From the NCBI RefSeq assembly GCF_000834055.1, contig NZ_JXSQ01000003.1:1-64000 (forward strand): a stretch of DNA of 64,000 bases. Direction: 5' to 3'. This document shows, piece after piece, positions 1 to 64,000 of the stretch; the first letter of the stretch is position 1, and every line of letters starts with the position of its first letter. Source of the stretch: Leucobacter komagatae. GTDB lineage: Bacteria; Actinomycetota; Actinomycetes; Actinomycetales; Microbacteriaceae. Both the position numbers and the translations under genes were made by a program. The notes beneath the pieces were generated by a model. That model ran no database searches. It was not told the origin of the DNA and was given only the letters and a program-made list of their open reading frames with translations.

Positions 1-605
1 CCAGCGGATCGCAGAGCGCCGCTGATGCTCTGCTCTTCAATCGACATGTGAAAAGTGTCAGGTAGCAGGCCGCTATTGGGATGATTAACCAACTCGAGCA
101 CGCGGAGGTTGTCGCTCACGGAATTGAGATAACGGCTCTCATACCTGTTCAGTGGTTCAAGCAGGACAGCTGCCGCCGAACCGCTCGCTCGGGCTAGGAG
201 TTCGAGGTAGAAACTCACGAAGTCAGTTTCCTCGGCCGCTGGCATCTGCCTGTAGGGAGTGAAAAGCGGCATTGGATCCTGGGGCCCGTACTCGTATTCG
301 ATTTCGGTCACCATGCCTAGCTCAGCGCACACGTCAACAGCCTCGCGGTACATGTCGCGACAGGCATCACGGAGTCGCAGGTCCTCAGACATTGCGTTCC
401 CGTAAATATCGTCGGTGAGGACGAACTCGACAGGACGAACCCCAGTGCGCGATTCCAGCTCGAGGAGTTCGCCGTGGACCGCTGGGGTCCACTCGTCTTT
501 TGGCTGGAACACCGCGAGGGTGTCGTAACCCCAGGCGCGGACCAATTCGGCTTTTTCCGTAAGTGACCTGCCTGGAATCATGGGGGATGAACAGCAGAGT
601 TTCAT
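1..605 (-). CDS. Sugar phosphate isomerase/epimerase (TIM barrel), 3' end outside window
   Basis: The minus-strand frame opens with ATG at 605, preceded by AGGAG six bases upstream, and stays open to the window edge (about 201 codons). It starts MKLCCSSPMIPG and has two hallmarks of the D-tagatose/D-psicose 3-epimerase-like, AP-endonuclease-2 fold family: LLEPLNRYE (metal-binding Glu plus the Arg-Tyr pair) and DTFHMSIEE (Asp-x-x-His metal site). Family members interconvert keto-sugars or their phosphates using Mn or Mg. It lies 29 nt downstream of the FGGY kinase and is the last visible gene of the sugar operon. The same motifs occur in the protein at 46716-47585, so the window holds two members. 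The substrate cannot be read from the sequence, and the C-terminal third is missing because of the window boundary. Confidence 0.85.
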   Translation of the reverse strand, partial: MKLCCSSPMIPGRSLTEKAELVRAWGYDTLAVFQPKDEWTPAVHGELLELESRTGVRPVEFVLTDDIYGNAMSEDLRLRDACRDMYREAVDVCAELGMVTEIEYEYGPQDPMPLFTPYRQMPAAEETDFVSFYLELLARASGSAAAVLLEPLNRYESRYLNSVSDNLRVLELVNHPNSGLLPDTFHMSIEEQSISGALRSA

Positions 606-634
606 TGTTGTCTCCTGGTGAGTGTTGAAGGTTA

Positions 635-2101
635 TTACGATCCTGCGCCGTGTAGTTTCTGGACAGCGGATCTGAACGAGGCGTACCTCGTGTCACGGAG
701 GTGGTCGGGGAGTGGCCGATAGGTGCGCTCAGTTGGCCGGTGCAGACTTGAGGTGTCGACGATGGAATCGATGATTCCTGCGGCGGCGAGCGCCAGAACG
801 GCAGCGCCGCGGCACGCTGCCTCGGGCTCGTCCGGGACACGAAACTCAACACCGCCGACATCAGCTTTGAGTTGATTCCAGAAGGAGGAGGCCGTGCCAC
901 CGCCCGTCGACACGATGCCTGTGATATTCCGGCCGTGGTTGGCGAAGTCGTCCACGTTGCTGCGCAGCAGATGAGCCACACCCTCCATGACGGCGAATCC
1001 AAGGTCAACGCGATCGTGTCGAAGCTCAAGCCCCAGGAAAGCTCCTTGAGCAGACTCGTTGTAGTCTGGCGGGCTCATGCCCGCGAGATATGGGAGAAAC
1101 AACGGGGCCCCTGTGTGATCTCGCTCGGCCAGCTCGCGACCCAGGTCGTCGTAGCTCATTCCTGGAGAAATGTTATCCATGAACCAGCTGAGGCTCACGC
1201 CACCGCCATCAGCACAGGTGAAAAGAACGGTCTCTCCGCTTCGAAGCCCCGGATGAAACGATGCGCGGTGAGCGCTGTCAAAGACCCAATCAGTATCAAG
1301 GGCGGAGAAGGAAAGCACTGTGCCTGCGGAAACACTCAGGGTTCCCTCGCGGTAAGAGTCGGTGCCGACCATCGCGCAGAAGTGGTCCAGTGCGCCGACG
1401 TTAACCGTGTAGGAGCGCGCGCGGGGGAGAAGATCAACGACTGACTGCTGCAGTCCTCCAATATCGCTCCCGGCGGGCACAATCCTGGGGAGCATGCCTT
1501 GCGTGATTCCGCAGAACGCCACCATCTCGTCCCAGTAGCAACGTCGCTGGACGTCGAACAGATAGCTGAACCCGCGGGTGGACTCTTCTCCAACAGCGAG
1601 GCCGGTCAGACGCAGCAGCACATAGTCCTTGACCATAAGCACCTGGTTCGAGTGGGCCAGCACCGTAGGCATGTGCATTGCCAGCCACCGCAGCTTCGAT
1701 GCGGGCCAGGTCGCAACGGATTCTGGCTCTCCGGTCACCGCGAAAGCCACCTCCTGATCGAACCGTTCTGAGATTTCGCGTGCCTCAAGGGTCGAACGTC
1801 CGTCCATCCAAGACAGACCAGGCATCACGGGAAGCCCGAACCTATCGACAACGACGAGAGACTCTGCTTGTCCTGTCACCACGATTCGCGCATGCTCGAG
1901 CTCGGTCGCCCGCGCTTCGCTAGCGCATTCACGTATCAGCTCCAGCGTGAGCTCGAAGAGCGCCTCTGGGTCGAACTCGACACGCTCACGGTCGCGCCGG
2001 TAATGCATTGGAGCCCGCGTAGTAGCGAGGGGAACCAATGACTCGTTGTAGAGGACGACCTTGATGTTCGTCGTGCCCAGGTCAACCGCGTAGATCAGCA
2101 C
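635..2101 (-). CDS. FGGY-family carbohydrate kinase
   Basis: This 488-residue protein has the usual FGGY length. The N-terminal domain opens with the nucleotide-binding strand AVDLGTTNIKVVL. GALDHFCAMVG supplies the likely catalytic Asp (xylulokinases have GGHD here). The second domain has the adenosine motif STGGGTASSFWNQLKADVGG and ends PDEPEAACRGAAVLALAAAG. The family phosphorylates pentuloses, gluconate, glycerol or tetritols in the cytoplasm. The start is 2 nt after the stop of the YjbQ gene, so the two are surely co-transcribed and probably translationally coupled. With a CUT1 transporter, an epimerase and a TIM-like isomerase nearby, it is probably the committing kinase for an imported sugar or polyol. 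Xylulose, ribulose or erythritol-type substrates are all possible and motif reading does not decide. Confidence 0.9.
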   Translation of the reverse strand: MLIYAVDLGTTNIKVVLYNESLVPLATTRAPMHYRRDRERVEFDPEALFELTLELIRECASEARATELEHARIVVTGQAESLVVVDRFGLPVMPGLSWMDGRSTLEAREISERFDQEVAFAVTGEPESVATWPASKLRWLAMHMPTVLAHSNQVLMVKDYVLLRLTGLAVGEESTRGFSYLFDVQRRCYWDEMVAFCGITQGMLPRIVPAGSDIGGLQQSVVDLLPRARSYTVNVGALDHFCAMVGTDSYREGTLSVSAGTVLSFSALDTDWVFDSAHRASFHPGLRSGETVLFTCADGGGVSLSWFMDNISPGMSYDDLGRELAERDHTGAPLFLPYLAGMSPPDYNESAQGAFLGLELRHDRVDLGFAVMEGVAHLLRSNVDDFANHGRNITGIVSTGGGTASSFWNQLKADVGGVEFRVPDEPEAACRGAAVLALAAAGIIDSIVDTSSLHRPTERTYRPLPDHLRDTRYASFRSAVQKLHGAGS

Positions 2102-2103
2102 GA

Positions 2104-2601
2104 TCAGCGACCGAGGAGCGTCACGAAGACGGTGCGGCTGCGCTCTCGAACTGAGTCAAGATCACCAAAGTAGATACGCCCGAATTCACCCAGCACAGGT
2201 GCGCCCCCATCGACAGGAACGGTTTCTGAGCGCCCGAGAACCGAGGAGATAATGTGCCCATCGGTATTGAGACCCCAGGAAGGGTGCTCATCTCTCAGCT
2301 CAGCAGCATTCCGAATATGAACCGGGCCTGGGTGCAAGTACTGGCCCTCATGTCGAGCTGGCGGGGCGACCTTGGCGAACACGTTCATCGTGTCCTGCAG
2401 CAGCAACTGCGTCCCGTAATAGGTGACGTCCTCTGACTCCTCCTGGATGATCACGCAGCAGCTCGTGTGCTGGGAGTAGGCCACGGCAATGCCGTCAGCC
2501 AAGCCTGACTCAGTGATGAGTTCTGTAACGCGATCGGTGATGTCGAAGAACTCTTGGCGAGCGGGGGTCTGGATAGTGAACGAGCGGTTCTGAACGATCA
2601 T
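2104..2601 (-). CDS. YjbQ/UPF0047 family protein
   Basis: This 165-residue protein matches the small single-domain YjbQ (UPF0047) family. QHTSCCVIIQEESEDV corresponds to the conserved HTT...E..D..V segment. LNTDGHIISSVLG corresponds to the N-A-D-x-H-L...S-L-L-G motif, and the tail (LGEFGRIYFGDLD...R.R) to the LGTWQ...E.D...R.R end. Members form compact trimers with a conserved His/Asp cluster. E. coli YjbQ has weak thiamine-phosphate synthase activity in vitro, but the physiological role is unsettled. SD GAAGGAA lies upstream of the ATG. The gene sits inside the sugar operon between the permeases and the kinase, which suggests an enzymatic or quality-control role in sugar-phosphate metabolism. 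That role is inference. Confidence 0.85.
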   Translation of the reverse strand: MIVQNRSFTIQTPARQEFFDITDRVTELITESGLADGIAVAYSQHTSCCVIIQEESEDVTYYGTQLLLQDTMNVFAKVAPPARHEGQYLHPGPVHIRNAAELRDEHPSWGLNTDGHIISSVLGRSETVPVDGGAPVLGEFGRIYFGDLDSVRERSRTVFVTLLGR

Positions 2602-2674
2602 GCTGTGGTTCCTTCGAATGCGGCGAAGACAGGAAAGAGGAGTCTTGGAGGGGGGCGATGCGACGGGAAAATTA

Positions 2675-3574
2675 TCACTCCGCAGATACCGCCCCTCCGG
2701 TCATTCCAGAGACAATGTGCTTCTGAACCAGGAAGGCGATGATGATCACCGGAAGGATCGTGATCGTGCCAACTGCCGCAACCTGACCCCATGATGTCCC
2801 CATTGGCGTAATGAGGCTCGGTATAGCTACGGGAAGCGTCTGGGTGTGCCGGCCTGTGAGAACGAGTGCGAACAGAAACTCATTCCAAGAGTTGATCAAG
2901 CAGAAGATCCCGGTAGCCGCGAGTCCGGGTTTTACGATGGGGAGGACGATCGTGAAAAAGGTTCGCCACTCGCCGCACCCGTCGAGTCTCGCGGCTTCAT
3001 CGAGTGAGGGTGGGACGGACAAAAAGAACCCGCGCATCATCCAGACGGTGAAAGGGAGCGCAAAGGTGAGGTGCGCTGCGATCAGTGCGAAGTATGTGTC
3101 GCGCAGCCCGAGATTTGAGGCGAGCACGAACAGAGGAACCGCGAGCACCATCGCTGGGAGCAGTCTTGCCGCAAGGAGTGCCATCATCAAGGATTCGCCC
3201 TTGCGAACACGGCTGAGGCTATACGCTGCCGGCACGCCGACAACAAGTGCAACGACCGTAGAAACGATACCTACAGTCGCTGAATTCAGGAGGTTTCCAG
3301 CGAACCCCTTCGTGACGAAAGCGTCGATGTAGTTGCTCAATGTGGGGGTGAAAAACACGCTTGGAGTGGCTGAGAATATGTCTACACGGTTCTTGAAAGA
3401 GGTGAGGATTAGCCAAATGATTGGGGAGAGGTATACCCCGATCAGCCCAACCGCGAGCGTTGCGGTCAGCCCCGTAACAAGGAGGCGCCGCGAAGGGCTA
3501 TTGACGACGCGTGTCGTGGTGGCAGGGACGACGTTAAGCAGCCTTTGTGTGTCGGTAACCGTCGATGAACTCAT
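2675..3574 (-). CDS. CUT1 sugar ABC transporter permease (MalG-like)
   Basis: This 299-residue inner-membrane permease has about six hydrophobic segments. Its EAA coupling loop is EAARLDGCGEWRTFF followed by the conserved LP..KPG. The SFKN element after the first membrane segment is typical of MalG-type subunits, as is the order: MalF-like gene first, MalG-like second. It overlaps the upstream permease by 4 nt (ATGA). With the lipoprotein at 4506-5942 it should form the import channel. No ATPase gene is visible in the operon, so it probably uses a shared MsiK-type ATPase, as is common for CUT1 systems in Actinobacteria. Confidence 0.92.
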   Translation of the reverse strand: MSSSTVTDTQRLLNVVPATTTRVVNSPSRRLLVTGLTATLAVGLIGVYLSPIIWLILTSFKNRVDIFSATPSVFFTPTLSNYIDAFVTKGFAGNLLNSATVGIVSTVVALVVGVPAAYSLSRVRKGESLMMALLAARLLPAMVLAVPLFVLASNLGLRDTYFALIAAHLTFALPFTVWMMRGFFLSVPPSLDEAARLDGCGEWRTFFTIVLPIVKPGLAATGIFCLINSWNEFLFALVLTGRHTQTLPVAIPSLITPMGTSWGQVAAVGTITILPVIIIAFLVQKHIVSGMTGGAVSAE

Positions 3575-4506
3575 GCGTCAGCTCCCTTTCGGTTCAAATA
3601 GCGAAACAGCACCCAAGCCAGCACGGTCACGACGAGGAAGGTAGCGATCCCGAGCGCAGCGCCATAGCTCATATCGAAAGCGGTAAAACTCACGCGGTAC
3701 TGGAACATATCGTTGACGGTCGTCGCAGCCCCAGGGCCCCCACCAGTGAGGATGTAAACCTGATCAAACTGTCGAATTGCCTCAGTCGCCCGGAACAGGA
3801 TCGCGACCCCGATAACGGGGCGAATCATGGGGAGCATCACGTGTCGGTAGATCTGGAAAGTGTTGCAGCCGTCGAGTTCGGCAGCTTGGATCTGAGCCTG
3901 CGGTGCCGCAGAAAGACCCGCGAGCACCATCAGTGCAATGAAGGGCGTCCATTCCCACACGTCAAGTGCAATGAGCGCTGTGAAAGCGCCAGCTGAGCTA
4001 TCCAGCACGCCTGCTTCGCCCACAAGCCCGAGGGACTGGAGCGCCGAGGTCATATAGCCAAACTGAGGGTTGAGCCCGAAGCTAAACATGAGACCGACCA
4101 CGAGAGGCGTTGCAATCATGGGAAGCAGTAGAAATGACGTCACAAGGCGGCGAGTGCGCATGAGGCGAGAGAGCCACACCCCAACCGCGGTGCCCAGTAT
4201 GGTCTCGATGCCGACAGCGAGCACGACGTAGACAATCGTGACAAGGATTGCTCGCCCAAACTGTGAGTCTTGGAGCATGCGCACGTAGTTCGCGAGGCCG
4301 ATCCATTGGCCGTTGGCAGTCGGGTCGACTGGGCTGTAACTCTGAAAGCTGAGCGCGAGGCTGTACCCGAGAGGGAACACGAGAACAAGGGCAAGGACGA
4401 TGAGGCTAGGAGCCTGCATAAAGAATCTCGCCCAGCGCTGCCTGGACACCGCTCCCAGCCGGCGCTTCTGCGCCGGCTGGGAGCGGTGCGTGAGTGATGC
4501 TGTCAT
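3571..4506 (-). CDS. CUT1 sugar ABC transporter permease (MalF-like)
   Basis: This 311-residue membrane protein has a hydrophobic core of about six segments. Its EAA loop is AAELDGCNTFQIYRH followed by VMLPMIRP, the ATPase contact site. The N-terminal segment (LIVLALVLVFPLGYSLALSF) is typical of MalF/UgpA-type subunits. Its ATG overlaps the stop of the substrate-binding protein by one base, and its own stop overlaps the next permease by four bases, so the three transporter genes are tightly coupled. The transported sugar is unknown. Confidence 0.92.
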   Translation of the reverse strand: MTASLTHRSQPAQKRRLGAVSRQRWARFFMQAPSLIVLALVLVFPLGYSLALSFQSYSPVDPTANGQWIGLANYVRMLQDSQFGRAILVTIVYVVLAVGIETILGTAVGVWLSRLMRTRRLVTSFLLLPMIATPLVVGLMFSFGLNPQFGYMTSALQSLGLVGEAGVLDSSAGAFTALIALDVWEWTPFIALMVLAGLSAAPQAQIQAAELDGCNTFQIYRHVMLPMIRPVIGVAILFRATEAIRQFDQVYILTGGGPGAATTVNDMFQYRVSFTAFDMSYGAALGIATFLVVTVLAWVLFRYLNRKGADA

Positions 4507-5942
4507 CAGAACGCCTTGAGCGGCAGCTTGTCGCCGAGGACAGCGGTGATGTCCTTTTGGGCGTTCTGCAGCGCGGCCTCAGAGGTAGCCTCTCCGATCA
4601 GCGAGTTGGAAACCTGGAGGGCAAGCTGTTCGAGCATCTGCGGCCACTCAGCGTTTCGTGGACGGGCGAGCGCGTTCTCGAGGCTGTTCAGCTGCTGAGG
4701 CCAGGAAGGCAGCGTGGCGAGGAGATCCGCATCTTCAAATGCAGATCGCGTTGCAGGCACACCGCCCTTCTCTCCGATTGCCTTTTGTACAGGGGCCGAT
4801 AGAGCCCAGGCCGTGAACAGGTAGGCGGCGTCCGGAGTCTTTGAGTCCTTGCTGATCGAATAGGTCCACGCCCCGTGGAGCGCGTGTGGGGCGTCCCCCT
4901 CAGAGAAGACAGGAATGTCGCCGTAGCCCATCTTGCCGACCACTGCTGACTGGTCAGGGTTCTCCATAGCGCCTGCGGTATCGCCCCAAGAGATGGCTTG
5001 GACAGCGATGCCCTGCTGGAGCTGTGCGGTCACTTCGTCCCACGTGGCCGAGGTGTAGCCTGGGGGAGCGAATTTCCCGAGGGAGCCCATGTACTCCAAG
5101 CTCTTTACAGAATCGGGAGAATCAACAACGAGGTTGCCTTCGGCGTTGACAACACCACCGCCGAATGAGTTTGCGTAGTTCATCCATTCGAACACAGCGG
5201 CCTCGTGCCGTTTGCCGGCTAGCGTAACCCCGTAGAGGGGCTGTTCGAGCGTTTCACCGGCAAGCTGCTCGCCGGCGCTTCTGGTGAAGAACTCAGCAAT
5301 GTCCGAGTACTGTTGCCAGGTCGTTGCCGGTGCAAGTTCGTAGCCGTAGGCTTCCTGGAACGCCGCCTTTTCCGAGGGATCGTCGAGTATGTCGGCGCGG
5401 TAGAGCATCATCGTAACGGCGCTATTCGAGGGCATCCCGTAGGTGACGCCGTCCCAGAGAGCTGCTGTATCCCAGAGGCCGGGGAGGATGTCGTCCTGGT
5501 TAAAGTCCGGGCTGACGCGCTCGGAGTTTTCTTCCATGAGCGGAGCGAAGTCCAACAGGTAGTCGCTCCCGGCATATGCGCCCAGGTAGTCATAAGGTAT
5601 TGACACGACGTCAAAATCGCCCTGTGCGGTCGAGAAGTCAAGAGTGACGGTCTGTACGAGCTGCGCGAACGGTGCTGTCTCGATGTTCACGGAGATACCG
5701 GTCATCTTGGTGAATTCAGGCGCGAGCTCAGCGAGTATTTCGGAATTGAGTGTCGCTTCAGCGAGCACATTGATCTCGGATCCGGCGAATTCTTGAGACC
5801 AGCCGTTTGCATCGGCCGGATCGACAGCGCTTCCTGTACCAGCTCCGCACCCCGTGAGCAGCAGGGCGGATGTCGCTGCTCCCGCGATGACGGTGCCGAG
5901 TCGGCCTCTACGGATCGTGGGCGTTCGAGTGGAGTGGTACAT
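4506..5942 (-). CDS. Extracellular sugar-binding lipoprotein of ABC transporter
   Basis: This 478-residue protein has an Arg-rich N-terminus, a hydrophobic stretch and the lipobox LLTGC, so it is a lipid-anchored binding protein. The body (EILAELAPEFTKMTGISVNI, GYGDIPVFSEGDAPHALHGA, KDSKTPDAAYLFTAWALS) matches family-1 sugar-binding proteins. It is the first gene of the operon, about 60 nt downstream of the predicted promoter at 6006-6034. It delivers the sugar to the two permeases downstream. The ligand class (oligosaccharide, polyol or monosaccharide) cannot be told from the sequence. Confidence 0.92.
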   Translation of the reverse strand: MYHSTRTPTIRRGRLGTVIAGAATSALLLTGCGAGTGSAVDPADANGWSQEFAGSEINVLAEATLNSEILAELAPEFTKMTGISVNIETAPFAQLVQTVTLDFSTAQGDFDVVSIPYDYLGAYAGSDYLLDFAPLMEENSERVSPDFNQDDILPGLWDTAALWDGVTYGMPSNSAVTMMLYRADILDDPSEKAAFQEAYGYELAPATTWQQYSDIAEFFTRSAGEQLAGETLEQPLYGVTLAGKRHEAAVFEWMNYANSFGGGVVNAEGNLVVDSPDSVKSLEYMGSLGKFAPPGYTSATWDEVTAQLQQGIAVQAISWGDTAGAMENPDQSAVVGKMGYGDIPVFSEGDAPHALHGAWTYSISKDSKTPDAAYLFTAWALSAPVQKAIGEKGGVPATRSAFEDADLLATLPSWPQQLNSLENALARPRNAEWPQMLEQLALQVSNSLIGEATSEAALQNAQKDITAVLGDKLPLKAF

Positions 5943-6005
5943 CTTTGTCCTTCCGGTCAGGAGATCGGCGAGCTCGGGATCGTGACTGTGATCCTATTTC
6001 AGGTA

Positions 6006-6034
6006 AATGTAATTGTTTAACACCATTTGCGCAA
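6006..6034 (-). promoter_or_regulatory. Candidate promoter of the sugar transport operon
   Basis: Read on the minus strand, TTGCGC (6034-6029) and TACATT (6011-6006) are separated by exactly 17 bp. This lies in an unusually AT-rich part of the DeoR-transporter intergenic region and is oriented toward the binding-protein gene. It would give a 5' UTR of about 55 nt. This is a pattern match only. Confidence 0.45.
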
Positions 6035-6069
6035 GCATCATGTTCTTGAATGTGAACCCATAACATTTG
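6024..6069. promoter_or_regulatory. Possible DeoR operator: CATTTG direct repeats
   Basis: CATTTG followed by a GAAGC/GCAAGC-like tail occurs at 6024 and again at 6064, 40 bp (about four helical turns) apart in the same orientation. The first copy abuts the -35 of the minus-strand promoter. DeoR-family repressors often bind spaced direct repeats, so this is a reasonable operator candidate, but two copies are weak statistical evidence. Confidence 0.3.
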
Positions 6070-6148
6070 AGAAGCTCGTTGTGATAGGTTCTCGTCACGG
6101 GACTTGCCCTGGGGCGGTCCGCAAATTTCACCGATGACGGGAGCTGAG

Positions 6149-6958
6149 ATGAGTCAAGGGCCCCAGCGCCGCCGCTCTGCAATTGAGCTGCTAATGCGAG
6201 ACCGAGCCGAGGTGGACATCGCTAGCCTTGCCACCCATTTCGAGGTGTCTGAGATGACGATCCGTCGAGACTTAGAGGCTCTGGAAGCCGACGGTGTACT
6301 GCGTCGGCTTGTTGGGGGGCGAGCGGTCATTGTTGATCCGAAAAACCGTGAACCTGCACTCTCAGCTAGGGCTGACTCCGAACATGACACGAAGGCACAC
6401 ATCGGCCGCGCTGCAGCGGAACTCATCGCTGATGATGAGGTCGTGTTCTTTGACGGGGGCAGTACAGCTCTTGCGGTAGCTCGTGCTCTGAGCGGCAGTG
6501 GTAAAGCACTCACCGTAGTGACCCGCAGTCTTGCCGTCGCTGCTGAGCTGACAGGCGAGCCCCACATCGAGATATTTCTGCTTGGGGGTCGGCTCAAACA
6601 CTCCGAGATGGCGACGACAAGCTCAACGATGTCTGACGAACTGCAGCACTACAACGTTGACACTTATGTCATGGGAATTAGCGGGGTCCACCCAGCGAAG
6701 GGGCTTACAGACTACGATCCTGGCGAGAGTGCAGGCAAGCGTCTCGCGATTGAGCGAGCCGACCGAGTAATACTTGCCGTAGACCACTCGAAACTCGGCC
6801 GCGTGCTTATGTCTCGAGTCGCCGGGGTTGATGACATCGACGTGATCGTTACCGACGTTGACCCCAAAAACCTATTCATCGCTTCGATGCCCCAGACAGT
6901 GAGCATCGTGCTCGCTGACCCGGTGCGCGTGGCGACTCGGGACGAACCTGATGAGTAA
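6149..6958 (+). CDS. DeoR-family transcriptional repressor
   Basis: This protein of about 269 residues has the DeoR winged helix at its N-terminus (LATHFEVSEMTIRRDLEALE). Its C-terminal DeoRC sensor domain has DGGSTALAVARAL and LLGGRL, the phosphosugar-binding fold related to ribose-5-phosphate isomerase. I chose ATG 6149 (MSQGPQRRR) because GGGAG lies six to seven bases upstream; an in-frame ATG at 6134 would add five residues. It is divergent from the sugar transport operon, separated by about 206 nt with a promoter and repeat pair, and overlaps the following isomerase-like gene. It probably represses the operon until a phosphorylated pathway intermediate binds. Confidence 0.88.
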   Translation: MSQGPQRRRSAIELLMRDRAEVDIASLATHFEVSEMTIRRDLEALEADGVLRRLVGGRAVIVDPKNREPALSARADSEHDTKAHIGRAAAELIADDEVVFFDGGSTALAVARALSGSGKALTVVTRSLAVAAELTGEPHIEIFLLGGRLKHSEMATTSSTMSDELQHYNVDTYVMGISGVHPAKGLTDYDPGESAGKRLAIERADRVILAVDHSKLGRVLMSRVAGVDDIDVIVTDVDPKNLFIASMPQTVSIVLADPVRVATRDEPDE

Positions 6959-7718
6959 CCTGCAGAACGGATACACGATGGACAAGCTCGAGGCACCATT
7001 TTTCGAGATCGGGCCAAAGAATCTCCTCCGTTTGCCGGAGATCATCGAGCTTGCTCAGGCAGCACAAGTTGCTGCGAAGCGCAATCGCGTTGCGGTAATT
7101 CTCACGGTACCGGCCCCGCTCATCGCCCAAGTGCGGGCAGCCGTGCCGGGGGTTCATGTGTTTGCGCAGACGATGGACGCTGAGGAACCAGGGACAAGTG
7201 TCGGTCGCACGATTGCTGAATCTTTGAAGGACGCAGGTGCCTCTGGCGTGATGCTGAATCATGACAGCTGTCCACTGGACACTGAGTCTCTGGAGCGAGC
7301 GATCGCCCGCGCTCACGCGAACGGGTTGATGACGATGGTGTGTGCGGGGAATCGGGAGCAGGTACTTAGCCTCGCTCGCTTGCGCCCCACGGTCATTCTG
7401 TTCGAGCCTCCGGAACTCATCGGGCACTCTGGAGGTGAAGCCCGTCCGTGGATCCAGGACATTGACGCACGGATGTCTGAGCTAGCACCGGAGGTGCTTA
7501 TGATGCACGCAGGAGGGGTGGGAGCCCCCGACGATGCTCGGCAGATCATGACAGACGGCGCATCAGGTACGGGCGCCACTTCCGGCGTGTTGCGTGCCGC
7601 TTCGCCGGTTGCGGCCGTAGCTGAATTCGTACGCGCAACTCGTGCAGGGTTTGATGATTATCAGGCCGCTATGGTCGTATCGGGCTCCGTGCCTATGGCG
7701 GCCACGTCGGAGCGCTAG
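6951..7718 (+). CDS. Triosephosphate isomerase-like TIM barrel (archaeal-type)
   Basis: This 255-residue protein resembles the short archaeal-type triosephosphate isomerases. An NH pair in VMLNHDSC (His near residue 104) matches the electrophilic His, and FEPPELIGH (Glu near residue 152) matches the catalytic base in the archaeal EPPELIG motif. GPKN near residue 21 may supply the N-terminal Lys. The C-terminal phosphate loop is altered (HAGGVG and SGTGATSG). It overlaps deoR by 8 nt, so it belongs to the sugar locus and is unlikely to be the housekeeping enzyme, which in Actinobacteria is the long bacterial type in the gap-pgk-tpi cluster. An isomerase for a short sugar phosphate, such as an erythrulose phosphate, is a plausible inference. 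ATG 6978 is an alternative start. Confidence 0.72.
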   Translation: MSNLQNGYTMDKLEAPFFEIGPKNLLRLPEIIELAQAAQVAAKRNRVAVILTVPAPLIAQVRAAVPGVHVFAQTMDAEEPGTSVGRTIAESLKDAGASGVMLNHDSCPLDTESLERAIARAHANGLMTMVCAGNREQVLSLARLRPTVILFEPPELIGHSGGEARPWIQDIDARMSELAPEVLMMHAGGVGAPDDARQIMTDGASGTGATSGVLRAASPVAAVAEFVRATRAGFDDYQAAMVVSGSVPMAATSER

Positions 7719-8659
7719 CTTCTTCTTTCACCGCCCGCCCTCGGCTGTGCTCGATCGTGGCGTTCTGGAGACGTCGTATCCGCCGCGTCTGCCGCAGCAT
7801 CCGCGCGTCGGTGCGCAGCGCGCAGCCCGAAACCGAACGCGAGCGCGACGAAGAACATGAGCACCCCGTAGACGGCGGCCGGGAGCGAGAGCTCCATGTT
7901 GCCGAGCACGGTCTGCGCGATCACGATCGCGAGGGTGGCGTTGTGGATCCCAATCTCGAACGAGCTCGCGATCGCCTGCTTTCGCTCGACCTTGAACAGC
8001 CGGGGAACGAAGAAGCCGACGCTCAGGCTGAGCAGGCAGAACAGCACCGTGATGAGCGACAGCTGCCCAAGGTTCTCGAGCAGCATGTCGAGGTTGGAGA
8101 CAATCGCGCCAGCAATGACGACGATGAGGATCACGATCGACGCGATGCGCACGGGCTTGTCCATGCGGTCGGCGAACTGGGGGCGCCAGCTTCGCACGAG
8201 CATCCCGATTGCCACGGGCGCGAGCACGATGACAAACACCTCGATGGTCTTCCCGAGCTGCAGACCGAGCGTCGCGTCTCCCGGCAAGAAGTAGGCGATG
8301 GCGAGGTTGGTGATGAGCGGGAGCGTCACCACAGCGATTACTGAGTTGATCGCGGTGAGGGAGATGTTGAGCGCGACGTCGCCCCGGAAGAGATGGCTGT
8401 AGAGGTTCGCTGTGCTGCCTCCCGGCGACGCGGCGAGCATCATCATGCCAACGGCGAGCACCGGCGACAGGTTGAACGCAAGCACGAGGCCCAAGCAGAT
8501 CGCGGGGAGGAGGAGAAGCTGGCAGACGAGTGCGATGAACACCGCCTTCGGATGCTTCGCGACGCGAGTGAAGTCCCCGATCGTGAGGCTCAGGCCGAGG
8601 CCGAGCATGATGATCCCGAGAGCTACGGGCAATCCAATGGTGGTCAACGCTGATCCCAT
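7715..8659 (-). CDS. Bile acid:sodium symporter (BASS) family transporter
   Basis: This 314-residue protein has eight to ten hydrophobic segments. It carries the BASS signatures MLAASPGGSTANLYSHLFRG and GIHNATLAIVIAQTVLG, the latter resembling the crossover helix with conserved Glu/His/Asn (FEIGIHNA). The family moves organic acids with Na+ and includes pantothenate, pyruvate and bile-acid carriers. The C-terminal 35 residues are a hydrophilic Arg/Ala-rich tail. The stop codon overlaps the stop of the convergent TIM-like gene in the palindrome GCTAGC. It has no clear functional partner nearby, so the substrate is unknown. Confidence 0.9.
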   Translation of the reverse strand: MGSALTTIGLPVALGIIMLGLGLSLTIGDFTRVAKHPKAVFIALVCQLLLLPAICLGLVLAFNLSPVLAVGMMMLAASPGGSTANLYSHLFRGDVALNISLTAINSVIAVVTLPLITNLAIAYFLPGDATLGLQLGKTIEVFVIVLAPVAIGMLVRSWRPQFADRMDKPVRIASIVILIVVIAGAIVSNLDMLLENLGQLSLITVLFCLLSLSVGFFVPRLFKVERKQAIASSFEIGIHNATLAIVIAQTVLGNMELSLPAAVYGVLMFFVALAFGFGLRAAHRRADAAADAADTTSPERHDRAQPRAGGERRS

Positions 8660-8711
8660 AGCGACAGTATGGCGGAATCAGTGTTGAATGTCTCGTCTTT
8701 TCTGTGGCGCA

Positions 8712-8745
8712 GTGTGGGGGAGCCGCTCCAAAGCTCCTCCCACAC
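8712..8745 (-). terminator. Stem-loop after the ABC-F gene
   Basis: GTGTGGG-GGAGC and GCTCCTCCCACAC form a 12-bp stem with one bulged base in the 107-nt gap between the ABC-F gene and the BASS gene, both on the minus strand. No U-run follows, so the strength as a terminator is uncertain. Confidence 0.4.
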
Positions 8746-8766
8746 CGCAGGTGCGTCACCCTCAGC

Positions 8767-10455
8767 TCACCGCGAGTGTTCCGACAATTCCAGGGCGGGC
8801 CAATCGCGAAGATCCCGCAGCAACTGCCGGTCGTGGGTCGACACAACGGCGGCGGCCTCCGTAGCGCCGAGTGCGTCGGTTAGCTCGTCGACGAGGGCGA
8901 TCGAGAGGTGGTTGGTCGGCTCGTCGAGGAGGAGTACGTGCGGTCGTGCGGCGAGCACGAGCGCAAGATCGAGCCGGCGTTGTTGCCCGGTGGAAAGATC
9001 GCCTACACGCTTCCCAGCGTCGCGGGCCTGCAGCAGCCCGAGCTGAGTGAGGCCGACGGCCTCACGTGCGGCGAGAGCTCCCGAGGAGACGAGCGCGTCC
9101 ACATGCTCCGTAAAGAGATCGACAGCTCGCCTGTCTGCGGGTAACGCCGACTCCTGCCTGAGGAATCCGAGACGTGCCCAAGCGGCTGACGCGACCGCGC
9201 CGGTATCCGGCTGCAGTGCTCCCGCAGCGACAGCGAGCAGGGTCGACTTTCCTGCGCCGTTCTCACCCCGCACGAGGAGCCGCCCCGCGCGACGAAGCAC
9301 GAACGACGCGGGCTGAGCGAGCCTGCCGCGGACGGTCACACCGGAGACTGAGAGGAGATCTGCACCGCCGCGCACGGTGAGCTCAGGGAACCGGAACGCT
9401 TGGGGCGGCGGCGGTATCGTGACTGCCTGCTCCGCGAGCGCTTCCTGCCTGCGGTGCACGCTCTGCACGAGCCCGCCTGCCCTGGTGGCCCTGCCGTGTT
9501 TGCTTGTGCCCTTCTCCGGCCGCCAACCCGATACGAGCCGGTTCTGCGCGCTACTCAGACTGGCCTGCAGTCGTTCCCGCTCAGCCTGCTGTCGCTCGTA
9601 CCCTTGCTCCCACCGCTCGCGCTCAGCGTGCCGTCCAGCCCGGTAGCCTGCGAAGCCGCCGCCGTAGACGCGTGGCCTGTCGTCTGGGGTTGGGTCGAGA
9701 TCCACAAACGTGTCTGCGACGTCGGCGAGCAGCGTGCGATCGTGGCTCACCAGTACGACCCCGCCCGCCCGCGAACGCAACTGCGCGGTGAGGAAATCGA
9801 GGCCACCCCTGTCGAGGTGGTTGGTTGGTTCGTCGAGGAGTAGGAAGTCGTCGTCGGCTCCGAGTAGGCACGCGAGCCGCACCCGGTATCGCTGCCCGAC
9901 CGAGAGCTCAGCGAGGGCGACGGCCGGATCCGTCTCGGCATCGAGGGCCTCGAGGGCGACGGTCACTCGGCGCTCCGCGTCCCAGGCGTCGAGTGCCTCG
10001 GCGACCTCGAGCGCCCGCGCGTATGCTTCTGCGCTCGCGGCGCTCGGGCTGCCTGGGGCGGTTGCGCCGCTCGGACCGTTGGCGGGCCCGTCGCCCGCTG
10101 CGAGGCCAGCGGCCGCGGCGTCGAGCGCGCCAAGGGCTGCGACCGCGGGTGCGATCGCCTCGGCGACGGCATCGCCGACAGTTCGTCCGGGCGCTGCGCT
10201 CATCTCCTGCTCGGCGACCCCGAGCGTGCCGATGCGGTGCACGGATCCGGTATCCGCCTGCAGCCTGCCGGCGAGCGCGTGCAGCAGCGTCGTTTTGCCG
10301 CGCCCGTTCTCGCCGACGATAGCGACGCGCGAGCGCGGAGTGACGGTGAGATCGACGCCGGTGAGGACGCGCGTCGGGCCGCGCAGCACCGACAGATCTG
10401 ACGCGGTGAGTTGGGCGCGATGGCGCGCCGGAATAGGGGTGGTCTTGCTGGGCAT
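8767..10455 (-). CDS. ABC-F family ribosome-protection-type ATPase
   Basis: This 562-residue protein has two ATPase domains and no membrane segment. The first has GENGRGKTT (Walker A), ELSVGQRYRVRLA (signature) and LLLDEPTNHLD. The second has GENGAGKST, LSTGQQRRLDLA and LLLDEPTNHLS. The Arg-rich linker between them (near residues 290-340) is the P-site tRNA-interaction region. ABC-F proteins bind the ribosomal E-site, and antibiotic-resistance members dislodge macrolides, lincosamides, streptogramins or pleuromutilins. The ATG at 10455 has AAGGA six bases upstream. The leader contains small ORFs (see 10456-10625), consistent with antibiotic-inducible control. Whether it confers resistance or is a housekeeping factor cannot be told from sequence alone. 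Confidence 0.9.
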   Translation of the reverse strand: MPSKTTPIPARHRAQLTASDLSVLRGPTRVLTGVDLTVTPRSRVAIVGENGRGKTTLLHALAGRLQADTGSVHRIGTLGVAEQEMSAAPGRTVGDAVAEAIAPAVAALGALDAAAAGLAAGDGPANGPSGATAPGSPSAASAEAYARALEVAEALDAWDAERRVTVALEALDAETDPAVALAELSVGQRYRVRLACLLGADDDFLLLDEPTNHLDRGGLDFLTAQLRSRAGGVVLVSHDRTLLADVADTFVDLDPTPDDRPRVYGGGFAGYRAGRHAERERWEQGYERQQAERERLQASLSSAQNRLVSGWRPEKGTSKHGRATRAGGLVQSVHRRQEALAEQAVTIPPPPQAFRFPELTVRGGADLLSVSGVTVRGRLAQPASFVLRRAGRLLVRGENGAGKSTLLAVAAGALQPDTGAVASAAWARLGFLRQESALPADRRAVDLFTEHVDALVSSGALAAREAVGLTQLGLLQARDAGKRVGDLSTGQQRRLDLALVLAARPHVLLLDEPTNHLSIALVDELTDALGATEAAAVVSTHDRQLLRDLRDWPALELSEHSR

Positions 10456-10625
10456 GTTGTTCCTTCACGGTGAAGCGCACGGCCAGCCAAACGGCGGGCG
10501 GGGTGCGCAAATAACGGCGACCCATCAGGGTCAGAGCGAGTGTTCACCGCGCGCTCGGAAGAGCTCGACGAGGGCGGTGGCGCTCGCGGCCGTTACATGA
10601 AGTACAAATGCATGGGGGTAGTTTA
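10456..10625 (-). promoter_or_regulatory. ABC-F 5' leader with predicted leaderless start and upstream ORFs
   Basis: On the minus strand a TAAACT -10 hexamer (10625-10620) is followed by exactly six bases and then ATG at 10613. Transcription would therefore begin on the A of an ATG, giving a leaderless mini-ORF (10593-10613). A second ATG at 10525 opens a frame starting MGRRYLRTPPAVWLAVRF. It contains a Pro-Pro pair, reads through the ABC-F start in another frame, and does not stop until 9908. No convincing -35 is visible. Leaders with small ORFs upstream of ABC-F or erm genes commonly act as ribosome-mediated attenuators; that role here is inference. Confidence 0.45.
10593..10613 (-). CDS. 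Possible leaderless leader peptide MHLYFM
   Basis: Six sense codons (Met-His-Leu-Tyr-Phe-Met) and a TAA stop lie about 140 nt upstream of the ABC-F start. The ATG sits at the expected +1 of the TAAACT hexamer. Very short leader peptides of this kind precede several antibiotic-inducible genes. The ORF is small enough to arise by chance, so confidence is low. Confidence 0.35.
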   Translation of the reverse strand: MHLYFM

Positions 10626-10661
10626 CCGCACGGCTGATCGCCGCGGGGAGGTGGTGTGCGG

Positions 10662-10707
10662 TGAGCGGTGGCCGGTGAGCTTTGGCTCAGGATCCTGCCA
10701 CCGCTCA
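10662..10707 (-). terminator. Stem-loop just downstream of the esterase gene
   Basis: TGAGCGGTGGC and GCCACCGCTCA form a perfect 11-bp stem with a 24-nt loop, beginning 6 nt after the esterase stop codon on the minus strand. The position favours a transcription terminator that separates the esterase from the ABC-F promoter. No strong U-tract is seen. Confidence 0.5.
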
Positions 10708-10712
10708 GCCGG

Positions 10713-12164
10713 TCACCGCAGCGCGTCGATGAGCGCTGCGCGCCGCTGCGGGACCGTCTCCGAGCGCTCGGCGAGCACGCGGGTGGTTCTCGCCTGCCCG
10801 AACGCCGGCCAGCCGGGGTCGCCGCTGCGAATGAACGCCACCCACGCGGCGTGCATCTCGCGGCCGAGCTCAGCTGGGGCGGCCGTGCCGTTGAGGCGGA
10901 GCGCATCCGCATCTTCGAGGAGGTCGAAGGCGAACGCGATGTCGATGGCATGCGCAGCCCGCAGGTCGCGGACGGGGCTCTCCCACGCGAACTCGTAGAC
11001 GAACGTCGGCGCGGTACGAGCCTGGGCGAGCCGCGTCGCTGGGGCGCGCAGCAGCCGGTCGGTGACGATCTGTCCAAGCTGCTCGCCGGGTGACGCTTCC
11101 GGGAATGCGTCGCGGGCGGCCCGTGCCGCGCGACCGGGCACGCGCATCGCGAGCCGGGCGAGGAACGCCTTCGCGCGGCCGATCCCCGCGACGGCATCCG
11201 GGGTCAGCCACAGCCGGTACTCGTCTGTGTTCGTGCCGATGAGTACGGGAATGTCGACATCGATGAGTGCCTGAGCTGGCGAGCTTGGGAGCGATTGCGG
11301 ATCCACCGCGAGCGTGTAGCCAGGGGCCCCACCGAGCGGCGATCCGCCCGCGGCGATCTCTGAGCGGGCGCGGAGCAGTTCCTCGGGTGACGTGTCGGCG
11401 AAGGCCGCACGCGTCGCTGCGATGCCGAGCTTCTTGGCGATTGCGTCGGAGACGCGGCGGGCCTTTGCTGGCTCGACAGCGTCCAGCGGACCCGACTGGA
11501 TGATCGCGCCCGCGACAAGCGCGCGCGACGCCGGGTGTGTGAGCAGGGCAGCGACGAGCGCGCCGCCAGCCGATTCGCCCATGATGGTGATGCGTCGCGG
11601 GTCCCCACCGAACGCGGCGACCTCCCGGCTCACCCACTCGAGTGCGAGCTGTGCGTCGAGGAGGCCGAGGTTGGCCGGTGCGCCGTCAACGAGGCTGAAG
11701 CCCTCGGCGCCGAGCCGGTAGTTCGCCGAGACGAACACTATCCCGTCGCGAGCGAACGTGCTCCCGTCGTAGCCCGACTGGGCGGCGGCCCCGCGCTCGA
11801 GTGCGCCACCGTGGAGCCAGAGCACCACTGGCGCGTTCGCCGCATCGGCGGGAGCCCACACGTTCACCGTGAGGATGTTCGTGCCCGCGATCGCAGGCAC
11901 CTTGATGAGTTCGCCGAGCGCGCCGCCGTAAGGCGACTGCGGCGCTGTCGGGCCGAACGCTGCCGCGTCGAGCGCGCCGTCCCATGGTGCCGCTGGCTGC
12001 GGTGCCGTGAAGCGGAGCTCCCCGAACGGGGGCTGCGCGTACGGAATCCCGAGGTATCGGTCGATTTCGCCGAGCCTGGCTCCCGCGATCGTACCCGTGC
12101 TGATCGTCGCCGAAGCTTCGGCTGCGGCTTTGTTGGCGCCCAGTGGCGCGTTGGCATCTCCCAT
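10713..12164 (-). CDS. Type-B carboxylesterase
   Basis: This 483-residue protein matches the carboxylesterase/para-nitrobenzyl esterase family. The nucleophile elbow is GESAGG near residue 200. The oxyanion hole is LHGG, and YLGIPYAQPPFGELRF is the conserved N-terminal block. GTNTDEYRLW probably holds the acidic residue, and the later HAIDIAFAFDLL the His. There is no signal peptide, so it should be cytoplasmic and hydrolyse small ester substrates. It is monocistronic between a hairpin and the convergently arranged 3' end of the MFS gene region. The substrate is unknown. Confidence 0.92.
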   Translation of the reverse strand: MGDANAPLGANKAAAEASATISTGTIAGARLGEIDRYLGIPYAQPPFGELRFTAPQPAAPWDGALDAAAFGPTAPQSPYGGALGELIKVPAIAGTNILTVNVWAPADAANAPVVLWLHGGALERGAAAQSGYDGSTFARDGIVFVSANYRLGAEGFSLVDGAPANLGLLDAQLALEWVSREVAAFGGDPRRITIMGESAGGALVAALLTHPASRALVAGAIIQSGPLDAVEPAKARRVSDAIAKKLGIAATRAAFADTSPEELLRARSEIAAGGSPLGGAPGYTLAVDPQSLPSSPAQALIDVDIPVLIGTNTDEYRLWLTPDAVAGIGRAKAFLARLAMRVPGRAARAARDAFPEASPGEQLGQIVTDRLLRAPATRLAQARTAPTFVYEFAWESPVRDLRAAHAIDIAFAFDLLEDADALRLNGTAAPAELGREMHAAWVAFIRSGDPGWPAFGQARTTRVLAERSETVPQRRAALIDALR

Positions 12165-12324
12165 GAGGCCTCCTGTGTCGGGTTAAGCGTATTGCCTGCT
12201 GCGGTGAAACGTCCACGCCAACACCAGACACGAACCAAAACCCGCTCCGCACCGTGCGCCTCGGCGCCGCCGCGCCAGTCGAACAACTCGCAGCGACCCC
12301 TGTGTCACTGACGGTAGGCGGCAG

Positions 12325-13605
12325 CTACCCCTCCCGCGCAGGCAGCGCAGCACGCTCAGCCGACCGGGCGGCGTGGATCGTCGCCCTGCCCGATGGCAGA
12401 AGCACCGAGACCGTCACGACCCCAACGAGCAGCGCGCCAGAGACGATGAGCAGGGTCTGAATGCTGAACACGTCGGCAAGTGGCCCGAACACCATCACGC
12501 CAAACGGGGTCGAGAGCGTCATCGCAATCGTGACATAGCTGAATACGCGGCCAAGCATTTCGGGGGCAACGGTCTGCTGCAGGATCGTGATGAACGGTGC
12601 GGAGAACGCGGGAATCGCGAGGCCAGCAAGGAAGGTGAAGAGGTAGTAGACCCACAGTTCGGGGCTGAGCCCGAGAGCGACCGTGAACACCCCAATCGCG
12701 TAGGCGGAGGCGAGGAGCAACCTGATTCGGCTGCGCTTCGCGAGGAGCGTGGCGACGAGCACGCCCCCGAGCATCGTGCCGAGGCTGACGAACACCTGCG
12801 CCGCCGCGAGCATCCACGGCTCCGTGCCAAACACCTCAGCAATGAGGAGCGGGGAGAGCACCGCCGCCGGAGCCTGCGCGAGGATAAACAGCAGCGCAAG
12901 CACGCTGATCAACCAGCGGATCATGGGGGCGCGCACAATGTAACGGATCCCCGCAGCGAGGTCCGCCCGAAACGTCGACTCGGTAGCAACCGCGCCGCGC
13001 GCCCCTGGGACGGTCACCAAGATGAGTAGGCCGATCCCGACGCACGCCGTCGCAACGTCAAGGTAAAACGTTGGAATGATTCCGAACGACGTGTAGATGA
13101 CGGCGCCAACGGCCGGCGACAGGAGTGCCATAGCCGACGATGCGGTCTGGAAAATTCCGTTCACCCGCATGAGCTGATCCGCAGGCACAATCTCCGGAAT
13201 GAGCGCCTGCACCGTTGGCGCCTGCACGCCAGCGCCGACGGACCGAATCGCCACTGCCAGGTAGATGACCCACAGGCTGTCGATACCGGCTGTCATGAGT
13301 AACGCGAGGGCGAGTGTAGCGACGGCGATCGTCGCGTCAGCCGCGATGATGAGCCGCTTCCGGTTCAGCCGATCGGCGAGCACGCCGCCGAAGATCGACA
13401 TCACGCCCTGCGGGCCGAAGGCGAACAGCACGTAGAGGCCAAGCGCGAGCCCCGAGCGGGTCTCGAGCGTGATGAACCACATCACCGCGAACTGCACGAC
13501 CGTCGACCCGAAGAGCGACACCGATTGGCCTGCGAGGAAGAGGGTGGCGTTCTTCGCCCACCCCACCGGTGGGGAAGGGGCGGCGTCTGTTGCGGGAAAT
13601 GACAT
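12325..13605 (-). CDS. MFS transporter (MdfA/EntS-like, drug or metabolite exporter)
   Basis: This protein of about 426 residues has some twelve hydrophobic segments. The inter-helix loop GGVLADRLNRKRL matches the MFS motif A (GxLaDrxGRrr). The start is ATG 13605 (MSFPATDA), because GGAAGGA lies about nine bases upstream; the longer open frame to 13773 begins inside the divergent regulator region and is unlikely. The gene is divergent from a TioE-like MerR regulator 129 nt away, a common arrangement for drug-inducible exporters. The substrate is not visible. Confidence 0.9.
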   Translation of the reverse strand: MSFPATDAAPSPPVGWAKNATLFLAGQSVSLFGSTVVQFAVMWFITLETRSGLALGLYVLFAFGPQGVMSIFGGVLADRLNRKRLIIAADATIAVATLALALLMTAGIDSLWVIYLAVAIRSVGAGVQAPTVQALIPEIVPADQLMRVNGIFQTASSAMALLSPAVGAVIYTSFGIIPTFYLDVATACVGIGLLILVTVPGARGAVATESTFRADLAAGIRYIVRAPMIRWLISVLALLFILAQAPAAVLSPLLIAEVFGTEPWMLAAAQVFVSLGTMLGGVLVATLLAKRSRIRLLLASAYAIGVFTVALGLSPELWVYYLFTFLAGLAIPAFSAPFITILQQTVAPEMLGRVFSYVTIAMTLSTPFGVMVFGPLADVFSIQTLLIVSGALLVGVVTVSVLLPSGRATIHAARSAERAALPAREG

Positions 13606-13659
13606 GCGTTGTGTCCTTCCGAACGGGGAGGGTGACGGCGGTGTCGATCGATGTGGGTT

Positions 13660-13672
13660 ACATGATACATGT
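13660..13672. promoter_or_regulatory. Palindrome in the MFS-TioE intergenic region
   Basis: ACATGATACATGT is a perfect 5-bp inverted repeat around a 3-bp centre, in the 129-nt divergent spacer. It is a candidate binding site for the MerR-type regulator at 13735, which should bind such dyads. Confidence 0.3.
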
Positions 13673-13734
13673 TGCGAACCCATTGAGTGTTGCGTTAGGA
13701 AATAAGCTAAGTATGTTGGTAAAGTCTCAAAGCG

Positions 13735-14481
13735 ATGGACACCCTCAGACCGGCGGATCTCGCCCGGGATCACGGGCTCTCAACCCAAGCGGTGCGCAAC
13801 TACGAGCGCGACGGCTGCCTGCCGCCTGCCGAACGCACAGCGAGCGGGTACCGGATATACACCGGGCTACACGCGCTCGCGCTCAGAGCATTCCTCGCGC
13901 TCGTCGCGGGATTCGGGCACGCGGAGGCGAGCCGCATCATGCGCGCAGTGCACCGGGGCGACATCGACCAAGCGCTCGACGCCGTCGCAGCCGGGTACGA
14001 GCGCCTGCGGGGCGACCGGACAACGCTGCTCGACGTGCGAGCGGCGGTGGATCACATTGCGCTCGCCGCAGCAGTCGGGGGCGAAAAGCTGCCGGGCGCT
14101 GAGCTGGGAGCGGCTCCGGCAACGGGCAGGCTGCTTTCGATCGGGGAGGTCGCACGCATGTTGGGGGTGAGCCCCGCGACGCTGCGCACGTGGGAACGCG
14201 TCGGGATCCTGCGACCGAAGCGCGACCCGGCCACCCGGTATCGCGTCTTTGGCGCGGCCGATCAGCGCGACGCCCGGCTTGCGTCCCTGCTCAGGCGTGG
14301 GGGATACCCGCTTGCGCAGATCCGCGCAGCCGTCACCCAGATTCGTGACGCCGGGGGCACACACGAGCTGCTGCGCACCATGCTCGACTGGCACGAGCGA
14401 CTCAACGAGACGGGGCTGCTGATGCTGCGAGCCTCAGGAGCGCTCGCCGCCTACCTCCACGCCGTGCGGCGGGGGGAATGA
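13735..14481 (+). CDS. TioE-like regulator with two MerR DNA-binding domains
   Basis: This 248-residue protein carries two MerR-type winged helices. The first is LRPADLARDHGLSTQAVRNY at the N-terminus with a GYRIYT wing. The second is LLSIGEVARMLGVSPATLRT from about residue 142, with a TRYRVFG wing and an RRGGYPLAQI helix. Tandem MerR repeats are a known feature of the TioE group from Streptomyces. The C-terminal helix is short with no metal-binding Cys, pointing to a small organic ligand. It is divergent from the MFS exporter and probably controls it. Confidence 0.82.
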   Translation: MDTLRPADLARDHGLSTQAVRNYERDGCLPPAERTASGYRIYTGLHALALRAFLALVAGFGHAEASRIMRAVHRGDIDQALDAVAAGYERLRGDRTTLLDVRAAVDHIALAAAVGGEKLPGAELGAAPATGRLLSIGEVARMLGVSPATLRTWERVGILRPKRDPATRYRVFGAADQRDARLASLLRRGGYPLAQIRAAVTQIRDAGGTHELLRTMLDWHERLNETGLLMLRASGALAAYLHAVRRGE

Positions 14482-14639
14482 TCCACGCGTAGGCGCGTGC
14501 CGCTGCGCGTGGAACCTGCGCTGCCGGGTCTCCCGGGTGGGCTCGGGGTTCTTGGAGCTAAATACGAAAGAGTCGGGGGAGCGCCGCTGCCGAGGCCAGC
14601 CAACGCAGCAGCGCACCAGCGAAGAGAGGCGGTATCGCA

Positions 14640-15554
14640 ATGGAGCGAATAAATGAGGCAACACGACTGGATGCACTGCTCGAACCGTTTGCGGGGAAGA
14701 CCTGGGAATCCCCGCTCGGCCCGGTGAACTACTCGCTCCTCGGCGAGGCGCGAAACGGGACGGTACTGCTCATCCCCGGCCTCGGAATGCAGCGGACCGA
14801 ATGGTCACCAGAGCTCATCGCAGGGCTGCATACCGCAGGCTACGCGACGCTCATCGCCGACAACCGCGACTGCGGCCTGACGGAACTCACGGGAACCTAC
14901 GACCCGCCCGCTCCGGGAAGTGGCGGGCTCCCGGAGTACACGCTCCGCGACCTCGCAACCGACCTGCGGGAGCTCGTGACGCACGCAGTCGCTCGGCCCG
15001 TGCACGTTGTTGGCATGTCCATGGGGGGAATGGTTGCCCAGCATCTCGCCCTGCTCGCCCCCGAACTCGTGCGCTCGCTCACCTCGCTCATGTCGACGAC
15101 GGGCAACCGCGCGGTCGGCCGGCCGCGTGAGGAAAGCAAGTGGGTGTTCCTCACCCCAGCGCCACTCGACAGTCTCGCCACGTACGTTGATTACGCGGTG
15201 CGGTACCACGGCGCGCTGACGGCAGAGCAGTTCGCCGATGTGGATCGCGCACGGCAGCTGGCGGTGATCGCGTGGGAGCGGGGTGTTCGGCCTGAGGGCA
15301 CGGCGAGGCAACTCGCCGCGATCCAAGCCGACGGCGACCGGACCGAACGGCTCGCAGCCCTGCGCGTGCCCACGCTCGTGCTGCACGGCGACGCAGACCC
15401 ACTCATTGGGATGTCGGGCGGCACGGCGACAGCCGCGGCGATCCCCGGCGCCACGATGCACAGCATTGCCGGGATGGGCCACTCGGTCCCGTGGCAGCGC
15501 GCGGGCGAGGTGAAGGATCAGCTGGTGGCCCACTTCGCTGCGGCCGCCGGGTAG
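14640..15554 (+). CDS. Alpha/beta-fold hydrolase
   Basis: This 304-residue cytoplasmic protein has the alpha/beta hydrolase triad: nucleophile Ser in GMSMGGMVAQH, Asp in LHGDADPLIGM and His in AGMGHSVPW. The N-terminal VLLIPGLGMQRTEW gives the oxyanion-hole HG-type turn as PGLG. Family members include lipases, esterases, C-C hydrolases and polyketide-modifying aclacinomycin methylesterase-like enzymes. AGAGAGG precedes the ATG by about ten bases. The gene follows the TioE-like regulator in the same direction after 158 nt and may or may not be in its regulon. The substrate is unknown. Confidence 0.88.
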   Translation: MERINEATRLDALLEPFAGKTWESPLGPVNYSLLGEARNGTVLLIPGLGMQRTEWSPELIAGLHTAGYATLIADNRDCGLTELTGTYDPPAPGSGGLPEYTLRDLATDLRELVTHAVARPVHVVGMSMGGMVAQHLALLAPELVRSLTSLMSTTGNRAVGRPREESKWVFLTPAPLDSLATYVDYAVRYHGALTAEQFADVDRARQLAVIAWERGVRPEGTARQLAAIQADGDRTERLAALRVPTLVLHGDADPLIGMSGGTATAAAIPGATMHSIAGMGHSVPWQRAGEVKDQLVAHFAAAAG

Positions 15555-15640
15555 CGAGCGGCCCTAGCCGGGCGTGTTCAACCCGAGCACGTATTCGGTG
15601 AGCGCAGCCCGGCTACACGGTCGGCCTGCGCGGAAACAGC

Positions 15641-15680
15641 AGACGGCGTGGTCCAGGAACAATCCTGAGCCACGCCGTCT
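15641..15680 (-). terminator. Terminator hairpin after first surface propeller gene
   Basis: AGACGGCGTGG and CCACGCCGTCT form a perfect 11-bp stem with an 18-nt loop. It is followed on the minus strand by GCTGTTTCC. It lies 16 nt beyond the stop of the minus-strand surface-protein gene. Confidence 0.6.
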
Positions 15681-15695
15681 CGTGATGCGCGCTGG

Positions 15696-17561
15696 TTAGA
15701 CCGAGCTTCCCCCGCGCTTGCGAGCGATCATGACCGCGGTGCCACCGGCCGCGAGCACCCCGGCAGCGAGGAGGCTCAGCAGGAGCGGTGAAGCGCCGCC
15801 GGTGTCGCTGAGCTGGCCGCCCTTGTTGCCACCGGACGTATCGCCGGGGTTGGCTGGGTCAGTGGGGCCGGCCGGGTCGGTTGGGTCGGTCGGCGTCGGG
15901 CCGACTGGATCCGTCGGGTCCGCTACATCATTGACGGTGAGATCGTAACTGCGGGTGTCCTCGCCGAACACGTCGGTCACTCGCACCGTGAAGGTGAAGC
16001 TGCCAGCTTCGGTCGGGGTTCCCGTCAGCGCGCCCGTTGCCGCGTCGAGCTCCATGCCGGCGGGCAGCCCTGTTACGTCCGCATCCTCAACGAGCGACCA
16101 AGCGAGGTCGTCCTGACCCGTTGCGGTGATCACGGTGTTCGGGTACGCCGTGCCGACGGTGCCGTCCTCGAGGGGGCCGTCGAAGGTGATCATCGGAGCC
16201 GGTGCTACGATCCGCGCTGGCTCACTCGCGCCGCGCTGGCCCCAGAAATCGTCAACCCAGCGCACGCGGTACTGGAGGTTCATGGTCTCAGCGGTTGCGA
16301 CGACGTCGAGCTGCTCGTCGTAGGCGCCCTCAATGTCGGTCCAGGTCTCGCCGTCCTCCGAGGACTGCCAGGCGATGCCGCCACCGTTGCCCCGCTTGAT
16401 GCCTACGGCATCGGTCTCAAAGCGCGCGTCATCGCCCATCGCGGTGATCTCGGCGTTCGCCGGGTTCGCAACGCTCGGCGGGTTCACGATCGTGACCGTG
16501 CTGCCCTTCTTCGCATTCGTGAAGCCAGCGTTTGCCGAGAGCAGTTCGCCGGTCACGGGGTTCTGCTTCATGGAATAGGGGGCCGTAGGCGTCGCCCTGA
16601 AGCTATCTGGGCGCAGTCCCGTATTCAGGTCTGCCGCCATCAGCTTGTTCCAGTAAATAACGTTTCCGAAGGCGCGGTTGTTTGCGTCATTGCCGACTAC
16701 CTCGTGCATAGGGTTGCCGACCGCCACGCGGCCGAGCATCTCGCCCGTTGCCGGGTTGAAGGCGCCGAGCGCTGTGTCAGCCGAATCGGCGAAGTAGACG
16801 CGCTCGTCCGTGCCATCGGTAACGAACGAAGCAAGGCTGTGGATGTTGCTCAGCTTGAAGCGGTCGAGCTCCTCGAGTGTTTCTGCGTCGAGGGTGTAGA
16901 CAGTGTTTCCCATGCCAATGAGGAGCTTTGAGTCATTGTTGATGAGGACCATGCCGTACGCGTTGACGCCGCCAAAGTCCTTGGTCGCGAGCTCGGTTCC
17001 GGTGTTCGGATCGATGCGAGCAACGTCGCCTTCGTGTCCGAGCACGTAGAGCGATGCGCCGTCCTGCGAGACGACAATCTCCTCGATGGCTTCGGGAACG
17101 TCCGTGAACTCGTTGATGAGCGTACCGCTCGCGAGGTCGAGCACGCCGACGCCCGATGAGAACCAGCCGGCCAAGATGGAGAAGTAGGCGCGGGATCCGT
17201 CAGGGCTGAGGGCAATCTCCTCCGCTCCGGTTCCCGGGGTCGCGATGCGGCCAGTGACCTCACGCTTCGCCATGTCGATGATGGTGAACTCGTTCAGCTG
17301 GCGGGAGGTGACGTAGCCGGTAGTCCCGTCGGCTGACGAGACGAAGTCGTTCGGCATCGACTCTTCCGCAATGAAGATCTCGGTCTGCAGGTCTGGCGTG
17401 AACGTCGTCGCACTGCTGCGCGTCGAGGCCTCCTCCGCCGGCTCAAACGGTTCGGCTAGTGCGAATGCAGGGGCGGGCAGGGAGAGTGCGAGCGCGCCTC
17501 CTGCAACGACTCCGACGACTCCGAGTGTCTTCCTCGGCCGGCGAGCTGTAATTGTGCTCAT
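15696..17561 (-). CDS. Wall-anchored beta-propeller surface protein
   Basis: This 621-residue protein has an N-terminal signal peptide with an ALAEP-type cleavage region. About 300 residues of YVTN-like beta-propeller repeats follow (EEIALSPDGSRAYFS, EIVVSQDGASLYVL, DERVYFADSADTALGAF). Next is an Ig-like segment (WQSSEDGETWTDIEGA), then a putative-Ig/cadherin-like domain (DAATGALTGTPTEAGSFTF). A Pro/Thr/Asp-rich wall spacer precedes the C-terminal sorting signal LSDTG, a hydrophobic helix and RKRGG. LSDTG departs from canonical LPXTG at the Pro position. It is 418 nt from a paralog in the same orientation with the same architecture. A ligand-binding or adhesive role is likely; an enzymatic role is not indicated. 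Confidence 0.85.
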   Translation of the reverse strand: MSTITARRPRKTLGVVGVVAGGALALSLPAPAFALAEPFEPAEEASTRSSATTFTPDLQTEIFIAEESMPNDFVSSADGTTGYVTSRQLNEFTIIDMAKREVTGRIATPGTGAEEIALSPDGSRAYFSILAGWFSSGVGVLDLASGTLINEFTDVPEAIEEIVVSQDGASLYVLGHEGDVARIDPNTGTELATKDFGGVNAYGMVLINNDSKLLIGMGNTVYTLDAETLEELDRFKLSNIHSLASFVTDGTDERVYFADSADTALGAFNPATGEMLGRVAVGNPMHEVVGNDANNRAFGNVIYWNKLMAADLNTGLRPDSFRATPTAPYSMKQNPVTGELLSANAGFTNAKKGSTVTIVNPPSVANPANAEITAMGDDARFETDAVGIKRGNGGGIAWQSSEDGETWTDIEGAYDEQLDVVATAETMNLQYRVRWVDDFWGQRGASEPARIVAPAPMITFDGPLEDGTVGTAYPNTVITATGQDDLAWSLVEDADVTGLPAGMELDAATGALTGTPTEAGSFTFTVRVTDVFGEDTRSYDLTVNDVADPTDPVGPTPTDPTDPAGPTDPANPGDTSGGNKGGQLSDTGGASPLLLSLLAAGVLAAGGTAVMIARKRGGSSV

Positions 17562-17978
17562 AGTCCTTCGCTTCCTCGTGTGATTGCGTAGGAAGCGTGA
17601 ATTTGGAGCGCGAATTCGCTGGGTCGCACCGGAGTTGCGGCAGTCGACCGAGAGATGGCTTCGCTGCTCCCCACCGCATCAACGCATGGGCTTCCCAAAA
17701 ACTACGGTAGGTCCTGAAAGTGCCGCCTGAGTAGTGCGCCCGGCGGGCGGTGTGGTGGAAGTGAGTAGTCCTGAGGGAAGACTGAGGAGAGGCATTGGGG
17801 CCCGATGGGGAGCTGATCGATGACCGCTGAGGGTGCACTGGTGCTCGGGATGGTGAGGGAATGTGGCCTGAAGCGTTGCTCGCTCCAAGGGCTCTGCAAC
17901 ACGAAGGCGCAGCGGGGCTTCTCTCACTGGTGGGAGAAGCCCCGCTGCGCCTTGACGCGCGACCGTGTCGCTCGGGGT
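17562..17978. other. 417-nt spacer between the two surface-protein genes
   Basis: The spacer holds the perfect hairpin at 17904-17953 and, near 17562-17580, the SD of the first surface gene (GAAGGACT before ATG). Open frames here are short and lack plausible starts or homology. I see no RNA gene. Confidence 0.5.
17904..17953 (-). terminator. Perfect 20-bp stem-loop terminator after second propeller gene
   Basis: A 20-bp perfect inverted repeat (arms 17904-17923 and 17934-17953, key bases AAGGCGCAGC...) with a 10-nt loop lies 25 nt after the stop of the minus-strand gene at 17979. The arm ends in CTT on the transcript. The length and perfection fit a strong terminator. Confidence 0.65.
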
Positions 17979-19814
17979 TTACGCTCCGTCGATCCGACGC
18001 TTGCGGGCGAGGGAGAGCCCGCCTACTCCGAGCGCGACGACGCCCGCGCCGATGAGGCCGAGCAGCAGCGGGGAGGCGCCGCCGGTCTCACTGAGTGGAT
18101 CGTTCGGAGTTGGCTTCCCCGGTGTGCCGGGGTTGCCAGGGCCGCCCGGATTGGTGGGGTTCGTCCCGATGTCCTTCTCAGCAACCTTCAGCGTGAATGT
18201 CTTCGTGTCAGTGCCGAATGTGTCGGTCACGCGCACAGTGAACGTGAACGTGCCTGCAACCGTCGGCGTGCCGCTCAGCTTGCCGGTCGCCGGGTCCAGG
18301 GTGATCCCGGCAGGGAGCCCTGATTCGCCGTCCTTTGGCACAACCTCCCACGCGAGGTCTGACTGACCGGTCGCAGTAATGACCGTTCCCGGGTATGCGG
18401 CGTTCACCTTGCCGTCGCTGAGCGGGCCTTCGAACGTGATGACCGGGCCCTGCACGACGATCTTTGCCGCATCGCTGAACCCGCTGAGGCCCCAGAAATC
18501 GTCATGCCAACGCACCCGATACTGCAGCGCAATTGCTGCCTCCGTCGCCACAACGTTCACCTGCTCGAAGGTCGCGCCAGGGATATCCGTCCAGTTCTCA
18601 CCGTCACTCGATGACTGCCAGAACACCCCGCCGGTGTGCCCTTGCTTGATGCCAACGGCGTCGATTTCGAAGCGTGCGGTGTCGCCGAGCGCACTGATGC
18701 TGACATCGGCAGGGTCAGTCGTGCTGGGGGTGTTAATGATCGAGACGGTGCTGCCCTTGGTAGCGTTCGTCCACCCAGCGTTCGCGGTGAGGAGCTCGCC
18801 TGTAGCGGGATTCTTGTCCACGGAGTACGGCGCGGTCGGCGTAGCCCGGAAGCTCTCCGAGCGGATCCCCGTTTCAAGATTCGCTGCCATCAGCTTGGTC
18901 CAGTACGGCACCGGACCGAATGCGCGGTTGAGATCGTCATATCCGACCGCGCCCGCCATGGGCGATCCCACCGCAGCGCGCGACTCGATCTCGCCTGATG
19001 CGGGGTTGAACACTCCGAGGGTCGCGCCGGCCGAGTCTGCGAAGTAGACCCGTTCGTCTGTGGTGTCGACCCTCATGAACGCGGTCGATGTCATGCCTGA
19101 CAGCGTGGCTTGCCCGATCACACTGAGGTCGCTCGTGTCGAGAGTGTAGATCGCGTTCTTGGAACCAACGAGCAGCTTGCTGTCGCCTTCGATGAGGGCG
19201 AGCCCGTCTGAGGACGTCCGCCCGAGCTCGGCCCGAGCGAGCTCGGTGCCCGTTGTCGCATCGAGCTTGAGGACGGTCCCGTCGATCCCGAGCACGTAGA
19301 TGGACGCGCCGTCGGCGGCGACCACGAGCTCCATGATGTTCTCTGGCACGTCGGTGAACTCCGCGAAGGTCACGCCGGCACTGAGATCGATGACGCTGAC
19401 CTGTGAGGTGTATTCCCCTTCGAGCGTGGCGAGGTAGGCGCGGGTGCCGTCGGGGCTCACGCGAATGGCCTCGTTGCCAGAGCCGGGGGTCGAGACCCGC
19501 TGAATGACCTCTCGGCTCGAGAGGTCAATGGTGACGATTTCGTTGAGCCACCGCTGCGAAACGTAGCCCAGACTGCCGTCGACTCCGGCGACGAAGTCGT
19601 TTGGCAGTGTTTCTTCGCCGATGAAGATGTCGGTTTGCAGGTCAGGGGTGAAGGTTGTCGATCCGTCACCGCCGGGAACTGATGGCTCCGCAGGGTCCTC
19701 TGGGCCGTCTGCGGCAAAGGCGGGCAGGGCGAGCCCCAAGGCGAGAACACCCCCGAGGATGCTGCCCGCGACGCCGAAGGCGCCCCGGTGTCGACGTGCT
19801 GTGCTGCTTCGCAT
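17979..19814 (-). CDS. Wall-anchored beta-propeller surface protein (paralog)
   Basis: This 611-residue paralog of the protein at 15696-17561 has the same order: signal peptide (LALPAFAAD), the FTPDLQTDIFIGEETLPNDF motif, beta-propeller repeats, WQSSSDGENWTDI, a He_PIG-type Ig domain (DPATGKLSGTPTVAGTFTF), a Gly/Pro-rich spacer, and the LSETG sorting signal with GASPLLL and an RKRR tail. I chose ATG 19814 (MRSSTARRHRG) because the signal peptide begins there; the frame runs open upstream to 20147, across the divergent promoter, and is implausible. The pair probably arose by tandem duplication and then diverged. It is divergent from a two-component system. Confidence 0.85.
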   Translation of the reverse strand: MRSSTARRHRGAFGVAGSILGGVLALGLALPAFAADGPEDPAEPSVPGGDGSTTFTPDLQTDIFIGEETLPNDFVAGVDGSLGYVSQRWLNEIVTIDLSSREVIQRVSTPGSGNEAIRVSPDGTRAYLATLEGEYTSQVSVIDLSAGVTFAEFTDVPENIMELVVAADGASIYVLGIDGTVLKLDATTGTELARAELGRTSSDGLALIEGDSKLLVGSKNAIYTLDTSDLSVIGQATLSGMTSTAFMRVDTTDERVYFADSAGATLGVFNPASGEIESRAAVGSPMAGAVGYDDLNRAFGPVPYWTKLMAANLETGIRSESFRATPTAPYSVDKNPATGELLTANAGWTNATKGSTVSIINTPSTTDPADVSISALGDTARFEIDAVGIKQGHTGGVFWQSSSDGENWTDIPGATFEQVNVVATEAAIALQYRVRWHDDFWGLSGFSDAAKIVVQGPVITFEGPLSDGKVNAAYPGTVITATGQSDLAWEVVPKDGESGLPAGITLDPATGKLSGTPTVAGTFTFTVRVTDTFGTDTKTFTLKVAEKDIGTNPTNPGGPGNPGTPGKPTPNDPLSETGGASPLLLGLIGAGVVALGVGGLSLARKRRIDGA

Positions 19815-19935
19815 GTGGCATTCACTTTCTCTGGTGGGGACTCGGGAAGTCACGTCTGAGGGGCGAATGCGCAGTCGTCGCGGGGTGAGCGGGACAGTGA
19901 ACAAGCTGCGGCAGGCATAACTTTGCCTAATATTC

Positions 19936-19963
19936 AGCATACGTAATAGATAGGGGACGGCAA
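19936..19963 (-). promoter_or_regulatory. Candidate promoter of second surface-protein gene
   Basis: On the minus strand TTGCCG (19963-19958) and TATGCT (19941-19936) are 16 bp apart in an AT-rich patch about 120 nt upstream of the surface-protein start. The spacing is right but the -35 is only partial. Confidence 0.35.
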
Positions 19964-19982
19964 AGGAAAAGTTACGCGGAGG

Positions 19983-20008
19983 CTCGCCTGCACTGCGGCG
20001 CAGGCGAG
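19983..20008. repeat. Stem-loop between divergent surface protein and response regulator
   Basis: CTCGCCTGC and GCAGGCGAG form a 9-bp perfect stem with an 8-nt loop, about 60 nt before the response-regulator start. It may be a structure in the untranslated leader or an operator dyad. The function is unknown. Confidence 0.35.
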
Positions 20009-20065
20009 ACGGTCTACCCTGGAAGAGTTGACGTACAACCCGACGCAGCCCGCAGAGAGTCAAAG

Positions 20066-20737
20066 ATGAAGATCCTGATCGTAGAAGACGACGCCCGCGT
20101 CGCCGAGGCTCTGAGCGCCTACCTCCGGCAGGCCGGCTACACCACACACTGGGTAGGCGACGGAACTTCCGCGATTGACGCTGTCGGGGCAGACACCGAA
20201 GCAGTCGTACTCGACCTCGGGCTGCCAGACATCGACGGCCTCGACGTCTGCAGACGCATTCGCGGGGTGAGTAACGTCCCCATCATCATCGCGACGGCAC
20301 GGAGCAACGTCGAATCGCGGATCAAGGGCCTGCACGCGGGGGCAGACGACTTCGTGGTGAAACCCTACGACGTTCGAGAGCTCATCGCGCGCATCGAAGC
20401 CGTGACCAGGCGCGCGCGGACGACAGCGCCAGCACCGGGGGAGAGCTCAAACCTCGAAATCGACGGCACCTACATTGATTTCGCGAACCGGCTCGTGCTC
20501 TCCGACGGCGTCAGCATCGAGCTCACGCCAAAGGAATTCGACATCCTTGCGGTGCTCGCAAGATACCCGGGCGTTGTCACCCCGCGAGACAGAATCATCC
20601 GTGAGGTCTGGGGAACGGACTGGACGGGGTTTAGCCGTTCGCTCGAGGTGCACGTCGCATCGATCCGCCGCAAACTCAACTGCCCGGCGCTCATCGCAAC
20701 CGTGCGCGGCGTTGGATACCGGCTGATGGGCGGATAG
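20066..20737 (+). CDS. OmpR-family response regulator
   Basis: This 223-residue protein has an N-terminal receiver domain with acidic pocket EDD near residue 8, phospho-acceptor Asp in AVVLDLGLPDIDGLDV and Lys in VVKPYDV. A C-terminal OmpR/PhoB winged helix follows (ELTPKEFDILAVLARYPG ... VHVASIRRKL). It is followed after 3 nt by its cognate kinase and, via overlap, by a TAXI lipoprotein. This suggests the three form one sensory unit. Phased CTCA repeats upstream of gluA (23143-23180) are a good candidate binding site. Confidence 0.93.
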   Translation: MKILIVEDDARVAEALSAYLRQAGYTTHWVGDGTSAIDAVGADTEAVVLDLGLPDIDGLDVCRRIRGVSNVPIIIATARSNVESRIKGLHAGADDFVVKPYDVRELIARIEAVTRRARTTAPAPGESSNLEIDGTYIDFANRLVLSDGVSIELTPKEFDILAVLARYPGVVTPRDRIIREVWGTDWTGFSRSLEVHVASIRRKLNCPALIATVRGVGYRLMGG

Positions 20738-20740
20738 CGC

Positions 20741-22150
20741 GTGCGCAGGCGACTGTTTGTGGTCTTCCTCGTCCCCACGACCATCATCCTGGTCATCCTT
20801 GGGGGAGCATACGGGTGGAGCGCAGCACGGAGCATCCAGCAGCAGGTCGCGACGCAGCTGCTCAGCGACCTCAGCTACTTCACGACCGGAGCTGGCCAAG
20901 CGCTCCGAGCGGGGGATCCCGCGATGATCGAGACGGAGCTGCGCCGCTACGGGATGCTCTATGACGCCGGGGTTGTCGTGTTCGACCGCTCTGGCACCGC
21001 GTGGGCCTCGGGTGCGCGCGTCCCCGCGCTGAGCGAGGGCGATGCTGAGCAGGTGAGCCTCGCGCTCTCCGGGAGGCGTGGAGAGCCTGTGGGGGACCTC
21101 CTGCCGTGGACAGCGAGCGAGCTCGTCGTCGTCGAGCCAGTCTTTGACGACGGCCGAGTCATCGGGGCGGTCAGAATCTCGGCGAGCACCGACGCGCCGC
21201 GGCGAGCGATCCTCACCCAGTGGGGCGCCATCGTCGGCCTGAGCGTCGTGATTATCATCGCGCTCGTGTGGGCGGTGTACCGGCTCGCGAGCTGGGTGCT
21301 CAAGCCGCTCAACCGGGTCGACAGCGCGATGGCTGCCATCGAGCACGGCGAGATGGGGGCGCGCATCGACGACGAGACCGGGCCGCCAGAAGTGCGGCGC
21401 ATGGTGCGCATGTTTAACCAGATGGCCGAGGAGATCGAGCGCGTCATGACCAGGCAACAGGAATTCGTGATGAATGCCTCGCACGAGTTGCGCAACCCGC
21501 TCGGGGCGCTCCTCATGCGAGTCGAGTATCTCGCAACGGGCCTCGACGAGGGGTGGATCGATGACGTCGAGCACGCGCGCGAGGAGGGGCGACGGATGAC
21601 ACGCATCCTCGACACGCTGCTGAGCGTCGCACGCGACGGGAAATCAGACTCGTCGTTCGTGGCGGTGGATCTCGCCGAGCTCGTCGAGGCGCGCGCCGCA
21701 GCCTGGCGTGAGCGCGCAGCCGACGGGTGGGTGGTGATCCACACGCACAGCGACGCTGACGCGTTGAGCGTCACGGATCGGATGGCGGTTGAGAGCGCGC
21801 TGGATGCGGTCATCGATAACGCGCTGAAATTCGCGCCCCGCGGCAGCGCGATCGACCTCACCGTTGCGCGCAGGGACGACGGGCACGCGGTCTCCGTCCG
21901 GGATCGGGGCCGCGGGCTCGAGCCGGAGCAGCTCGAACAGGCGACCGGCCGGTTCTGGCGAAGCCCGCAGGATCAAAACGTGCCAGGGTCGGGGCTTGGC
22001 CTCGCTATCGCGGCAGACCTGCTGCAGACGATGGGTGGAAATATCGTGCTCTCCTCACCGGCGAATGGCGGGCTTGAAGTCACGCTGTTGCTTCCGTCCA
22101 CCGATGCTGCGGGGGTATCCGCGGCGACACCCGAAGACGTCGATGCGTAG
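20741..22150 (+). CDS. Membrane sensor histidine kinase
   Basis: This 469-residue kinase starts at GTG. Membrane helix 1 is near residues 7-25 and a second near 163-185 (VGLSVVIIIALVWAVYRL), enclosing an extracytoplasmic sensor domain of about 135 residues. HAMP, HisKA (H-box MNASHELRNPLGALL) and HATPase domains follow (GSGLGLAIAADLL). The H-box has Asn where Thr is usual after Arg (HELRNPL), which occurs in some kinases and may affect phosphatase activity. It lies 3 nt after its regulator, and its last codons overlap a TAXI binding protein that could present ligand to the sensor domain. Confidence 0.93.
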   Translation: MRRRLFVVFLVPTTIILVILGGAYGWSAARSIQQQVATQLLSDLSYFTTGAGQALRAGDPAMIETELRRYGMLYDAGVVVFDRSGTAWASGARVPALSEGDAEQVSLALSGRRGEPVGDLLPWTASELVVVEPVFDDGRVIGAVRISASTDAPRRAILTQWGAIVGLSVVIIIALVWAVYRLASWVLKPLNRVDSAMAAIEHGEMGARIDDETGPPEVRRMVRMFNQMAEEIERVMTRQQEFVMNASHELRNPLGALLMRVEYLATGLDEGWIDDVEHAREEGRRMTRILDTLLSVARDGKSDSSFVAVDLAELVEARAAAWRERAADGWVVIHTHSDADALSVTDRMAVESALDAVIDNALKFAPRGSAIDLTVARRDDGHAVSVRDRGRGLEPEQLEQATGRFWRSPQDQNVPGSGLGLAIAADLLQTMGGNIVLSSPANGGLEVTLLLPSTDAAGVSAATPEDVDA

Positions 22151-23129
22151 GTGGGCGGGCGCAGGGCGCATCACCGGCCGCATCGGGGCGCGAGCGCTTG
22201 CTGTGCTGCTCACCCTTGTGCTCAGCGGGGCGACGCTCGCCGGCTGCAGCTCGGCGGTGCGCGACTCGGGCAGCCACCGCATCGCTGGTGGAGCATCGAC
22301 GGGGATCTACTACGCATACGGCGGCACACTCGCGGAGCACCTGCGCGACGTCGGCTTCGATATCGCCGTCGACGAAACCGGTGGGTCCGTCGACAACCTG
22401 CTCCGCGTCGGGCGAGGCGAGGCGATCCTGGGCTTCGCCCAAGCTGACGCGGCAGCAGACGCCGTCGCAGGGGTAGGGGCCTTCAGCGCCCCGCTACCAA
22501 TTGCCGGCGTCGCTCGCGTCTATGACGAGTACGTTCAGGTGGTCGTGAAAGCGGACGCCGAGGCAGAAAACATCTCAGACCTCGCGGGCTTGCGGGTCTC
22601 CATCGGGGAGGCAAACTCCGGTGTGACGGTGATCGCGGACCGCGTGCTCCGCGCCGCGGGCATCGACCACGAGGATTTTGTGCCGGTGACGCTCGGCATC
22701 GACGACTCAGTCGAGGCGCTCGCGCGCGGAGAGATCGATGCGTTCTTCTGGGTCGGCGGGGTCCCGACACCCGGCATCGAGACGCTGTCGAAGGGCACAC
22801 CGCTGCGGATCCTTCCGATCCGCCCTGAGACCGTCGAGAAGGTGAACTCTGGCCACGCCGGCGTGTATCGGCTGGCCGAATTCCCGCTCGGGGCGTACGG
22901 CACGGAGGCCGCAGTCGAGACGATGACTGTGCCGAACTACCTCATCACCTCTACGGACGCGCCAGAGCGGCTGGTGTTCGAAATCACCCAAACCCTGTTT
23001 GCCGCGCGCACCGATATTGCGCGGACGGTTCCCGCCGCAGCCCTGCTCGACAGGCGGCAGGCGATCTTCACGAGCCCCGTGCCGCTGCACCCCGGCGCGG
23101 CGGACTTTTACGTGAGCAGCCGCAGCTAG
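22143..23129 (+). CDS. TAXI-family solute-binding lipoprotein without TRAP permease
   Basis: This protein of about 328 residues has a lipobox (LAGC) near residue 35. The mature domain is typical of TAXI solute receptors: GGASTGIYYAYGGTLAEHL at its N-terminus, DNLLRVGRGEAILGFAQADA, SVEALARGEIDAFFWVGG and PNYLITSTDAPERLVFEITQ. The start is ATG 22143, overlapping the kinase gene by 8 nt. TAXI proteins normally feed a fused TRAP permease (DctQM), but none is present here. A TAXI structure from Thermus thermophilus was reported with bound glutamate/glutamine. With gluABCD 204 nt downstream, an accessory amino-acid sensor for the adjacent kinase is plausible inference. Confidence 0.85.
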   Translation: MRRWAGAGRITGRIGARALAVLLTLVLSGATLAGCSSAVRDSGSHRIAGGASTGIYYAYGGTLAEHLRDVGFDIAVDETGGSVDNLLRVGRGEAILGFAQADAAADAVAGVGAFSAPLPIAGVARVYDEYVQVVVKADAEAENISDLAGLRVSIGEANSGVTVIADRVLRAAGIDHEDFVPVTLGIDDSVEALARGEIDAFFWVGGVPTPGIETLSKGTPLRILPIRPETVEKVNSGHAGVYRLAEFPLGAYGTEAAVETMTVPNYLITSTDAPERLVFEITQTLFAARTDIARTVPAAALLDRRQAIFTSPVPLHPGAADFYVSSRS

Positions 23130-23142
23130 CTCCCACAGCGAA

Positions 23143-23180
23143 CCTCAAGAAACCTCAGCCCGATTCTCAAGAAAGCCTCA
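23143..23180 (+). promoter_or_regulatory. Four phased CTCA repeats upstream of gluA
   Basis: The spacer between the TAXI gene and gluA contains CTCAAGAAA at 23144 and 23166 (22 bp apart), each followed by CCTCA. Together the (C/T)CTCA units start at 23143, 23153, 23165 and 23176, a spacing of 10-12 bp. A weak -35/-10 pair (TGACTT near 23188, TAGCGT at 23211) follows immediately. OmpR-type regulators bind such phased direct repeats just upstream of -35, so this is a likely site for the regulator at 20066. Confidence 0.5.
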
Positions 23181-23332
23181 AATCCCGTGACTTGTGGGGT
23201 CCACCCTCACTAGCGTGTTGCTGATCGGTTCAAGGGCGAGCATCTCAAGCGCTCCTCGAACCAGGCAACCCAAGCAGTGTGCCGACGCAGCGCAGCCCGC
23301 GCTCGCGGTCAGGATCCAAAGGTGGAACATAG

Positions 23333-24079
<747 letters not shown>

Positions 24080-24132
24080 CCACAGGGGTGCCCACACCGG
24101 GCGTCCTTCATCCCAACCGAAAGGAACGCACT

Positions 24133-25050
24133 ATGCGATTCAAGAAAGCTTTCGCAACGGCCGGCCTCATTGCTGCGGCCGCGCTCGTACTGACCGGCTG
24201 CAACAGCGGCACCCCCGGCGCGACCGACGAGGGCGACGGCGGCACCACCGAGCCGACGACGTCGAGCAACCCCTGGACCGTTGCCGAGGACTTCACGCTC
24301 GAGGGCAGCCCAACGTTCGACAAGATCCAGGAGCGCGGCAAGGTCGTCATCGGCGTCAAGGAAGACCAGCCAGGCCTCGGATACTACGACAACGTCACCC
24401 AGGAGCGCTCGGGCTTTGACGTCGACATCGCCCGCTGGATCGCGGCATCGATCGGCTTCGACGAGAAGCAGATTGAGTACAAGGCGATCGCCTCGGCGAA
24501 CCGCGAGCAGGCGATCGTGAACGGCGACGTCGACTACTACGTCGGCACCTACTCGATCAACGACAAGCGCAAGAACGACATCGACTTCGCCGGCCCCTAC
24601 TTCATCACCGGCCAGGGCCTGCTCGTGCGTGTCGACGACACCGACTACCAGAAGCTTGAAGATCTGAACGGCAAGACGGTCTGCTCGGCGACCGGCTCGA
24701 CCCCGATCCAGAACATCAAGGACAACTTCAAGGAGATCAAGCCGCAGGAGTTCGACCTCTACTCGGCCTGCGTTGAGAACCTGGTGAACGGCCAGGTTGA
24801 CGCGGTCACCACCGACCAGGCGATCCTCATCGGCTACGCTGCGCAGCAGCCGGACGACCTCAAGGTCACCAGCGGCCCGGTCTTCACCGAGGAGCAGTAC
24901 GGCGTCGGCCTCGCAAAGGGCGACGACGTCTTCCGCGCACACATCAACGAGCTCTTCACCGATGGCGGCGACGTCTGGACGAAGATCTTCGACAACAACC
25001 TCGGCGACTCGGGCATCACGGTCGACCAGCCTGCGGTTGACGCGTACTAA
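24133..25050 (+). CDS. gluB: Glutamate-binding lipoprotein of ABC transporter
   Basis: This 305-residue family-3 solute-binding protein begins MRFKKAFATAGL with lipobox VLTGC near residue 25. The mature domain has the family signature (FDVDIARWIAASIGFDEKQI, KTVCSATGSTPIQNIK, VDAVTTDQAILIGYA). I chose ATG 24133, with AAGGA eight bases upstream, over the ATG at 24088, which would put 15 hydrophilic residues before the signal peptide. Glutamate (or related polar amino acid) specificity is inferred from gene order and family resemblance. A strong hairpin follows the gene. Confidence 0.92.
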   Translation: MRFKKAFATAGLIAAAALVLTGCNSGTPGATDEGDGGTTEPTTSSNPWTVAEDFTLEGSPTFDKIQERGKVVIGVKEDQPGLGYYDNVTQERSGFDVDIARWIAASIGFDEKQIEYKAIASANREQAIVNGDVDYYVGTYSINDKRKNDIDFAGPYFITGQGLLVRVDDTDYQKLEDLNGKTVCSATGSTPIQNIKDNFKEIKPQEFDLYSACVENLVNGQVDAVTTDQAILIGYAAQQPDDLKVTSGPVFTEEQYGVGLAKGDDVFRAHINELFTDGGDVWTKIFDNNLGDSGITVDQPAVDAY

Positions 25051-25095
25051 CCCGCGGTAGGCGCGCACCCTCGCGTGCGCGCACTCTGCACTAAT

Positions 25096-25124
25096 GTTCG
25101 GGGGCGGCCAGCCCGCCCCCGAAC
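25096..25124 (+). terminator. Intra-operon hairpin between gluB and gluC
   Basis: GTTCGGGGGCGG and CCGCCCCCGAAC form a perfect 12-bp GC-rich stem with a 5-nt loop in the 98-nt gap. Such hairpins after binding-protein genes usually stabilise the upstream message or partly terminate, so that the binding protein is made in excess over the permeases. Confidence 0.55.
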
Positions 25125-25148
25125 GTCATCTTCACAGAAGGAAGACGA

Positions 25149-25805
25149 ATGGACGTCATCTTCGGGAACCTGGATCTCTGGGGGATCGCGATCAGGAACA
25201 CGCTGCTCGTGTTCGCCGCCGGCGGGGCCATCGCGCTCGTGCTCGGCATGATCGTCGGGGCCATGCGTGTTTCGCCCGTGCCCATCGCGCGCGGCGTCGG
25301 CACGGTGTACGTGAACATCATCCGTAACACACCACTGACGCTCGTGTTCTTCTTCTTCGTGCTCGGCTACCCGGCGCTCGGCTTCGGACGCGTAAACCTC
25401 ACGGTGCTCGGCATCGCCGCGATCGGCGTCTACACCGCCACCTACGTCGCAGAGGTCATCCGGGCCGGCATCAACACCGTCCCAGTGGGTCAGGCGGAGG
25501 CTGCACGAGCGATCGGGCTGCCGTTTGGGCAGGTCATGACCAGCGTCGTGCTTCCCCAATCATTCCGCTCGGTCGTGCCCCCAATGATGAGCGTCTTCAT
25601 CGCCCTGCTCAAGAACACCACCGTCGCAGCCGGCTTCTCGATCGCCGAGCTCGCCCAGCTTCGCGCAGCGATCAACGACTCCGGTGACCGGCCAGGCAGC
25701 CCCATGGAGGTTCTCCTCTGGGTCGCAGCCGTGTTCATCGCCATGGTGATGCTGCTCAGCCTCGTACAAAACCGGCTCGAGAAGAAATGGAGGATCGCGC
25801 GATGA
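25149..25805 (+). CDS. gluC: Glutamate ABC transporter permease
   Basis: This 218-residue permease of the His/Glu/Gln class has about five hydrophobic segments. The coupling loop is QAEAARAIGLPFGQVMTSVVLPQSFR. The N-terminal motif IRNTPLTLVFFFFVLGYPAL is typical for GluC-type subunits. The start follows GGAAG, and its stop overlaps the gluD ATG. It should pair with GluD to form the membrane channel. Confidence 0.92.
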   Translation: MDVIFGNLDLWGIAIRNTLLVFAAGGAIALVLGMIVGAMRVSPVPIARGVGTVYVNIIRNTPLTLVFFFFVLGYPALGFGRVNLTVLGIAAIGVYTATYVAEVIRAGINTVPVGQAEAARAIGLPFGQVMTSVVLPQSFRSVVPPMMSVFIALLKNTTVAAGFSIAELAQLRAAINDSGDRPGSPMEVLLWVAAVFIAMVMLLSLVQNRLEKKWRIAR

Positions 25806-26725
25806 CCACCTCAGTGCTCTACGACGTCCCCGGCCCGAAAGCGATCCTGCGCAACCGCATTCTCGCGGTCCTCACGATCCTCGTGGTCGGCGGGCTGATC
25901 GCATTCGTGCTCTACCGCTTCTACCTCACCGGCCAGTTCACGGCCCAAAAGTGGGGCCTGTTCACCTACGCGTCGATCTGGGAGCAGATTCTCGCGGCCC
26001 TCGGCAAGACGCTCGCGGCCTTCGCTGTCGCGGCTGTGTTCAGCCTCGTGCTCGGTCTCGTGCTCGCCATCGGGCGGCTCTCAGACCACGCATGGGTGCG
26101 GATTCCCGTCACGACCGTGACAGAGCTGTTCCGTGCCATGCCCGTGCTCATCATGATGATGCTCCTGTACTACGGACTTCCGTCAGTCGGGATCAAGATG
26201 GACCCGTACTGGGCCGTCGTGATCGCCCTCGTCGCCTACAACGGGTCAGTGCTCGCCGAGGTACTCCGAGCGGGCATCGAGTCCCTCTCGAAGGGGCAGA
26301 AGGAGGCCGGCTACGCGATCGGGCTGCGTAAGAGCGGCGTGATGCGGCTCATCCTCATGCCACAGGCCATCCGCGCCATGCTTCCGGTGATCATCTCCCA
26401 GCTCGTCGTGACCATGAAGGACACCGCGCTCGGATTCATCATCACCTACCCAGAGCTGTTGTACCTTGCGAAGCAGTTCAGCAGCAACGTCCAGTTCGGC
26501 AGGCCGCTCTTGCAGTCCGCGTTCGTCATCGGCGGCATCTACATCCTGATGTGCTTTATCCTCTCCGGCGTCGCGCAACTCGTGGAGCGGCGACTCCGCA
26601 GCAGCTCGCGGGGCCAGTCTGGCGAGGCGACACCGACAGGCACCGTTCCCGTGCAGCCGGACGATCCGCGCATGCACGAGGGTGGGACCGTTACCGAGGT
26701 ACTCTCGGTGCAGCGGAAACGATAG
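25802..26725 (+). CDS. gluD: Glutamate ABC transporter permease
   Basis: This permease of about 307 residues starts at ATG 25802, which overlaps the gluC stop as ATGA with GGAGG about nine bases upstream; an ATG at 25787 would add five residues. It has about five membrane segments and the coupling loop KEAGYAIGLRKSGVMRLILM followed by PQAIR. The C-terminal 45 residues are hydrophilic and Gly/Arg/Pro-rich, longer than usual for the class. A strong terminator follows, closing the operon. Confidence 0.92.
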   Translation: MTTSVLYDVPGPKAILRNRILAVLTILVVGGLIAFVLYRFYLTGQFTAQKWGLFTYASIWEQILAALGKTLAAFAVAAVFSLVLGLVLAIGRLSDHAWVRIPVTTVTELFRAMPVLIMMMLLYYGLPSVGIKMDPYWAVVIALVAYNGSVLAEVLRAGIESLSKGQKEAGYAIGLRKSGVMRLILMPQAIRAMLPVIISQLVVTMKDTALGFIITYPELLYLAKQFSSNVQFGRPLLQSAFVIGGIYILMCFILSGVAQLVERRLRSSSRGQSGEATPTGTVPVQPDDPRMHEGGTVTEVLSVQRKR

Positions 26726-26727
26726 CG

Positions 26728-26757
26728 AAACGGGGCTCCGCGTGCGGGGCCCCGTTT
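26728..26757 (+). terminator. Terminator of the glutamate transport operon
   Basis: AAACGGGGC...GCCCCGTTT with an inner CCGC/GCGG stem gives a 14-bp hairpin with one wobble pair and a 2-nt loop. It begins 3 nt after gluD and ends in TTT. This is a convincing intrinsic terminator. Confidence 0.8.
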
Positions 26758-26836
26758 GCTGTGCCCGGCTCCGCCCCGCCCCGCTTCACCCCGCGCCGCC
26801 GGTACGATCAGTGCCACCCGTGAAAGGTCACAGCCG

Positions 26837-27669
26837 ATGAGTCTGCATGCCGTCTCCCTCGCTGCGCCCTTGACACTCCCGCTCACGCCGGATGGGCTCG
26901 GCTGGGGCGGCATACTGCTGCTCGTGCTCGCGGCGTTCGCCGCAGGGTGGGTGGACGCAGTTGTCGGCGGTGGCGGGCTGATCCAGCTTCCCGCCCTGCT
27001 GCTCGTGCCGGGAATCACCCCGGTACAGGCCCTCGCGACGAACAAGCTCGCTTCCGTGTTCGGCACAGCGGCAAGTAGCGTGAGCTATTACCGGAGCGTG
27101 CGGCCGAGCCTCCAGACGGCGCTGCCAATGGCCGCTGTCGCGCTGCTCGCCGCCGTTGGCGGGGCCTCACTCGCGGCGTTCCTGCCAGCGGAGGTGTTCA
27201 AGCCGATCATCATGGTCGCGCTGGTGGTCGTCGCGCTCATCACGATTTTTAAGCCCGCACTCGGGGCCGTCACCAAGCTCAAGTACTCGGGCGCTCGGCA
27301 CGTGGTGCTCGCGGGCGTCGCCGGCGCAGCGATTGGCTTCTACGATGGCCTGATCGGGCCGGGCACGGGCACCTTCCTCGTGATCGCGCTCGTTGCGCTG
27401 CTCGGCTACGACTTCCTCATGGCAAGCGCCCAGGCGAAGATCGTGAACTTTGCGACGAACCTTGGCGCGCTCATCCTGTTCATCCTCTCGGGGCGGTGCT
27501 CTGGCCCCTCGGCCTCATCATGGCGGTCGCGAACGTTGCCGGCAGCGTGCTCGGTTCCCGGATGGCCATCGCGCGCGGCGCGAAGTTCGTCAGGATCCTC
27601 TTCCTCATTATCGTCGCCGCGCTTGTCGTGAAGCTCGGCTTCGACGTGTGGGGCGACCTTTCGTCCTAG
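26837..27669 (+). pseudogene. TSUP (TauE/SafE) family permease, frameshifted
   Basis: The N-terminal about 218 codons from ATG 26837 (MSLHAVSLAAP) encode a TSUP permease with the paired signatures GWVDAVVGGGGLIQLPALLL and GFYDGLIGPGTGTF. After FILSG at about 27489-27492 the frame breaks. The correct continuation (AVLWPLGLIMAVANVAGSVL ... GFDVWGDLSS) is in another frame and ends at TAG 27669. Restoring one G to the GGGG run (as GGGGG) joins the two halves perfectly. The rest of the gene is intact, so this is either a recent mutation or a homopolymer sequencing error. The family moves sulfonates, sulfite or other anions. The length after correction, about 278 residues, is normal. Confidence 0.8.
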
Positions 27670-27670
27670 G

Positions 27671-27879
27671 CCACCCGCCCGGGGCTTCCGCCCGGGGCTT
27701 CCGCCCGGGGCCCCCGGGGCCCCCGACCTCGGCTCCCGGGCCCCCGCCAGCCCGCGCCCGCCCGCCCGCCGGCGATACTGAGGAGATCTGCGATTCCTAG
27801 GCCAAATCTGCGCGATTTGGTGTGAGGATGTGCATTTTTCAGATCTATCGCCGCGGGCGGGCGCCCCGAAGCCCCGAAA
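27671..27879. repeat. GC-rich tandem repeats plus long imperfect palindrome
   Basis: CCCGGGGCTTCCG is repeated in tandem near 27677-27712, followed by C/G-only tracts. A large imperfect palindrome follows, with arms at about 27757-27790 and 27840-27865. The left arm (GCCCGCCCGC...GGCGATA, a 6-nt bulge, AGATCTG) pairs with CAGATCTATCGCC... on the right. A small inner hairpin CCAAATC-tgcgc-GATTTGG sits at the centre. It lies between the end of the TSUP gene and the end of the convergent CBS gene. The function is unknown; a bidirectional terminator or REP/MITE-like element are possibilities. Confidence 0.55.
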
Positions 27880-28935
27880 CTATGCCACAGCCCGGTGTCT
27901 CCAGGTTGCGTCCTGCACCTCACCGATGAGTTCCTCAACGATGTCCTCGAGAAACACGATGCCTGTGGCCACGCCGTGAGCGTCGGTGACCCGAGCGAGG
28001 TGGCTGCCGTCCGAGCGCATCTGCGCGAGGGCATCCTCGAGATCGAGCGAGGCTGGCACGTCCGCGAGTGCGCGCAGCCTAGTCTGGGGGATCGGTTCGT
28101 CGCGCTGCTCGGCTGAGCCGAGGTCGAGCACGTCCTTGAGGTGCACGTAGCGTGCGGGGGCACCGTCGGGCGCAGCGAGCACGAACCTGGAGAAGCCGTG
28201 GGCGGCGACGGCGAGCTGCACGTCCCTCGGGGTCGCAGCAGCTGGCAGCACGACGAGCTCGCTGAACGGCAGCTCGACCTCCGCCGCCGTCTTCTCGGTG
28301 AAGTCGAACGCCGCCGACACCGTGCCGGACGCATCGACGAGGGTGCCCTCAATCGTCGACTGCTCGACGATGTTCGCGACCTCGTCGAGCGTGAACGCGC
28401 TCGTTGCCTCATCCTTCGGTGTCACGCGGAAGAGCCGGAGGATGCTGTTTGCGACCCAGTTCAGCGCCCGGATGAGCGGGCTCACGATCTTCGAGACGAA
28501 CACGAGCGGGGGAGCGAGCAGCAGCGCCGCCCGGTCGGGCACGGAGAACGCCATATTTTTCGGGATCATCTCACCGAACACGACGTGCAGGAATGTGACG
28601 AGGGCAAGCGCAACACCGAAGGCAACGCCCGTGACCATCGCAGGGGTGAGGCCGGTCCAGGCGAGCGGCACCTCGAGAATGTGCTTGATCGCCGGCTCAG
28701 AGACGTTCAGGATGAGCAGCGAGCAGACGGTGATGCCGAGCTGGCTCGTTGCGAGCATGAGGGTGGCGTGTTCCATCGCCCACAGCGTGGTCTTCGCTGA
28801 GCGGCTTCCCGCGGCTGCCCGCGGTTCGATCTGGGATCGGCGGGCGGAGATCACCGCGAACTCTGCGCCAACGAAGAACGCGTTCAAGGCGAGCAGCACA
28901 AACAGCCAGACCAGGCCGGGCACGTATTCGCTCAT
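27880..28935 (-). CDS. CNNM/DUF21 plus CBS-domain membrane protein, short form
   Basis: This 351-residue protein has an N-terminal DUF21/CNNM membrane domain with three to four hydrophobic segments (VWLFVLLALNAFFVGAEFAV) and the EMIPKNMAFSVP motif. Two CBS domains follow. It ends after the second CBS domain and so lacks the CorC_HlyC domain that its upstream neighbour has. It overlaps that neighbour by 4 nt, so they are probably translated together and may form a heteromeric Mg2+/Co2+ efflux or transport complex. The activity is inferred from the family. Confidence 0.88.
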   Translation of the reverse strand: MSEYVPGLVWLFVLLALNAFFVGAEFAVISARRSQIEPRAAAGSRSAKTTLWAMEHATLMLATSQLGITVCSLLILNVSEPAIKHILEVPLAWTGLTPAMVTGVAFGVALALVTFLHVVFGEMIPKNMAFSVPDRAALLLAPPLVFVSKIVSPLIRALNWVANSILRLFRVTPKDEATSAFTLDEVANIVEQSTIEGTLVDASGTVSAAFDFTEKTAAEVELPFSELVVLPAAATPRDVQLAVAAHGFSRFVLAAPDGAPARYVHLKDVLDLGSAEQRDEPIPQTRLRALADVPASLDLEDALAQMRSDGSHLARVTDAHGVATGIVFLEDIVEELIGEVQDATWRHRAVA

Positions 28936-30296
28936 CGGGTTGCCTCCGCGTGATCAGTGTGTGTGGTCGCCGATTGCCGGGGCGTGCCGGTGCTGGTGTG
29001 GGGGGTGAAGCGGAGCAGTGCGAGGCGGGCACCGGTCATCGCCTCGACGCGCAATGCGCCCGCCTCAATATTGACTTCTTCGCCGACGTCGGGAATGCGT
29101 TCGAGCGTTGCGAGGAGGAACCCAGCCACGGTCTCGTAGTCGTCACTTTCTGGCACGCGGATCTTCGCCCGCGACCACAGCTCGTCTGGCCGCAGCGCCG
29201 GGTTGAAGAGAACGGACTCGCCCTCGGAAACGATGTCGCCCGTGAGCGCTGCTGGGTCGTCGTGTTCGTCGAGTAGCTCGCCGAGGAGCTCCTCGATGAG
29301 GTCTTCGAGCGTGACAATGCCGGCGGTGCCGCCGTGCTCGTCGACGACGACCGCGATTTGGTAGCCGCGCCCGCGGAGCATGCCGAGCAGTGTGTCGGCG
29401 CCGGCCGATTCTGGCACGCGCAGCAGTTCGGATGTGATTGCCGTGATTGGCGTCTCTGCGCGGCGCTCGTCGGCGACCGCGTAGGCGGCCTTGACGTGCG
29501 CGATGCCGATTACGTCGTCGATGTCGTCGGCAAAGACTGGGAAGCGCGAGTGGCCCGTCTCGATCGAGGCGGAGATCACGTCGCCGGCGCTCGCCGTGTT
29601 GGGGAGGAACGCGACGCGCACGCGTGGCGTCATGACCTCGTCCGCGGTGCGTGAGGAGAACGTGAGCGTGCGGTGGAGCATGTCGGCATCGTTTTCGTCG
29701 AGCAACCCCTCGGTCGCCGACCGGCGGATGAGGTACCCGAGCTCTTCAGCGCTGCGGGCGGCCGACAGCTCCTCCTTTGGCTCAATGCCGAAGGAACGGA
29801 TCACGCGGTTCGCAGTCCCGTTGAAGAACATGATGATGGGGCGCAAGAGGAACGTGAAGGCGAGCTGGAATGGCACGACGATCTTCGCGGTCGCGAGCGG
29901 GACGGCCAGCGCGAAGTTTTTCGGTACGAGCTCGCCGACGATCATCGAGAACAGCGTGGCTAAGACGATCGCTACCACCGTGCCGACAGCGGATATGAGC
30001 CCCTCTGGCACGCCGAGGTCGCCGAGCGGCTCACGGAGGAGCGAGCTGATGGCAGGCTCAAACGTGAAGCCGGCGAGCAGGGTGGTGAGCGTGATGCCGA
30101 GCTGTGCACTCGAGAGGTGGGTCGAGGTGACCCGCAGCGCCGAGATTGTCGGGCGGAGCCCCTTCTCGCCCTGCGCCTGGCGACGCTCAAGGTCGCTGCG
30201 GTTGAGGTTGACGAGGGCGAACTCGGAGGCCACGAAGAATCCCGTGCCAACCGTGAGGAGCACGCCGATGACGATGCCCCAGAAGTCGGTGATCAA
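28932..30296 (-). CDS. CNNM/CorC family protein with CBS and CorC_HlyC domains
   Basis: This 454-residue protein has a DUF21 membrane domain (about residues 1-190, with GELVPKNFALAVP), two CBS domains including DEHGGTAGIVTLEDLIEELL, and a C-terminal CorC_HlyC domain of about 80 residues (PDVGEEVNIEAGALRVEAMT). Such proteins take part in Mg2+/Co2+ homeostasis. It is the first gene of a two-gene operon with the short form at 27880. An AT-rich dyad is found about 55 nt upstream of the start. Confidence 0.9.
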   Translation of the reverse strand: MITDFWGIVIGVLLTVGTGFFVASEFALVNLNRSDLERRQAQGEKGLRPTISALRVTSTHLSSAQLGITLTTLLAGFTFEPAISSLLREPLGDLGVPEGLISAVGTVVAIVLATLFSMIVGELVPKNFALAVPLATAKIVVPFQLAFTFLLRPIIMFFNGTANRVIRSFGIEPKEELSAARSAEELGYLIRRSATEGLLDENDADMLHRTLTFSSRTADEVMTPRVRVAFLPNTASAGDVISASIETGHSRFPVFADDIDDVIGIAHVKAAYAVADERRAETPITAITSELLRVPESAGADTLLGMLRGRGYQIAVVVDEHGGTAGIVTLEDLIEELLGELLDEHDDPAALTGDIVSEGESVLFNPALRPDELWSRAKIRVPESDDYETVAGFLLATLERIPDVGEEVNIEAGALRVEAMTGARLALLRFTPHTSTGTPRQSATTHTDHAEATR

Positions 30297-30350
30297 TGCT
30301 CACCCCGCATTCGAACCGCGCGTCGCGGCTGGGTCGGGGTGAGCCAGGGT

Positions 30351-30380
30351 CTATGACAATCATCCATACATCGATCATAG
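30351..30380. promoter_or_regulatory. AT-rich dyad upstream of the CNNM/CorC operon
   Basis: CTATGA and TCATAG are 18 bp apart, and the space between is AT-rich within an otherwise GC-rich intergenic stretch (30297-30499). On the minus strand TATGAT could serve as a -10. An operator or promoter is possible; the rest of the gap shows nothing recognisable. Confidence 0.3.
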
Positions 30381-30499
30381 AAAAAGCAGGGGCGTCGAAA
30401 ACTGTGACTTCGCCTCGAACCTTGAGTTCCCACAGGCGCTGCGTGGTGTTCGCGGCCTGTCACGCGCAGCCGTGGGAGCGGGCGCGCGAAAGTGTGGCG

Positions 30500-30952
30500 C
30501 TACACGGGGATGCGGATCGCGCCGGCGCCCGTGTCGCCGAGCTCGTCGTCTGGGTTGAGGAGTGAGCACGCCTTCATCGAGAGGCAACCGCAGCCGATGC
30601 AGCCGGTGAGCTCCTTCTCGAGCTGTTCGATGCCGCGCCGGCGGCGTTCGAGGACCTTCTTCCACTCGCGCGAGGCCCGCTGCCAGTCTTCGTGGGTCGG
30701 CGGGCTCGATAGTGGCACGTTCTCGAACGCATCCTTCACGTCTTCGAGCGGGATGCCGAGGCGCTTTGCGACCGAGATGAGCGCGACGCGGCGCAGCATG
30801 TAGCGCGGGAAGCGGCGCTGGTTGCCTGCGGTGCGCTGCGACGCGATGAGTTCGAGGCGCTCGTAGTAGTGCAGCGCTGAGACGGGCACGCCCGTGCGGC
30901 GGCTCATCTCACCGATGCTCAGGAGTTCCTCTGGACTGTGAAGCTGCTCCAT
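30500..30952 (-). CDS. soxR: SoxR redox-sensing transcriptional activator
   Basis: This 150-residue protein of the MerR family begins with the winged helix LLSIGEMSRRTGVPVSALHY and has YYERLELI in the wing. The C-terminal cluster-binding motif CIGCGCLSMKAC (Cys-x2-Cys-x-Cys-x5-Cys) is exactly the SoxR [2Fe-2S] site. Oxidation of the cluster, by redox-cycling compounds or superoxide, activates transcription. ATG 30952 has GGAGG upstream. It is divergent from the ferredoxin operon, and a perfect SoxR box sits between them, so it almost certainly regulates that operon and perhaps itself. Confidence 0.94.
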   Translation of the reverse strand: MEQLHSPEELLSIGEMSRRTGVPVSALHYYERLELIASQRTAGNQRRFPRYMLRRVALISVAKRLGIPLEDVKDAFENVPLSSPPTHEDWQRASREWKKVLERRRRGIEQLEKELTGCIGCGCLSMKACSLLNPDDELGDTGAGAIRIPV

Positions 30953-30977
30953 GTTTCGCCTCCAACACGCAGTGGGC

Positions 30978-31008
30978 TTGACCTCAACCTAACTTGAGGT
31001 TTTAGCAT
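30978..31008 (+). promoter_or_regulatory. SoxR box within a 19-bp-spacer promoter of the ferredoxin operon
   Basis: ACCTCAA and TTGAGGT (30981-31000) form a perfect 7-bp inverted repeat with a 6-nt centre, matching the E. coli soxS SoxR site. It lies between -35 TTGACC (30978-30983) and -10 TAGCAT (31003-31008), which are exactly 19 bp apart, the over-long spacing that SoxR/MerR activators correct by DNA distortion. The promoter points toward the ferredoxin gene. Confidence 0.9.
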
Positions 31009-31057
31009 AGCTGATGTGCCTCCGAGGTGGGGGCTCACCTGGATTAGGGGGAAAGCC

Positions 31058-31387
31058 GTGACGTATGTCATTGCGCTGCCGTGCGTAGATCTGAAAGACC
31101 GAGCGTGTGTCGACGAGTGCCCCGTCGACTGCATCTATGAGGGGGACCGGATGCTCTACATCCACCCCGACGAGTGCGTCGACTGCGGTGCGTGCGAACC
31201 GGTGTGCCCCGTCGAGGCCATCTACTACGAAGACGATCTGCCGGGCGAATGGCAGGACTACTACGGAGCGAACGTCGAGTTCTTCGACGCAGTCGGATCC
31301 CCAGGAGGCGCCGCCCGAACCGGGCTCATCCCCGGGGACCACCCGCTCATCGCTGCGCTACCACCACAGGAGAGTGTTCTCGCATGA
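31058..31387 (+). CDS. fdxA: Seven-iron ferredoxin FdxA
   Basis: This protein of about 109 residues starts at GTG 31058 (VTYVIALPC). It has a Cys pattern for a 3Fe-4S cluster (PCVDLKDRAC..EC) and a 4Fe-4S cluster (CVDCGACEPVC), as in actinobacterial FdxA. The tail (about 50 residues, DDLPGEWQDYY) is also typical. It is the first gene of the SoxR-controlled operon and overlaps the reductase gene by 4 nt, so the two form an NADPH-to-ferredoxin electron pair. A GTG start is preferred because it follows GGGGGAAAG and matches the homologous N-terminus. Confidence 0.93.
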   Translation: MTYVIALPCVDLKDRACVDECPVDCIYEGDRMLYIHPDECVDCGACEPVCPVEAIYYEDDLPGEWQDYYGANVEFFDAVGSPGGAARTGLIPGDHPLIAALPPQESVLA

Positions 31388-32751
31388 CCCACACCCGAAC
31401 CGTCGCGATCATCGGGGCCGGCCCAGCCGGCGTCTACGCGGCAGACATTCTGCTGAGCCGCGACGAGGAGGTGCGGATCGACCTGTTCGAGAAGCTCCCA
31501 GCCCCGTACGGGCTCGTGCGCTACGGCGTCTCGCCCGACCACCCGCGCATCAAGAAGATCCAGGACGCGCTGCACGTCGTGCTCGAGAACCCGCGGATCC
31601 GCCTCGTGTGCAACGTCGAGATCGGCGTTGACGTCACGATCGATGAGCTGCGCGAGGCCTACGACGGCGTCGTGATCGCGACGGGCGCGGACCGCGACGT
31701 CGACCTGCGCGTCCCCGGGGCCGAGCTGCCCGGTTCCTTCGGCGGTGCTGACTTCGTTGCCTGGTACGACGGCCACCCCGACGCGCCGACGGAGTGGCCG
31801 CTCGACGCTGAGGCGGTCGCGGTGATCGGCGCAGGCAACGTCGCGCTCGACGTCGCACGCATGATCATCACGCACCCCGAGCAGCTCACCCAGACCGACA
31901 TTCCCGATCACGTCGAAGCCGCGTTCAGGCAGAACCCGGTGCGCGACCTGCACCTCCTCATTCGCCGCGGGCCTGCAGACGTGCGGTTCTCCCCGATGGA
32001 GCTCCGCGAGCTTGGCGCACGCGACGACGTCGACGTGATCGTCGACCCCGCCGACATGCTGCTCGACGACCACGCCAAGCGGATGATCGCGCAGTTCAAC
32101 CAGCGCAAGATCATCATGCGCACGCTCGAGGAGTGGGCGAACATCGACCCTGCGACCCGCACAGCCTCCCGCCGCGTGCACCTGCACTTCTACCAGCAGC
32201 CAGCCAGGATTCTCGGCGAGGATCGCGTGACCGCGATCGAGATGGAGCGCACCCAGCCAGACGAGCTCGGCCGCATCACCGGCACTGGCGAGACCGTCCA
32301 GCACAACGTTGGTGCCGTCTACCGCACCATCGGCTACCGATCCACCCCCGTGCCAGGGGTGCCGTTCGACGACGCGAGCGGCACGATCCCCGACAGCGCC
32401 GGGCGCGTGCTCGACGACGCGGGCGAGCCCATCCCTGGGCTCTACGCGACCGGGTGGATCAGGCGCGGGCCCGTCGGCCTCATCGGCTCCACGAAGTCTG
32501 ACGCTTCGGAAGCCATCGCGAGCATGCTCGTCGACTTCGCCGAGCGGGAGGAACACGGCGGGGGATCCGCCACGTCAAGCGCCGCCGACGCGCTCTGCGA
32601 GCGGCTTAGCCACTCGGTCTGCTGGGACGGGTGGCTGCGCATCGACGCGGCCGAGCGCGCCCTCGGCGCCGAGCGCGGGCGAGAGCGAACCAAGATCGTC
32701 AACCGCGAAGAACTGCTTGAACACGCACGAGAAATGGAGCGAGCGAAATGA
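31384..32751 (+). CDS. fprA: NADPH-ferredoxin reductase FprA
   Basis: This 455-residue flavoprotein has an N-terminal FAD-binding motif (VAIIGAGPAGVYAAD) and an NADP-binding segment (VAVIGAGNVALDVARM). The conserved block YGLVRYGVSPDHPRIK matches actinobacterial FprA. ATG 31384 overlaps fdxA as ATGA, which argues for coupled synthesis. It likely oxidises NADPH and reduces FdxA, giving a supply of low-potential electrons under redox stress. The 3' end overlaps the flavin-reductase gene by 4 nt. Confidence 0.93.
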   Translation: MTHTRTVAIIGAGPAGVYAADILLSRDEEVRIDLFEKLPAPYGLVRYGVSPDHPRIKKIQDALHVVLENPRIRLVCNVEIGVDVTIDELREAYDGVVIATGADRDVDLRVPGAELPGSFGGADFVAWYDGHPDAPTEWPLDAEAVAVIGAGNVALDVARMIITHPEQLTQTDIPDHVEAAFRQNPVRDLHLLIRRGPADVRFSPMELRELGARDDVDVIVDPADMLLDDHAKRMIAQFNQRKIIMRTLEEWANIDPATRTASRRVHLHFYQQPARILGEDRVTAIEMERTQPDELGRITGTGETVQHNVGAVYRTIGYRSTPVPGVPFDDASGTIPDSAGRVLDDAGEPIPGLYATGWIRRGPVGLIGSTKSDASEAIASMLVDFAEREEHGGGSATSSAADALCERLSHSVCWDGWLRIDAAERALGAERGRERTKIVNREELLEHAREMERAK

Positions 32752-33326
32752 ATCACGATACGAGCGCAGGCACCGACCGCGAGGTGAGCGAGGTGAGCGA
32801 AGTGCTCGCGAACGCGGCAGCCGAGCACGCTGCAGAACTCGCGAACGACTTCAAGGCTGCGTTCCGCTACCACCCGGCAGGCGTCGCCCTCATCACCGCA
32901 GCGACGCCGGAGGGGCCCGTCGGCCTCACCGCGTCGAGCGTCGCCTCGGTCTCCGTCGAACCCGCCTCCCTCGTGTTCTCCGTCACCCGCACCACGGGAA
33001 GCGCTGGCCTGATCCTCGCCGCCGACACCTTCCTCGTGCACCTGCTCGACGCGCGGCACGCAGGCGTCGCGCAGGAGTTCGCGGTCTCGGGTGGCGAGCG
33101 CTTCACGCAGCGGCAGGGATGGAGCACCTTGCCGACGGGCGAGCCGCACCTCGCCGGCGTGCGCTCGGCGCTGCGCGCCCGGTCGATGCAGCAGATCCCC
33201 GTCGGCGCATCGATGCTCGTGGTTGCCGAGGTGCTCGAGATCCACACCGCGAACGGGGAGCCAGTCGCAGCCGAGGCGATGGCCTACCGCGACCGCGCGT
33301 TCACCAGGCTTGGCGAGCGGCTCTAG
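32748..33326 (+). CDS. Flavin reductase-domain protein
   Basis: This 192-residue protein matches the FMN-binding flavin reductase (HpaC-like) domain, with FRYHPAGVALITAATPEGPV at the N-terminus, TASSVASVSVEPASLVFSV, and a later AYRDRAFTRLG. The first 33 residues are an acidic/Ala-rich extension. The family reduces free FMN/FAD with NAD(P)H or acts as a monooxygenase partner. It is third in the SoxR operon, overlapping fprA, so it may help turn over flavins or redox-active compounds. Confidence 0.88.
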   Translation: MNHDTSAGTDREVSEVSEVLANAAAEHAAELANDFKAAFRYHPAGVALITAATPEGPVGLTASSVASVSVEPASLVFSVTRTTGSAGLILAADTFLVHLLDARHAGVAQEFAVSGGERFTQRQGWSTLPTGEPHLAGVRSALRARSMQQIPVGASMLVVAEVLEIHTANGEPVAAEAMAYRDRAFTRLGERL

Positions 33327-33393
33327 CGCCCCGACCGCACCCGGCCGCGAACCCACAACCGACCCACACACCGTCAACGAAAGGAACACTCAC

Positions 33394-33993
33394 ATGTCCG
33401 TCTACACCCTTCCCGATCTGCCCTACGACTACTCGGCGCTCGCGCCGCACATCTCGGGCCGCATCATGGAGCTGCACCACTCGAAGCACCACCAGGCATA
33501 CGTCACCGGCGCGAACACCGCGCTCGAGCAGCTTGACGAGGCCCGCGACTCGGGCAACCTCGCGAACGTGAACAAGCTCGAGAAGGATCTCGCCTTCAAC
33601 CTCGGCGGCCACATCAACCACTCCATCTTCTGGGAGAACCTCTCCCCGAACGGTGGCGGAGACCCCGAGGGTGCGCTGCTCGAGTCGCTCGGCACGCACT
33701 TCGGCTCGCTCGAGCAGTTCCGCGCACACTTCACCGCGACAGCGATGGGCGTGCAGGGCTCGGGCTGGTCGGTGCTCGCGTGGGACGAGCTCGGTAAGCG
33801 TCCCGTCATCTTCCAGTTGTTCGACCAGCAGGGCAACGCGCCCCTCGGCGTCACCCCGCTGCTGCAGCTCGACGTCTGGGAGCACGCGTACTACCTCGAC
33901 TACGAGAACGTGCGCGCCGACTACGTGAAGGCGTTCTGGAACCTCGTGAACTGGGACGACGTCGCGCGGCGCTTCGCTGCCGTGCAGAAGTAA
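33394..33993 (+). CDS. sodA: Superoxide dismutase (Fe/Mn type)
   Basis: This 199-residue protein has the four metal ligands of Fe/Mn SOD: His in HHSKHHQAY, His in NHSIFWENL, and Asp and His in QLDVWEHAYYLDYEN. It starts at ATG 33394 with AAGGA upstream, 67 nt after the flavin-reductase gene with no terminator seen between. It may therefore be transcribed with the SoxR operon, although a separate promoter in the 67-nt gap is possible. It removes superoxide, which fits the SoxR regulon. Mn or Fe use cannot be settled from the motifs alone. Confidence 0.93.
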   Translation: MSVYTLPDLPYDYSALAPHISGRIMELHHSKHHQAYVTGANTALEQLDEARDSGNLANVNKLEKDLAFNLGGHINHSIFWENLSPNGGGDPEGALLESLGTHFGSLEQFRAHFTATAMGVQGSGWSVLAWDELGKRPVIFQLFDQQGNAPLGVTPLLQLDVWEHAYYLDYENVRADYVKAFWNLVNWDDVARRFAAVQK

Positions 33994-34017
33994 CCGACAG
34001 CTCCTCCTCGCAGCCAA

Positions 34018-34058
34018 GACTGAGCGCGGTCGCCCATGGTGGGCGGCCGCGCTCAGTC
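34018..34058 (+). terminator. Strong terminator after sodA
   Basis: A hairpin of about 19 bp (outer arms GACTGAGCGCGG and CCGCGCTCAGTC, one wobble pair, inner CGCCCA/TGGGCG, 3-nt loop) starts 24 nt after sodA. TCGTCT follows the stem. It should end the SoxR operon. Confidence 0.75.
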
Positions 34059-34287
34059 GTCTCTGCGCTCAGTCCTCTCCGCGCTGGTGCGCTCGCGCCG
34101 ATCCGCCGGGGGGAGCCTGCCAGCCGATGTCCGCTGTGGCTGACGGCGCATGCAGCGAATTCCCAGCATTTCGTTACCGTATGGGGCCTGCCCGTGCGCT
34201 GCACTTATCTGAGGTGGCGAAGCTTATGCGTACCAGGGGCCAAACAGGCCCCTCGGCCAGCTCAGTTGAGCGAGAGGAGCACGCATC
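34059..34287 (+). other. Leader region of the cell-wall cluster with a small hairpin
   Basis: This 229-nt spacer contains an AGGGGCC-aaaca-GGCCCCT hairpin (34235-34253) about 35 nt before the first gene's start. A possible -10 (TTATCT near 34205) has no good -35. No ORF with a plausible start is seen. The hairpin may form in the untranslated leader of the operon. Confidence 0.4.
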
Positions 34288-34941
34288 GTGACCAGGCGCC
34301 CGAGAGAAACCTACGTTCCCGCCGCCCGCAACGGCTTCCCCGAACGACCATCGGTGGCGGTGCAACGGCGCCGGGTCGTTGCCATTTCGCTTGCCGCAAT
34401 CGCGGCGGCCGCGATCGCGATCGGGGTGTCGATGTCGTTCTTCAACGCTGCCGGTCAACTCCCCGGGGTGGATCGGGCGGACGCTGTGCCCGTCGACGAC
34501 GGCGAGACAGGCGAGATCAGTCTGACCGAACCCATCTCCCCGTTCGACGACGCCCACGTCGCCGTTGCGCGGCTCGACCCCGCGCTCAGGGAGGCGGTGC
34601 AGTCCGCTGCGTCTGACGCGGCAGCCGACGGCGTCGAACTGCTGCTCACCTCTGGGTGGCGCAGCGCCGACTATCAGGCGATGCTCCTCCGTGACGCCGT
34701 CGATGAATACGGCAGTGAGAGCGCTGCGCGGGAGTTCGTGAGCACACCGGAGGGGTCGCGGCACGTCTCCGGCGAGGCGGTCGACATCGCGAGGGTCGAC
34801 CCTGCGCTCTGGCTCGAGCAGTACGGCAGCGCCTACGGGCTGTGCAGGGTCTACGCGAACGAGAGCTGGCACTTTGAGCTGGCTACGACCCCGGGAACTG
34901 AATGCCCGCCCATGCTTGCAGACGCCAGCGAGGCAGGGTGA
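34288..34941 (+). CDS. M15-family D,D-peptidase (VanY/VanXY-like), membrane-anchored
   Basis: This protein of about 217 residues has one N-terminal membrane helix (RRRVVAISLAAIAAAAIAIG). An extracytoplasmic domain has the M15B hallmarks: TSGWRSADYQAM, SRHVSGEAVDIA (Zn-ligand His and Asp), and ESWHFEL (catalytic Glu and Zn-ligand His). The start is GTG 34288 with GAGGAG upstream. Such enzymes cleave the terminal D-Ala of pentapeptide stems (VanY) or D-Ala-D-Ala (VanX). It overlaps the alanine racemase gene and shares an operon with a D-Ala-D-Ala-type ligase and a two-component system. The specificity is not determined by these motifs. Confidence 0.85.
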   Translation: MTRRPRETYVPAARNGFPERPSVAVQRRRVVAISLAAIAAAAIAIGVSMSFFNAAGQLPGVDRADAVPVDDGETGEISLTEPISPFDDAHVAVARLDPALREAVQSAASDAAADGVELLLTSGWRSADYQAMLLRDAVDEYGSESAAREFVSTPEGSRHVSGEAVDIARVDPALWLEQYGSAYGLCRVYANESWHFELATTPGTECPPMLADASEAG

Positions 34942-36119
34942 GTATCGTGACGCGCCACCCCGAACCTCCCGTAGACGGCGACGCGTTCCCGGCTGCGGCA
35001 GGGCGGAGGCTCGCGGAAATCTTCGTCGACAGGCAGGCCATCGCACGCAATGTGCGCCACTTCCGAGCGGTGACAGCTACACCGGTGATGGCGGTCGTGA
35101 AGGCCGACGCCTTCGGGCACGGGGCTGTCGCGGAGGTAGCGCTCGCGAACGGGGCGACCTGGATCGGCGCAGCGAGCATCCCTGAGGCGCTGCGGTTGCG
35201 CGCTGCGGGGATAGCAGCGCCGACGCTCAGCTGGCTGAACCCCGTCGAAGCCGACTGGGACGCCGCGATCACGCAGCGAATCGACGTTGCCGTGTCGAGC
35301 CTTGAACATCTGCACGCGATCTCGCAGTCGGCCGCGCGGGTGGGAAGTCCTGCAAGGATCCACCTGCACCTCGACGTTGGGATGTCACGCGACGGTGCGC
35401 CGCGCGAACTCTGGGCGGTGCTTTGCGAGACCGCGAGAGCGTTCGAGCGCAACGGTAACGTGGCCGTCGTCGGGATCATGGGGCATCTTTCCTGCGCTGA
35501 CGCGCCGACGGCTCCGCAAAACGATATTGAACGGCTGCGGTTCGTCAACGGGGTGCGCGTCGCGCTGCGGCGCGGACTCACCCCAAGCGAACTGCACCTC
35601 GCGGCCTCGGCTGCGGCGCTGCACCGATCCGACACACGCTTCACCCTCGCACGGATTGGGGCGGGGCTCTACGGCATCGACCCGGCGGGCCGCGAGCAGC
35701 TCGCCCCAGCGCTTACGCTCACCGCGCCAGTCGCGCTGCTCCGAGAGGTGCGGGCGGGGGAGGGCATCGGCTACACACACGACCACCGAACGACGCGCGC
35801 GACCACGCTCGCCGTGCTGCCACTGGGCTACGGCGACGGGCTTCCACGGGCGGCGCAGGGGCGCGCGGCAGTGAGCATACGAGGGAAACGAATGCCGATT
35901 GTTGGCCGAATCTCAATGGATCAGGTCGTCGTCGACGTCGGGTGCCACCCGGTGCAGCTCGGCGACATCGCAGTCGTGATGGGCCCTGGAGACCGCGGTG
36001 AGCCGACCGCGAAGGACTGGGCCGCATGGGCAGGGACGATCGAGCACGAAATCGTGACTCGATTGGGAACACGGAGCAGCAGGGTGCTGCGAACCGCAGA
36101 TGAAAGGTGGGCGCGATGA
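34938..36119 (+). CDS. Alanine racemase-family PLP enzyme
   Basis: This protein of about 393 residues has the PLP-Lys in VVKADAFGHG, RIGAGLYGIDP for the phosphate region and GRISMDQVVVDV near the C-terminal barrel. The second catalytic base Tyr is in GEGIGYTHDH. It lacks the membrane domain of the VanT serine racemases, so it is a soluble racemase. GTG 34938 overlaps the preceding stop as GTGA, while GTG 34947 is an alternative with AGGGTGA upstream. The local ddl and vanY-like genes suggest it supplies D-Ala (or D-Ser) for the same wall-precursor change. A second, housekeeping alr is expected elsewhere but is not visible here. Confidence 0.88.
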   Translation: MSIVTRHPEPPVDGDAFPAAAGRRLAEIFVDRQAIARNVRHFRAVTATPVMAVVKADAFGHGAVAEVALANGATWIGAASIPEALRLRAAGIAAPTLSWLNPVEADWDAAITQRIDVAVSSLEHLHAISQSAARVGSPARIHLHLDVGMSRDGAPRELWAVLCETARAFERNGNVAVVGIMGHLSCADAPTAPQNDIERLRFVNGVRVALRRGLTPSELHLAASAAALHRSDTRFTLARIGAGLYGIDPAGREQLAPALTLTAPVALLREVRAGEGIGYTHDHRTTRATTLAVLPLGYGDGLPRAAQGRAAVSIRGKRMPIVGRISMDQVVVDVGCHPVQLGDIAVVMGPGDRGEPTAKDWAAWAGTIEHEIVTRLGTRSSRVLRTADERWAR

Positions 36120-37090
36120 GTGGGACACAGCACGTGATGGTGATTGGCGGTGGGGCAAACGCAGAGCACGAGGTGTCACTTGGGTCGGCGGCAGCGGTGC
36201 GCGAAGCGCTTGCGGCGAGCGGACGAACCGTCACTGGCCTCGCGATCAGGCGGGACGGCGAATGGGAGACGCTCTCCGGGGAGCGGATCAGCCTCGCGGC
36301 AGCGATCCAGCGCATGCGCGAGAGCGACGTGGTGTTCCCCGCGCTGCACGGTGAGGGAACCGAAGACGGAACGTTCGCCGGTCTCCTCGAAATCGTCGGA
36401 GTGCCATATGTCGGCTCCGGGGTGCGTGCTGGCGCCCTCGCGATGGACAAGTGGGCCGCGAAGCTCATTGCAACGGAGCTCGGTATCGCGACAGCACAGG
36501 GGGTGCTGATCGATGGCGAGCAGGTGTGCGGGGACCCAGCGGGGCTTCCGTTCCCCGTGATGGTGAAACCCGTTGCGTCTGGGTCAAGCTACGGCGCCAC
36601 GCGTGTCGACAGCAGCGCGGAACTCACCGCGGCGATCGAGCACGCAAGAACCTTCGACGATCGGGTACTCATTGAGACATTCGTCGTCGGCAGAGAGGTC
36701 GATATTGCCGTGCTGCGCGGGGCGGACGGCACGCTGCACATCTCCCAGCCGCTCGAGATCGGAAAGGACGCCGATGCGGTCTTCGACACGGCACTCAAAT
36801 ACGACGCTGAACCCGACTTTGTGGTGCCCGCCCCGCTGACGGCGGAGGAGGGGGAGGCGATGCGTACTGCGGCACGAGCCCTGTTCGTTGCGCTCGGGTG
36901 CGACGGTGTCGCCCGCGTCGACTTCTTCATTCAGGGCGCTGAAATCGTATTCAACGAGATCAACACGATGCCCGGAATGACGCAGCTCTCGCAGGTGCCG
37001 CGTATGTTTGCAGTGGACGGTGTCTCGTTCCCTGAGCTGGTGGCGTGGCTCGTCGAGGGGGCGCTCGCCAGGAGAACACGAACAAGCTAG
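36116..37090 (+). CDS. D-alanine-D-alanine ligase family (Van-cluster paralog)
   Basis: This 324-residue ATP-grasp ligase has the substrate-1 Glu in EHEVSLGSAA, LHGEGTEDGTFAGLLE, GSGVRAGALAMDKWAAK, the Ser/Gly loop ASGSSYGATRV and FNEINTMPGMT near the end. The MDK-xxx-K segment and the LKY in the omega-loop (equivalent to Lys215-Tyr216 of DdlB) match D-Ala-D-Ala ligases. D-Ala-D-Lac enzymes have MDKSLTY-like and altered omega-loops. Start ATG 36116 overlaps the racemase as ATGA with AAAGG upstream. A D-Ala-D-Ala, or less likely D-Ala-D-Ser, product is inferred. Its linkage to VanR/VanS-like genes suggests an inducible precursor supply. Confidence 0.85.
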   Translation: MSGTQHVMVIGGGANAEHEVSLGSAAAVREALAASGRTVTGLAIRRDGEWETLSGERISLAAAIQRMRESDVVFPALHGEGTEDGTFAGLLEIVGVPYVGSGVRAGALAMDKWAAKLIATELGIATAQGVLIDGEQVCGDPAGLPFPVMVKPVASGSSYGATRVDSSAELTAAIEHARTFDDRVLIETFVVGREVDIAVLRGADGTLHISQPLEIGKDADAVFDTALKYDAEPDFVVPAPLTAEEGEAMRTAARALFVALGCDGVARVDFFIQGAEIVFNEINTMPGMTQLSQVPRMFAVDGVSFPELVAWLVEGALARRTRTS

Positions 37091-37098
37091 GGAGCGGA

Positions 37099-37782
37099 AT
37101 GCTGAAGATTCTGGTGGTCGAGGACAACCCCGAACTCGCGCAGGCGTACCGCCTTGCGCTGAGCCAACGCGGCCACGAGGTGCAGATCGAGGGGACAGGG
37201 GCCGGCGGCGCGCGCGCCGCGATCCAGGAAGAACCAGACATTGTGCTCCTCGATCTCATGCTCCCCGACATCGACGGCTTCAGCGTGTGCCGCCACATCA
37301 GACAAGAATCTGACGTCCCGATCATCATGCTCACCGCGAGGGACGACGACGGCGACGTGATTGGTGGGCTCGACTCCGGGGCGGACGACTACGTAGTGAA
37401 GCCGGTGTCGCCCGGGGTGCTTGAGGCCCGCATCAGGGCGGTGATGCGCAGTCGGCAGGTGGGGCAGGCCACTGAGGACACCGCTTCCGTCCTGGCTTAC
37501 GGCGACCTCAGCGTCGACCTCGGCTCGCTCGTGGTGACACGTGGCGGCGAGGAGCTTGAGCTGTCACCCAACGAGCTGCGGTTGCTCATGGTGCTGCTTG
37601 AGCATCAGGGGCAGGTGCTCAGCAGGGAGCAGTTGCTCGCGCGGGCGTGGGGATCGGCCGCATCGCTTGACCTGCGACTCGTCAACGCCGCCGTGCAGCG
37701 GTTGCGGTTGAAAATCGAAGAGGATCCGGCTGACCCGCAGCTACTGCGAACGGTCCGCGGCTTCGGATACAGGCTCGGCTAA
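37099..37782 (+). CDS. OmpR-family response regulator (VanR-like position)
   Basis: This 227-residue regulator has a receiver domain (acidic EDN near residue 8, phospho-Asp in DIVLLDLMLPDIDGFSV, Lys in VVKPVSP) and an OmpR winged helix (SPNELRLLMVLLEHQGQVLS ... VNAAVQRLRLKIEEDP). It starts at ATG 37099, with GGAG upstream, 8 nt after the ligase gene, and its stop overlaps the kinase start. By position it corresponds to VanR in Van-type clusters. Direct control of the wall genes upstream is inferred. Confidence 0.9.
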   Translation: MLKILVVEDNPELAQAYRLALSQRGHEVQIEGTGAGGARAAIQEEPDIVLLDLMLPDIDGFSVCRHIRQESDVPIIMLTARDDDGDVIGGLDSGADDYVVKPVSPGVLEARIRAVMRSRQVGQATEDTASVLAYGDLSVDLGSLVVTRGGEELELSPNELRLLMVLLEHQGQVLSREQLLARAWGSAASLDLRLVNAAVQRLRLKIEEDPADPQLLRTVRGFGYRLG

Positions 37783-39164
37783 TGCGTTGGCGGTGGCGCC
37801 CGAGTCTGCGGACCCGGATCACGATCACGCTCGTCGTCGTCGCAGTCGGCGCGGCCGCGACGACTGCGGGGGCGCTCGTGTGGAACGCGCGGTCGATCAT
37901 TCTCGAGTCCAAGCAGGCCGCAATCTACGAGGTGCTTCGTTTCGAAGCGACGGCGGCAACCGTGCAACTCCCCCCAAGCCCGGACGGGCGGGAGCTCGCG
38001 CAAGCGGCCGAGATGTTCTCCGTTCCGGTGGTGCTCATCAATATGAAGACGGGAGCATACGGCGGCTCGCTCCCCATAGACGCTATCCCGGAATATCTGC
38101 TGGATACGCTCAGCGGTGGCGAAGATATCAGCGCCTATGAGCGTACGAGTCGCTCGAACAGACTCGAATTCATTGCGGGGCTCTCACTGGTTTCGGTGCC
38201 AGCAGCCAGCGACGGGCTCGCCGCGTTCGGGCTGTACGACATGCAGGAGCAGCAGGATGAGATCGACGCCCTCGTGAGCCTCGGCGTGCTCATCGGGGTG
38301 ATCTTCACGGTCGCAGCTGCGGCGACGGGTCTCCTCGTCGGGCGGCAGCTCGGGCGCCCGTTGCAGACGCTCGCGACGGTCGCTGACGGCCTGGGGGATC
38401 GCGGCCGGCCGCGTGTTGCCGCGACCGGTTACCCCGATGTCGACGCAGTCCTCGATGCGATGCACCACTCCGAGCAGCGGGTGGACACGACGATCGACCA
38501 GCTCGAGCGGAGCGAAGCTACGGCGAGGCAACTCGTCGCAGACGTTGCACACGAGTTGCGGACGCCGCTCGCGACGCTCGTTGCCGTCTCCGACATCCTC
38601 GCGGACACGGAGGCAGCGACCGTCGCGAACCGGCAAGAGGCAGGCAGTATCGCTGCCAGGAGTGCGACTCACCTCGCGTCGCTCACGAACGACATTCTCG
38701 AGATGAGTCGATTCGATTCGGGCAAGAGCGAGGTCGTTCGGCAGCCGGTCGATATCGCCGAGATGTGGCTTCAGCTCGCCGAGCTGCGGCAGTGGGACGG
38801 CGTCACGTTTGCCCTCGAAGGCGGCCCGGTGGTGCACACCGACGCGGTTCGATTGCGGCTGATCCTCTCAAACCTCGTGACAAATGCGCTGCGTCACGGG
38901 GCACCGCCCGTCGACGTGCGTGTGTGGGTGCAGGAGGGACGTTTGACGATCGCGGTCGCAGACTCTGGCCCCGGCATTGAGCCCGAGCACGAGGAAAGGG
39001 TGTTCAACCGCTTCTACAAGGCCAACTCCGCGCGGACCAACAGCGACAGCAGTGGGCTGGGGCTCGCAATCGTTCGGGAGAACGCTCGGATTCTCGGGGG
39101 AGACGCGTGGTTGACGCAGGAACACGGAACGGTGTTCGCCGTGTGGGTGCCGATCCTCACCTGA
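37782..39164 (+). CDS. Sensor histidine kinase (VanS-like position)
   Basis: This 460-residue kinase has a first membrane helix near residues 12-35 and a second near 160-185, enclosing an extracytoplasmic domain of about 125 residues. A HAMP linker, HisKA (H-box LVADVAHELRTPLATL) and HATPase (DSGPGIEPEHEERVFNRFYK, SSGLGLAIVREN) follow. The coding start overlaps the regulator stop by 1 nt. VanS-type sensors detect glycopeptide or wall stress. The sensor domain itself gives no ligand clue, so VanS identity rests on context. Confidence 0.9.
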   Translation: MRWRWRPSLRTRITITLVVVAVGAAATTAGALVWNARSIILESKQAAIYEVLRFEATAATVQLPPSPDGRELAQAAEMFSVPVVLINMKTGAYGGSLPIDAIPEYLLDTLSGGEDISAYERTSRSNRLEFIAGLSLVSVPAASDGLAAFGLYDMQEQQDEIDALVSLGVLIGVIFTVAAAATGLLVGRQLGRPLQTLATVADGLGDRGRPRVAATGYPDVDAVLDAMHHSEQRVDTTIDQLERSEATARQLVADVAHELRTPLATLVAVSDILADTEAATVANRQEAGSIAARSATHLASLTNDILEMSRFDSGKSEVVRQPVDIAEMWLQLAELRQWDGVTFALEGGPVVHTDAVRLRLILSNLVTNALRHGAPPVDVRVWVQEGRLTIAVADSGPGIEPEHEERVFNRFYKANSARTNSDSSGLGLAIVRENARILGGDAWLTQEHGTVFAVWVPILT

Positions 39165-39171
39165 CCCGCCG

Positions 39172-40359
39172 CTAGCGGGAAGACATGGCGTCGACGCCCT
39201 CGGGCGACAGCGCGTGGTGGATCGCGAGTAGGCTCGCGCCGAGCACCGCAGCCTGCTCGCCGGCGGATGACTGCACGATCGCGAGGTGCTCGGTGGCGAG
39301 TGGCATGGAACGCGTGTAGACGATTTCCCGCACCCCGGCGATGAGGTGCTCGCCGGCGCGCGCCATTGACCCACCGATCGCGATGACTGACGGGTTGATC
39401 AGGCTCACCGCTGTGGTGAGGACTTCGCCAATGTCGCGCCCAGCCTGACGCACCGCCTGGATCGCTTCGATGTTTCCCTGCTTCACGAGTTCGACGACCT
39501 CGCGCCCGGTCGTGACCTCAATGCCCTCGGCGCGCAGGGCCCGCGCTATCGCGGGCCCGGAGGCCAGTGCCTCGAGGCAACCCCGGTTGCCGCAGTGGCA
39601 GGGGATGCCTGCGCCGCGCGGCACCTGAACGTGTCCAATGTCGCCTGCGATGCCCTGCGCACCGCGCTGCAGCCGGCCGCCGGAAATCACGCCGGCTCCG
39701 ATGCCGGTTGCCACTTTCACGAGCATGAAGTGCTCTGACTCCGGCCACGCGAACGCGCTCTCGCCGAGCGCCATGATGTTCACGTCGTTGTCGACGAGCA
39801 CGGGTACCTGTAGGTGCTGCTGCACCCAGCCGGGAACGTCGAACCGGTCCCAGCCCGGCATGATCGGCGGGTTGACGAGCCTCCCGGTTGAGTGCTGCAC
39901 TGGCCCGGGAACGCCGATGCCGATGGCGATGAGGTCTTGCTCCGATCGCCCGATTTGGTCGAGGAGGTCTCGTGCGGCTGCGACCATCCAGCCGAGCACT
40001 GCCTCGGGACCGCTGGCGATCACGATGTCCTCATTCACCTCACCGAGCACGGTTCCGGTGAGGTCGGTGGCTGCGAGTGTCGCGTGCGAGGCGCCAAGAT
40101 CGGCGGCGAGCACAACCCGGGCCGAGGGGTTCAGGGCGAAGCGCGAGGACGGCCTGCCGCCTGTTGAAGCGGCTTCCCCGACCGGGGCGACGAGGTCAAG
40201 CGCCATGAGCGATTCGACCCTGGCGGCGACGGTGGAGCGGGCGAGCCCGGTGACGGTGGCGAGCTCCGCGCGAGTTCGCGGCTTGCCGTCTCGGAGCAGC
40301 TGAAACAGTTCGCTTGCGCCGGATGTTCCGAGAGGTGAGCCCCGATGAAAGTCAGCCAT
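39172..40359 (-). CDS. ROK-family transcriptional regulator
   Basis: This 395-residue protein has an N-terminal winged helix (TRAELATVTGLARSTVAARV) and a C-terminal ROK sugar-kinase-like domain (LAADLGASHATLA, VDNDVNIMALGE, GDIGHVQVP) with the zinc motif CHCGNRGCLE. ROK repressors respond to sugars that bind the kinase-like fold. It is divergent from the Gfo/Idh-transporter operon, and a GACTTTTG/CAAAAGTC dyad lies in the intergenic region. It probably represses that operon. The convergent sensor-kinase stop lies 7 nt away. Confidence 0.9.
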   Translation of the reverse strand: MADFHRGSPLGTSGASELFQLLRDGKPRTRAELATVTGLARSTVAARVESLMALDLVAPVGEAASTGGRPSSRFALNPSARVVLAADLGASHATLAATDLTGTVLGEVNEDIVIASGPEAVLGWMVAAARDLLDQIGRSEQDLIAIGIGVPGPVQHSTGRLVNPPIMPGWDRFDVPGWVQQHLQVPVLVDNDVNIMALGESAFAWPESEHFMLVKVATGIGAGVISGGRLQRGAQGIAGDIGHVQVPRGAGIPCHCGNRGCLEALASGPAIARALRAEGIEVTTGREVVELVKQGNIEAIQAVRQAGRDIGEVLTTAVSLINPSVIAIGGSMARAGEHLIAGVREIVYTRSMPLATEHLAIVQSSAGEQAAVLGASLLAIHHALSPEGVDAMSSR

Positions 40360-40420
40360 GCGGACAGTAAATCACATTCGGATAACGTGAAGTAAGAGGC
40401 AAAGCTGCAACCAAACTAGC

Positions 40421-40448
40421 GACTTTTGATTTTGCTCTTACAAAAGTC
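40421..40448. promoter_or_regulatory. Candidate ROK operator: 8-bp inverted repeat
   Basis: GACTTTTG (40421-40428) and CAAAAGTC (40441-40448) are a perfect 8-bp inverted repeat with a 12-bp centre in the AT-rich ROK-dehydrogenase spacer, about 25 bp upstream of the dehydrogenase start. It may cover the promoter and is the best operator candidate for the divergent ROK protein. Confidence 0.5.
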
Positions 40449-40473
40449 ACCTGATCTGTGTCACACTCTCCGT

Positions 40474-41655
40474 ATGACAACGACCGTCATTGGGCAATCC
40501 GCACCCGCAGGGACCGCGGCACGCACCGCAGCAGGCCAGACCGGGGAGCGTGCTGTGTCCGGCAGCGTGCGAGCCGGGTTCATCGGGAGTGGCTTCATGG
40601 CCGCCGTGCACAGCCGAGCCGCACGCGCGGCCGGAGCCCAACTCGCCGCGATCGCCTCGTCGAGCGCGGAGAGCGCACAGCGAGCGAGCGCGAAACTTGG
40701 GATCGCGAAAGCGTACGAGAGCGTGGATCGTCTGCTCGGCGACGACACCATCGACATCGTTCATGTCTGCACGCCGAACACGACCCACGCTGCGATCACC
40801 GAAGCGGTGATCGCAGCTGGCAAACACGTCATCTGCGAGAAGCCGCTCGCGACAACGGTCGCAGATGCCGAAGCGCTTCGCACCCTCGCGGCCACCGCCG
40901 GAATCACGGCAGCCGTCCCGTTCGTGTACCGCTTCCACCCGATGGTGCGCGAGGCTCGGGCACGGATACTCGCTGGGGCGACAGGGCGCGTGCTCAGCGT
41001 CAGCGGCAACTACCTGCAGGACTGGCTTGCGGAGCCCGTCGCAGATGACTGGCGGGTCGACGCCGCGCTCGGTGGCCCGTCCCGCGCGTTCGCCGACATC
41101 GGCTCCCACCTGGTTGACCTGCTCGAGTTCGTCACCGGGGACAGGATCCTGCGCCTCAACGCGACCTCGCGCACCGTCTACGGTGAGCGCGGACTGAGCC
41201 GCGACATCACCACGGAGGACCTGGTTGCGCTCGTCGTCGAACTGCGCGGGGGCGCCGTCGGGACCCTGCTCGTCTCGCAGGTCGCAGCTGGCAGAAAGAA
41301 CAGCCTCGTTCTTGAAATCACCGGGGCGCGCGAAAGCGTTCGCTTCGACCAGGAACGACCAGACGAACTGTGGCTCGGACGCCGCAGCGGATCGGAGCTG
41401 ATGCAGCGGGACGCCGCGACGCTCTCGAGCGACGCCGCGAGATACAGTGTCGTCCCAGCCGGTCACCCCATGGGTTACCAGGACGCCTTCAATGCGTTCG
41501 TCGCAGACAGCTACGCCGCAACGAACACCGATGCGCGTGACGGGAACACCACTGCTGGTCTGCCGACATTCGACGACGGCCTCCGCGCCGTGCGCATCAC
41601 CGCGGCTGTCCTTGCATCCGCGCAGTCCGGCCAGTGGGTGGAGGTAGCCGAATGA
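40474..41655 (+). CDS. Gfo/Idh/MocA-family oxidoreductase
   Basis: This protein of about 393 residues has an N-terminal Rossmann motif (RAGFIGSGFMAAVHSRAA), the diagnostic EKPLA and a catalytic-pocket segment DIGSHLVDLLEFVTG with the conserved Asp and His. Family members oxidise sugar or cyclitol hydroxyls with NAD(P)+. ATG 40474 lacks a clear SD. The first 28 residues are a low-complexity extension. The gene overlaps the ABC ATPase by 4 nt, so it belongs to a transport and catabolism operon. The adjacent TIM barrels suggest it makes a keto-sugar intermediate; the substrate is unknown. Confidence 0.9.
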   Translation: MTTTVIGQSAPAGTAARTAAGQTGERAVSGSVRAGFIGSGFMAAVHSRAARAAGAQLAAIASSSAESAQRASAKLGIAKAYESVDRLLGDDTIDIVHVCTPNTTHAAITEAVIAAGKHVICEKPLATTVADAEALRTLAATAGITAAVPFVYRFHPMVREARARILAGATGRVLSVSGNYLQDWLAEPVADDWRVDAALGGPSRAFADIGSHLVDLLEFVTGDRILRLNATSRTVYGERGLSRDITTEDLVALVVELRGGAVGTLLVSQVAAGRKNSLVLEITGARESVRFDQERPDELWLGRRSGSELMQRDAATLSSDAARYSVVPAGHPMGYQDAFNAFVADSYAATNTDARDGNTTAGLPTFDDGLRAVRITAAVLASAQSGQWVEVAE

Positions 41656-43187
41656 GCGAGCATGAAGCGCACAACGCCCCCGCGGCGGAGCCGATCCTGC
41701 GTGCCGCTGGTGTGAGCAAAAGCTTCTTTGGGGTCACCGTGCTCGACAGCGTCGGTATCGAGCTCATGCCGGGGAGTGTGCACGGGCTTGTCGGCGAGAA
41801 CGGTGCGGGCAAATCGACCTTCATGAAGATACTCGCCGGTGTGCACGAGCGCGATCGCGGTGAGATCATCTTCGCGGGTGAGCCCGTCACCTTCTCGCAC
41901 CCCGTGCAGGCGATGCACGCCGGGCTCGCGACCGTGTTCCAGGAGTTCAACCTGCTCCCGGCGAGGAGCGTTGCACAGAACGTGTACCTCGGCCGTGAGC
42001 CGCGCAGAGCGGGGCTCGTCAACCAGCGCAAGATGGTGAGCGACACCAGGCAGCTACTGCTCGAACTTGGCATCACCTTCATCGACCCAACGGCATCAGT
42101 GAGCTCCCTCACCGTCGCCGAACAGCAGATCGTCGAGATCGCGAAGGCGTTGAGCTACGACGCGAAGGTCATCTCTATGGACGAGCCGACGGCCGCGCTC
42201 GCTGACCACGAGGTCGAGCTGCTGTACGGAATCATTCGGAGGCTGCAGGCGAGAGGCGTCGCCATCCTCTACGTCAGCCACCGCCTCAAAGAAATCTTCG
42301 ACCTTTGCGACACAATCACCGTGCTCAAAGACGGCGAGTGCGTGAGCAGCGGCCCAGCCGCAGAGCTCGACACGGCAGAGCTCGTGCGCAAAATGGTCGG
42401 ACGCTCCATCGAGTCGTTCTTCCCCGACCCCATCGCAGGCACCACAACCGGTGAGGTCAGGCTCGCTGTCTCCCGCGGGGGAAATTCGTTCGTCGATGCA
42501 GTCGATCTCGAGCTCCGCGCCGGCGAGATCGTCGGGATCTCAGGCCTGCAGGGGAGCGGTCGAACCGAACTCGTCGAAGCGATCTTCGGTGTTGCGCCGT
42601 TTGAGCGCGGCACGGTCGAGCTCGACGGCGAGGCCGTGGTGCTGCGATCCCCTCGCGCTGCGGTGCAGGCCGGGATCGCCCTCATCACCGAGGACCGCAA
42701 GGCGCAGGGGTTGACGCTCGGGCAGTCGGTGCTCGACAACGCGCTGCTCGTCGTCCGCGGTGTGTTCCCCCGCCGCACTCCAGCAGTACGGGAGACCATC
42801 CCCGGGGTGCTCAGCGCGCTCGAAGTGAACTACCAGGGCGCGGACCAAGAGGTGCAGTTCCTCTCGGGAGGTAACCAGCAGAAAGTCGTACTCGCCAAGT
42901 GGCTCGCGACGAACCCCCGAGTCGTGCTCCTCGACGAGCCAACGCGCGGCATCGACGTCGGGGCAAAGATCGCTGTCTATCAACTCATGCGCCAGCTCGC
43001 ACACGCGGGCGTCGCGATCCTCATGATCTCGTCCGAACTGCCAGAAATCATCGGGATGTCGGACCGGATTCTCGTGATGCACGATGGCCGAATCGTCGCG
43101 AAGTTGCCCGCGGGAGCGAGCGAGGAACGGGTCTTGTCGGCCGCAACCGGCACGGTCTCAACGATCATGGAAGGGACACAGGCATGA
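41652..43187 (+). CDS. CUT2 sugar ABC transporter ATPase (RbsA-like, two NBDs)
   Basis: This 511-residue protein has two fused ATPase domains. The first has GENGAGKST, LTVAEQQIVEIAKAL and a MDEPTAAL Walker B. The second has GLQGSGRTE (a degenerate Walker A, common in RbsA), LSGGNQQKVVLAKWLA and LLDEPTRGIDVG. It pairs with two different RbsC-type permeases. The start overlaps the dehydrogenase as ATGA. CUT2 systems take up pentoses, hexoses, autoinducer or cyclitols. Confidence 0.93.
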   Translation: MSEHEAHNAPAAEPILRAAGVSKSFFGVTVLDSVGIELMPGSVHGLVGENGAGKSTFMKILAGVHERDRGEIIFAGEPVTFSHPVQAMHAGLATVFQEFNLLPARSVAQNVYLGREPRRAGLVNQRKMVSDTRQLLLELGITFIDPTASVSSLTVAEQQIVEIAKALSYDAKVISMDEPTAALADHEVELLYGIIRRLQARGVAILYVSHRLKEIFDLCDTITVLKDGECVSSGPAAELDTAELVRKMVGRSIESFFPDPIAGTTTGEVRLAVSRGGNSFVDAVDLELRAGEIVGISGLQGSGRTELVEAIFGVAPFERGTVELDGEAVVLRSPRAAVQAGIALITEDRKAQGLTLGQSVLDNALLVVRGVFPRRTPAVRETIPGVLSALEVNYQGADQEVQFLSGGNQQKVVLAKWLATNPRVVLLDEPTRGIDVGAKIAVYQLMRQLAHAGVAILMISSELPEIIGMSDRILVMHDGRIVAKLPAGASEERVLSAATGTVSTIMEGTQA

Positions 43188-44260
43188 GCGCGATCATTGC
43201 ACGCGGGAGGGCCGCTGGCAGGAGACTCAGCCCCACAGCAATCGTCTACATCGCGCTCCTCGGTGTGCTCCTCGTCGGCGGGATCCTCGTCGCAACCGTC
43301 GGGCGCAACCTCCTCAGCGCGGGCAACATTCGCGACATTCTCACCGGGATGAGTGTGCTCGGATTCGTCGCGATCGGGCAATCCCTTGTCGTGCTCTGCG
43401 GCTCACTCGACCTTTCCGTGCCCTACGTCATCAGCCTCACGAGCCTGCTCGCAGCTGATCTCATGCGGGGCAGTGCGGCCAACATCGCGGTCGCGGTGCT
43501 CGTCGCACTCGCAGTCGCCGCGGTGATCGGGCTGCTCAACGGTCTCATCGTCACGAAGCTGAAGGTGCACGGCTTCATCACCACGCTCGGTATGGGCCTC
43601 ATCGTGAAGGGCTACCTCGACACGAACTACAAGGGCACGAGCGGGGATGTGCCGTGGGAATTCCAGCTCATCGGCGCAACAGGCATTGGCCCGGTCCCCG
43701 TATCGACCATCATCATGCTCGCCGTCGCGGTGCTCGCAGCGCTCATGCTCAGCCGCACCCGCATCGGCAACCACATGTTCGCTGTCGGGGGCAACGAGCA
43801 GGTCGCAAGGCTCAGCGGCATCCGCACGGCCAGTCCCGTCGTACTTGCTCACGTGCTCTGCTCGCTCACCGCGGCGTTCGCCGGCCTCCTCCTCGCAAGT
43901 CGGCTCGGTGTCGGCAGCCCGACCGTCGGGCCGCAGGGCGGCTACGACCTGCTTTCCATCGCGGCCGTCGTGCTCGGCGGGACGCTGCTCACTGGCGGGA
44001 GAGGATCCATCTGGGGCACCATCGGCGGCGTCGCAATCTTCGCCGTGCTCGACAATGTCATGAGCGTGCTGCAGGTCAACCCGTTCGCGAAGGACATCGT
44101 GCGGGGGATCGTGATTGTTGCAGCGGTTGTTGTCTATACGAGCCGTCAGGTGGAGCGCAGGCGCGCCCGATTCGGGCACGCTGCCGACGCTCCGCCACCA
44201 ACCACTGGCAGCGCTCCGCCACCAGCCTTCGTAGACGCAGCGAAGGGAGAACGCGCATGA
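43184..44260 (+). CDS. CUT2 ABC transporter permease (RbsC-like), first
   Basis: This protein of about 358 residues starts at ATG 43184 (overlapping the ATPase gene as ATGA). It has eight to ten hydrophobic segments and the RbsC-like block GQSLVVLCGSLDLSVPYVIS, with GLLNGLIVTKLKVHGFITTL. It ends in an Arg/Pro-rich tail. It and the next gene are separate permeases and probably form a heterodimer. Confidence 0.92.
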   Translation: MSAIIARGRAAGRRLSPTAIVYIALLGVLLVGGILVATVGRNLLSAGNIRDILTGMSVLGFVAIGQSLVVLCGSLDLSVPYVISLTSLLAADLMRGSAANIAVAVLVALAVAAVIGLLNGLIVTKLKVHGFITTLGMGLIVKGYLDTNYKGTSGDVPWEFQLIGATGIGPVPVSTIIMLAVAVLAALMLSRTRIGNHMFAVGGNEQVARLSGIRTASPVVLAHVLCSLTAAFAGLLLASRLGVGSPTVGPQGGYDLLSIAAVVLGGTLLTGGRGSIWGTIGGVAIFAVLDNVMSVLQVNPFAKDIVRGIVIVAAVVVYTSRQVERRRARFGHAADAPPPTTGSAPPPAFVDAAKGERA

Positions 44261-45375
44261 ACGCCCTGAAAACACTGGTGAGCCCGCGCGGGGCAGTCTT
44301 CCTGCTGCTGCTCGTCTTCCTCATCGCGATCACCGCACTCAACCCGAGCTTCGCTGAGCCCGGCCAACTGATGCGATTCATCCAGCGCGTTGCCCCGGTC
44401 GCTATCGTCGCGATCGGCCAGTACTTCGTGATCGTCGGAGGCGAGTTCGACCTGTCGATGGGATCCGTCGTGACCGCGCAGGTCGTGATCGCGGGAAACC
44501 TCGTAGGCCAAGACGAGAGTCGCACCGTCCCCGTGCTGCTGCTCATGTTCGTTATCGGTGCAGCCGTCGGGCTCATCAACGGCCTCATCGTGTCGCTCCT
44601 CAAAGTGCCCTCGTTTATTGTCACGCTTGGGATGATGCTCGCGCTCCTCGGCGGCATCCTGCTCTGGACTGGCGGGGCGGCGACGGGCAACCCAGCCGAC
44701 GGGTTCCGCGCGATCGGGCGTGGCGGGATCAGAGACGTGCCCGTGCTCGACTTCATCCCGTGGGCAGTGCTCATCCTTATCGCGGTGCTCGCCGTCGCGA
44801 TCTGGTTCACGAAGCGGCCATTCGGGCGCACAATCATCGCGCTCGGAGATAACCCGACCGCCGCAAGCTACGCCGGAGTCAGAAGCTGGTGGGTGAAAAC
44901 CAGCACCTTCGTGATCTCCTCGCTCTCCGCAACACTCGCTGGCGTGCTCCTTGTTGGGTTCGCAGGCGTCCACCCATCCGTGGGTCGCGGCTACGAGTTC
45001 ATGGCGATCACGGCTGTGGTGCTCGGCGGTGTTGTCCTCGGAGGTGGGCGCGGCTGGATCGTCGCGGCCGTCGCCGGTGCGTTCGCGCTGGAATCCTTGT
45101 TCATGCTCTTGAACTTTGCGGGCGTCCCATCGACGATGCGTGACGCCGTACAGGGCGTCATCATCATCGCCGCCGTTGCATACTCTGCGACAAGCTTCCG
45201 CGCGAAGCGGCGGTCGCGCCCCACAGAAACTTCCCTCGCAGAGGAGAAGGAGGCGGTGCCACCAGGCAGCGCGCCTCAACCTGCTAAACACCACACCCAC
45301 GCTCTTCGCGACGACACAGCTCCGTCGGTGCGGATCGTTGAGGGTACCAACCCACACAACCAAGGAGGCTTGTGA
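44257..45375 (+). CDS. CUT2 ABC transporter permease (RbsC-like), second
   Basis: This protein of about 372 residues starts at ATG 44257 with a 4-nt overlap with the first permease. It has GQYFVIVGGEFDLSMGSVVT, GLINGLIVSLLKVPSFIVTL and RPFGRTIIALGDNPTAASYA, all typical of RbsC. The C-terminal 50 residues are an unusual hydrophilic tail. AAGGAGG at the end of the gene is the SD of the binding-protein gene that follows. Confidence 0.92.
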   Translation: MNALKTLVSPRGAVFLLLLVFLIAITALNPSFAEPGQLMRFIQRVAPVAIVAIGQYFVIVGGEFDLSMGSVVTAQVVIAGNLVGQDESRTVPVLLLMFVIGAAVGLINGLIVSLLKVPSFIVTLGMMLALLGGILLWTGGAATGNPADGFRAIGRGGIRDVPVLDFIPWAVLILIAVLAVAIWFTKRPFGRTIIALGDNPTAASYAGVRSWWVKTSTFVISSLSATLAGVLLVGFAGVHPSVGRGYEFMAITAVVLGGVVLGGGRGWIVAAVAGAFALESLFMLLNFAGVPSTMRDAVQGVIIIAAVAYSATSFRAKRRSRPTETSLAEEKEAVPPGSAPQPAKHHTHALRDDTAPSVRIVEGTNPHNQGGL

Positions 45376-46574
45376 TGCGACGAATGCACGTAGCGTTCGC
45401 CATGGTCGGAGTAGTTTCACTCTTCGGCCTTGCCGGCTGCACGACCGACCCAGGGGTCAGCGCCCCAGGCGAAACTGAGACGACCGAGGCAGAAGGGGAG
45501 TGGTTCGATCAGGCACTGTTTGACAAGCAGTACGACGAACGCGGCGTCACCCCGGGTGGGCCAGCGGACGAACCGTATCTGCAACACATCAACGCCGAGA
45601 TGGTCGACACCTCGGAATTCGCTTCTGACGGGGCAAAGAAGGGCTGCTTCGCGAACGCCTCCCTGTCGAATCCGTGGCGCCAGACTGGCTGGATCACCAT
45701 GAACGAGCAGCTCAAGGAGTTGCAGGCTTCCGGTGCGATCAGCGAACTGGAGACACGTGACGCGCAGGACAGCGACGACACACAGATCGCCGACATCGAC
45801 TACTTCATCGCGGAGGGCAACTGCGACTTCTTCGTGATCTCCCCGAACAGCACGGCGGCAATGACGCCTGCCGTGCAGCGTGCGTGCGACACCGGCAAAC
45901 CCGTCGTGCTCTTCGACCGCGGAGTGCAGACCGACTGCCCGGTGACCTTCATCCACCCGATCGGCGGCTTCGCGTGGGGAATTGACACCTCAGAGTTCCT
46001 CGTCGACAACCTCAACAAGGGCGACAAGGTCGTCGCCCTGAGGATCGCTCCGGGCGTTGACGTGCTCGAGCACCGGTGGGCAGCAGCAGAGAAGATCTTC
46101 GGCGACGCCGGCATCACCGCAGTCGACTACTTCAGCGGCGGCGACCCGACGGAGATTAAGAAGATCATCTCGGACGAACTGGCGAAGGGCGACGTGCACG
46201 GCGTCTGGATGGACGCGGGTGACGGCGCGGTTGCCGCCATCGAAGCGTTTGAGGATGCCGGACTCGACTACCCAGTGATGACGGGTGAGGACGAGATGAG
46301 TTTCCTCCGGAAATGGAAGTCGACCGGGCTCACCGGGCTGGCGCCCGTCTACTCGAACTTCCAGTGGCGAACCCCGCTCATCGCAGCGTCGATGATCTTC
46401 GCCGGCGAAGAGGTGCCGAAGGAGTGGGTGCTGCCACAGAACCCCATCCCCGCCGATGAGCTCGACGGGTACCTCGCCGATAACGAGGGCATGCCAGACG
46501 GGCACTACGCGAAGTTTGGTGGGGAGAATCTCCCAGGCTTCCCGAAGATCTGGCAGGAGCGCCGCATCCCCTAA
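45375..46574 (+). CDS. CUT2 sugar-binding lipoprotein
   Basis: This 399-residue protein has a lipobox (LAGC) near residue 20. A mature domain resembles periplasmic-binding-protein-like-I (ribose type) receptors: DIDYFIAEGNCDFFVISPNS, VQRACDTGKPVVLFDRGV, GDGAVAAIEAFEDAGLDYPV. It is longer than RbsB (about 290), with an N-terminal insert of about 60 residues. ATG 45375 has AAGGAGG six bases upstream and overlaps the permease stop. It delivers the sugar or polyol to the two permeases. Confidence 0.92.
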   Translation: MRRMHVAFAMVGVVSLFGLAGCTTDPGVSAPGETETTEAEGEWFDQALFDKQYDERGVTPGGPADEPYLQHINAEMVDTSEFASDGAKKGCFANASLSNPWRQTGWITMNEQLKELQASGAISELETRDAQDSDDTQIADIDYFIAEGNCDFFVISPNSTAAMTPAVQRACDTGKPVVLFDRGVQTDCPVTFIHPIGGFAWGIDTSEFLVDNLNKGDKVVALRIAPGVDVLEHRWAAAEKIFGDAGITAVDYFSGGDPTEIKKIISDELAKGDVHGVWMDAGDGAVAAIEAFEDAGLDYPVMTGEDEMSFLRKWKSTGLTGLAPVYSNFQWRTPLIAASMIFAGEEVPKEWVLPQNPIPADELDGYLADNEGMPDGHYAKFGGENLPGFPKIWQERRIP

Positions 46575-46603
46575 CCGGGAGGCACGACCGCTCGCTTCGC
46601 GCG

Positions 46604-46658
46604 ACGCTGGCTCGGGAGTCGACGGGGATATCCTTGTCGGATCTCGAGCCAGCAGCGT
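46604..46658 (+). terminator. Stem-loop between binding protein and TIM-barrel genes
   Basis: GCTGGCTCG (46606-46614) and CGAGCCAGC (46645-46653) pair perfectly, with further partial pairing outside (ACGC/GCGT) and inside (GTCGAC/GTCGG). It lies 30 nt after the binding-protein gene within a 141-nt gap. It may stabilise the upstream message or attenuate the downstream TIM-barrel genes. Confidence 0.5.
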
Positions 46659-46715
46659 ACGTGCCAGCTCGAACGAACTGATCACCGACACGATCACTGA
46701 CTGCAAGGAGGCAGC

Positions 46716-47585
46716 ATGCGACGCGCACTCGGGGTGAACACGTGGGTGTGGGCGAGCCCGCTGAGCGACGCGACACTCGAAACGCTTGCCGGGAAGATTG
46801 CTCGCCTCGGATTCACCGCGATCGAACTGCCGGTCGAGCAGCCGGGGGATTGGTCGCCGGAACGCGCACGGGGCATTGTCGCCGAACACGGGCTCGCGCC
46901 GGTAGTGGTCGGCGCGATGGGGGCTGGCCGGAATTTGGTCGCAGCGCCGCGCGACCAGATCGCAGCCACCCAGGCCTACCTGATGCACTGCGTCGACGTC
47001 GCCCACGCGCTCGGGTCGAGTAGCGTCGCGGGCCCCTTCTACACCGAGACCGGCCGCACCTGGCGGATATCCGACTCCGCCAGGCAGGGGCTGTACGACG
47101 AGCTTCGCGATGGGCTCGCTCCTGTCGTGGCCCACGCCGAAGCCGCGGGTGTGCGGCTCGCGGTGGAGCCTCTGAACCGCTACGAGACGAGCCTCATCAA
47201 CACCGTCGACCAAGGACTCGGTGCGCTCGGGCCGCTGCTTGGCGGCGGCCTTGGGCTCGCGCTCGACAGCTATCACATGAACATCGAGGAGCGCGGGATC
47301 GCACCTGCGATCCGCTCCGCTGGCACACACATCGCTCACGTGCAGGTCTGCGGCAACGATCGTGGTGCCGTCGGTGGCGACAACACGGACTGGCCGGCCT
47401 TCCTCGACGCGCTCGACGACGCGGGCTACGCCGGCCCGCTCGTGCTTGAGAGCTTCACCGGTGACAACGACACGATCGCCGTAGCCGCGTCCGTCTGGCG
47501 GCCGCTCGCCAGCAGCCAGGACGCGCTCGCCGAGGACACCCTCGGATTCCTTACAGCCATGCAGACCGAAAGGTACCCGCGATGA
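46716..47585 (+). CDS. Sugar phosphate isomerase/epimerase (TIM barrel)
   Basis: This 289-residue protein of the D-tagatose 3-epimerase-like family has [35 protein letters not shown] and [10 protein letters not shown] as successive metal or active-site segments, and [10 protein letters not shown] for the third ligand region. It is closely similar in motif layout to the protein at 1-605. AAGGAGG precedes the ATG. It overlaps the next TIM barrel by 4 nt. Members act on free keto-sugars, 3-keto-glycosides or cyclitols. Confidence 0.88.
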
Positions 47586-48598
47586 CCAGCCCCACAACAC
47601 CCCAGGTCACCCTGTTCACCGGCCAGTGGGCCGATCTTCCCCTCGAGGAGGTTGCGAAGCTCGCGAGCGGCTGGGGGTACGACGGGCTCGAACTCGCGGC
47701 CTCCGGTGATCACCTCGACCTCAAGCGCGCAGACGAGGACGACGCCTACCTCCGGTCGCGGCTCGAGATCCTCGAGCGGTACGGCCTCAATCTCCACGCG
47801 ATCTCGAACCACCTCACCGGGCAGGCAGTGTGCGATGACCCCATCGATTTTCGGCACGAGGCAATTGTCCGACCATACACCTGGGGAGACGGCGACGGTG
47901 AGGGGGTACGTCAACGCGCGGCTGAGGACATGAAGCGGGCCGCGCGCGTGGCAAGAAAACTCGGTGTAGACACCGTCGTCGGCTTCACCGGATCAAAGAT
48001 CTGGCAGTATGTTGCGATGTTCCCGCCGGTATCCGAAACGGTTATTGAGCAGGGATTCGACGACTTCGCGGCGCGCTGGAATCCGATCCTTGATGTGTTC
48101 GACGGCGAGGGGGTGCGATTCGCGCACGAGGTCCACCCTGGGGAGATCGCCTACGACTACTGGTCGAGCGTGCGCGCGCTCGAAGCGATCGGCCATCGGC
48201 GCGCGTTCGGGTTTAACTGGGATCCGAGTCACATGATGTGGCAGAACATCGACCCGGTCGGTTTCATCTGGGACTTTCAAGACCGGATCTACCATGTCGA
48301 CTGCAAGGACACGCGACTGCGGCCGCACAATGGGAGATCCGGGGTGCTCGGATCGCACATGCCGTGGGGGGATCCGCGGCGCGGCTGGGACTTCGTTTCG
48401 ACGGGCCGAGGGGATGTGCCATGGGAAGACGCGCTGCGTGCGCTGCGCGCCATCGGCTACACCGGGCCGATTTCGATCGAGTGGGAAGACGCAGGGATGG
48501 ATCGGCTGCACGGCGCACCAGAAGCGCTCGCGTACATCCGGTCACTGCTCTGGACGCGTCCCGAAGCGAGCTTCGATAGCGCGTTTTCGAACCAGTGA
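47582..48598 (+). CDS. Sugar isomerase/epimerase or 3-keto-sugar lyase (AP-endonuclease-2 fold)
   Basis: This 338-residue TIM-barrel protein starts with [20 protein letters not shown]. The metal-site residues are in [33 protein letters not shown] and SIEWED. It has two insertions compared with the 289-residue neighbour ([16 protein letters not shown] and the GDPRRGWDF region). This longer subfamily commonly sits beside Gfo/Idh dehydrogenases and includes enzymes that eliminate or hydrate 3-keto glycosides. It overlaps the previous gene by 4 nt. The exact reaction is inference. Confidence 0.85.
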
Positions 48599-48630
48599 CC
48601 GGATGTAGCCGCCACGGCGGTGAGCTCGAG

Positions 48631-49800
48631 CTACAGCCGCTCGAGGATCGTCGCGTTCGCCATGCCCCCGCCCTCGCACATGGTCTGGAGGCCATACCTG
48701 GCCCCCGTGTCCTTGAGGGTGTGCACGAGTGTGGTCATGAGCCGCGCGCCGCTCGCGCCGAGCGGGTGCCCGAGAGCGATCGCGCCGCCGCGCTTGTTTA
48801 CCTTGGTGAGGTCGGCCCCGGTTTCCTTCGCCCACGCCAGGACGACGGGGGCGAAGGCCTCACTCACCTCGAACAGGTCGATGTCGTCAATGCTCAGCCC
48901 GGCACGCTTCAGTACCTGTGCTGTTGCCGGGATAACGGCGGTGAGCATGTACAACGGGTCAGCCCCTGCAACGGCAAAGCTGTGCACTCTGGCGAGCGGG
49001 GTGAGGCCAAGCTTTTCGGCCATCTCGCTCGTGGTCACCATGACCGCTGCACTGCCGTCGCTGATCTGGCTCGCTGAGGCTGCAGTGACGTTCCAATCAA
49101 TCTGGGGGAAGCGTTCTGCCATCTCCTCGTTGTAGAACGCCGGCTGCAGCGTTGCGAGTTTCTCGAGTGTGCCGCCCGGCCTGATCCCCTCGTCGTGGGT
49201 GAGCCCGGCGACGGGTGCGATCTCGGCGTCGAAGGCACCTGCCTTCGTCGCCGCATCAGCTTTCTCGTGCGAAGTGATCGCGAATGAGTCCATCTCCTCG
49301 CGCGTGATGCCCCAGCGTGAGGCGATGAGCTCAGCCGAGTATCCCTGGTCTACGAGCCCATCTGGGTAGCGTTCAGCGAGCGCCACCCCGTTGATATCGT
49401 TCGCGCCGGCGACGGAGGACCCAATGGGTATGCGGCTCATCGATTCAACGCCAGCAGCGATGGCGATGTCGTACGCGCCAGAGATCACTCCCTGAGCGGC
49501 GAAGTGGACGGCCTGCTGGCTGCTGCCGCACTGGCGGTCGATGGAGATCGCCGGAACCGTGTCAGGGAAACCGGCGGCGAGCGCCGCCCTGCGGGTGATG
49601 TTGCCGCCCTGTTCGCCGACCTGGCTGACGACGCCGCCGATGACGTCGTCGACGAGTGCTGGGTCGATGCCGGTGCGCTCGATGAGGGCGCTGAGTGAGT
49701 GGGCGAGGAGGTCGACGGGGTGTACCTCCGCGAGCGCGCCCGTCGGGCGGCCCTTGCCAACTGGGGTACGTACTGCCTCGACGATGACTGCGTCTCTCAT
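48631..49800 (-). CDS. Acetyl-CoA C-acyltransferase (thiolase)
   Basis: This 389-residue thiolase has the nucleophilic Cys in DRQCGSSQQAVHFAAQ near residue 89, GHPLGASGARLM with the acid/base His, and CEGGGMANATILERL near the C-terminus with the second Cys. It probably cleaves 3-ketoacyl-CoA in beta-oxidation or makes acetoacetyl-CoA. It is followed by convergent carbohydrate genes. The thioesterase upstream, 34 nt away on the same strand, suggests a small acyl-CoA operon. Confidence 0.93.
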   Translation of the reverse strand: MRDAVIVEAVRTPVGKGRPTGALAEVHPVDLLAHSLSALIERTGIDPALVDDVIGGVVSQVGEQGGNITRRAALAAGFPDTVPAISIDRQCGSSQQAVHFAAQGVISGAYDIAIAAGVESMSRIPIGSSVAGANDINGVALAERYPDGLVDQGYSAELIASRWGITREEMDSFAITSHEKADAATKAGAFDAEIAPVAGLTHDEGIRPGGTLEKLATLQPAFYNEEMAERFPQIDWNVTAASASQISDGSAAVMVTTSEMAEKLGLTPLARVHSFAVAGADPLYMLTAVIPATAQVLKRAGLSIDDIDLFEVSEAFAPVVLAWAKETGADLTKVNKRGGAIALGHPLGASGARLMTTLVHTLKDTGARYGLQTMCEGGGMANATILERL

Positions 49801-49834
49801 GTGCTGTCCTTTCAGCTAACTATCTGGTGTGAGC

Positions 49835-50728
49835 CTACGACGCCTGTGCCTGGCGCACTAGTCTGAGCTGCCTGGCTTCGGCGAGATGGGTGCCGTCTTC
49901 GCCGAAGACGTTGATGGTCTCGGTGTTCCACCCGCTGGGAGTGGTGGTTGTGGTGTGTGCGTCGACGAGCACCCACGGCGTTGTTGCGTGTGCTCCGCTG
50001 AAGTGGACGGAGAGTTCGACGGTGGGGATGGCGGTTGGTGCGGAGAGTATTGCCGCGTATGAGGGTGCGAGTGCGTCGACGAGGAAGAGGAGCCGGTGGT
50101 CGTCTGGCGGGAGGTCGTCGTCGGTGAGGCGGATCCAGGAGGTGAGCCGTGGCTCGGTGCCACCTGCGAAGGGGCGGTGGGTTCCCGTCACGCGAAGCTC
50201 GGTGTGCACGCTCACTGGAACGAACGAGGGTGGCGGGCGGAACAGGGTTCCCTCACGCCAGGTGGGTACAGCTGGCGGGGTGGGGAGGATCGCTTGGGTG
50301 TCGAGCGTGCTGTCGCTGCCAAAGAGCGCCGTTGCGCTTGCGAGCGGTGTGGCCTCGGGCTGGGTGGGGTCGTCGTGGCCGCTCGCCGCGGCGACAATGC
50401 GTGCGCTGGTTGAGGTTGTTGAGCGGGTCGCGCTGTCGGTTGCCGCTTCGATGCGGAACTCCTCGCGTACGGCGCGGTGCAGCCTGCCGGTGACGCTGCG
50501 CAGGCGCTGCGGGTTCGCCTGGGGTGGATCGTCAGGCGACAGGCCAGCTGCGCGTGCGGCCGTTGCGCGCATCGCGTTCGTCATGGCGGCGAGGGCGAGG
50601 CCGCCGTGTAGCCCGCCGAAACCCCAGAGATCGTGCGGTGACGCGTGTGTGGCGTCTGGCTGGGAGCTCAGGAAGCCGCCGACCGAAGTGAGGGTGGCCG
50701 CGCCACCTTGCTGACTATGTGTGACCAT
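49835..50728 (-). CDS. Acyl-CoA thioesterase-like (TesB/hotdog) protein
   Basis: This 297-residue protein has an N-terminal block (HDLWGFGGLHGGLALAAMTNAM) and C-terminal segments (LLFLVDALAPSYAAIL; LVDAHTTTTTPSGWNTETIN; DGTHLAEARQLRLV) of the TesB-like double-hotdog acyl-CoA thioesterases. An insert of about 110 residues, Ser/Ala/Thr-rich and low complexity, lies in the middle (about residues 65-165). It starts at ATG 50728 inside the HxlR-site dyad. It should release or trap acyl groups from CoA in the thiolase operon. Confidence 0.8.
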   Translation of the reverse strand: MVTHSQQGGAATLTSVGGFLSSQPDATHASPHDLWGFGGLHGGLALAAMTNAMRATAARAAGLSPDDPPQANPQRLRSVTGRLHRAVREEFRIEAATDSATRSTTSTSARIVAAASGHDDPTQPEATPLASATALFGSDSTLDTQAILPTPPAVPTWREGTLFRPPPSFVPVSVHTELRVTGTHRPFAGGTEPRLTSWIRLTDDDLPPDDHRLLFLVDALAPSYAAILSAPTAIPTVELSVHFSGAHATTPWVLVDAHTTTTTPSGWNTETINVFGEDGTHLAEARQLRLVRQAQAS

Positions 50729-50734
50729 AGTTAG
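50714..50734. promoter_or_regulatory. Dyad and CTAACTAT motif at the thioesterase start
   Basis: ACTATG-tgtgac-CATAGT (50714-50731) is a perfect 6-bp inverted repeat. ATAGTTAG (reverse of CTAACTAT) lies at its right edge and recurs as CTAACTAT at 49816-49823, just upstream of the thiolase start. A common site for the HxlR regulator at 50786 is possible. Confidence 0.35.
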
Positions 50735-50773
50735 ATAGTACGATGCTCGCTATTGTTTGCACAAGTCAGGTGG

Positions 50774-50785
50774 TACAATTCGCGT
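50774..50785 (+). promoter_or_regulatory. -10 hexamer implying a leaderless hxlR transcript
   Basis: TACAAT (50774-50779) is followed by six bases and then ATG at 50786. Transcription would therefore start on the ATG itself, and the mRNA would be leaderless, as is common in Actinobacteria. No strong SD is present before this ATG, which agrees. Confidence 0.5.
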
Positions 50786-51277
50786 ATGTCCGTCAAACTC
50801 TCCGGCCCGCTCGCCGACCGATCCTCCTGGAGTACGGAGGAATGCTCGGTCGGCAAAGCCATGGATGTCGTGGGATCGCGCACCGCCATGCTGTTGCTCC
50901 GTGAGGCGTTTTACGGCACGACCCGCTTCGACGACTTCGCCGCGCGAGTTGGCGTCACCGATGCGGTTGCAGCAGCGCGCCTGAAGAAGCTGGTCGCGCT
51001 CGGCATCTTTGAAAAGCAGCCGTATCGCGAGCCTGGCCAGCGCACCAGGTACGAGTACCAGCTCACCCAGATGGGGCGCGACCTCTTCCCTGCCGTGTTT
51101 GCGCTCATGCAGTGGGGCAACACCTACCTGCAGCACAGCGGCGGGCCACTCGCACTCGTCGAGCAGGGCACGGGAGCACCCGTCACCGTTGCGCCGCGCA
51201 CCCCAGAAGGGGAGCGCGTCGCCGTCGAAGATATCGCGGTGCGCGTGAACCTCGACTGGCTGCAGCCGCAGGGCTAA
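50786..51277 (+). CDS. HxlR-family transcriptional regulator
   Basis: This protein of about 163 residues starts at ATG 50786 (MSVKLSGPLADR). The winged-helix core (AMDVVGSRTAMLLLREAFYG, TRFDDFAARVGVTDAVAAAR, GIFEKQPYREPGQRTRYEYQ) is typical of HxlR/MarR-like regulators. The C-terminal about 50 residues are atypical and could bind a small ligand. It is divergent from the thioesterase/thiolase pair and probably controls them. The longer frame from 50753 is rejected because the -10 hexamer lies inside it. Confidence 0.88.
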   Translation: MSVKLSGPLADRSSWSTEECSVGKAMDVVGSRTAMLLLREAFYGTTRFDDFAARVGVTDAVAAARLKKLVALGIFEKQPYREPGQRTRYEYQLTQMGRDLFPAVFALMQWGNTYLQHSGGPLALVEQGTGAPVTVAPRTPEGERVAVEDIAVRVNLDWLQPQG

Positions 51278-51362
51278 AGATCCGCCGTCGCCGCTGCAAT
51301 CACAGGGCTTCTTCACCGTTGCGGTGCTACCGTAAATTCGAGTTCAAGGCGGTGGAGATTCG

Positions 51363-51779
51363 ATGCGTTCAGGGACGGTCGGCGTGAGGCCGGTGTCAGG
51401 CCGCGGCCTCGTGTTCCTCCTCGCATTCGTATCGTTTCTCGCACTCATCCTCATCGGGCCACACATTCACGGGCTCAACGCGGCGCCAACGCCCGTGGTG
51501 TCTTCTGCAGCGGCGGCCGCCGTGACGCCAGACGCTGCGCCCTCCGGAGCCGTCATTGGCGTGCAGGGGGAGCACGGGCAACCGGGCGATGATTCGCTCG
51601 GGGTCGCTGCCGCCTGCGTGCTCGTGCTGCTCCTCACTATCGGATTCTTCGCGGCACGCGCTGCGCCGCGGCTCGCGGTTGCTCGACCACGTCCAGCCGT
51701 GCGGCTCCGATCGGTGGCGCGGGCGCCGCGCGGGCTCCCGCTTCCGCTATTTCGGTTGCTCTCCATCAGCCGCACCTGA
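51363..51779 (+). CDS. Small hypothetical membrane protein, possibly DUF6153-like
   Basis: This 138-residue protein has two hydrophobic segments (about residues 16-35 and 77-100) around an extracytoplasmic loop containing GPHIHGLN (His-x-His) and GEHGQPG. The C-terminus is Arg/Pro-rich. GGAG lies five to six bases before the ATG. The architecture resembles small His-loop membrane proteins often found by copper or cytochrome genes (DUF6153-like), and a CtaG-type protein follows 153 nt downstream. The function is not known. Confidence 0.6.
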   Translation: MRSGTVGVRPVSGRGLVFLLAFVSFLALILIGPHIHGLNAAPTPVVSSAAAAAVTPDAAPSGAVIGVQGEHGQPGDDSLGVAAACVLVLLLTIGFFAARAAPRLAVARPRPAVRLRSVARAPRGLPLPLFRLLSISRT

Positions 51780-51932
51780 GCGGTCGACGCTCGACGGCGG
51801 GGAGGCGTGGCGCACGCGTACCCCGAGCCGAGCACCTCGGAGCCGCCGTTGGTGTGAGACCAGCCGCGGCCAGCGCGACACCACCGCAACGCCCGCGGCC
51901 AGCCGCACGTACCGAGAAAGGCGCAACGCCCT

Positions 51933-52892
51933 GTGAACCCCACGAGCCGCGCTGTCACCAGCACCCTTGAAATCGCTGACCTCGTCACCTTCAACGTCAC
52001 CAGTGTGCCGTTGCTTGGGTGGCTTGCCGTCGCATGCCTGATCGCCTACCTCGCGGGAGCGATCTCCCTGTGGGCGCGCGGCCGCCGCTGGACAGTGCCA
52101 GGCACGATCTCGTTCGTGCTCGGCTGTCTCGCCTGGTTCGCGGCGACCGGGCTCGGCGTGAACCAGTACGCCGATGACCTCGTGACGGCGCTCGTGTTCC
52201 AACAGATCACGCTCTTCGTCGCGGCGCCCCCGCTCTTGCTCATGGGTTCGCCGGGCAAGCTGCTGCTGCGCACGACCCCACACGTCGGGCCTGGCAAGTG
52301 GGTGGTGCGCGCGGCGATCGCAGCTCAGCGCTCGCGCGCGGCGTGGATCCTGCTGCACCCGATGGTCGCGATCATCATCGCCATCGCGGCCTTCCCCGGC
52401 CTGTACTTCACCGACGCGATCAGTTGGGTGATGGCCACCCCCGGCGGGCACCAGACGCTGCTCGCGCTCCTCCTGGTCCTCGGCATTATTGGCGGCGCAC
52501 CGCTGTGGGCGCTTGACCCGCTGCCGCGCTCGCCATCGTTTGGCATGCGCATGGTGAGTGCCTTCCTCGAGCTGCAGATTCACGCGCTGTTCGGGCTCGT
52601 GCTGATCAGGAGCGCGAGTGGCATGCTCAGCTGGTACTCGACCGAGCCCGAAGGGTGGGGCATCACGCGCGCCTTTGACCAGTCGTTGAGTGGCAGCCTG
52701 GTGTGGACATACGGGCAGCTCCCGCTGCTCATTGTGCTCATCTTCACGCTCTCGAAGTGGCGCAGCAGGGACCTGCGGGTCGCGCGGCACCGGGCGCCAG
52801 CGGAAGACGCTGCGCTCGACGAATACAACGCATACCTGGCGAAGTTTCACGAACACGAAGCCCGCGAGGACAACAGAAAGGGCTCGGCATGA
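51933..52892 (+). CDS. CtaG/caa3-type cytochrome c oxidase assembly protein
   Basis: This 319-residue protein starts at GTG 51933. It has seven to eight hydrophobic segments and matches the caa3_CtaG family used in copper delivery to cytochrome oxidase. Residues typical of the family include GLGVNQYADDLVTALVFQQI, LLLMGSPGKLLLRTTPH, and the HALFGLVLI segment. The C-terminus is hydrophilic. It overlaps the DsbA-like gene by 4 nt, so membrane copper handling and thiol chemistry may be linked. Confidence 0.82.
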   Translation: MNPTSRAVTSTLEIADLVTFNVTSVPLLGWLAVACLIAYLAGAISLWARGRRWTVPGTISFVLGCLAWFAATGLGVNQYADDLVTALVFQQITLFVAAPPLLLMGSPGKLLLRTTPHVGPGKWVVRAAIAAQRSRAAWILLHPMVAIIIAIAAFPGLYFTDAISWVMATPGGHQTLLALLLVLGIIGGAPLWALDPLPRSPSFGMRMVSAFLELQIHALFGLVLIRSASGMLSWYSTEPEGWGITRAFDQSLSGSLVWTYGQLPLLIVLIFTLSKWRSRDLRVARHRAPAEDAALDEYNAYLAKFHEHEAREDNRKGSA

Positions 52893-53653
52893 CCGGCACA
52901 GACTCTCAGACCCCCCGTACGCCGCATCCCGCCCAGCCGGGCGAACCACAGCAGCGAAAACGGTTGAGCACCTCGGCGAAGGTTGCGCTCATCACCATTC
53001 CGACCGTGTTCGCTGGCGCGCTCATTCTGTTCATTGTGCTTGCGCTCGGAAAGGCCGGCTCCTCGCCAGCCGGTGACGGATCCGACCCGGCTGGGGAACC
53101 GGGCGCCAAGCCGGCAGTCCCGCTGGTCACCGAGAACTCGCACCTGCTCGCGGACGCAGGCAAGGATGCGCCGGTGCTCGTCGAGTTCCTCGATTTCGAG
53201 TGCGAGGCGTGCCGGGAGATCTACCCCGTCATGGAGGATGTGCGGGAGGAGTATGCCGATCAGGTGAGTTTCGTGGTTCGATACTTCCCGATTCCCGCCC
53301 ACAAGAACTCGATGAACGCGGCGATTGCGGTCGAAGCCGCGGCGCAGCAGGGCAAGTTCGAGCAGATGTACCAGCGCATGTTTGAAACGCAGTTGGAGTG
53401 GGGTGAGCGGCAGGAGTCTGAGGCACCCCGCTTCCGGGGCTTCGCCGAAGCGCTTGGGCTCGACATGGGCGCATACGATGCCGCCGTGGCCGATCCCGCG
53501 ACGCAGGAGCGCGTCGAGTTCGATTTCGAGCAGGGGCAGCAGCTCGGCGTGCAGGGCACCCCAACGTTCTTCCTTGAGGGGAAGCTGTTCCAGCCGCAGT
53601 ACGTGAACGACATTACGGAGGCGCTCGACGCCGCGATCGCCGCGCGGAAGTAG
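52889..53653 (+). CDS. Membrane-anchored DsbA-like thioredoxin-fold protein
   Basis: This protein of about 254 residues starts at ATG 52889 (overlap with ctaG). It has an N-terminal membrane helix near residues 29-52 and a thioredoxin-like domain with the active-site CxxC as FECEACREIYPVM. A cis-Pro follows in GVQGTPTFFLEGK. It belongs to the DsbA-type proteins common in Actinobacteria, which oxidise or reduce extracytoplasmic thiols. Its coupling to the CtaG-like gene suggests a role in oxidase or copper-protein maturation. Confidence 0.9.
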   Translation: MTGTDSQTPRTPHPAQPGEPQQRKRLSTSAKVALITIPTVFAGALILFIVLALGKAGSSPAGDGSDPAGEPGAKPAVPLVTENSHLLADAGKDAPVLVEFLDFECEACREIYPVMEDVREEYADQVSFVVRYFPIPAHKNSMNAAIAVEAAAQQGKFEQMYQRMFETQLEWGERQESEAPRFRGFAEALGLDMGAYDAAVADPATQERVEFDFEQGQQLGVQGTPTFFLEGKLFQPQYVNDITEALDAAIAARK

Positions 53654-53752
53654 GGCGGACACGGTCGGATGGCCCGCGCGCAGACCCCGCGCAGACCCCG
53701 CGCGGGCGCCGCGGGAGGCAGATGGCTCGGGTGTTAGCCCGTCACGCGCCAA

Positions 53753-53804
53753 TCGAGACAGCGTGGCTTGAAATGATACGCTCTATCAAGACACTCTGTC
53801 TCGA
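53753..53804. repeat. Long imperfect palindrome upstream of ribB
   Basis: Arms 53753-53771 and 53786-53804 (outer TCGAGACAG/CTGTCTCGA, inner TTGA/TCAA) are complementary over 19 bp with two mismatches, around a 14-bp centre. It lies just upstream of the ribB-like start. It could be an operator or a hairpin in the ribB leader; nothing resembling an FMN riboswitch core was recognised. Confidence 0.5.
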
Positions 53805-53823
53805 AATGGATTTGGAGATCCCC

Positions 53824-54468
53824 GTGAACGAACTCGAACTGACCCCCATCCCCGAGGTGCTCGCGCGCCTGCGCCGAGGCGAGGTGGTGCTCGTTGCCGA
53901 CAGCGCCTCGCGCGAGAACGAGGTCGACGCGATCGTCTCCGCCGAGCTCGCGACGCCCGCGGCCATCGGCTGGATGGTGCGGCACACGTCGGGGCTGCTG
54001 TGTGCACCGCTCACCGCGGATCGGGCGGACGCGCTCGAGCTTCCGCCGCTCGTTGCTCGCAACGAGGATCCGCGCGGCACGGCCTATACGGTGACCGTGG
54101 ACGCGCGTGCGGTGCTGAGTACGGGGATATCCGCGACGGACCGCGCGCTCACGGTGAATGCGCTCGCCGACCACGCGACGCAGCCAGCCGACCTTATTCG
54201 GCCGGGCCACATCCTGCCGCTCCGGGCGCATCCGCTCGGCACCCTCGGCCGCGGCGGGCACACGGAGGCCACGGTGGATCTGCTGCGGCTCGCCGGAATG
54301 ACCCCCGTCGGGGTGCTCGCCGAGCTTGTGGATGACGCGGGGGAGATGCGCCGAGCGGGCGAGGTTGGCGCAACCGCGCTGTTTGCGGGTATGGCGTTTA
54401 CGACGGTTGCCGCGGTGGCCGCGGCTGTCGCCGAGGCCACTGCGGCCGGCCCCGACTACTCCCGGTAG
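53824..54468 (+). CDS. ribB: 3,4-dihydroxy-2-butanone-4-phosphate synthase (RibB-like)
   Basis: This protein of about 214 residues starts at GTG 53824 because GGAG is six bases upstream and homologs begin here; the ATG at 53722 would add 34 residues over the palindrome. It has the metal site RENEVD (usual RENEGD, with Gly changed to Val), MVRHTSGLLCAPL, RPGHILPLRA and RGGHTEATVDLLRLAG. It converts ribulose-5-phosphate to the four-carbon riboflavin precursor. It is free-standing, without a RibA domain or rib operon. The acidic DDED preceding RENE is replaced by DSAS, so activity may be altered. It converges with a flavin-dependent siderophore reductase. Confidence 0.85.
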   Translation: MNELELTPIPEVLARLRRGEVVLVADSASRENEVDAIVSAELATPAAIGWMVRHTSGLLCAPLTADRADALELPPLVARNEDPRGTAYTVTVDARAVLSTGISATDRALTVNALADHATQPADLIRPGHILPLRAHPLGTLGRGGHTEATVDLLRLAGMTPVGVLAELVDDAGEMRRAGEVGATALFAGMAFTTVAAVAAAVAEATAAGPDYSR

Positions 54469-55196
54469 TCGCCGACGCCGCTTCGCCAGTAGCCCTGGAC
54501 GTGCAGTTGTGCGATGTCCAGGGCCTGGAGGCGGTGCCGAAACCAGTGCGCTGATGCCGCCTCACCCGCAAACCACACGCCGGAGGTTCGGGGGAACGCC
54601 GCCTGCTCGGCGGCGGCGAGCAGCTGGGTGCCGGGGCGTTCGCCGTTGCCGCGGGTGAGCCAGGTGATCGCCGCGCCGCGCGGGAGCGCGATGTCTTGGC
54701 GGTCCCTGTCGTCGCCAAGCTCGATGGTGGCCGCGATGGTGCGGCCCGAGTGCTCGCGTTCGAGGATGGCGGCGATCGCCGGGAGCGCGGTCTCGTCGCC
54801 GAAGAGCGTCAGCGCGGTCGCCGCGCTCGTTGGGGCGCCGCTTGCTCGCGGGCCCCCGATTCGCGCGCGCGTGCCGATCCTGCTCTCGTGCGCCCAGCGC
54901 GCGACGGTGCCCGCGCCGTGCCGAAACACGTCGATGGTGATTTCGTCGCGCATCGGGTCGAAGCTGCGAACGGTGTACGCCCGACCGTGTTCGCCGAAGC
55001 CGTCTGGCTCGTCGATGAAGAGCTTGATCCAGGCGCCTGGGGTGTCGTGGACGGTGGCGACGAGGTCGTCACCGCCGAGGGTGAGTCTGAGCATGCGCGG
55101 GCTGAGCTGCTCGCGTGCGGTCACGACGATGTCGCGCGTGACGGTCGGTCGGCGGTCGCGGCGCGTGGCTGCGGTGGCGGATCTTGGGGTGGTCAT
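54456..55196 (-). CDS. Siderophore-interacting protein (FAD-dependent ferric reductase)
   Basis: This protein of about 246 residues starts at ATG 55196 (MTTPRSA), or at 55205. The FAD-binding domain has DTPGAWIKLFIDEPDGF and RAYTVRSFDP (the Arg-x-Tyr-Thr-x-Arg motif). The NAD(P)H domain has GDETALPAIAAILE and VWFAGEAASAHWFRH. SIP proteins release iron from ferric siderophores by reduction in the cytoplasm. It converges with ribB, overlapping by 13 nt. The TetR gene at 55288 is divergent and may regulate it. Confidence 0.9.
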   Translation of the reverse strand: MTTPRSATAATRRDRRPTVTRDIVVTAREQLSPRMLRLTLGGDDLVATVHDTPGAWIKLFIDEPDGFGEHGRAYTVRSFDPMRDEITIDVFRHGAGTVARWAHESRIGTRARIGGPRASGAPTSAATALTLFGDETALPAIAAILEREHSGRTIAATIELGDDRDRQDIALPRGAAITWLTRGNGERPGTQLLAAAEQAAFPRTSGVWFAGEAASAHWFRHRLQALDIAQLHVQGYWRSGVGDYRE

Positions 55197-55287
55197 CTGG
55201 TCCATCTCTTTTCGAGTCAAGCTGTATCGTAATGGTACCCACGTGAGTTTCGGATCAGCAAGTCTCGAAAGTGTTAGGGTGAACACC

Positions 55288-55908
55288 ATGGAGGAGCGCA
55301 CACGACCACTTGGCCGGCCGCGGAGCGAAGACGCCCGGCTCGCCGTGCTCAGGGCAGTCGACGACATGCTCGTCGAAGAGGGCTACGCGGCGATGACTAT
55401 GAAGGGCATTGCTGAGCGGGCGAAGGTGGGGCGGCAAACCGTCTACCGCTGGTGGTCTTCGAAGGCTGAGATTCTGCTCGAGGCGAGCGCGACAGACGCC
55501 GCGCGCGAGCTCACCGTTGAGCCTGGCGCGAGCGCTGCGGCGGACGTTGCCGCGTTTCTCACGGCCCTCTCGAAGTTTCTGACGTCCTCTGACGCCGGGC
55601 TTGCCTACCGGGCCCTGCTCGGTGAGGCGCAGCACGACCACAAAGTGGCCGAGCTGCTGCGCGGAACCGATGTGCTCGGCGACGCCGCGCGCGCCTTCAT
55701 TGCGGACCTGCGTGACAGGGGCGCGCTCGGTAGTCGCACTCCAGGCGTTGGGGTCGCGGCTCAAACCGGGGTCGGTGTGGGCGCGGGGTCTGATGCCGAG
55801 CTCGCGGCTGAACTTGTCGGGCCGACGCTGTTTCGCACACTCGTCGAGGGGTGGGCGGGGGAGCCCGCGGGAATTCGCGAAATGGCCACCCGCTTCCTCG
55901 CCCGCTAA
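55288..55908 (+). CDS. TetR-family transcriptional regulator
   Basis: This protein of about 206 residues has an N-terminal TetR helix-turn-helix (MKGIAERAKVGRQTVYRWWS). ATG 55288 has AGGGTGA upstream, and a GTGTT/AACAC dyad lies over the RBS. The C-terminal domain is of the TetR_C type with no ligand clue, plus a Gly/Val-rich loop near residue 155. It is divergent from the siderophore-interacting protein and next to an AraC regulator, which suggests control of iron or drug genes, but this is inferred from position only. Confidence 0.88.
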   Translation: MEERTRPLGRPRSEDARLAVLRAVDDMLVEEGYAAMTMKGIAERAKVGRQTVYRWWSSKAEILLEASATDAARELTVEPGASAAADVAAFLTALSKFLTSSDAGLAYRALLGEAQHDHKVAELLRGTDVLGDAARAFIADLRDRGALGSRTPGVGVAAQTGVGVGAGSDAELAAELVGPTLFRTLVEGWAGEPAGIREMATRFLAR

Positions 55909-55999
55909 CCGCGGGCCGCTCCGAGGGCGCTCGCCTGGCTTCCCGCACTCGGGGGCCGGCTCGCGCGACGGCGGAAACCCCTGCTACGCTAATCATCTG

Positions 56000-56842
56000 A
56001 TGAATTGGATGGGGCCTATTGATTGGGGAGCGAGCGAGCAGCACGCCTCCTCGATGAGTGCTCCCTTCCTCATGTCGACGGGTGTCATTACCGGTGAGGG
56101 TCGCGGCGAGCGCCCGGTCTCCCCGCCGCACACTCACCCGGAACCGATGCTCGCGTGGTGCTACCGCGGCACCCTGTGGGTGTATCTCGAGGACTCGATC
56201 TGGCGGCTTGCCCCCGGGCAGGGGATTTGGATCCCCGCGCACACGCCACATACCGCGCGCCACGAGCGCGACGCGGTCGGGTGCTACACCTACGTGCCAG
56301 ACTCGGCCCTCGACGCCCCGGTGGTGAGCGTCACGCGCGTGCACGTGCAGCGTGCTGTGCAGGAGATGATGCTCCACCTCGGAGGCAACGACATGGATCC
56401 CGACCTCCGGGTTCGTATCCAGGGGGTGCTCATTGACATGCTCCAGCTCCCGGCACCAGACCCGCTCGGCGACGCGGGTGAGATCCCCGTTCCGGGCGAC
56501 GAGCGGGTGCGGCCGCTCGTCGAGACGGTGCTCGCCTCGCCCGGCGACGCGCGCACCGCGCGCGAGCTGTTCGCGCAGCACGGCCTGCACGAGCGCACCG
56601 TGCTCAGGGTGTTCAGCAACGACATTGGGATGAGTTTCGGGCAGTGGCGCACTGGCGTGCGCATGACCGCTGCCGCGCGCCTCATTGTCGGCGGCACCCC
56701 CGTCGGCGCCGCGGGTAACAAGTGCGGCTACGACTCGACGAGCGCCTTCTCGGCTGCATTCAAGGGGCGCTTCGGGATGACCCCACGGCAGTACGCGGCG
56801 CGCGCCAAGGCCGACGACGCGCACCGCGCGTACTGGCGGTAA
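56000..56842 (+). CDS. AraC-family regulator of the siderophore region
   Basis: This protein of about 280 residues has an N-terminal cupin-like domain (PPHTHPEPMLAWCYRGTLWV, GQGIWIPAHTPHTARH). The C-terminal AraC domain has two helix-turn-helices (ERTVLRVFSNDIGMSFGQWR ... GYDSTSAFSAAFKGRFGMTP). ATG 56000 is nine bases after a possible -10 (TACGCT). The gene lies directly upstream of the iron-box-controlled ABC importer, in the same direction. AraC proteins often activate siderophore uptake in response to the siderophore. Confidence 0.88.
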   Translation: MNWMGPIDWGASEQHASSMSAPFLMSTGVITGEGRGERPVSPPHTHPEPMLAWCYRGTLWVYLEDSIWRLAPGQGIWIPAHTPHTARHERDAVGCYTYVPDSALDAPVVSVTRVHVQRAVQEMMLHLGGNDMDPDLRVRIQGVLIDMLQLPAPDPLGDAGEIPVPGDERVRPLVETVLASPGDARTARELFAQHGLHERTVLRVFSNDIGMSFGQWRTGVRMTAAARLIVGGTPVGAAGNKCGYDSTSAFSAAFKGRFGMTPRQYAARAKADDAHRAYWR

Positions 56843-56923
56843 ATCGGATGTTTGGCGGTTTTGCGGTAGAAGTCGTCCGCTCGGCAACACACGGGGGAGT
56901 CCTTCGCTCCTAACGTTGATGTG

Positions 56924-56942
56924 TTAGGTAAGGCTTGCCTAA
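56924..56942 (+). promoter_or_regulatory. DtxR/IdeR-type iron box upstream of siderophore importer
   Basis: TTAGGTAAGGCTTGCCTAA is a near-perfect 19-bp palindrome that matches the DtxR/IdeR consensus (TTAGGTTAGSCTAACCTAA) at 16 of 19 positions by eye. It lies 54 bp upstream of the binding-protein start. It should repress the importer when iron is plentiful. Confidence 0.85.
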
Positions 56943-56995
56943 CTTGCTGCCGCGGGTTCGCGGCCACGACCACCCCTCTTCCCGCAAGGAGAATC

Positions 56996-58054
56996 ATGTT
57001 GCACGCCTCTTCGCGTTCACACACCAGGCGCCTCTTGGGCGTAGCTGCGCTCGTCGCTGCCGCCGCGATCGCCCTCGCAGGCTGCTCTGCCCCGGCAGAC
57101 ACAGCCCAGGACACGGGCGCAGAAACCGGCGTCACGATCGAGCACGCGCACGGCTCAACGAACATCCCCGAAAAGCCGAAGCGGATCGTCGCCCTCGGCT
57201 GGATGACGCCAGACATTGTTGCCGCGCTCGGTGAGAACCCGGTCGGTATCGAAGAGGTGTGGGGAGCGGACGAGAGCGGCTACCAGCCCTGGTTCAAAGA
57301 CTTCGTCATGGAAAACTACGGCGAGACCCCCGAGATCATCCCCTACGCAAAGGAAGGCCCGAACTACGAGGGCATCAAGGAGCTCAAGCCCGACCTCATC
57401 CTCAGCCTGTACTCGGGAGTGACCGACGTTGAGTACGAGCGGTTGAGCGAGATCGCTCCGACCGTGCCCTACATCAAGGGCCCGTGGGATCCGAGCACCT
57501 GGGAAGACATGACGCGCACCGTCGGCAAGGCGATGTGGGAGGACGAAAAGGCGGAGGAGCTCGTCGCTGAGACCGACGAACTCGTCACCTCGCTCGCAGC
57601 AGAGCACCCGGAGTTCGAAGACAAGGTGTTTGTTTGGGGCCTCACCCTCAACGAGGGCGGAACTGATCTCGGCGTCTACCTCGAATACGATCCCCGCGTG
57701 CGCATCACCGAATCGCTCGGCTTCAAGTCGACGAGCGCGATGGACAGCTTCCTCGCGACCGCCGAGGGTGACAACTGGTACACGGGCGTGAGCCTCGAGA
57801 ACCTCTACGACGTCGAGGCTGACCTCTTCGCCGCGTGGGGCGGAAGCAAGGCCGAGGGCACCTACACGGTCGAGAACAAGATCGTCTCGCGCTGGAACCC
57901 CATCGCCAACAACGCCTACGTCATCTACAGCGACCAGGCGGAGGCCTCAGCGATCAGCGCACCCACGGTGCTCTCGCTGCAGTACATGCTGCCGAAGTAC
58001 GTCGACGACCTTGCCGCTGCGCTGCAGGGCAAGCCGACAATCAACGGCGAGTGA
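56996..58054 (+). CDS. Ferric-siderophore-binding lipoprotein
   Basis: This 352-residue protein starts at ATG 56996 with AAGGAG upstream. It has a lipobox (LAGC) near residue 25 and then the FecB/FepB-type family-8 binding fold (TNIPEKPKRIVALGWMTPDI, YEGIKELKPDLILSLYSG, VSLENLYDVEADLFAAWGG). It is the first gene after the iron box and presents ferric siderophore to the two permeases. The ligand class (catecholate or hydroxamate) is not clear from the sequence. Confidence 0.92.
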   Translation: MLHASSRSHTRRLLGVAALVAAAAIALAGCSAPADTAQDTGAETGVTIEHAHGSTNIPEKPKRIVALGWMTPDIVAALGENPVGIEEVWGADESGYQPWFKDFVMENYGETPEIIPYAKEGPNYEGIKELKPDLILSLYSGVTDVEYERLSEIAPTVPYIKGPWDPSTWEDMTRTVGKAMWEDEKAEELVAETDELVTSLAAEHPEFEDKVFVWGLTLNEGGTDLGVYLEYDPRVRITESLGFKSTSAMDSFLATAEGDNWYTGVSLENLYDVEADLFAAWGGSKAEGTYTVENKIVSRWNPIANNAYVIYSDQAEASAISAPTVLSLQYMLPKYVDDLAAALQGKPTINGE

Positions 58055-59124
58055 CACCCACTCTCTCGGAGCGGGGCCGCGTCGCGGCCCCGCTCCCGGC
58101 GGTTCGCCGCCCGATCGCCCGCCGCAGACACTGGGCCCTTGTGCTCGGTCTCGTGGTCTGCGTCGCCCTGCTTGCACTCACCGCGGTCGCCTCGCTCGCG
58201 GTTGGCAGCAAGTCCATCGACCCGGCGACGGTGCTCGCCGCCCTCACCTCGTATGACGACGAGAACGCGCTGCACCTCATGGTGCGGGAACTGCGTGTGC
58301 CGCGCACGGTGTACGCGATCCTCATTGGGGCGGCGCTCGCGGTCTGCGGCGCGCTCATTCAGGCATTTACCCGCAACCCGCTCGCGGATCCTGGCATCCT
58401 CGGCGTGAACGCTGGCGCATCGTTCGCCGTGACCTTTGCGGTTGGCGTGCTCGGCTTCAGCGAGCCAGGAGCATATGTGCCGTTCGCGCTCGCGGGCGCG
58501 TTCGTGCTCACCGTGCTCGTCTACGCCCTCGGCTCCTTCGGCCCGACGGGCGCGACCCCGATGAAGCTCACGCTCTCGGGCGTCGCCCTCGGCGCAGCCT
58601 TCACGGGCTTCACGACCGCGATCGTACTGCAGAACAACAGCACCCTCCAGATCATGCGGTTCTGGGGTGTCGGGTCCGTCGCCGGGCGCGAACTCGAGCA
58701 GCTCGCGTGGGCGGCCCCCCTCATCTTTGCCGGGCTCCTGCTTGGCCTGCTCAGTGCTCGCTCGCTCAACGCACTCGCCCTCGGCGACGACCTCGCCCAG
58801 GCGCTCGGCGCCAGGATCAGAGTCACACGCATCTGCGTCATCATCGCCGTCACGCTCCTCGCCGGGACCGCGGTCGCGGCCGTTGGGCCGATCGGGTTCG
58901 TTGGCATCATGATCCCGCACGCGGTGCGCTGGTTCACGGGCCCTGACCAGCGCTGGGTGATTGCGTACTCGCTCGTCGTCGGCGCGATCTTCCTGCTCCT
59001 CGCAGACATCCTTGGCCGCGTCGTGCTCCCGAACGGCGAGCTCCGCGTCGGCATCGTGACGGGGCTGCTCGGCGCTCCCGTGCTCATCGCGCTCGTGCGC
59101 CGCAGGCAGGTGAGTGGACTGTGA
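58051..59124 (+). CDS. Iron-siderophore ABC permease (FecCD family), first
   Basis: This protein of about 357 residues has eight to ten membrane segments. It starts at GTG 58051 (overlapping the previous stop as GTGA). RELRVPRTVYAILIGAALAV, QAFTRNPLADPGILGVNAGA and GPIGFVGIMIPHAVRWFTGP are family hallmarks. It forms a channel with the next permease; the two overlap by 4 nt. Confidence 0.92.
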   Translation: MTPTLSERGRVAAPLPAVRRPIARRRHWALVLGLVVCVALLALTAVASLAVGSKSIDPATVLAALTSYDDENALHLMVRELRVPRTVYAILIGAALAVCGALIQAFTRNPLADPGILGVNAGASFAVTFAVGVLGFSEPGAYVPFALAGAFVLTVLVYALGSFGPTGATPMKLTLSGVALGAAFTGFTTAIVLQNNSTLQIMRFWGVGSVAGRELEQLAWAAPLIFAGLLLGLLSARSLNALALGDDLAQALGARIRVTRICVIIAVTLLAGTAVAAVGPIGFVGIMIPHAVRWFTGPDQRWVIAYSLVVGAIFLLLADILGRVVLPNGELRVGIVTGLLGAPVLIALVRRRQVSGL

Positions 59125-60179
59125 ACACCCAACACAACGTCGTTGATTTCGGCAGGCGTGAGTTCCGCGTCGAAGCCAGCCGCTTCGCATTCGCCGTCCG
59201 CGCCCGCAGCGTGTGGGTGAGTATCGCGCTCGTCGCCGTCATCATCGTCTTCGGCGTGACCTCCATGACAATCGGGGCGTATGACGTGAGTTTCGGCGAG
59301 GTACTGCGCGCGCTCTTCGACCCAACCACCGACCCAGACACGCGACAGGTCGTCTTCGAGTGGCGCTTCCCGCGCGTCCTCTTCGCGATCCTCTGCGGCG
59401 GCGCGCTCGCGCTCTCCGGCGGCATCTTCCAGTCGCTCACCCGCAATCCGCTCGGCTCGCCAGACATCATCGGCTTCGGTGTTGGCGCGCAGTTCGGCGT
59501 GACCCTCATGATGGTCGCGCTCGGTCTGAACACCTACATGTACAAGGCGGCAGGAGCCCTCGTTGGCGGTCTCATCACCGCGCTGCTCGTCTACGTGCTC
59601 GCGATGAAACGCACCGTTTCCTCGTTCCGGCTCATCATCGTCGGCATCGGCGTCTCCGCAGGTCTCGGCTCGCTCACCTCGTGGATCCTCATCTCGGTGA
59701 GCGTCGAAAAGGCGATGATGGCGGCGACCTGGGGTGCCGGATCGCTCGCATCGCTCGGCTTCGACCAGCTCCTCCCCGCCGCCGGGGTGTTCGTGCTCGT
59801 CGCCCTCGCGGCGCTGCCGCTCAACCGCACGCTGCCCGTGCTCGAGATGGGTGACGACGCCGCAACGGCGCTCGGCGTGCACACGGGGCGCACCCGCTTC
59901 ACCGCGATGGTGCTCGGCGTCGCGCTCGTCGCCCTCGTGACCGCCGCCGCCGGCCCGATCTCGTTCATCGCGCTCGCGGCCCCCCAAATCAGTCAGCGGC
60001 TGCTGCGCACCAACACCCCAATGGGGACAGTGCCGCTCATGCTCACCGGGTCGGCGCTCGTCGTCGTTTCTGACACCGTCGCGCAGTTCATGATGGTGCC
60101 AGTTGGCGTCGTCACCGTATCCGTCGGCGGGCTGTATCTCGCCTGGCTGCTTGCCACACAGTACGCGCGCCGCGCGTGA
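59121..60179 (+). CDS. Iron-siderophore ABC permease (FecCD family), second
   Basis: This 352-residue protein starts at GTG 59121 with a 4-nt overlap with the first permease. It has eight to ten membrane segments, with WRFPRVLFAILCGGALALSG, QSLTRNPLGSPDIIGFGVGA and GPISFIALAAPQISQRL as family signatures. It is the partner of the permease at 58051 in a heterodimeric channel. Confidence 0.92.
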   Translation: MNTQHNVVDFGRREFRVEASRFAFAVRARSVWVSIALVAVIIVFGVTSMTIGAYDVSFGEVLRALFDPTTDPDTRQVVFEWRFPRVLFAILCGGALALSGGIFQSLTRNPLGSPDIIGFGVGAQFGVTLMMVALGLNTYMYKAAGALVGGLITALLVYVLAMKRTVSSFRLIIVGIGVSAGLGSLTSWILISVSVEKAMMAATWGAGSLASLGFDQLLPAAGVFVLVALAALPLNRTLPVLEMGDDAATALGVHTGRTRFTAMVLGVALVALVTAAAGPISFIALAAPQISQRLLRTNTPMGTVPLMLTGSALVVVSDTVAQFMMVPVGVVTVSVGGLYLAWLLATQYARRA

Positions 60180-60189
60180 AAGGAATGCT

Positions 60190-60978
60190 ATGACTGCCAC
60201 GCTCATCGCACGCGATGTTGCCCTCGGCTACAGCGACGAGCCCGTCATCAACGACCTCACACTCGAGGTGCCTGACGGTTCGTTCACGATCATCATCGGA
60301 CCGAATGCCTGCGGTAAGTCGACGCTGTTGCGCGGGCTCGCAAGGCTCCTCAAGCCGAGCGCCGGCAGCGTGCTGCTCGACGGCTCCGAGATCCACTCGC
60401 TGAAATCGAAGGAGGTTGCGAAGCGGCTCGGTCTGCTCCCGCAATCCTCGATCGCCCCCGACGGGATCACGGTCGCCGATCTCGTCTCGCGCGGCCGGTT
60501 TCCCCACCAGAACGCGATGCGCACCTGGAGCCGCGCCGACGAGGCCGCTGTCGCGGCAGCGATGGAGGCGACGGGCGTCACGGAGCTGTCGCGACGCCTT
60601 GTCGACGAGCTCTCGGGCGGGCAGCGGCAGCGGGTGTGGGTGGCGATGGCGCTCGCTCAGGAGACCGGGCACCTGCTGCTCGACGAGCCGACGACCTTCC
60701 TCGACATCGCACACCAGATCGATCTGCTTGAGCTGTTCGCAGGGTTGCACCGCGACGGCGCGACGCTTGTCGCCGTGCTCCACGACCTCAATCACGCTGC
60801 ACGCTACGCCTCGCACCTCGTAGCGATGCGCGAGGGCGAGATAGTCGCGCAGGGTGAGCCGCGCGAGATCATCACCGAGGAGATCGTCGAGGCGGTCTAC
60901 GACCTGCCGTGCAGGGTCATCACGGACCCGGTTTCTGGGACGCCGCTCGTGCTGCCGCTCGGCGGTAAGCGGCGGTAG
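60190..60978 (+). CDS. Iron-siderophore ABC transporter ATPase (FecE-like)
   Basis: This 262-residue ATPase starts at ATG 60190 with AAAGGA upstream. It has Walker A GPNACGKST, signature ELSGGQRQRVWVAMALAQE, Walker B LLLDEPTTFLD and H-switch LHDLNHAARYA. The ATPase completes the siderophore import operon (binding protein, two permeases, ATPase). Its 3' end overlaps a small minus-strand ORF by 59 nt. Confidence 0.93.
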   Translation: MTATLIARDVALGYSDEPVINDLTLEVPDGSFTIIIGPNACGKSTLLRGLARLLKPSAGSVLLDGSEIHSLKSKEVAKRLGLLPQSSIAPDGITVADLVSRGRFPHQNAMRTWSRADEAAVAAAMEATGVTELSRRLVDELSGGQRQRVWVAMALAQETGHLLLDEPTTFLDIAHQIDLLELFAGLHRDGATLVAVLHDLNHAARYASHLVAMREGEIVAQGEPREIITEEIVEAVYDLPCRVITDPVSGTPLVLPLGGKRR

Positions 60979-61108
60979 TGCCGCTGCTACTGGGGGCGAA
61001 GCGGCGCGCGCTCTTGCCGCGCTGGTGACGCCCCCAGGCCCCGCCGATGAGCCACAGCAGCACGCCGGTGACAAACGCACCTCCGCCGGCTACGTACATC
61101 CAGTCCAT
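60920..61108 (-). CDS. Possible small membrane protein (62 aa)
   Basis: The ORF from ATG 61108 (MDWMYVAGGG) encodes one membrane helix (AFVTGVLLWLIGGAWG) followed by a basic, Arg/Ala/Ser-rich tail. GGTGGAG is just upstream of the ATG. It overlaps the convergent ATPase gene by 59 nt. The same frame stays open far upstream inside the MFS gene as a shadow, but this local start looks independent. The existence of the gene is uncertain. Confidence 0.4.
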   Translation of the reverse strand: MDWMYVAGGGAFVTGVLLWLIGGAWGRHQRGKSARRFAPSSSGTTAAYRRAAARAASQKPGP

Positions 61109-61161
61109 GTCTCCACCGTATCCGCGGCACGGGCGCACTGAACACCCGCGCCGACAGATTG

Positions 61162-62622
61162 TCAGCGGACTCGGGGAGGGAGCGTGAGCGCGAATACGGC
61201 ACCAGCGACGCTCACGACCGCGCCGATCACGAACAGGGCGGAGAAGGATCCGAGCGTGCTCGCCCCGCTCGCTGCGACCGCGACGCTCGTGAGCACGGCC
61301 GTGGAGATCGGTGCCCCGAGCGCTGAGCCGACCGTGCGGAGCACGCCGTTCACACCGAGCGCCGCGGCGATCTCGTCGCGCGGTGCGAGGCCCGCGACGA
61401 GATCCGAGACGACAGCGAAGCCGATGCCGTTGCCGAGACCGACGAGCGAGAAGAACGCGACGATGGCCCACAGGCTGTCGGGCATGACGGCGATCCCGAT
61501 GCTGCCGATGCCCATCACGGAGAGCGCGAGCAACGCGGTGAGCTTCGAGCTCGTGCGTGCGATGAGCCAGGGGGCGAAGCGTCCGCCGAGGAACACGAGG
61601 ATCGCGCCTGGCAAGAGCGCGAGGCCCGTCTGCGTGACCGTGAATCCCTGACCGAAGCCGGCGGCCGGGTCTCCCTGTAGCAGCACGGGGAGGCCAACGT
61701 AGAACAGGTAGGGGATGAATCCGAGGAACAGGGTGAGCCCGTTCGTCACTGCGAGCGCAGGCCGCGCGAGCGTGCGCACGTCGATGAGCGGAGCCGCTGT
61801 GCGCCGCTCGACGAGCACGAGTGCTGTCAGCGCGACGGCGGCCAGCAGGAACAATCCGAGCACGGCTGCCGACGCCCAGCCCCAGGATGCGCCCTGCGAG
61901 ATCGCGAGTAGAAGCGCGAGCAGCCCGACTGTGAGCAGCGCGGTCCCCGGCCAGTCCGTGCGTGCGGCATGACCGCGCGTCGATGCCGGCACGAAGAACA
62001 GTACGAGCGCGATCGAGAGGACGCCCATCGCAGCACCGGCGACGAACAGGTAGTGCCACGACGTGTGCTCGACGATGACGCCGCCGATGACCAGCGCGGC
62101 ACCGGCGCCGAGGCCGAGCGTGCCGCTGAGCCAGCCTGTTGCGCTGCGCTGACGCTGACCGTCGGTGTGGCGGCGCACGATCGCGAGCGCGAGCGGGAAC
62201 GTCGCAGTGCTCGCACCCTGGAGTACGCGGCCGACGAGCAGCGCGGGGAGCGACCAGGCGAGTGCGGCGAGCACGCCGCCGGCTACGAAGATCGCGAGCG
62301 TGAGGAGCAGGATCCTCCTGTGCCCGTAGCGGTCGCCGAGGGATCCGAGGATAGGGGCCGCGACCGCGCCGCAGAGCAGGTAGCTCGTGAGTATCCATCC
62401 GGCGAGGGAGGCGTCGATGTCGAACTCGCGCATGAATGTCGGGAGCGCGGGAACGAGCAGCGTCTGCATCATCGAGAAGCCGAGCACCGCAATCGCGAGC
62501 GAGAAGACGAGGCCGCGCGACGTGGGCACGGGCCCTACCCTCTTGGGCGCAGGCTGGCGCGTGCCGCCGCCGACCGTTGGGGTGGGCGCGGTGCTGGGGG
62601 AGTGTGCTTGGGTGTTCTGCAT
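61162..62622 (-). CDS. MFS drug exporter, DHA2 (14-helix) type
   Basis: This 486-residue protein has about 14 hydrophobic segments. GSLGDRYGHRRILLLTLAIF is the MFS motif A and LLVGRVLQGASTATFPLALA is a DHA2-type motif B/C region. The N-terminal 35 residues are hydrophilic (Thr/Pro/Gln-rich). It is divergent from a TetR regulator, with an operator-like dyad between. Substrates of this class are diverse drugs, dyes and antibiotics. Confidence 0.9.
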   Translation of the reverse strand: MQNTQAHSPSTAPTPTVGGGTRQPAPKRVGPVPTSRGLVFSLAIAVLGFSMMQTLLVPALPTFMREFDIDASLAGWILTSYLLCGAVAAPILGSLGDRYGHRRILLLTLAIFVAGGVLAALAWSLPALLVGRVLQGASTATFPLALAIVRRHTDGQRQRSATGWLSGTLGLGAGAALVIGGVIVEHTSWHYLFVAGAAMGVLSIALVLFFVPASTRGHAARTDWPGTALLTVGLLALLLAISQGASWGWASAAVLGLFLLAAVALTALVLVERRTAAPLIDVRTLARPALAVTNGLTLFLGFIPYLFYVGLPVLLQGDPAAGFGQGFTVTQTGLALLPGAILVFLGGRFAPWLIARTSSKLTALLALSVMGIGSIGIAVMPDSLWAIVAFFSLVGLGNGIGFAVVSDLVAGLAPRDEIAAALGVNGVLRTVGSALGAPISTAVLTSVAVAASGASTLGSFSALFVIGAVVSVAGAVFALTLPPRVR

Positions 62623-62662
62623 GGCTGCTCAACTTCTCTTCGCGGGCAGCGACGCCCTTAGT

Positions 62663-62690
62663 TATCGGAACGGAATGCTTCGTTCCGATA
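62663..62690. promoter_or_regulatory. Candidate TetR operator: 10-bp inverted repeat
   Basis: TATCGGAACG (62663-62672) and CGTTCCGATA (62681-62690) are a perfect 10-bp inverted repeat with an 8-bp centre, in the 101-nt spacer between the exporter and tetR genes. This is typical of a TetR-family operator that controls both. Confidence 0.65.
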
Positions 62691-62723
62691 GAAGTGTATG
62701 GCAAATCGCGGTAGCTTGGAAGC

Positions 62724-63404
62724 GTGAGTTCCCCCGACACCGAAGCAGACGCGACACCGCTGCGCGGACGCGCCCGCGAGGCGCAGAGCAACGACGGCGC
62801 GATCCTGCGCGCAGCGCGCGAGGTGTTCAGCGAATGGGGGTGGGGTGCGCCCATGTCTGAGGTCGCTGCACGCGCGAACACCGGTGTCGCCAGCATCTAC
62901 CGCCGCTACCCAAGCAAGACCGAACTCGTCAACGCGATCCGCGTGATTGCGCTGGAAAAGATCTGCGAACTCGCCGAGGACTGCGCCGCGACGGCTGGCA
63001 CCAACGACAACCCTGCGTCTGCGGTCGAGCACTTCCTGCGCAGGCACATCTCCGAGGCAAACGGGCCCCTGATGCCGCTCCTCGGCAGGCGGGTGGGATC
63101 GACAGACGAGATCGACGCGCTCTCAGACAGGCTCGAGGTCGCGCTCGCCGCAGTCATCGCGATCGACCGCAGGCTGGGGCTCGCCCCAGACCATTACGGG
63201 CCTGGCGACCTCATGCTCACCGTCACCCACCTCAGGCCAGCGCTCACGCTCGACCGCGAACGGGCAAACGAGATCCACCTCCGCGAGCTCGACTATGTGC
63301 TCGCAGGCATCCGCGCGTTTGCTGCGAGCGGCGCGGAGCCCAGTGGCCGCGCCTCTGACTGGGACGAATGGCTGCGGATGAACAACGCAGATGAACGAGC
63401 ATAG
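62724..63404 (+). CDS. TetR-family repressor of the DHA2 exporter
   Basis: This 226-residue protein starts at GTG 62724 with GGAAG upstream. It has the TetR helix-turn-helix (MSEVAARANTGVASIYRRYP) near residues 40-60. The C-terminal domain is helical with no recognisable ligand motif. It lies divergent to the exporter, with the 10-bp dyad between, so it probably represses that gene and itself. The ligand would be an exported drug. Confidence 0.9.
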   Translation: MSSPDTEADATPLRGRAREAQSNDGAILRAAREVFSEWGWGAPMSEVAARANTGVASIYRRYPSKTELVNAIRVIALEKICELAEDCAATAGTNDNPASAVEHFLRRHISEANGPLMPLLGRRVGSTDEIDALSDRLEVALAAVIAIDRRLGLAPDHYGPGDLMLTVTHLRPALTLDRERANEIHLRELDYVLAGIRAFAASGAEPSGRASDWDEWLRMNNADERA

Positions 63405-63617
63405 CCATTCCTGTGAAGACGTCCAGTGTGGATATTGGAGATCAGTGTCGGGGTGAGGGGAAGCTTGCCCAGGCGTGAGGTCGCTGTCGACGTAACCCGG
63501 TAGTGTCCTGGCCTGCATCGCAGGCGTTGCTCGCAATGACAGGGGAGAAGCTTGACAACCAGTTGGTCGGCCACCGAAACTCGTCAGGGCGGACGCAGGG
63601 TTTCTCCGTTTCGCACA
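63405..63617. other. 213-nt spacer before the CshA-like gene
   Basis: A short GCCTGC-atc-GCAGGC hairpin (63511-63525) may end the tetR transcript. I see no other gene, RNA or clear promoter in this stretch. Confidence 0.4.
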
Positions 63618-64000
63618 GTGAGGAACAACCGGGGCTCGAAACTGAGTCGCCGCGCTCAGCGCGGCCGTAGCTCTCGTCGCGGGATCACTCGTCGTCGCTG
63701 CGCCACTGCTCACCCCCGACCCTGCGCAGGCGGTGTTCGCCGAGGGCGGCGAGGGCAAGTACCGCTCATCGATCGACTGGTTCTCCTTCGGGCAGGAGGG
63801 GCCGATCGTGCCAGCCGCGGACGGCACCGTGAGCTACTCGAACGACCGCGTCGTCGGGCACCACACGCTCCGCACCACCTGCACCATCGGCAACATCGTC
63901 GAGGCGGCACCCACGCCAGGCGCGCAGGCGCTGTCGACTTACCGCTCTGGCTGGTACCAGGGCGACGGACTCTCGCAGCTCTACAACATCGGCGGAGCTG
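63618..64000 (+). pseudogene. CshA-like fibrillar adhesin, N-terminal frameshift, 3' end outside window
   Basis: From GTG 63618 the protein starts MRNNRGSKLSRRAQR, a basic signal-peptide n-region. The hydrophobic core (VALVAGSLVVAAPLL) and cleavage site (DPAQA) follow only in the +1 frame. That frame has a TGA upstream and no start codon of its own. Removing one G near 63661-63664 restores a continuous signal peptide and mature domain (VFAEGGEGKYRSSIDWFSFG, TVSYSNDRVVGHHTLRTTCT). The mature part resembles the N-terminal region of CshA/CshB-type fibrillar adhesins, which carry many repeats and a wall anchor. Either a real frameshift or a sequencing error is possible. Confidence 0.6.

What the first reader, a model, noticed from the sequence alone, without database searches (positions are those of the whole stretch)
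20066..26725. Two-component system, orphan TAXI lipoprotein and glutamate ABC transporter as one sensory-uptake unit
Seen: response regulator, kinase and TAXI lipoprotein overlap or nearly touch, with no TRAP permease. gluABCD follows 204 nt later, preceded by four CTCA units spaced 10-12 bp directly upstream of a weak promoter. Known: TAXI receptors can bind glutamate/glutamine; extracytoplasmic binding proteins can present ligand to sensor kinases; OmpR-type regulators bind phased direct repeats. Inference: the TAXI protein acts as the ligand co-receptor of the kinase, and the regulator switches gluABCD on when glutamate-like ligands appear. A TAXI protein used only for sensing would be a little-described arrangement.
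Basis: partly seen in the sequence, partly recalled or inferred. Interest (0 to 1): 0.72.

Follow-up and report, generated by a model that had tools for sequence, protein, structure and literature searches.

The report
Glutamate sensor with dedicated binding protein
A bacterial switch that probably turns on glutamate uptake is encoded together with a lipoprotein that looks like a transporter's binding protein but appears to be used for sensing, an arrangement seen across many actinobacteria and beside several unrelated transporters.

Summary
In detail: RR (20066-20737), HK (20741-22150), TAXI lipoprotein (22143-23129) and gluABCD (23333-26725), with four CTCA units before gluA. The regulator/transporter half resembles known Streptomyces GluR-GluK/gluABCD. 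The CTCA repeats are very probably an operator: an 11-bp tandem is there in 36 of 36 Leucobacter regions, 21 of 21 further, mostly Microbacterium, loci and 34 of 37 Streptomyces-type regions, and in 0 of 12 Leucobacter genomes that keep a relative of one linked transporter without HK and TAXI. TAXI follows the kinase: both present in 36, both absent in 18 of 54 Leucobacter genomes. Related RR-HK-TAXI sets stand beside ABC, MFS or TRAP transporters; five TRAP loci carry a second TAXI. The window TAXI keeps four glutamate contacts of VcGluP; MFS-linked TAXIs mostly lose two of them. Its genome shows no TAXI-type TRAP set and no GltS. Best reading: a dedicated TAXI receptor feeding the kinase. 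TAXI-kinase contact is inferred, not shown. Reported direct glutamate-GluK interaction, and neighbouring SBP-kinase pairs that did not interact elsewhere, count against it.

The parts
20066..20737 (+). OmpR/PhoB-type response regulator (GluR-like)
   Evidence: PF00072 + PF00486; relatives 59-90% identical in the same position in Leucobacter loci
20741..22150 (+). HAMP sensor histidine kinase (GluK-like) with a small extracytoplasmic bb-a-bb sensor region, about residues 29-158
   Evidence: PF00672/PF00512/PF02518; model; sensor alignable in the 94 TAXI-linked kinases compared
22143..23129 (+). orphan TAXI lipoprotein; start codon inside the kinase gene; lipobox LAGC; glutamate-site residues Y56, S82, Q100, E129
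   Evidence: TIGR02122 242 bits; AF2 pLDDT 90.5, best matches include Glu-bound TAXIs; residues
23144..23181 (+). proposed regulator operator: four CTCA units at 23144, 23154, 23166, 23177
23188..23216 (+). proposed gluA promoter core: TGACTT, 17 nt, TAGCGT
   Evidence: same geometry in 26 of 36 regions
23333..24079 (+). gluA, ABC ATPase
   Evidence: PF00005; nearest NCBIfam GlnQ, below its cut-off
24133..25050 (+). gluB, family-3 amino-acid binding protein
   Evidence: PF00497
25149..25805 (+). gluC permease
   Evidence: PF00528
25802..26725 (+). gluD permease (start taken by homology)
   Evidence: PF00528

Best explanation
This is a GluR-GluK-type glutamate uptake switch with a dedicated sensory TAXI protein. 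Proposed steps: (1) glutamate in the envelope closes the TAXI lipoprotein (inferred from pocket and fold); (2) closed TAXI docks on the small extracytoplasmic sensor of the kinase made from the overlapping gene (inferred); (3) the kinase phosphorylates the OmpR/PhoB-type regulator (family knowledge); (4) the regulator binds 11-bp CTCA direct repeats just upstream of the -35 of gluA and activates gluABCD (operator shown by comparison; activation inferred, and reported for S. coelicolor in reviews). TAXI takes no part in transport; GluB serves the transporter. The RR-HK-TAXI trio is a plug-in module that other lineages place beside an MFS or TRAP transporter, with the TAXI pocket changed.
For: HK and close TAXI (47% or more) are jointly present in 36 and jointly absent in 18 of 54 Leucobacter genomes (in G035 the TAXI is cut by a contig end). 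12 of the 18 keep a transporter related to the second linked type, with no TAXI, HK, RR query match in the stretch and no CTCA tandem (0 of 12). HK-TAXI overlap of 8, 4 or 1 bp in 30 of 36 loci. Operator conserved. TAXI pocket: Y45/S75/Q93/E125 equivalents kept in 36 of 36; Q becomes L in 14 of 15 and E becomes N in 13 of 15 MFS-linked TAXIs. Tree: 18 TRAP-linked TAXIs plus 2 unassigned lie apart from all 65 TCS-linked ones (SH-aLRT 99). Two-TAXI loci L072, L139, L211, L213, L233. No TAXI-TRAP set and no GltS found in the genome. The 16 of 396 genomes with a sensor-domain match at 1e-30 or better each have a non-TRAP TAXI. Precedent: citrate-bound BctC signals through BctE (PMC5812351, passages).
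Against: No TAXI-kinase contact was computed or measured. A review says GluK of S. coelicolor interacts with glutamate by biolayer interferometry (PMC9739842, passage), so a co-receptor may be unnecessary. Three SBPs encoded near Pseudomonas kinases AgtS/AruS showed no interaction with them (PMC11113362, abstract). Window-type GluB (72-100%) was seen only in genomes that have HK and TAXI (30 of 30), so for this exact transporter TAXI and transport are not separated. The kinase sensor has an Arg-Arg pair kept in every row of both glutamate classes and lost in most MFS-linked kinases, which fits direct ligand sensing as well. In the Streptomyces class Q becomes A in 9 of 10 and E becomes D in 10 of 10; Q to L and E to N are also common in TRAP-linked TAXIs (8 and 10 of 18), so they are not special to MFS loci. 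In Streptomyces TAXI is not within 1 kb of HK in 29 of 150 genomes by my reading. 32 of 48 genomes with a sensor-domain match (the weaker ones) are not among the 38 with a TAXI match.
Confidence: 0.62

Rival explanations
1. The kinase binds glutamate directly through its small sensor domain; TAXI is a helper (local glutamate trap, or a brake released on ligand binding) and is not the receptor.
For: GluK-glutamate interaction reported by BLI (review passage); Arg112-Arg113 kept in both glutamate-linked classes, lost in most MFS-linked kinases; weak sCache_3_2 match, E 0.0077, below cut-off; sensor-domain relatives without a TAXI match in other classes.
Against: TAXI kept with HK in 36 of 36 Leucobacter genomes and found in 150 of 150 Streptomyces genomes; TAXI pocket differs between transporter classes.
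Confidence: 0.24
2. TAXI is an extra uptake protein that hands glutamate to GluCD or to another permease.
For: Same gene cluster; TAXI proteins usually serve transport; TAXI-GltS shows they can change partners (PMC12344293, passages); window-type gluABCD was not seen without TAXI.
Against: gluABCD has its own GluB; the second linked transporter type lives without TAXI in 12 genomes; related trios stand beside MFS symporters, which as a rule need no SBP; five TRAP loci keep a second TAXI; no GltS.
Confidence: 0.08
3. TAXI is an old neighbour kept for another envelope function and has nothing to do with this signal.
For: Neighbouring SBP and kinase genes are not always linked in function (PMC11113362, abstract).
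Against: Matched presence and absence, overlapping genes, and repeated association across genera with different transporters.
Confidence: 0.06

Closest known systems
GluR-GluK / gluABCD of Streptomyces coelicolor (Li et al. 2017, not held; seen through reviews PMC9739842, PMC10345050, PMC9518994, passages only)
   Same: OmpR RR plus transmembrane HK beside gluABCD; RR acts on a motif upstream of gluA; CTCA-N7-CTCA tandem in 34 of 37 Streptomyces-type regions and 36 of 36 Leucobacter regions
   Different: Window genes are co-directional in one cluster, not divergent, and a TAXI gene overlaps HK. A TAXI also adjoins HK in most Streptomyces genomes examined, but the review passages I read do not mention it. 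S. coelicolor itself was not examined.
BctC-BctDE of Bordetella pertussis (PMC5812351, passages)
   Same: Extracytoplasmic binding protein plus two-component system controlling a transporter
   Different: BctC is a TctC-family SBP that also feeds BctBA; here the TAXI appears separate from the transport SBP
LuxP-LuxQ (PMC8534201, passages)
   Same: Binding protein relays a ligand to a kinase sensor domain
   Different: Quorum signal and tandem PDC sensor (passages); a binding protein of another family (recalled)
VcGluP and TtGluBP TAXI proteins (PMC11574862, passages; PDB 8s4j, 9ibo, 1us4)
   Same: Fold (TM-score on target 0.87) and the Y/S/Q/E glutamate contacts
   Different: VcGluP is a TRAP component; for the window TAXI no TAXI-TRAP permease was found
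TAXI-GltS of B. pertussis (PMC12344293, passages)
   Same: TAXI without a TRAP permease
   Different: Partner there is a symporter; here probably a kinase, and no GltS in the genome

Membership tests
GluR-GluK/gluABCD system | OmpR-type RR and HK adjacent to gluABCD | tested here: met
GluR-GluK/gluABCD system | RR site upstream of gluA | tested here: inconclusive
   the same 11-bp CTCA tandem stands there in Leucobacter and Streptomyces-type loci, but identity with the published GluR motif could not be checked, paper not held
GluR-GluK/gluABCD system | TCS divergent from gluABCD | tested here: not met
   co-directional in the window; a variant arrangement, so filed as GluRK-like, not as GluRK
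GluR-GluK/gluABCD system | activation by glutamate | not testable with these tools
   -
TAXI protein family | TIGR02122 over cut-off and TAXI fold | tested here: met
TAXI protein family, glutamate type | VcGluP Y45, S75, Q93, E125 equivalents | tested here: met
   36 of 36 class rows; binding itself not measured
TAXI-TRAP transporter | fused DctQM permease partner | tested here: not met
   none found in the genome; dctPQM has its own DctP
TAXI-GltS transporter | GltS partner | tested here: not met
   no PF03616 match in the genome
SBP-assisted two-component system (Bct type) | SBP contacts the kinase sensor | not testable with these tools
   no complex prediction offered
SBP-assisted two-component system (Bct type) | SBP gene kept with the kinase gene | tested here: met
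   36 of 54 genomes have both, 18 neither, none one alone

The most novel reading that the evidence does not exclude
Actinobacteria hold a family of two-component systems whose ligand receptor is a stand-alone TAXI Venus-flytrap protein used only for sensing. The RR-HK-TAXI trio is exchanged between ABC, MFS and TRAP transporters, its specificity reset by changes in the TAXI pocket, and each RR reads its own 11-bp tandem in front of the transporter it serves.
Probability: 0.5. Interest if true: 0.8.

Novelty: new variant of a known kind. Interest (0 to 1): 0.68.

Why it matters
GluR-GluK is studied as a plain two-component system in Streptomyces; if a TAXI protein is the real or joint receptor, the signal-input model there needs revision. 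TAXI proteins are treated as transport parts; a sensing-only branch would explain many orphan TAXI genes in actinobacteria and give a clean model for how a binding protein is separated from transport and turned into a receptor. The operator and pocket predictions can be tested directly.

Tried and rejected
Considered and set aside: TAXI as a TRAP part; TAXI-GltS; chance CTCA repeats; a natural HK-TAXI fusion in L043 (frame change near the HK C-terminus in an 89%-complete genome, most likely an assembly error); further regulator sites in the genome (CTCAAG-N5-CTCAA with up to one mismatch: 18+20 matches against 28+24 for the control), so no wider regulon is claimed; a sensor-fold hit for the kinase (the Foldseek rows shown are mostly kinase cores; pTM 0.39).

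Seven of the 29 loci L182-L210 have the contig lengths of genus-search loci (L182, L183, L184, L187, L195, L198, L205) and are not independent; the 27 named and 10 unnamed Streptomyces-type loci may overlap too. The Streptomyces adjacency figure (121 of 150 within 1 kb; of the other 29, one without an HK match, five on another contig, 22 at 2-26 kb, one at about 1.5 Mb) is my reading of the coordinate lists, best TAXI match per genome; 30 of 30 loci tested by script had TAXI adjacent, these being the 30 best HK matches. The TAXI tree is the quick kind with SH-aLRT only, and the window row itself was not in it. TRAP and MFS labels were set by tblastn with query proteins; only some were checked in Pfam. 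Two loci labelled TRAP (L109, L135) also have distant RR/HK matches (27-32%) nearby, and L150 has RR-HK beside a TAXI in two pieces next to a TAXI-TRAP. L214 and L222 hold a TAXI-TRAP pair and a further TAXI with no RR/HK match. In one search there were 45 match rows; I fetched long regions for 33. Left out before counts: L070 from tree and residue counts; L043, L060 and L070 from the kinase comparison; TAXI matches under 200 residues.
Full report
What is there. The window (C3:1-64000 of a 3.67-Mb, 62-contig genome) carries, on one strand, an OmpR/PhoB-type regulator, a HAMP histidine kinase, a TAXI lipoprotein and an amino-acid ABC transporter gluABCD. RR and HK are 3 nt apart; the TAXI start codon lies inside the kinase gene (8-bp overlap), a sign of translational coupling.

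Gene order is conserved. Of 54 genomes of the genus, a close TAXI (47% or more identical) is in 36 and the window-type kinase (E <= 1e-90) in the same 36; 18 have neither (in G035 the contig ends inside TAXI). Of 36 fetched loci (L036-L071), 35 run HK-TAXI-gluA and on, with RR in front except in L036, whose contig begins after it; L070 ends at a contig end after a broken TAXI. Six of the 35, from five genomes, carry a diverged transporter (GluB 42-44%, GluC 44-46%) in the same place. HK and TAXI overlap by 8, 4 or 1 bp in 30 of 36 (the other six come from start choice, stops or a frameshift, or a true small gap), and each TAXI listed has a lipobox, the automatic one for L057 being false but with a real one behind it.

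The same set in other genera. A named-genome scan kept the best 80 loci (context): 29 with RR-HK-TAXI and, where the contig goes on, gluABCD (Leucobacter, Microbacterium, Microcella, MAGs; L189 is cut before gluA; seven repeat genus-search contigs), 27 of the Streptomyces/Kitasatospora/Yinghuangia/Pseudonocardia type (TAXI converging on HK-RR, gluABCD divergent; TAXI 2-3 kb from HK in L225, L239, L242), 4 with an MFS transporter, 3 with a TRAP set that has a second TAXI, 3 with kinase and TAXI but no transporter seen (L212, cut, L215, L241), 9 plain TAXI-TRAP, 2 TAXI-TRAP with a further TAXI and no TCS (L214, L222), 3 others or cut. In the genus of G076 (Streptomyces by size and by the named loci) 149 of 150 genomes have the kinase and 150 of 150 a TAXI; the 30 best kinase loci all have TAXI next door, and by my reading 121 of 150 genomes have it within 1 kb.

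The regulator half is known. Reviews describe GluR-GluK of S. coelicolor (SCO5778/79) beside gluABCD (SCO5774-77), GluR binding a motif upstream of gluA, wide distribution in Actinobacteria, and glutamate interacting with GluK by biolayer interferometry (passages of PMC9739842, PMC10345050, PMC9518994). The primary paper is not held. The passages I read mention no TAXI.

The CTCA repeats look like an operator. A CTCAA tandem spaced 10-12 bp is in 36 of 36 Leucobacter TAXI-gluA regions (shuffle mean 0.06, maximum 1), all 36 with an 11-bp pair, and in 2 of 36 stretches of 200 nt upstream of RR (L059, L071). One search finds it in 28 of 28 loci of L182-L210 that reach gluA, 21 of them not repeats of genus-search contigs. 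Streptomyces-type RR/gluA regions have CTCA-N7-CTCA on the gluA strand in 34 of 37 (shuffle mean 0.085, maximum 2), 0 of 37 on the other strand; the three without it are the Pseudonocardia loci L239, L255 and L257. In 26 of 36 Leucobacter regions the last unit stands 10-11 nt before TGA[CGA], itself 22-23 nt before TAnnnT, the geometry of PhoB-like activation at the -35 (family knowledge). In 12 of the 18 Leucobacter genomes that lack HK and TAXI, a transporter 69-77% identical in GluB to the second linked type persists (a 13th, G046, has a weaker GluB match that was not fetched). There no RR, HK or TAXI query match and no CTCA tandem was found (0 of 12). The operator thus goes with the regulator. 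Against: window-type GluB (72-100%) was seen only where HK and TAXI are present (30 of 30). An own-genome scan showed no excess of such sites, so no regulon is claimed.

TAXI goes with the kinase more than with a transporter. Related RR-HK-TAXI trios stand beside MFS symporters (15 loci: L073, L074, L117, L122, L125, L130, L140-L147, L151; and L218, L221, L234, L235). Of five MFS proteins scanned, four are nearest NCBIfam PRK10406, below cut-off, and one the aromatic-acid symporters; I recall PRK10406 as the alpha-ketoglutarate permease group. MFS symporters as a rule need no binding protein. Others stand beside a TRAP set with a second TAXI (L072, L139; L211, L213, L233). On a tree of 86 TAXIs, 18 TRAP-linked ones plus 2 unassigned lie on one side of a branch (SH-aLRT 99) and all 65 TCS-linked ones on the other; the two TAXIs of L072 and of L139 fall on opposite sides (quick method). 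In 11 Leucobacter MFS loci the RR/MFS region has a different 11-bp tandem, GT[AT]AAG-N5-GT[AT]AAG, 11 of 11, with 0 of 36 and 0 of 37 in the glutamate classes. The module therefore appears transporter-agnostic, each RR with its own tandem.

Ligand. The TAXI model (pLDDT 90.5) is closest to TtGluBP and VcGluP structures, among them glutamate-bound ones. The VcGluP contacts (PMC11574862, passages) map to Y56, S82, Q100, E129, with W203 for Y200 and V204 for M201. Y, S, Q and E are kept in 36 of 36 class rows. MFS-linked TAXIs change the amino-group contacts (Q to L 14 of 15, E to N 13 of 15), as would suit a ligand without an amino group; but L and N are also common in TRAP-linked ones (8 and 10 of 18). 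Streptomyces-type ones have Q to A in 9 of 10 and E to D in 10 of 10. Binding was not measured.

The kinase sensor. The model gives long helices around a small bb-a-bb domain (pTM 0.39). It aligns in the 94 kinases compared (34 Leucobacter, 37 Streptomyces-type, 18 MFS, 5 TRAP), with Pro122-Trp123 (83% or more in each class) and Pro133 (100%) nearly constant; Arg112-Arg113 is kept in all 34 and 37 rows of the two glutamate classes and mostly lost in the MFS class, which fits direct glutamate contact or an interface. Phylum-wide, of 396 genomes, 48 match the sensor profile at 1e-12; the 16 that match at 1e-30 or better also match TAXI, each in a non-TRAP context, while the 32 weaker ones are not among the 38 with a TAXI match. 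Six of the 16 gave rows to the profile, so the strong group is favoured by construction. G127, the one further class member with TAXI, has a TAXI-TRAP.

No other partner at home. The window genome has one TAXI over cut-off; weak further matches are on C1 and on C12 (32%, residues 16-201, near an ABC ATPase match). It has one clear TRAP set, dctPQM with its own DctP, and no GltS match.

Reading. Shown by comparison: the unit, its conservation, a regulator-linked tandem, TAXI tied to HK, a glutamate-type pocket. Inferred: glutamate binding, TAXI-kinase contact, activation order. Precedents are BctC-BctE (PMC5812351, passages) and LuxP-LuxQ (PMC8534201, passages); the warning is that three SBPs near Pseudomonas kinases showed no interaction (PMC11113362, abstract). 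Searches for a TAXI working with a two-component system found no report in the listings I saw (listings were capped); most subscription papers are not in the library.

Noticed in passing
L070 (G018:C1 end): Second copy of RR-HK-TAXI at a contig end, with an interrupted TAXI frame; an intact copy is on contig C2.
   Followed up: no
L112-L120, L136-L138: Many Streptomyces-type TAXIs begin with what looks like one membrane anchor without a lipobox cysteine, while several MFS-linked TAXIs begin with SRR...C signals that look like twin-arginine lipoproteins (by eye).
   Followed up: no
L073, L074, L140-L147, L151, region between RR and MFS gene: An 11-bp tandem GT[AT]AAG-N5-GT[AT]AAG in 11 of 11 loci, different from the CTCA tandem of the glutamate class.
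   Followed up: partly
L037 and L043: Kinase gene with an internal stop (L037) and kinase reading into TAXI in one frame after a frame change (L043); either draft errors or decay.
   Followed up: no
window 17979-20147, minus strand: Secreted-looking protein ending in LSETG plus a membrane segment and RKRR, like a sortase-anchored surface protein, divergent from the regulator gene (by eye).
   Followed up: no
L148, L149: RR-HK-TAXI sets with no MFS, TRAP or gluBCD query match in 11 kb, only a distant ABC ATPase match.
   Followed up: no
L214, L222: A TAXI-TRAP pair with a further TAXI about 3 kb away and no RR/HK query match: a second TAXI without a kinase.
   Followed up: no
window 28932-30296 and 27880-28935, minus strand: Two neighbouring membrane-protein ORFs that look by eye like CBS-domain (CorC/HlyC-like) proteins; not scanned.
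   Followed up: no
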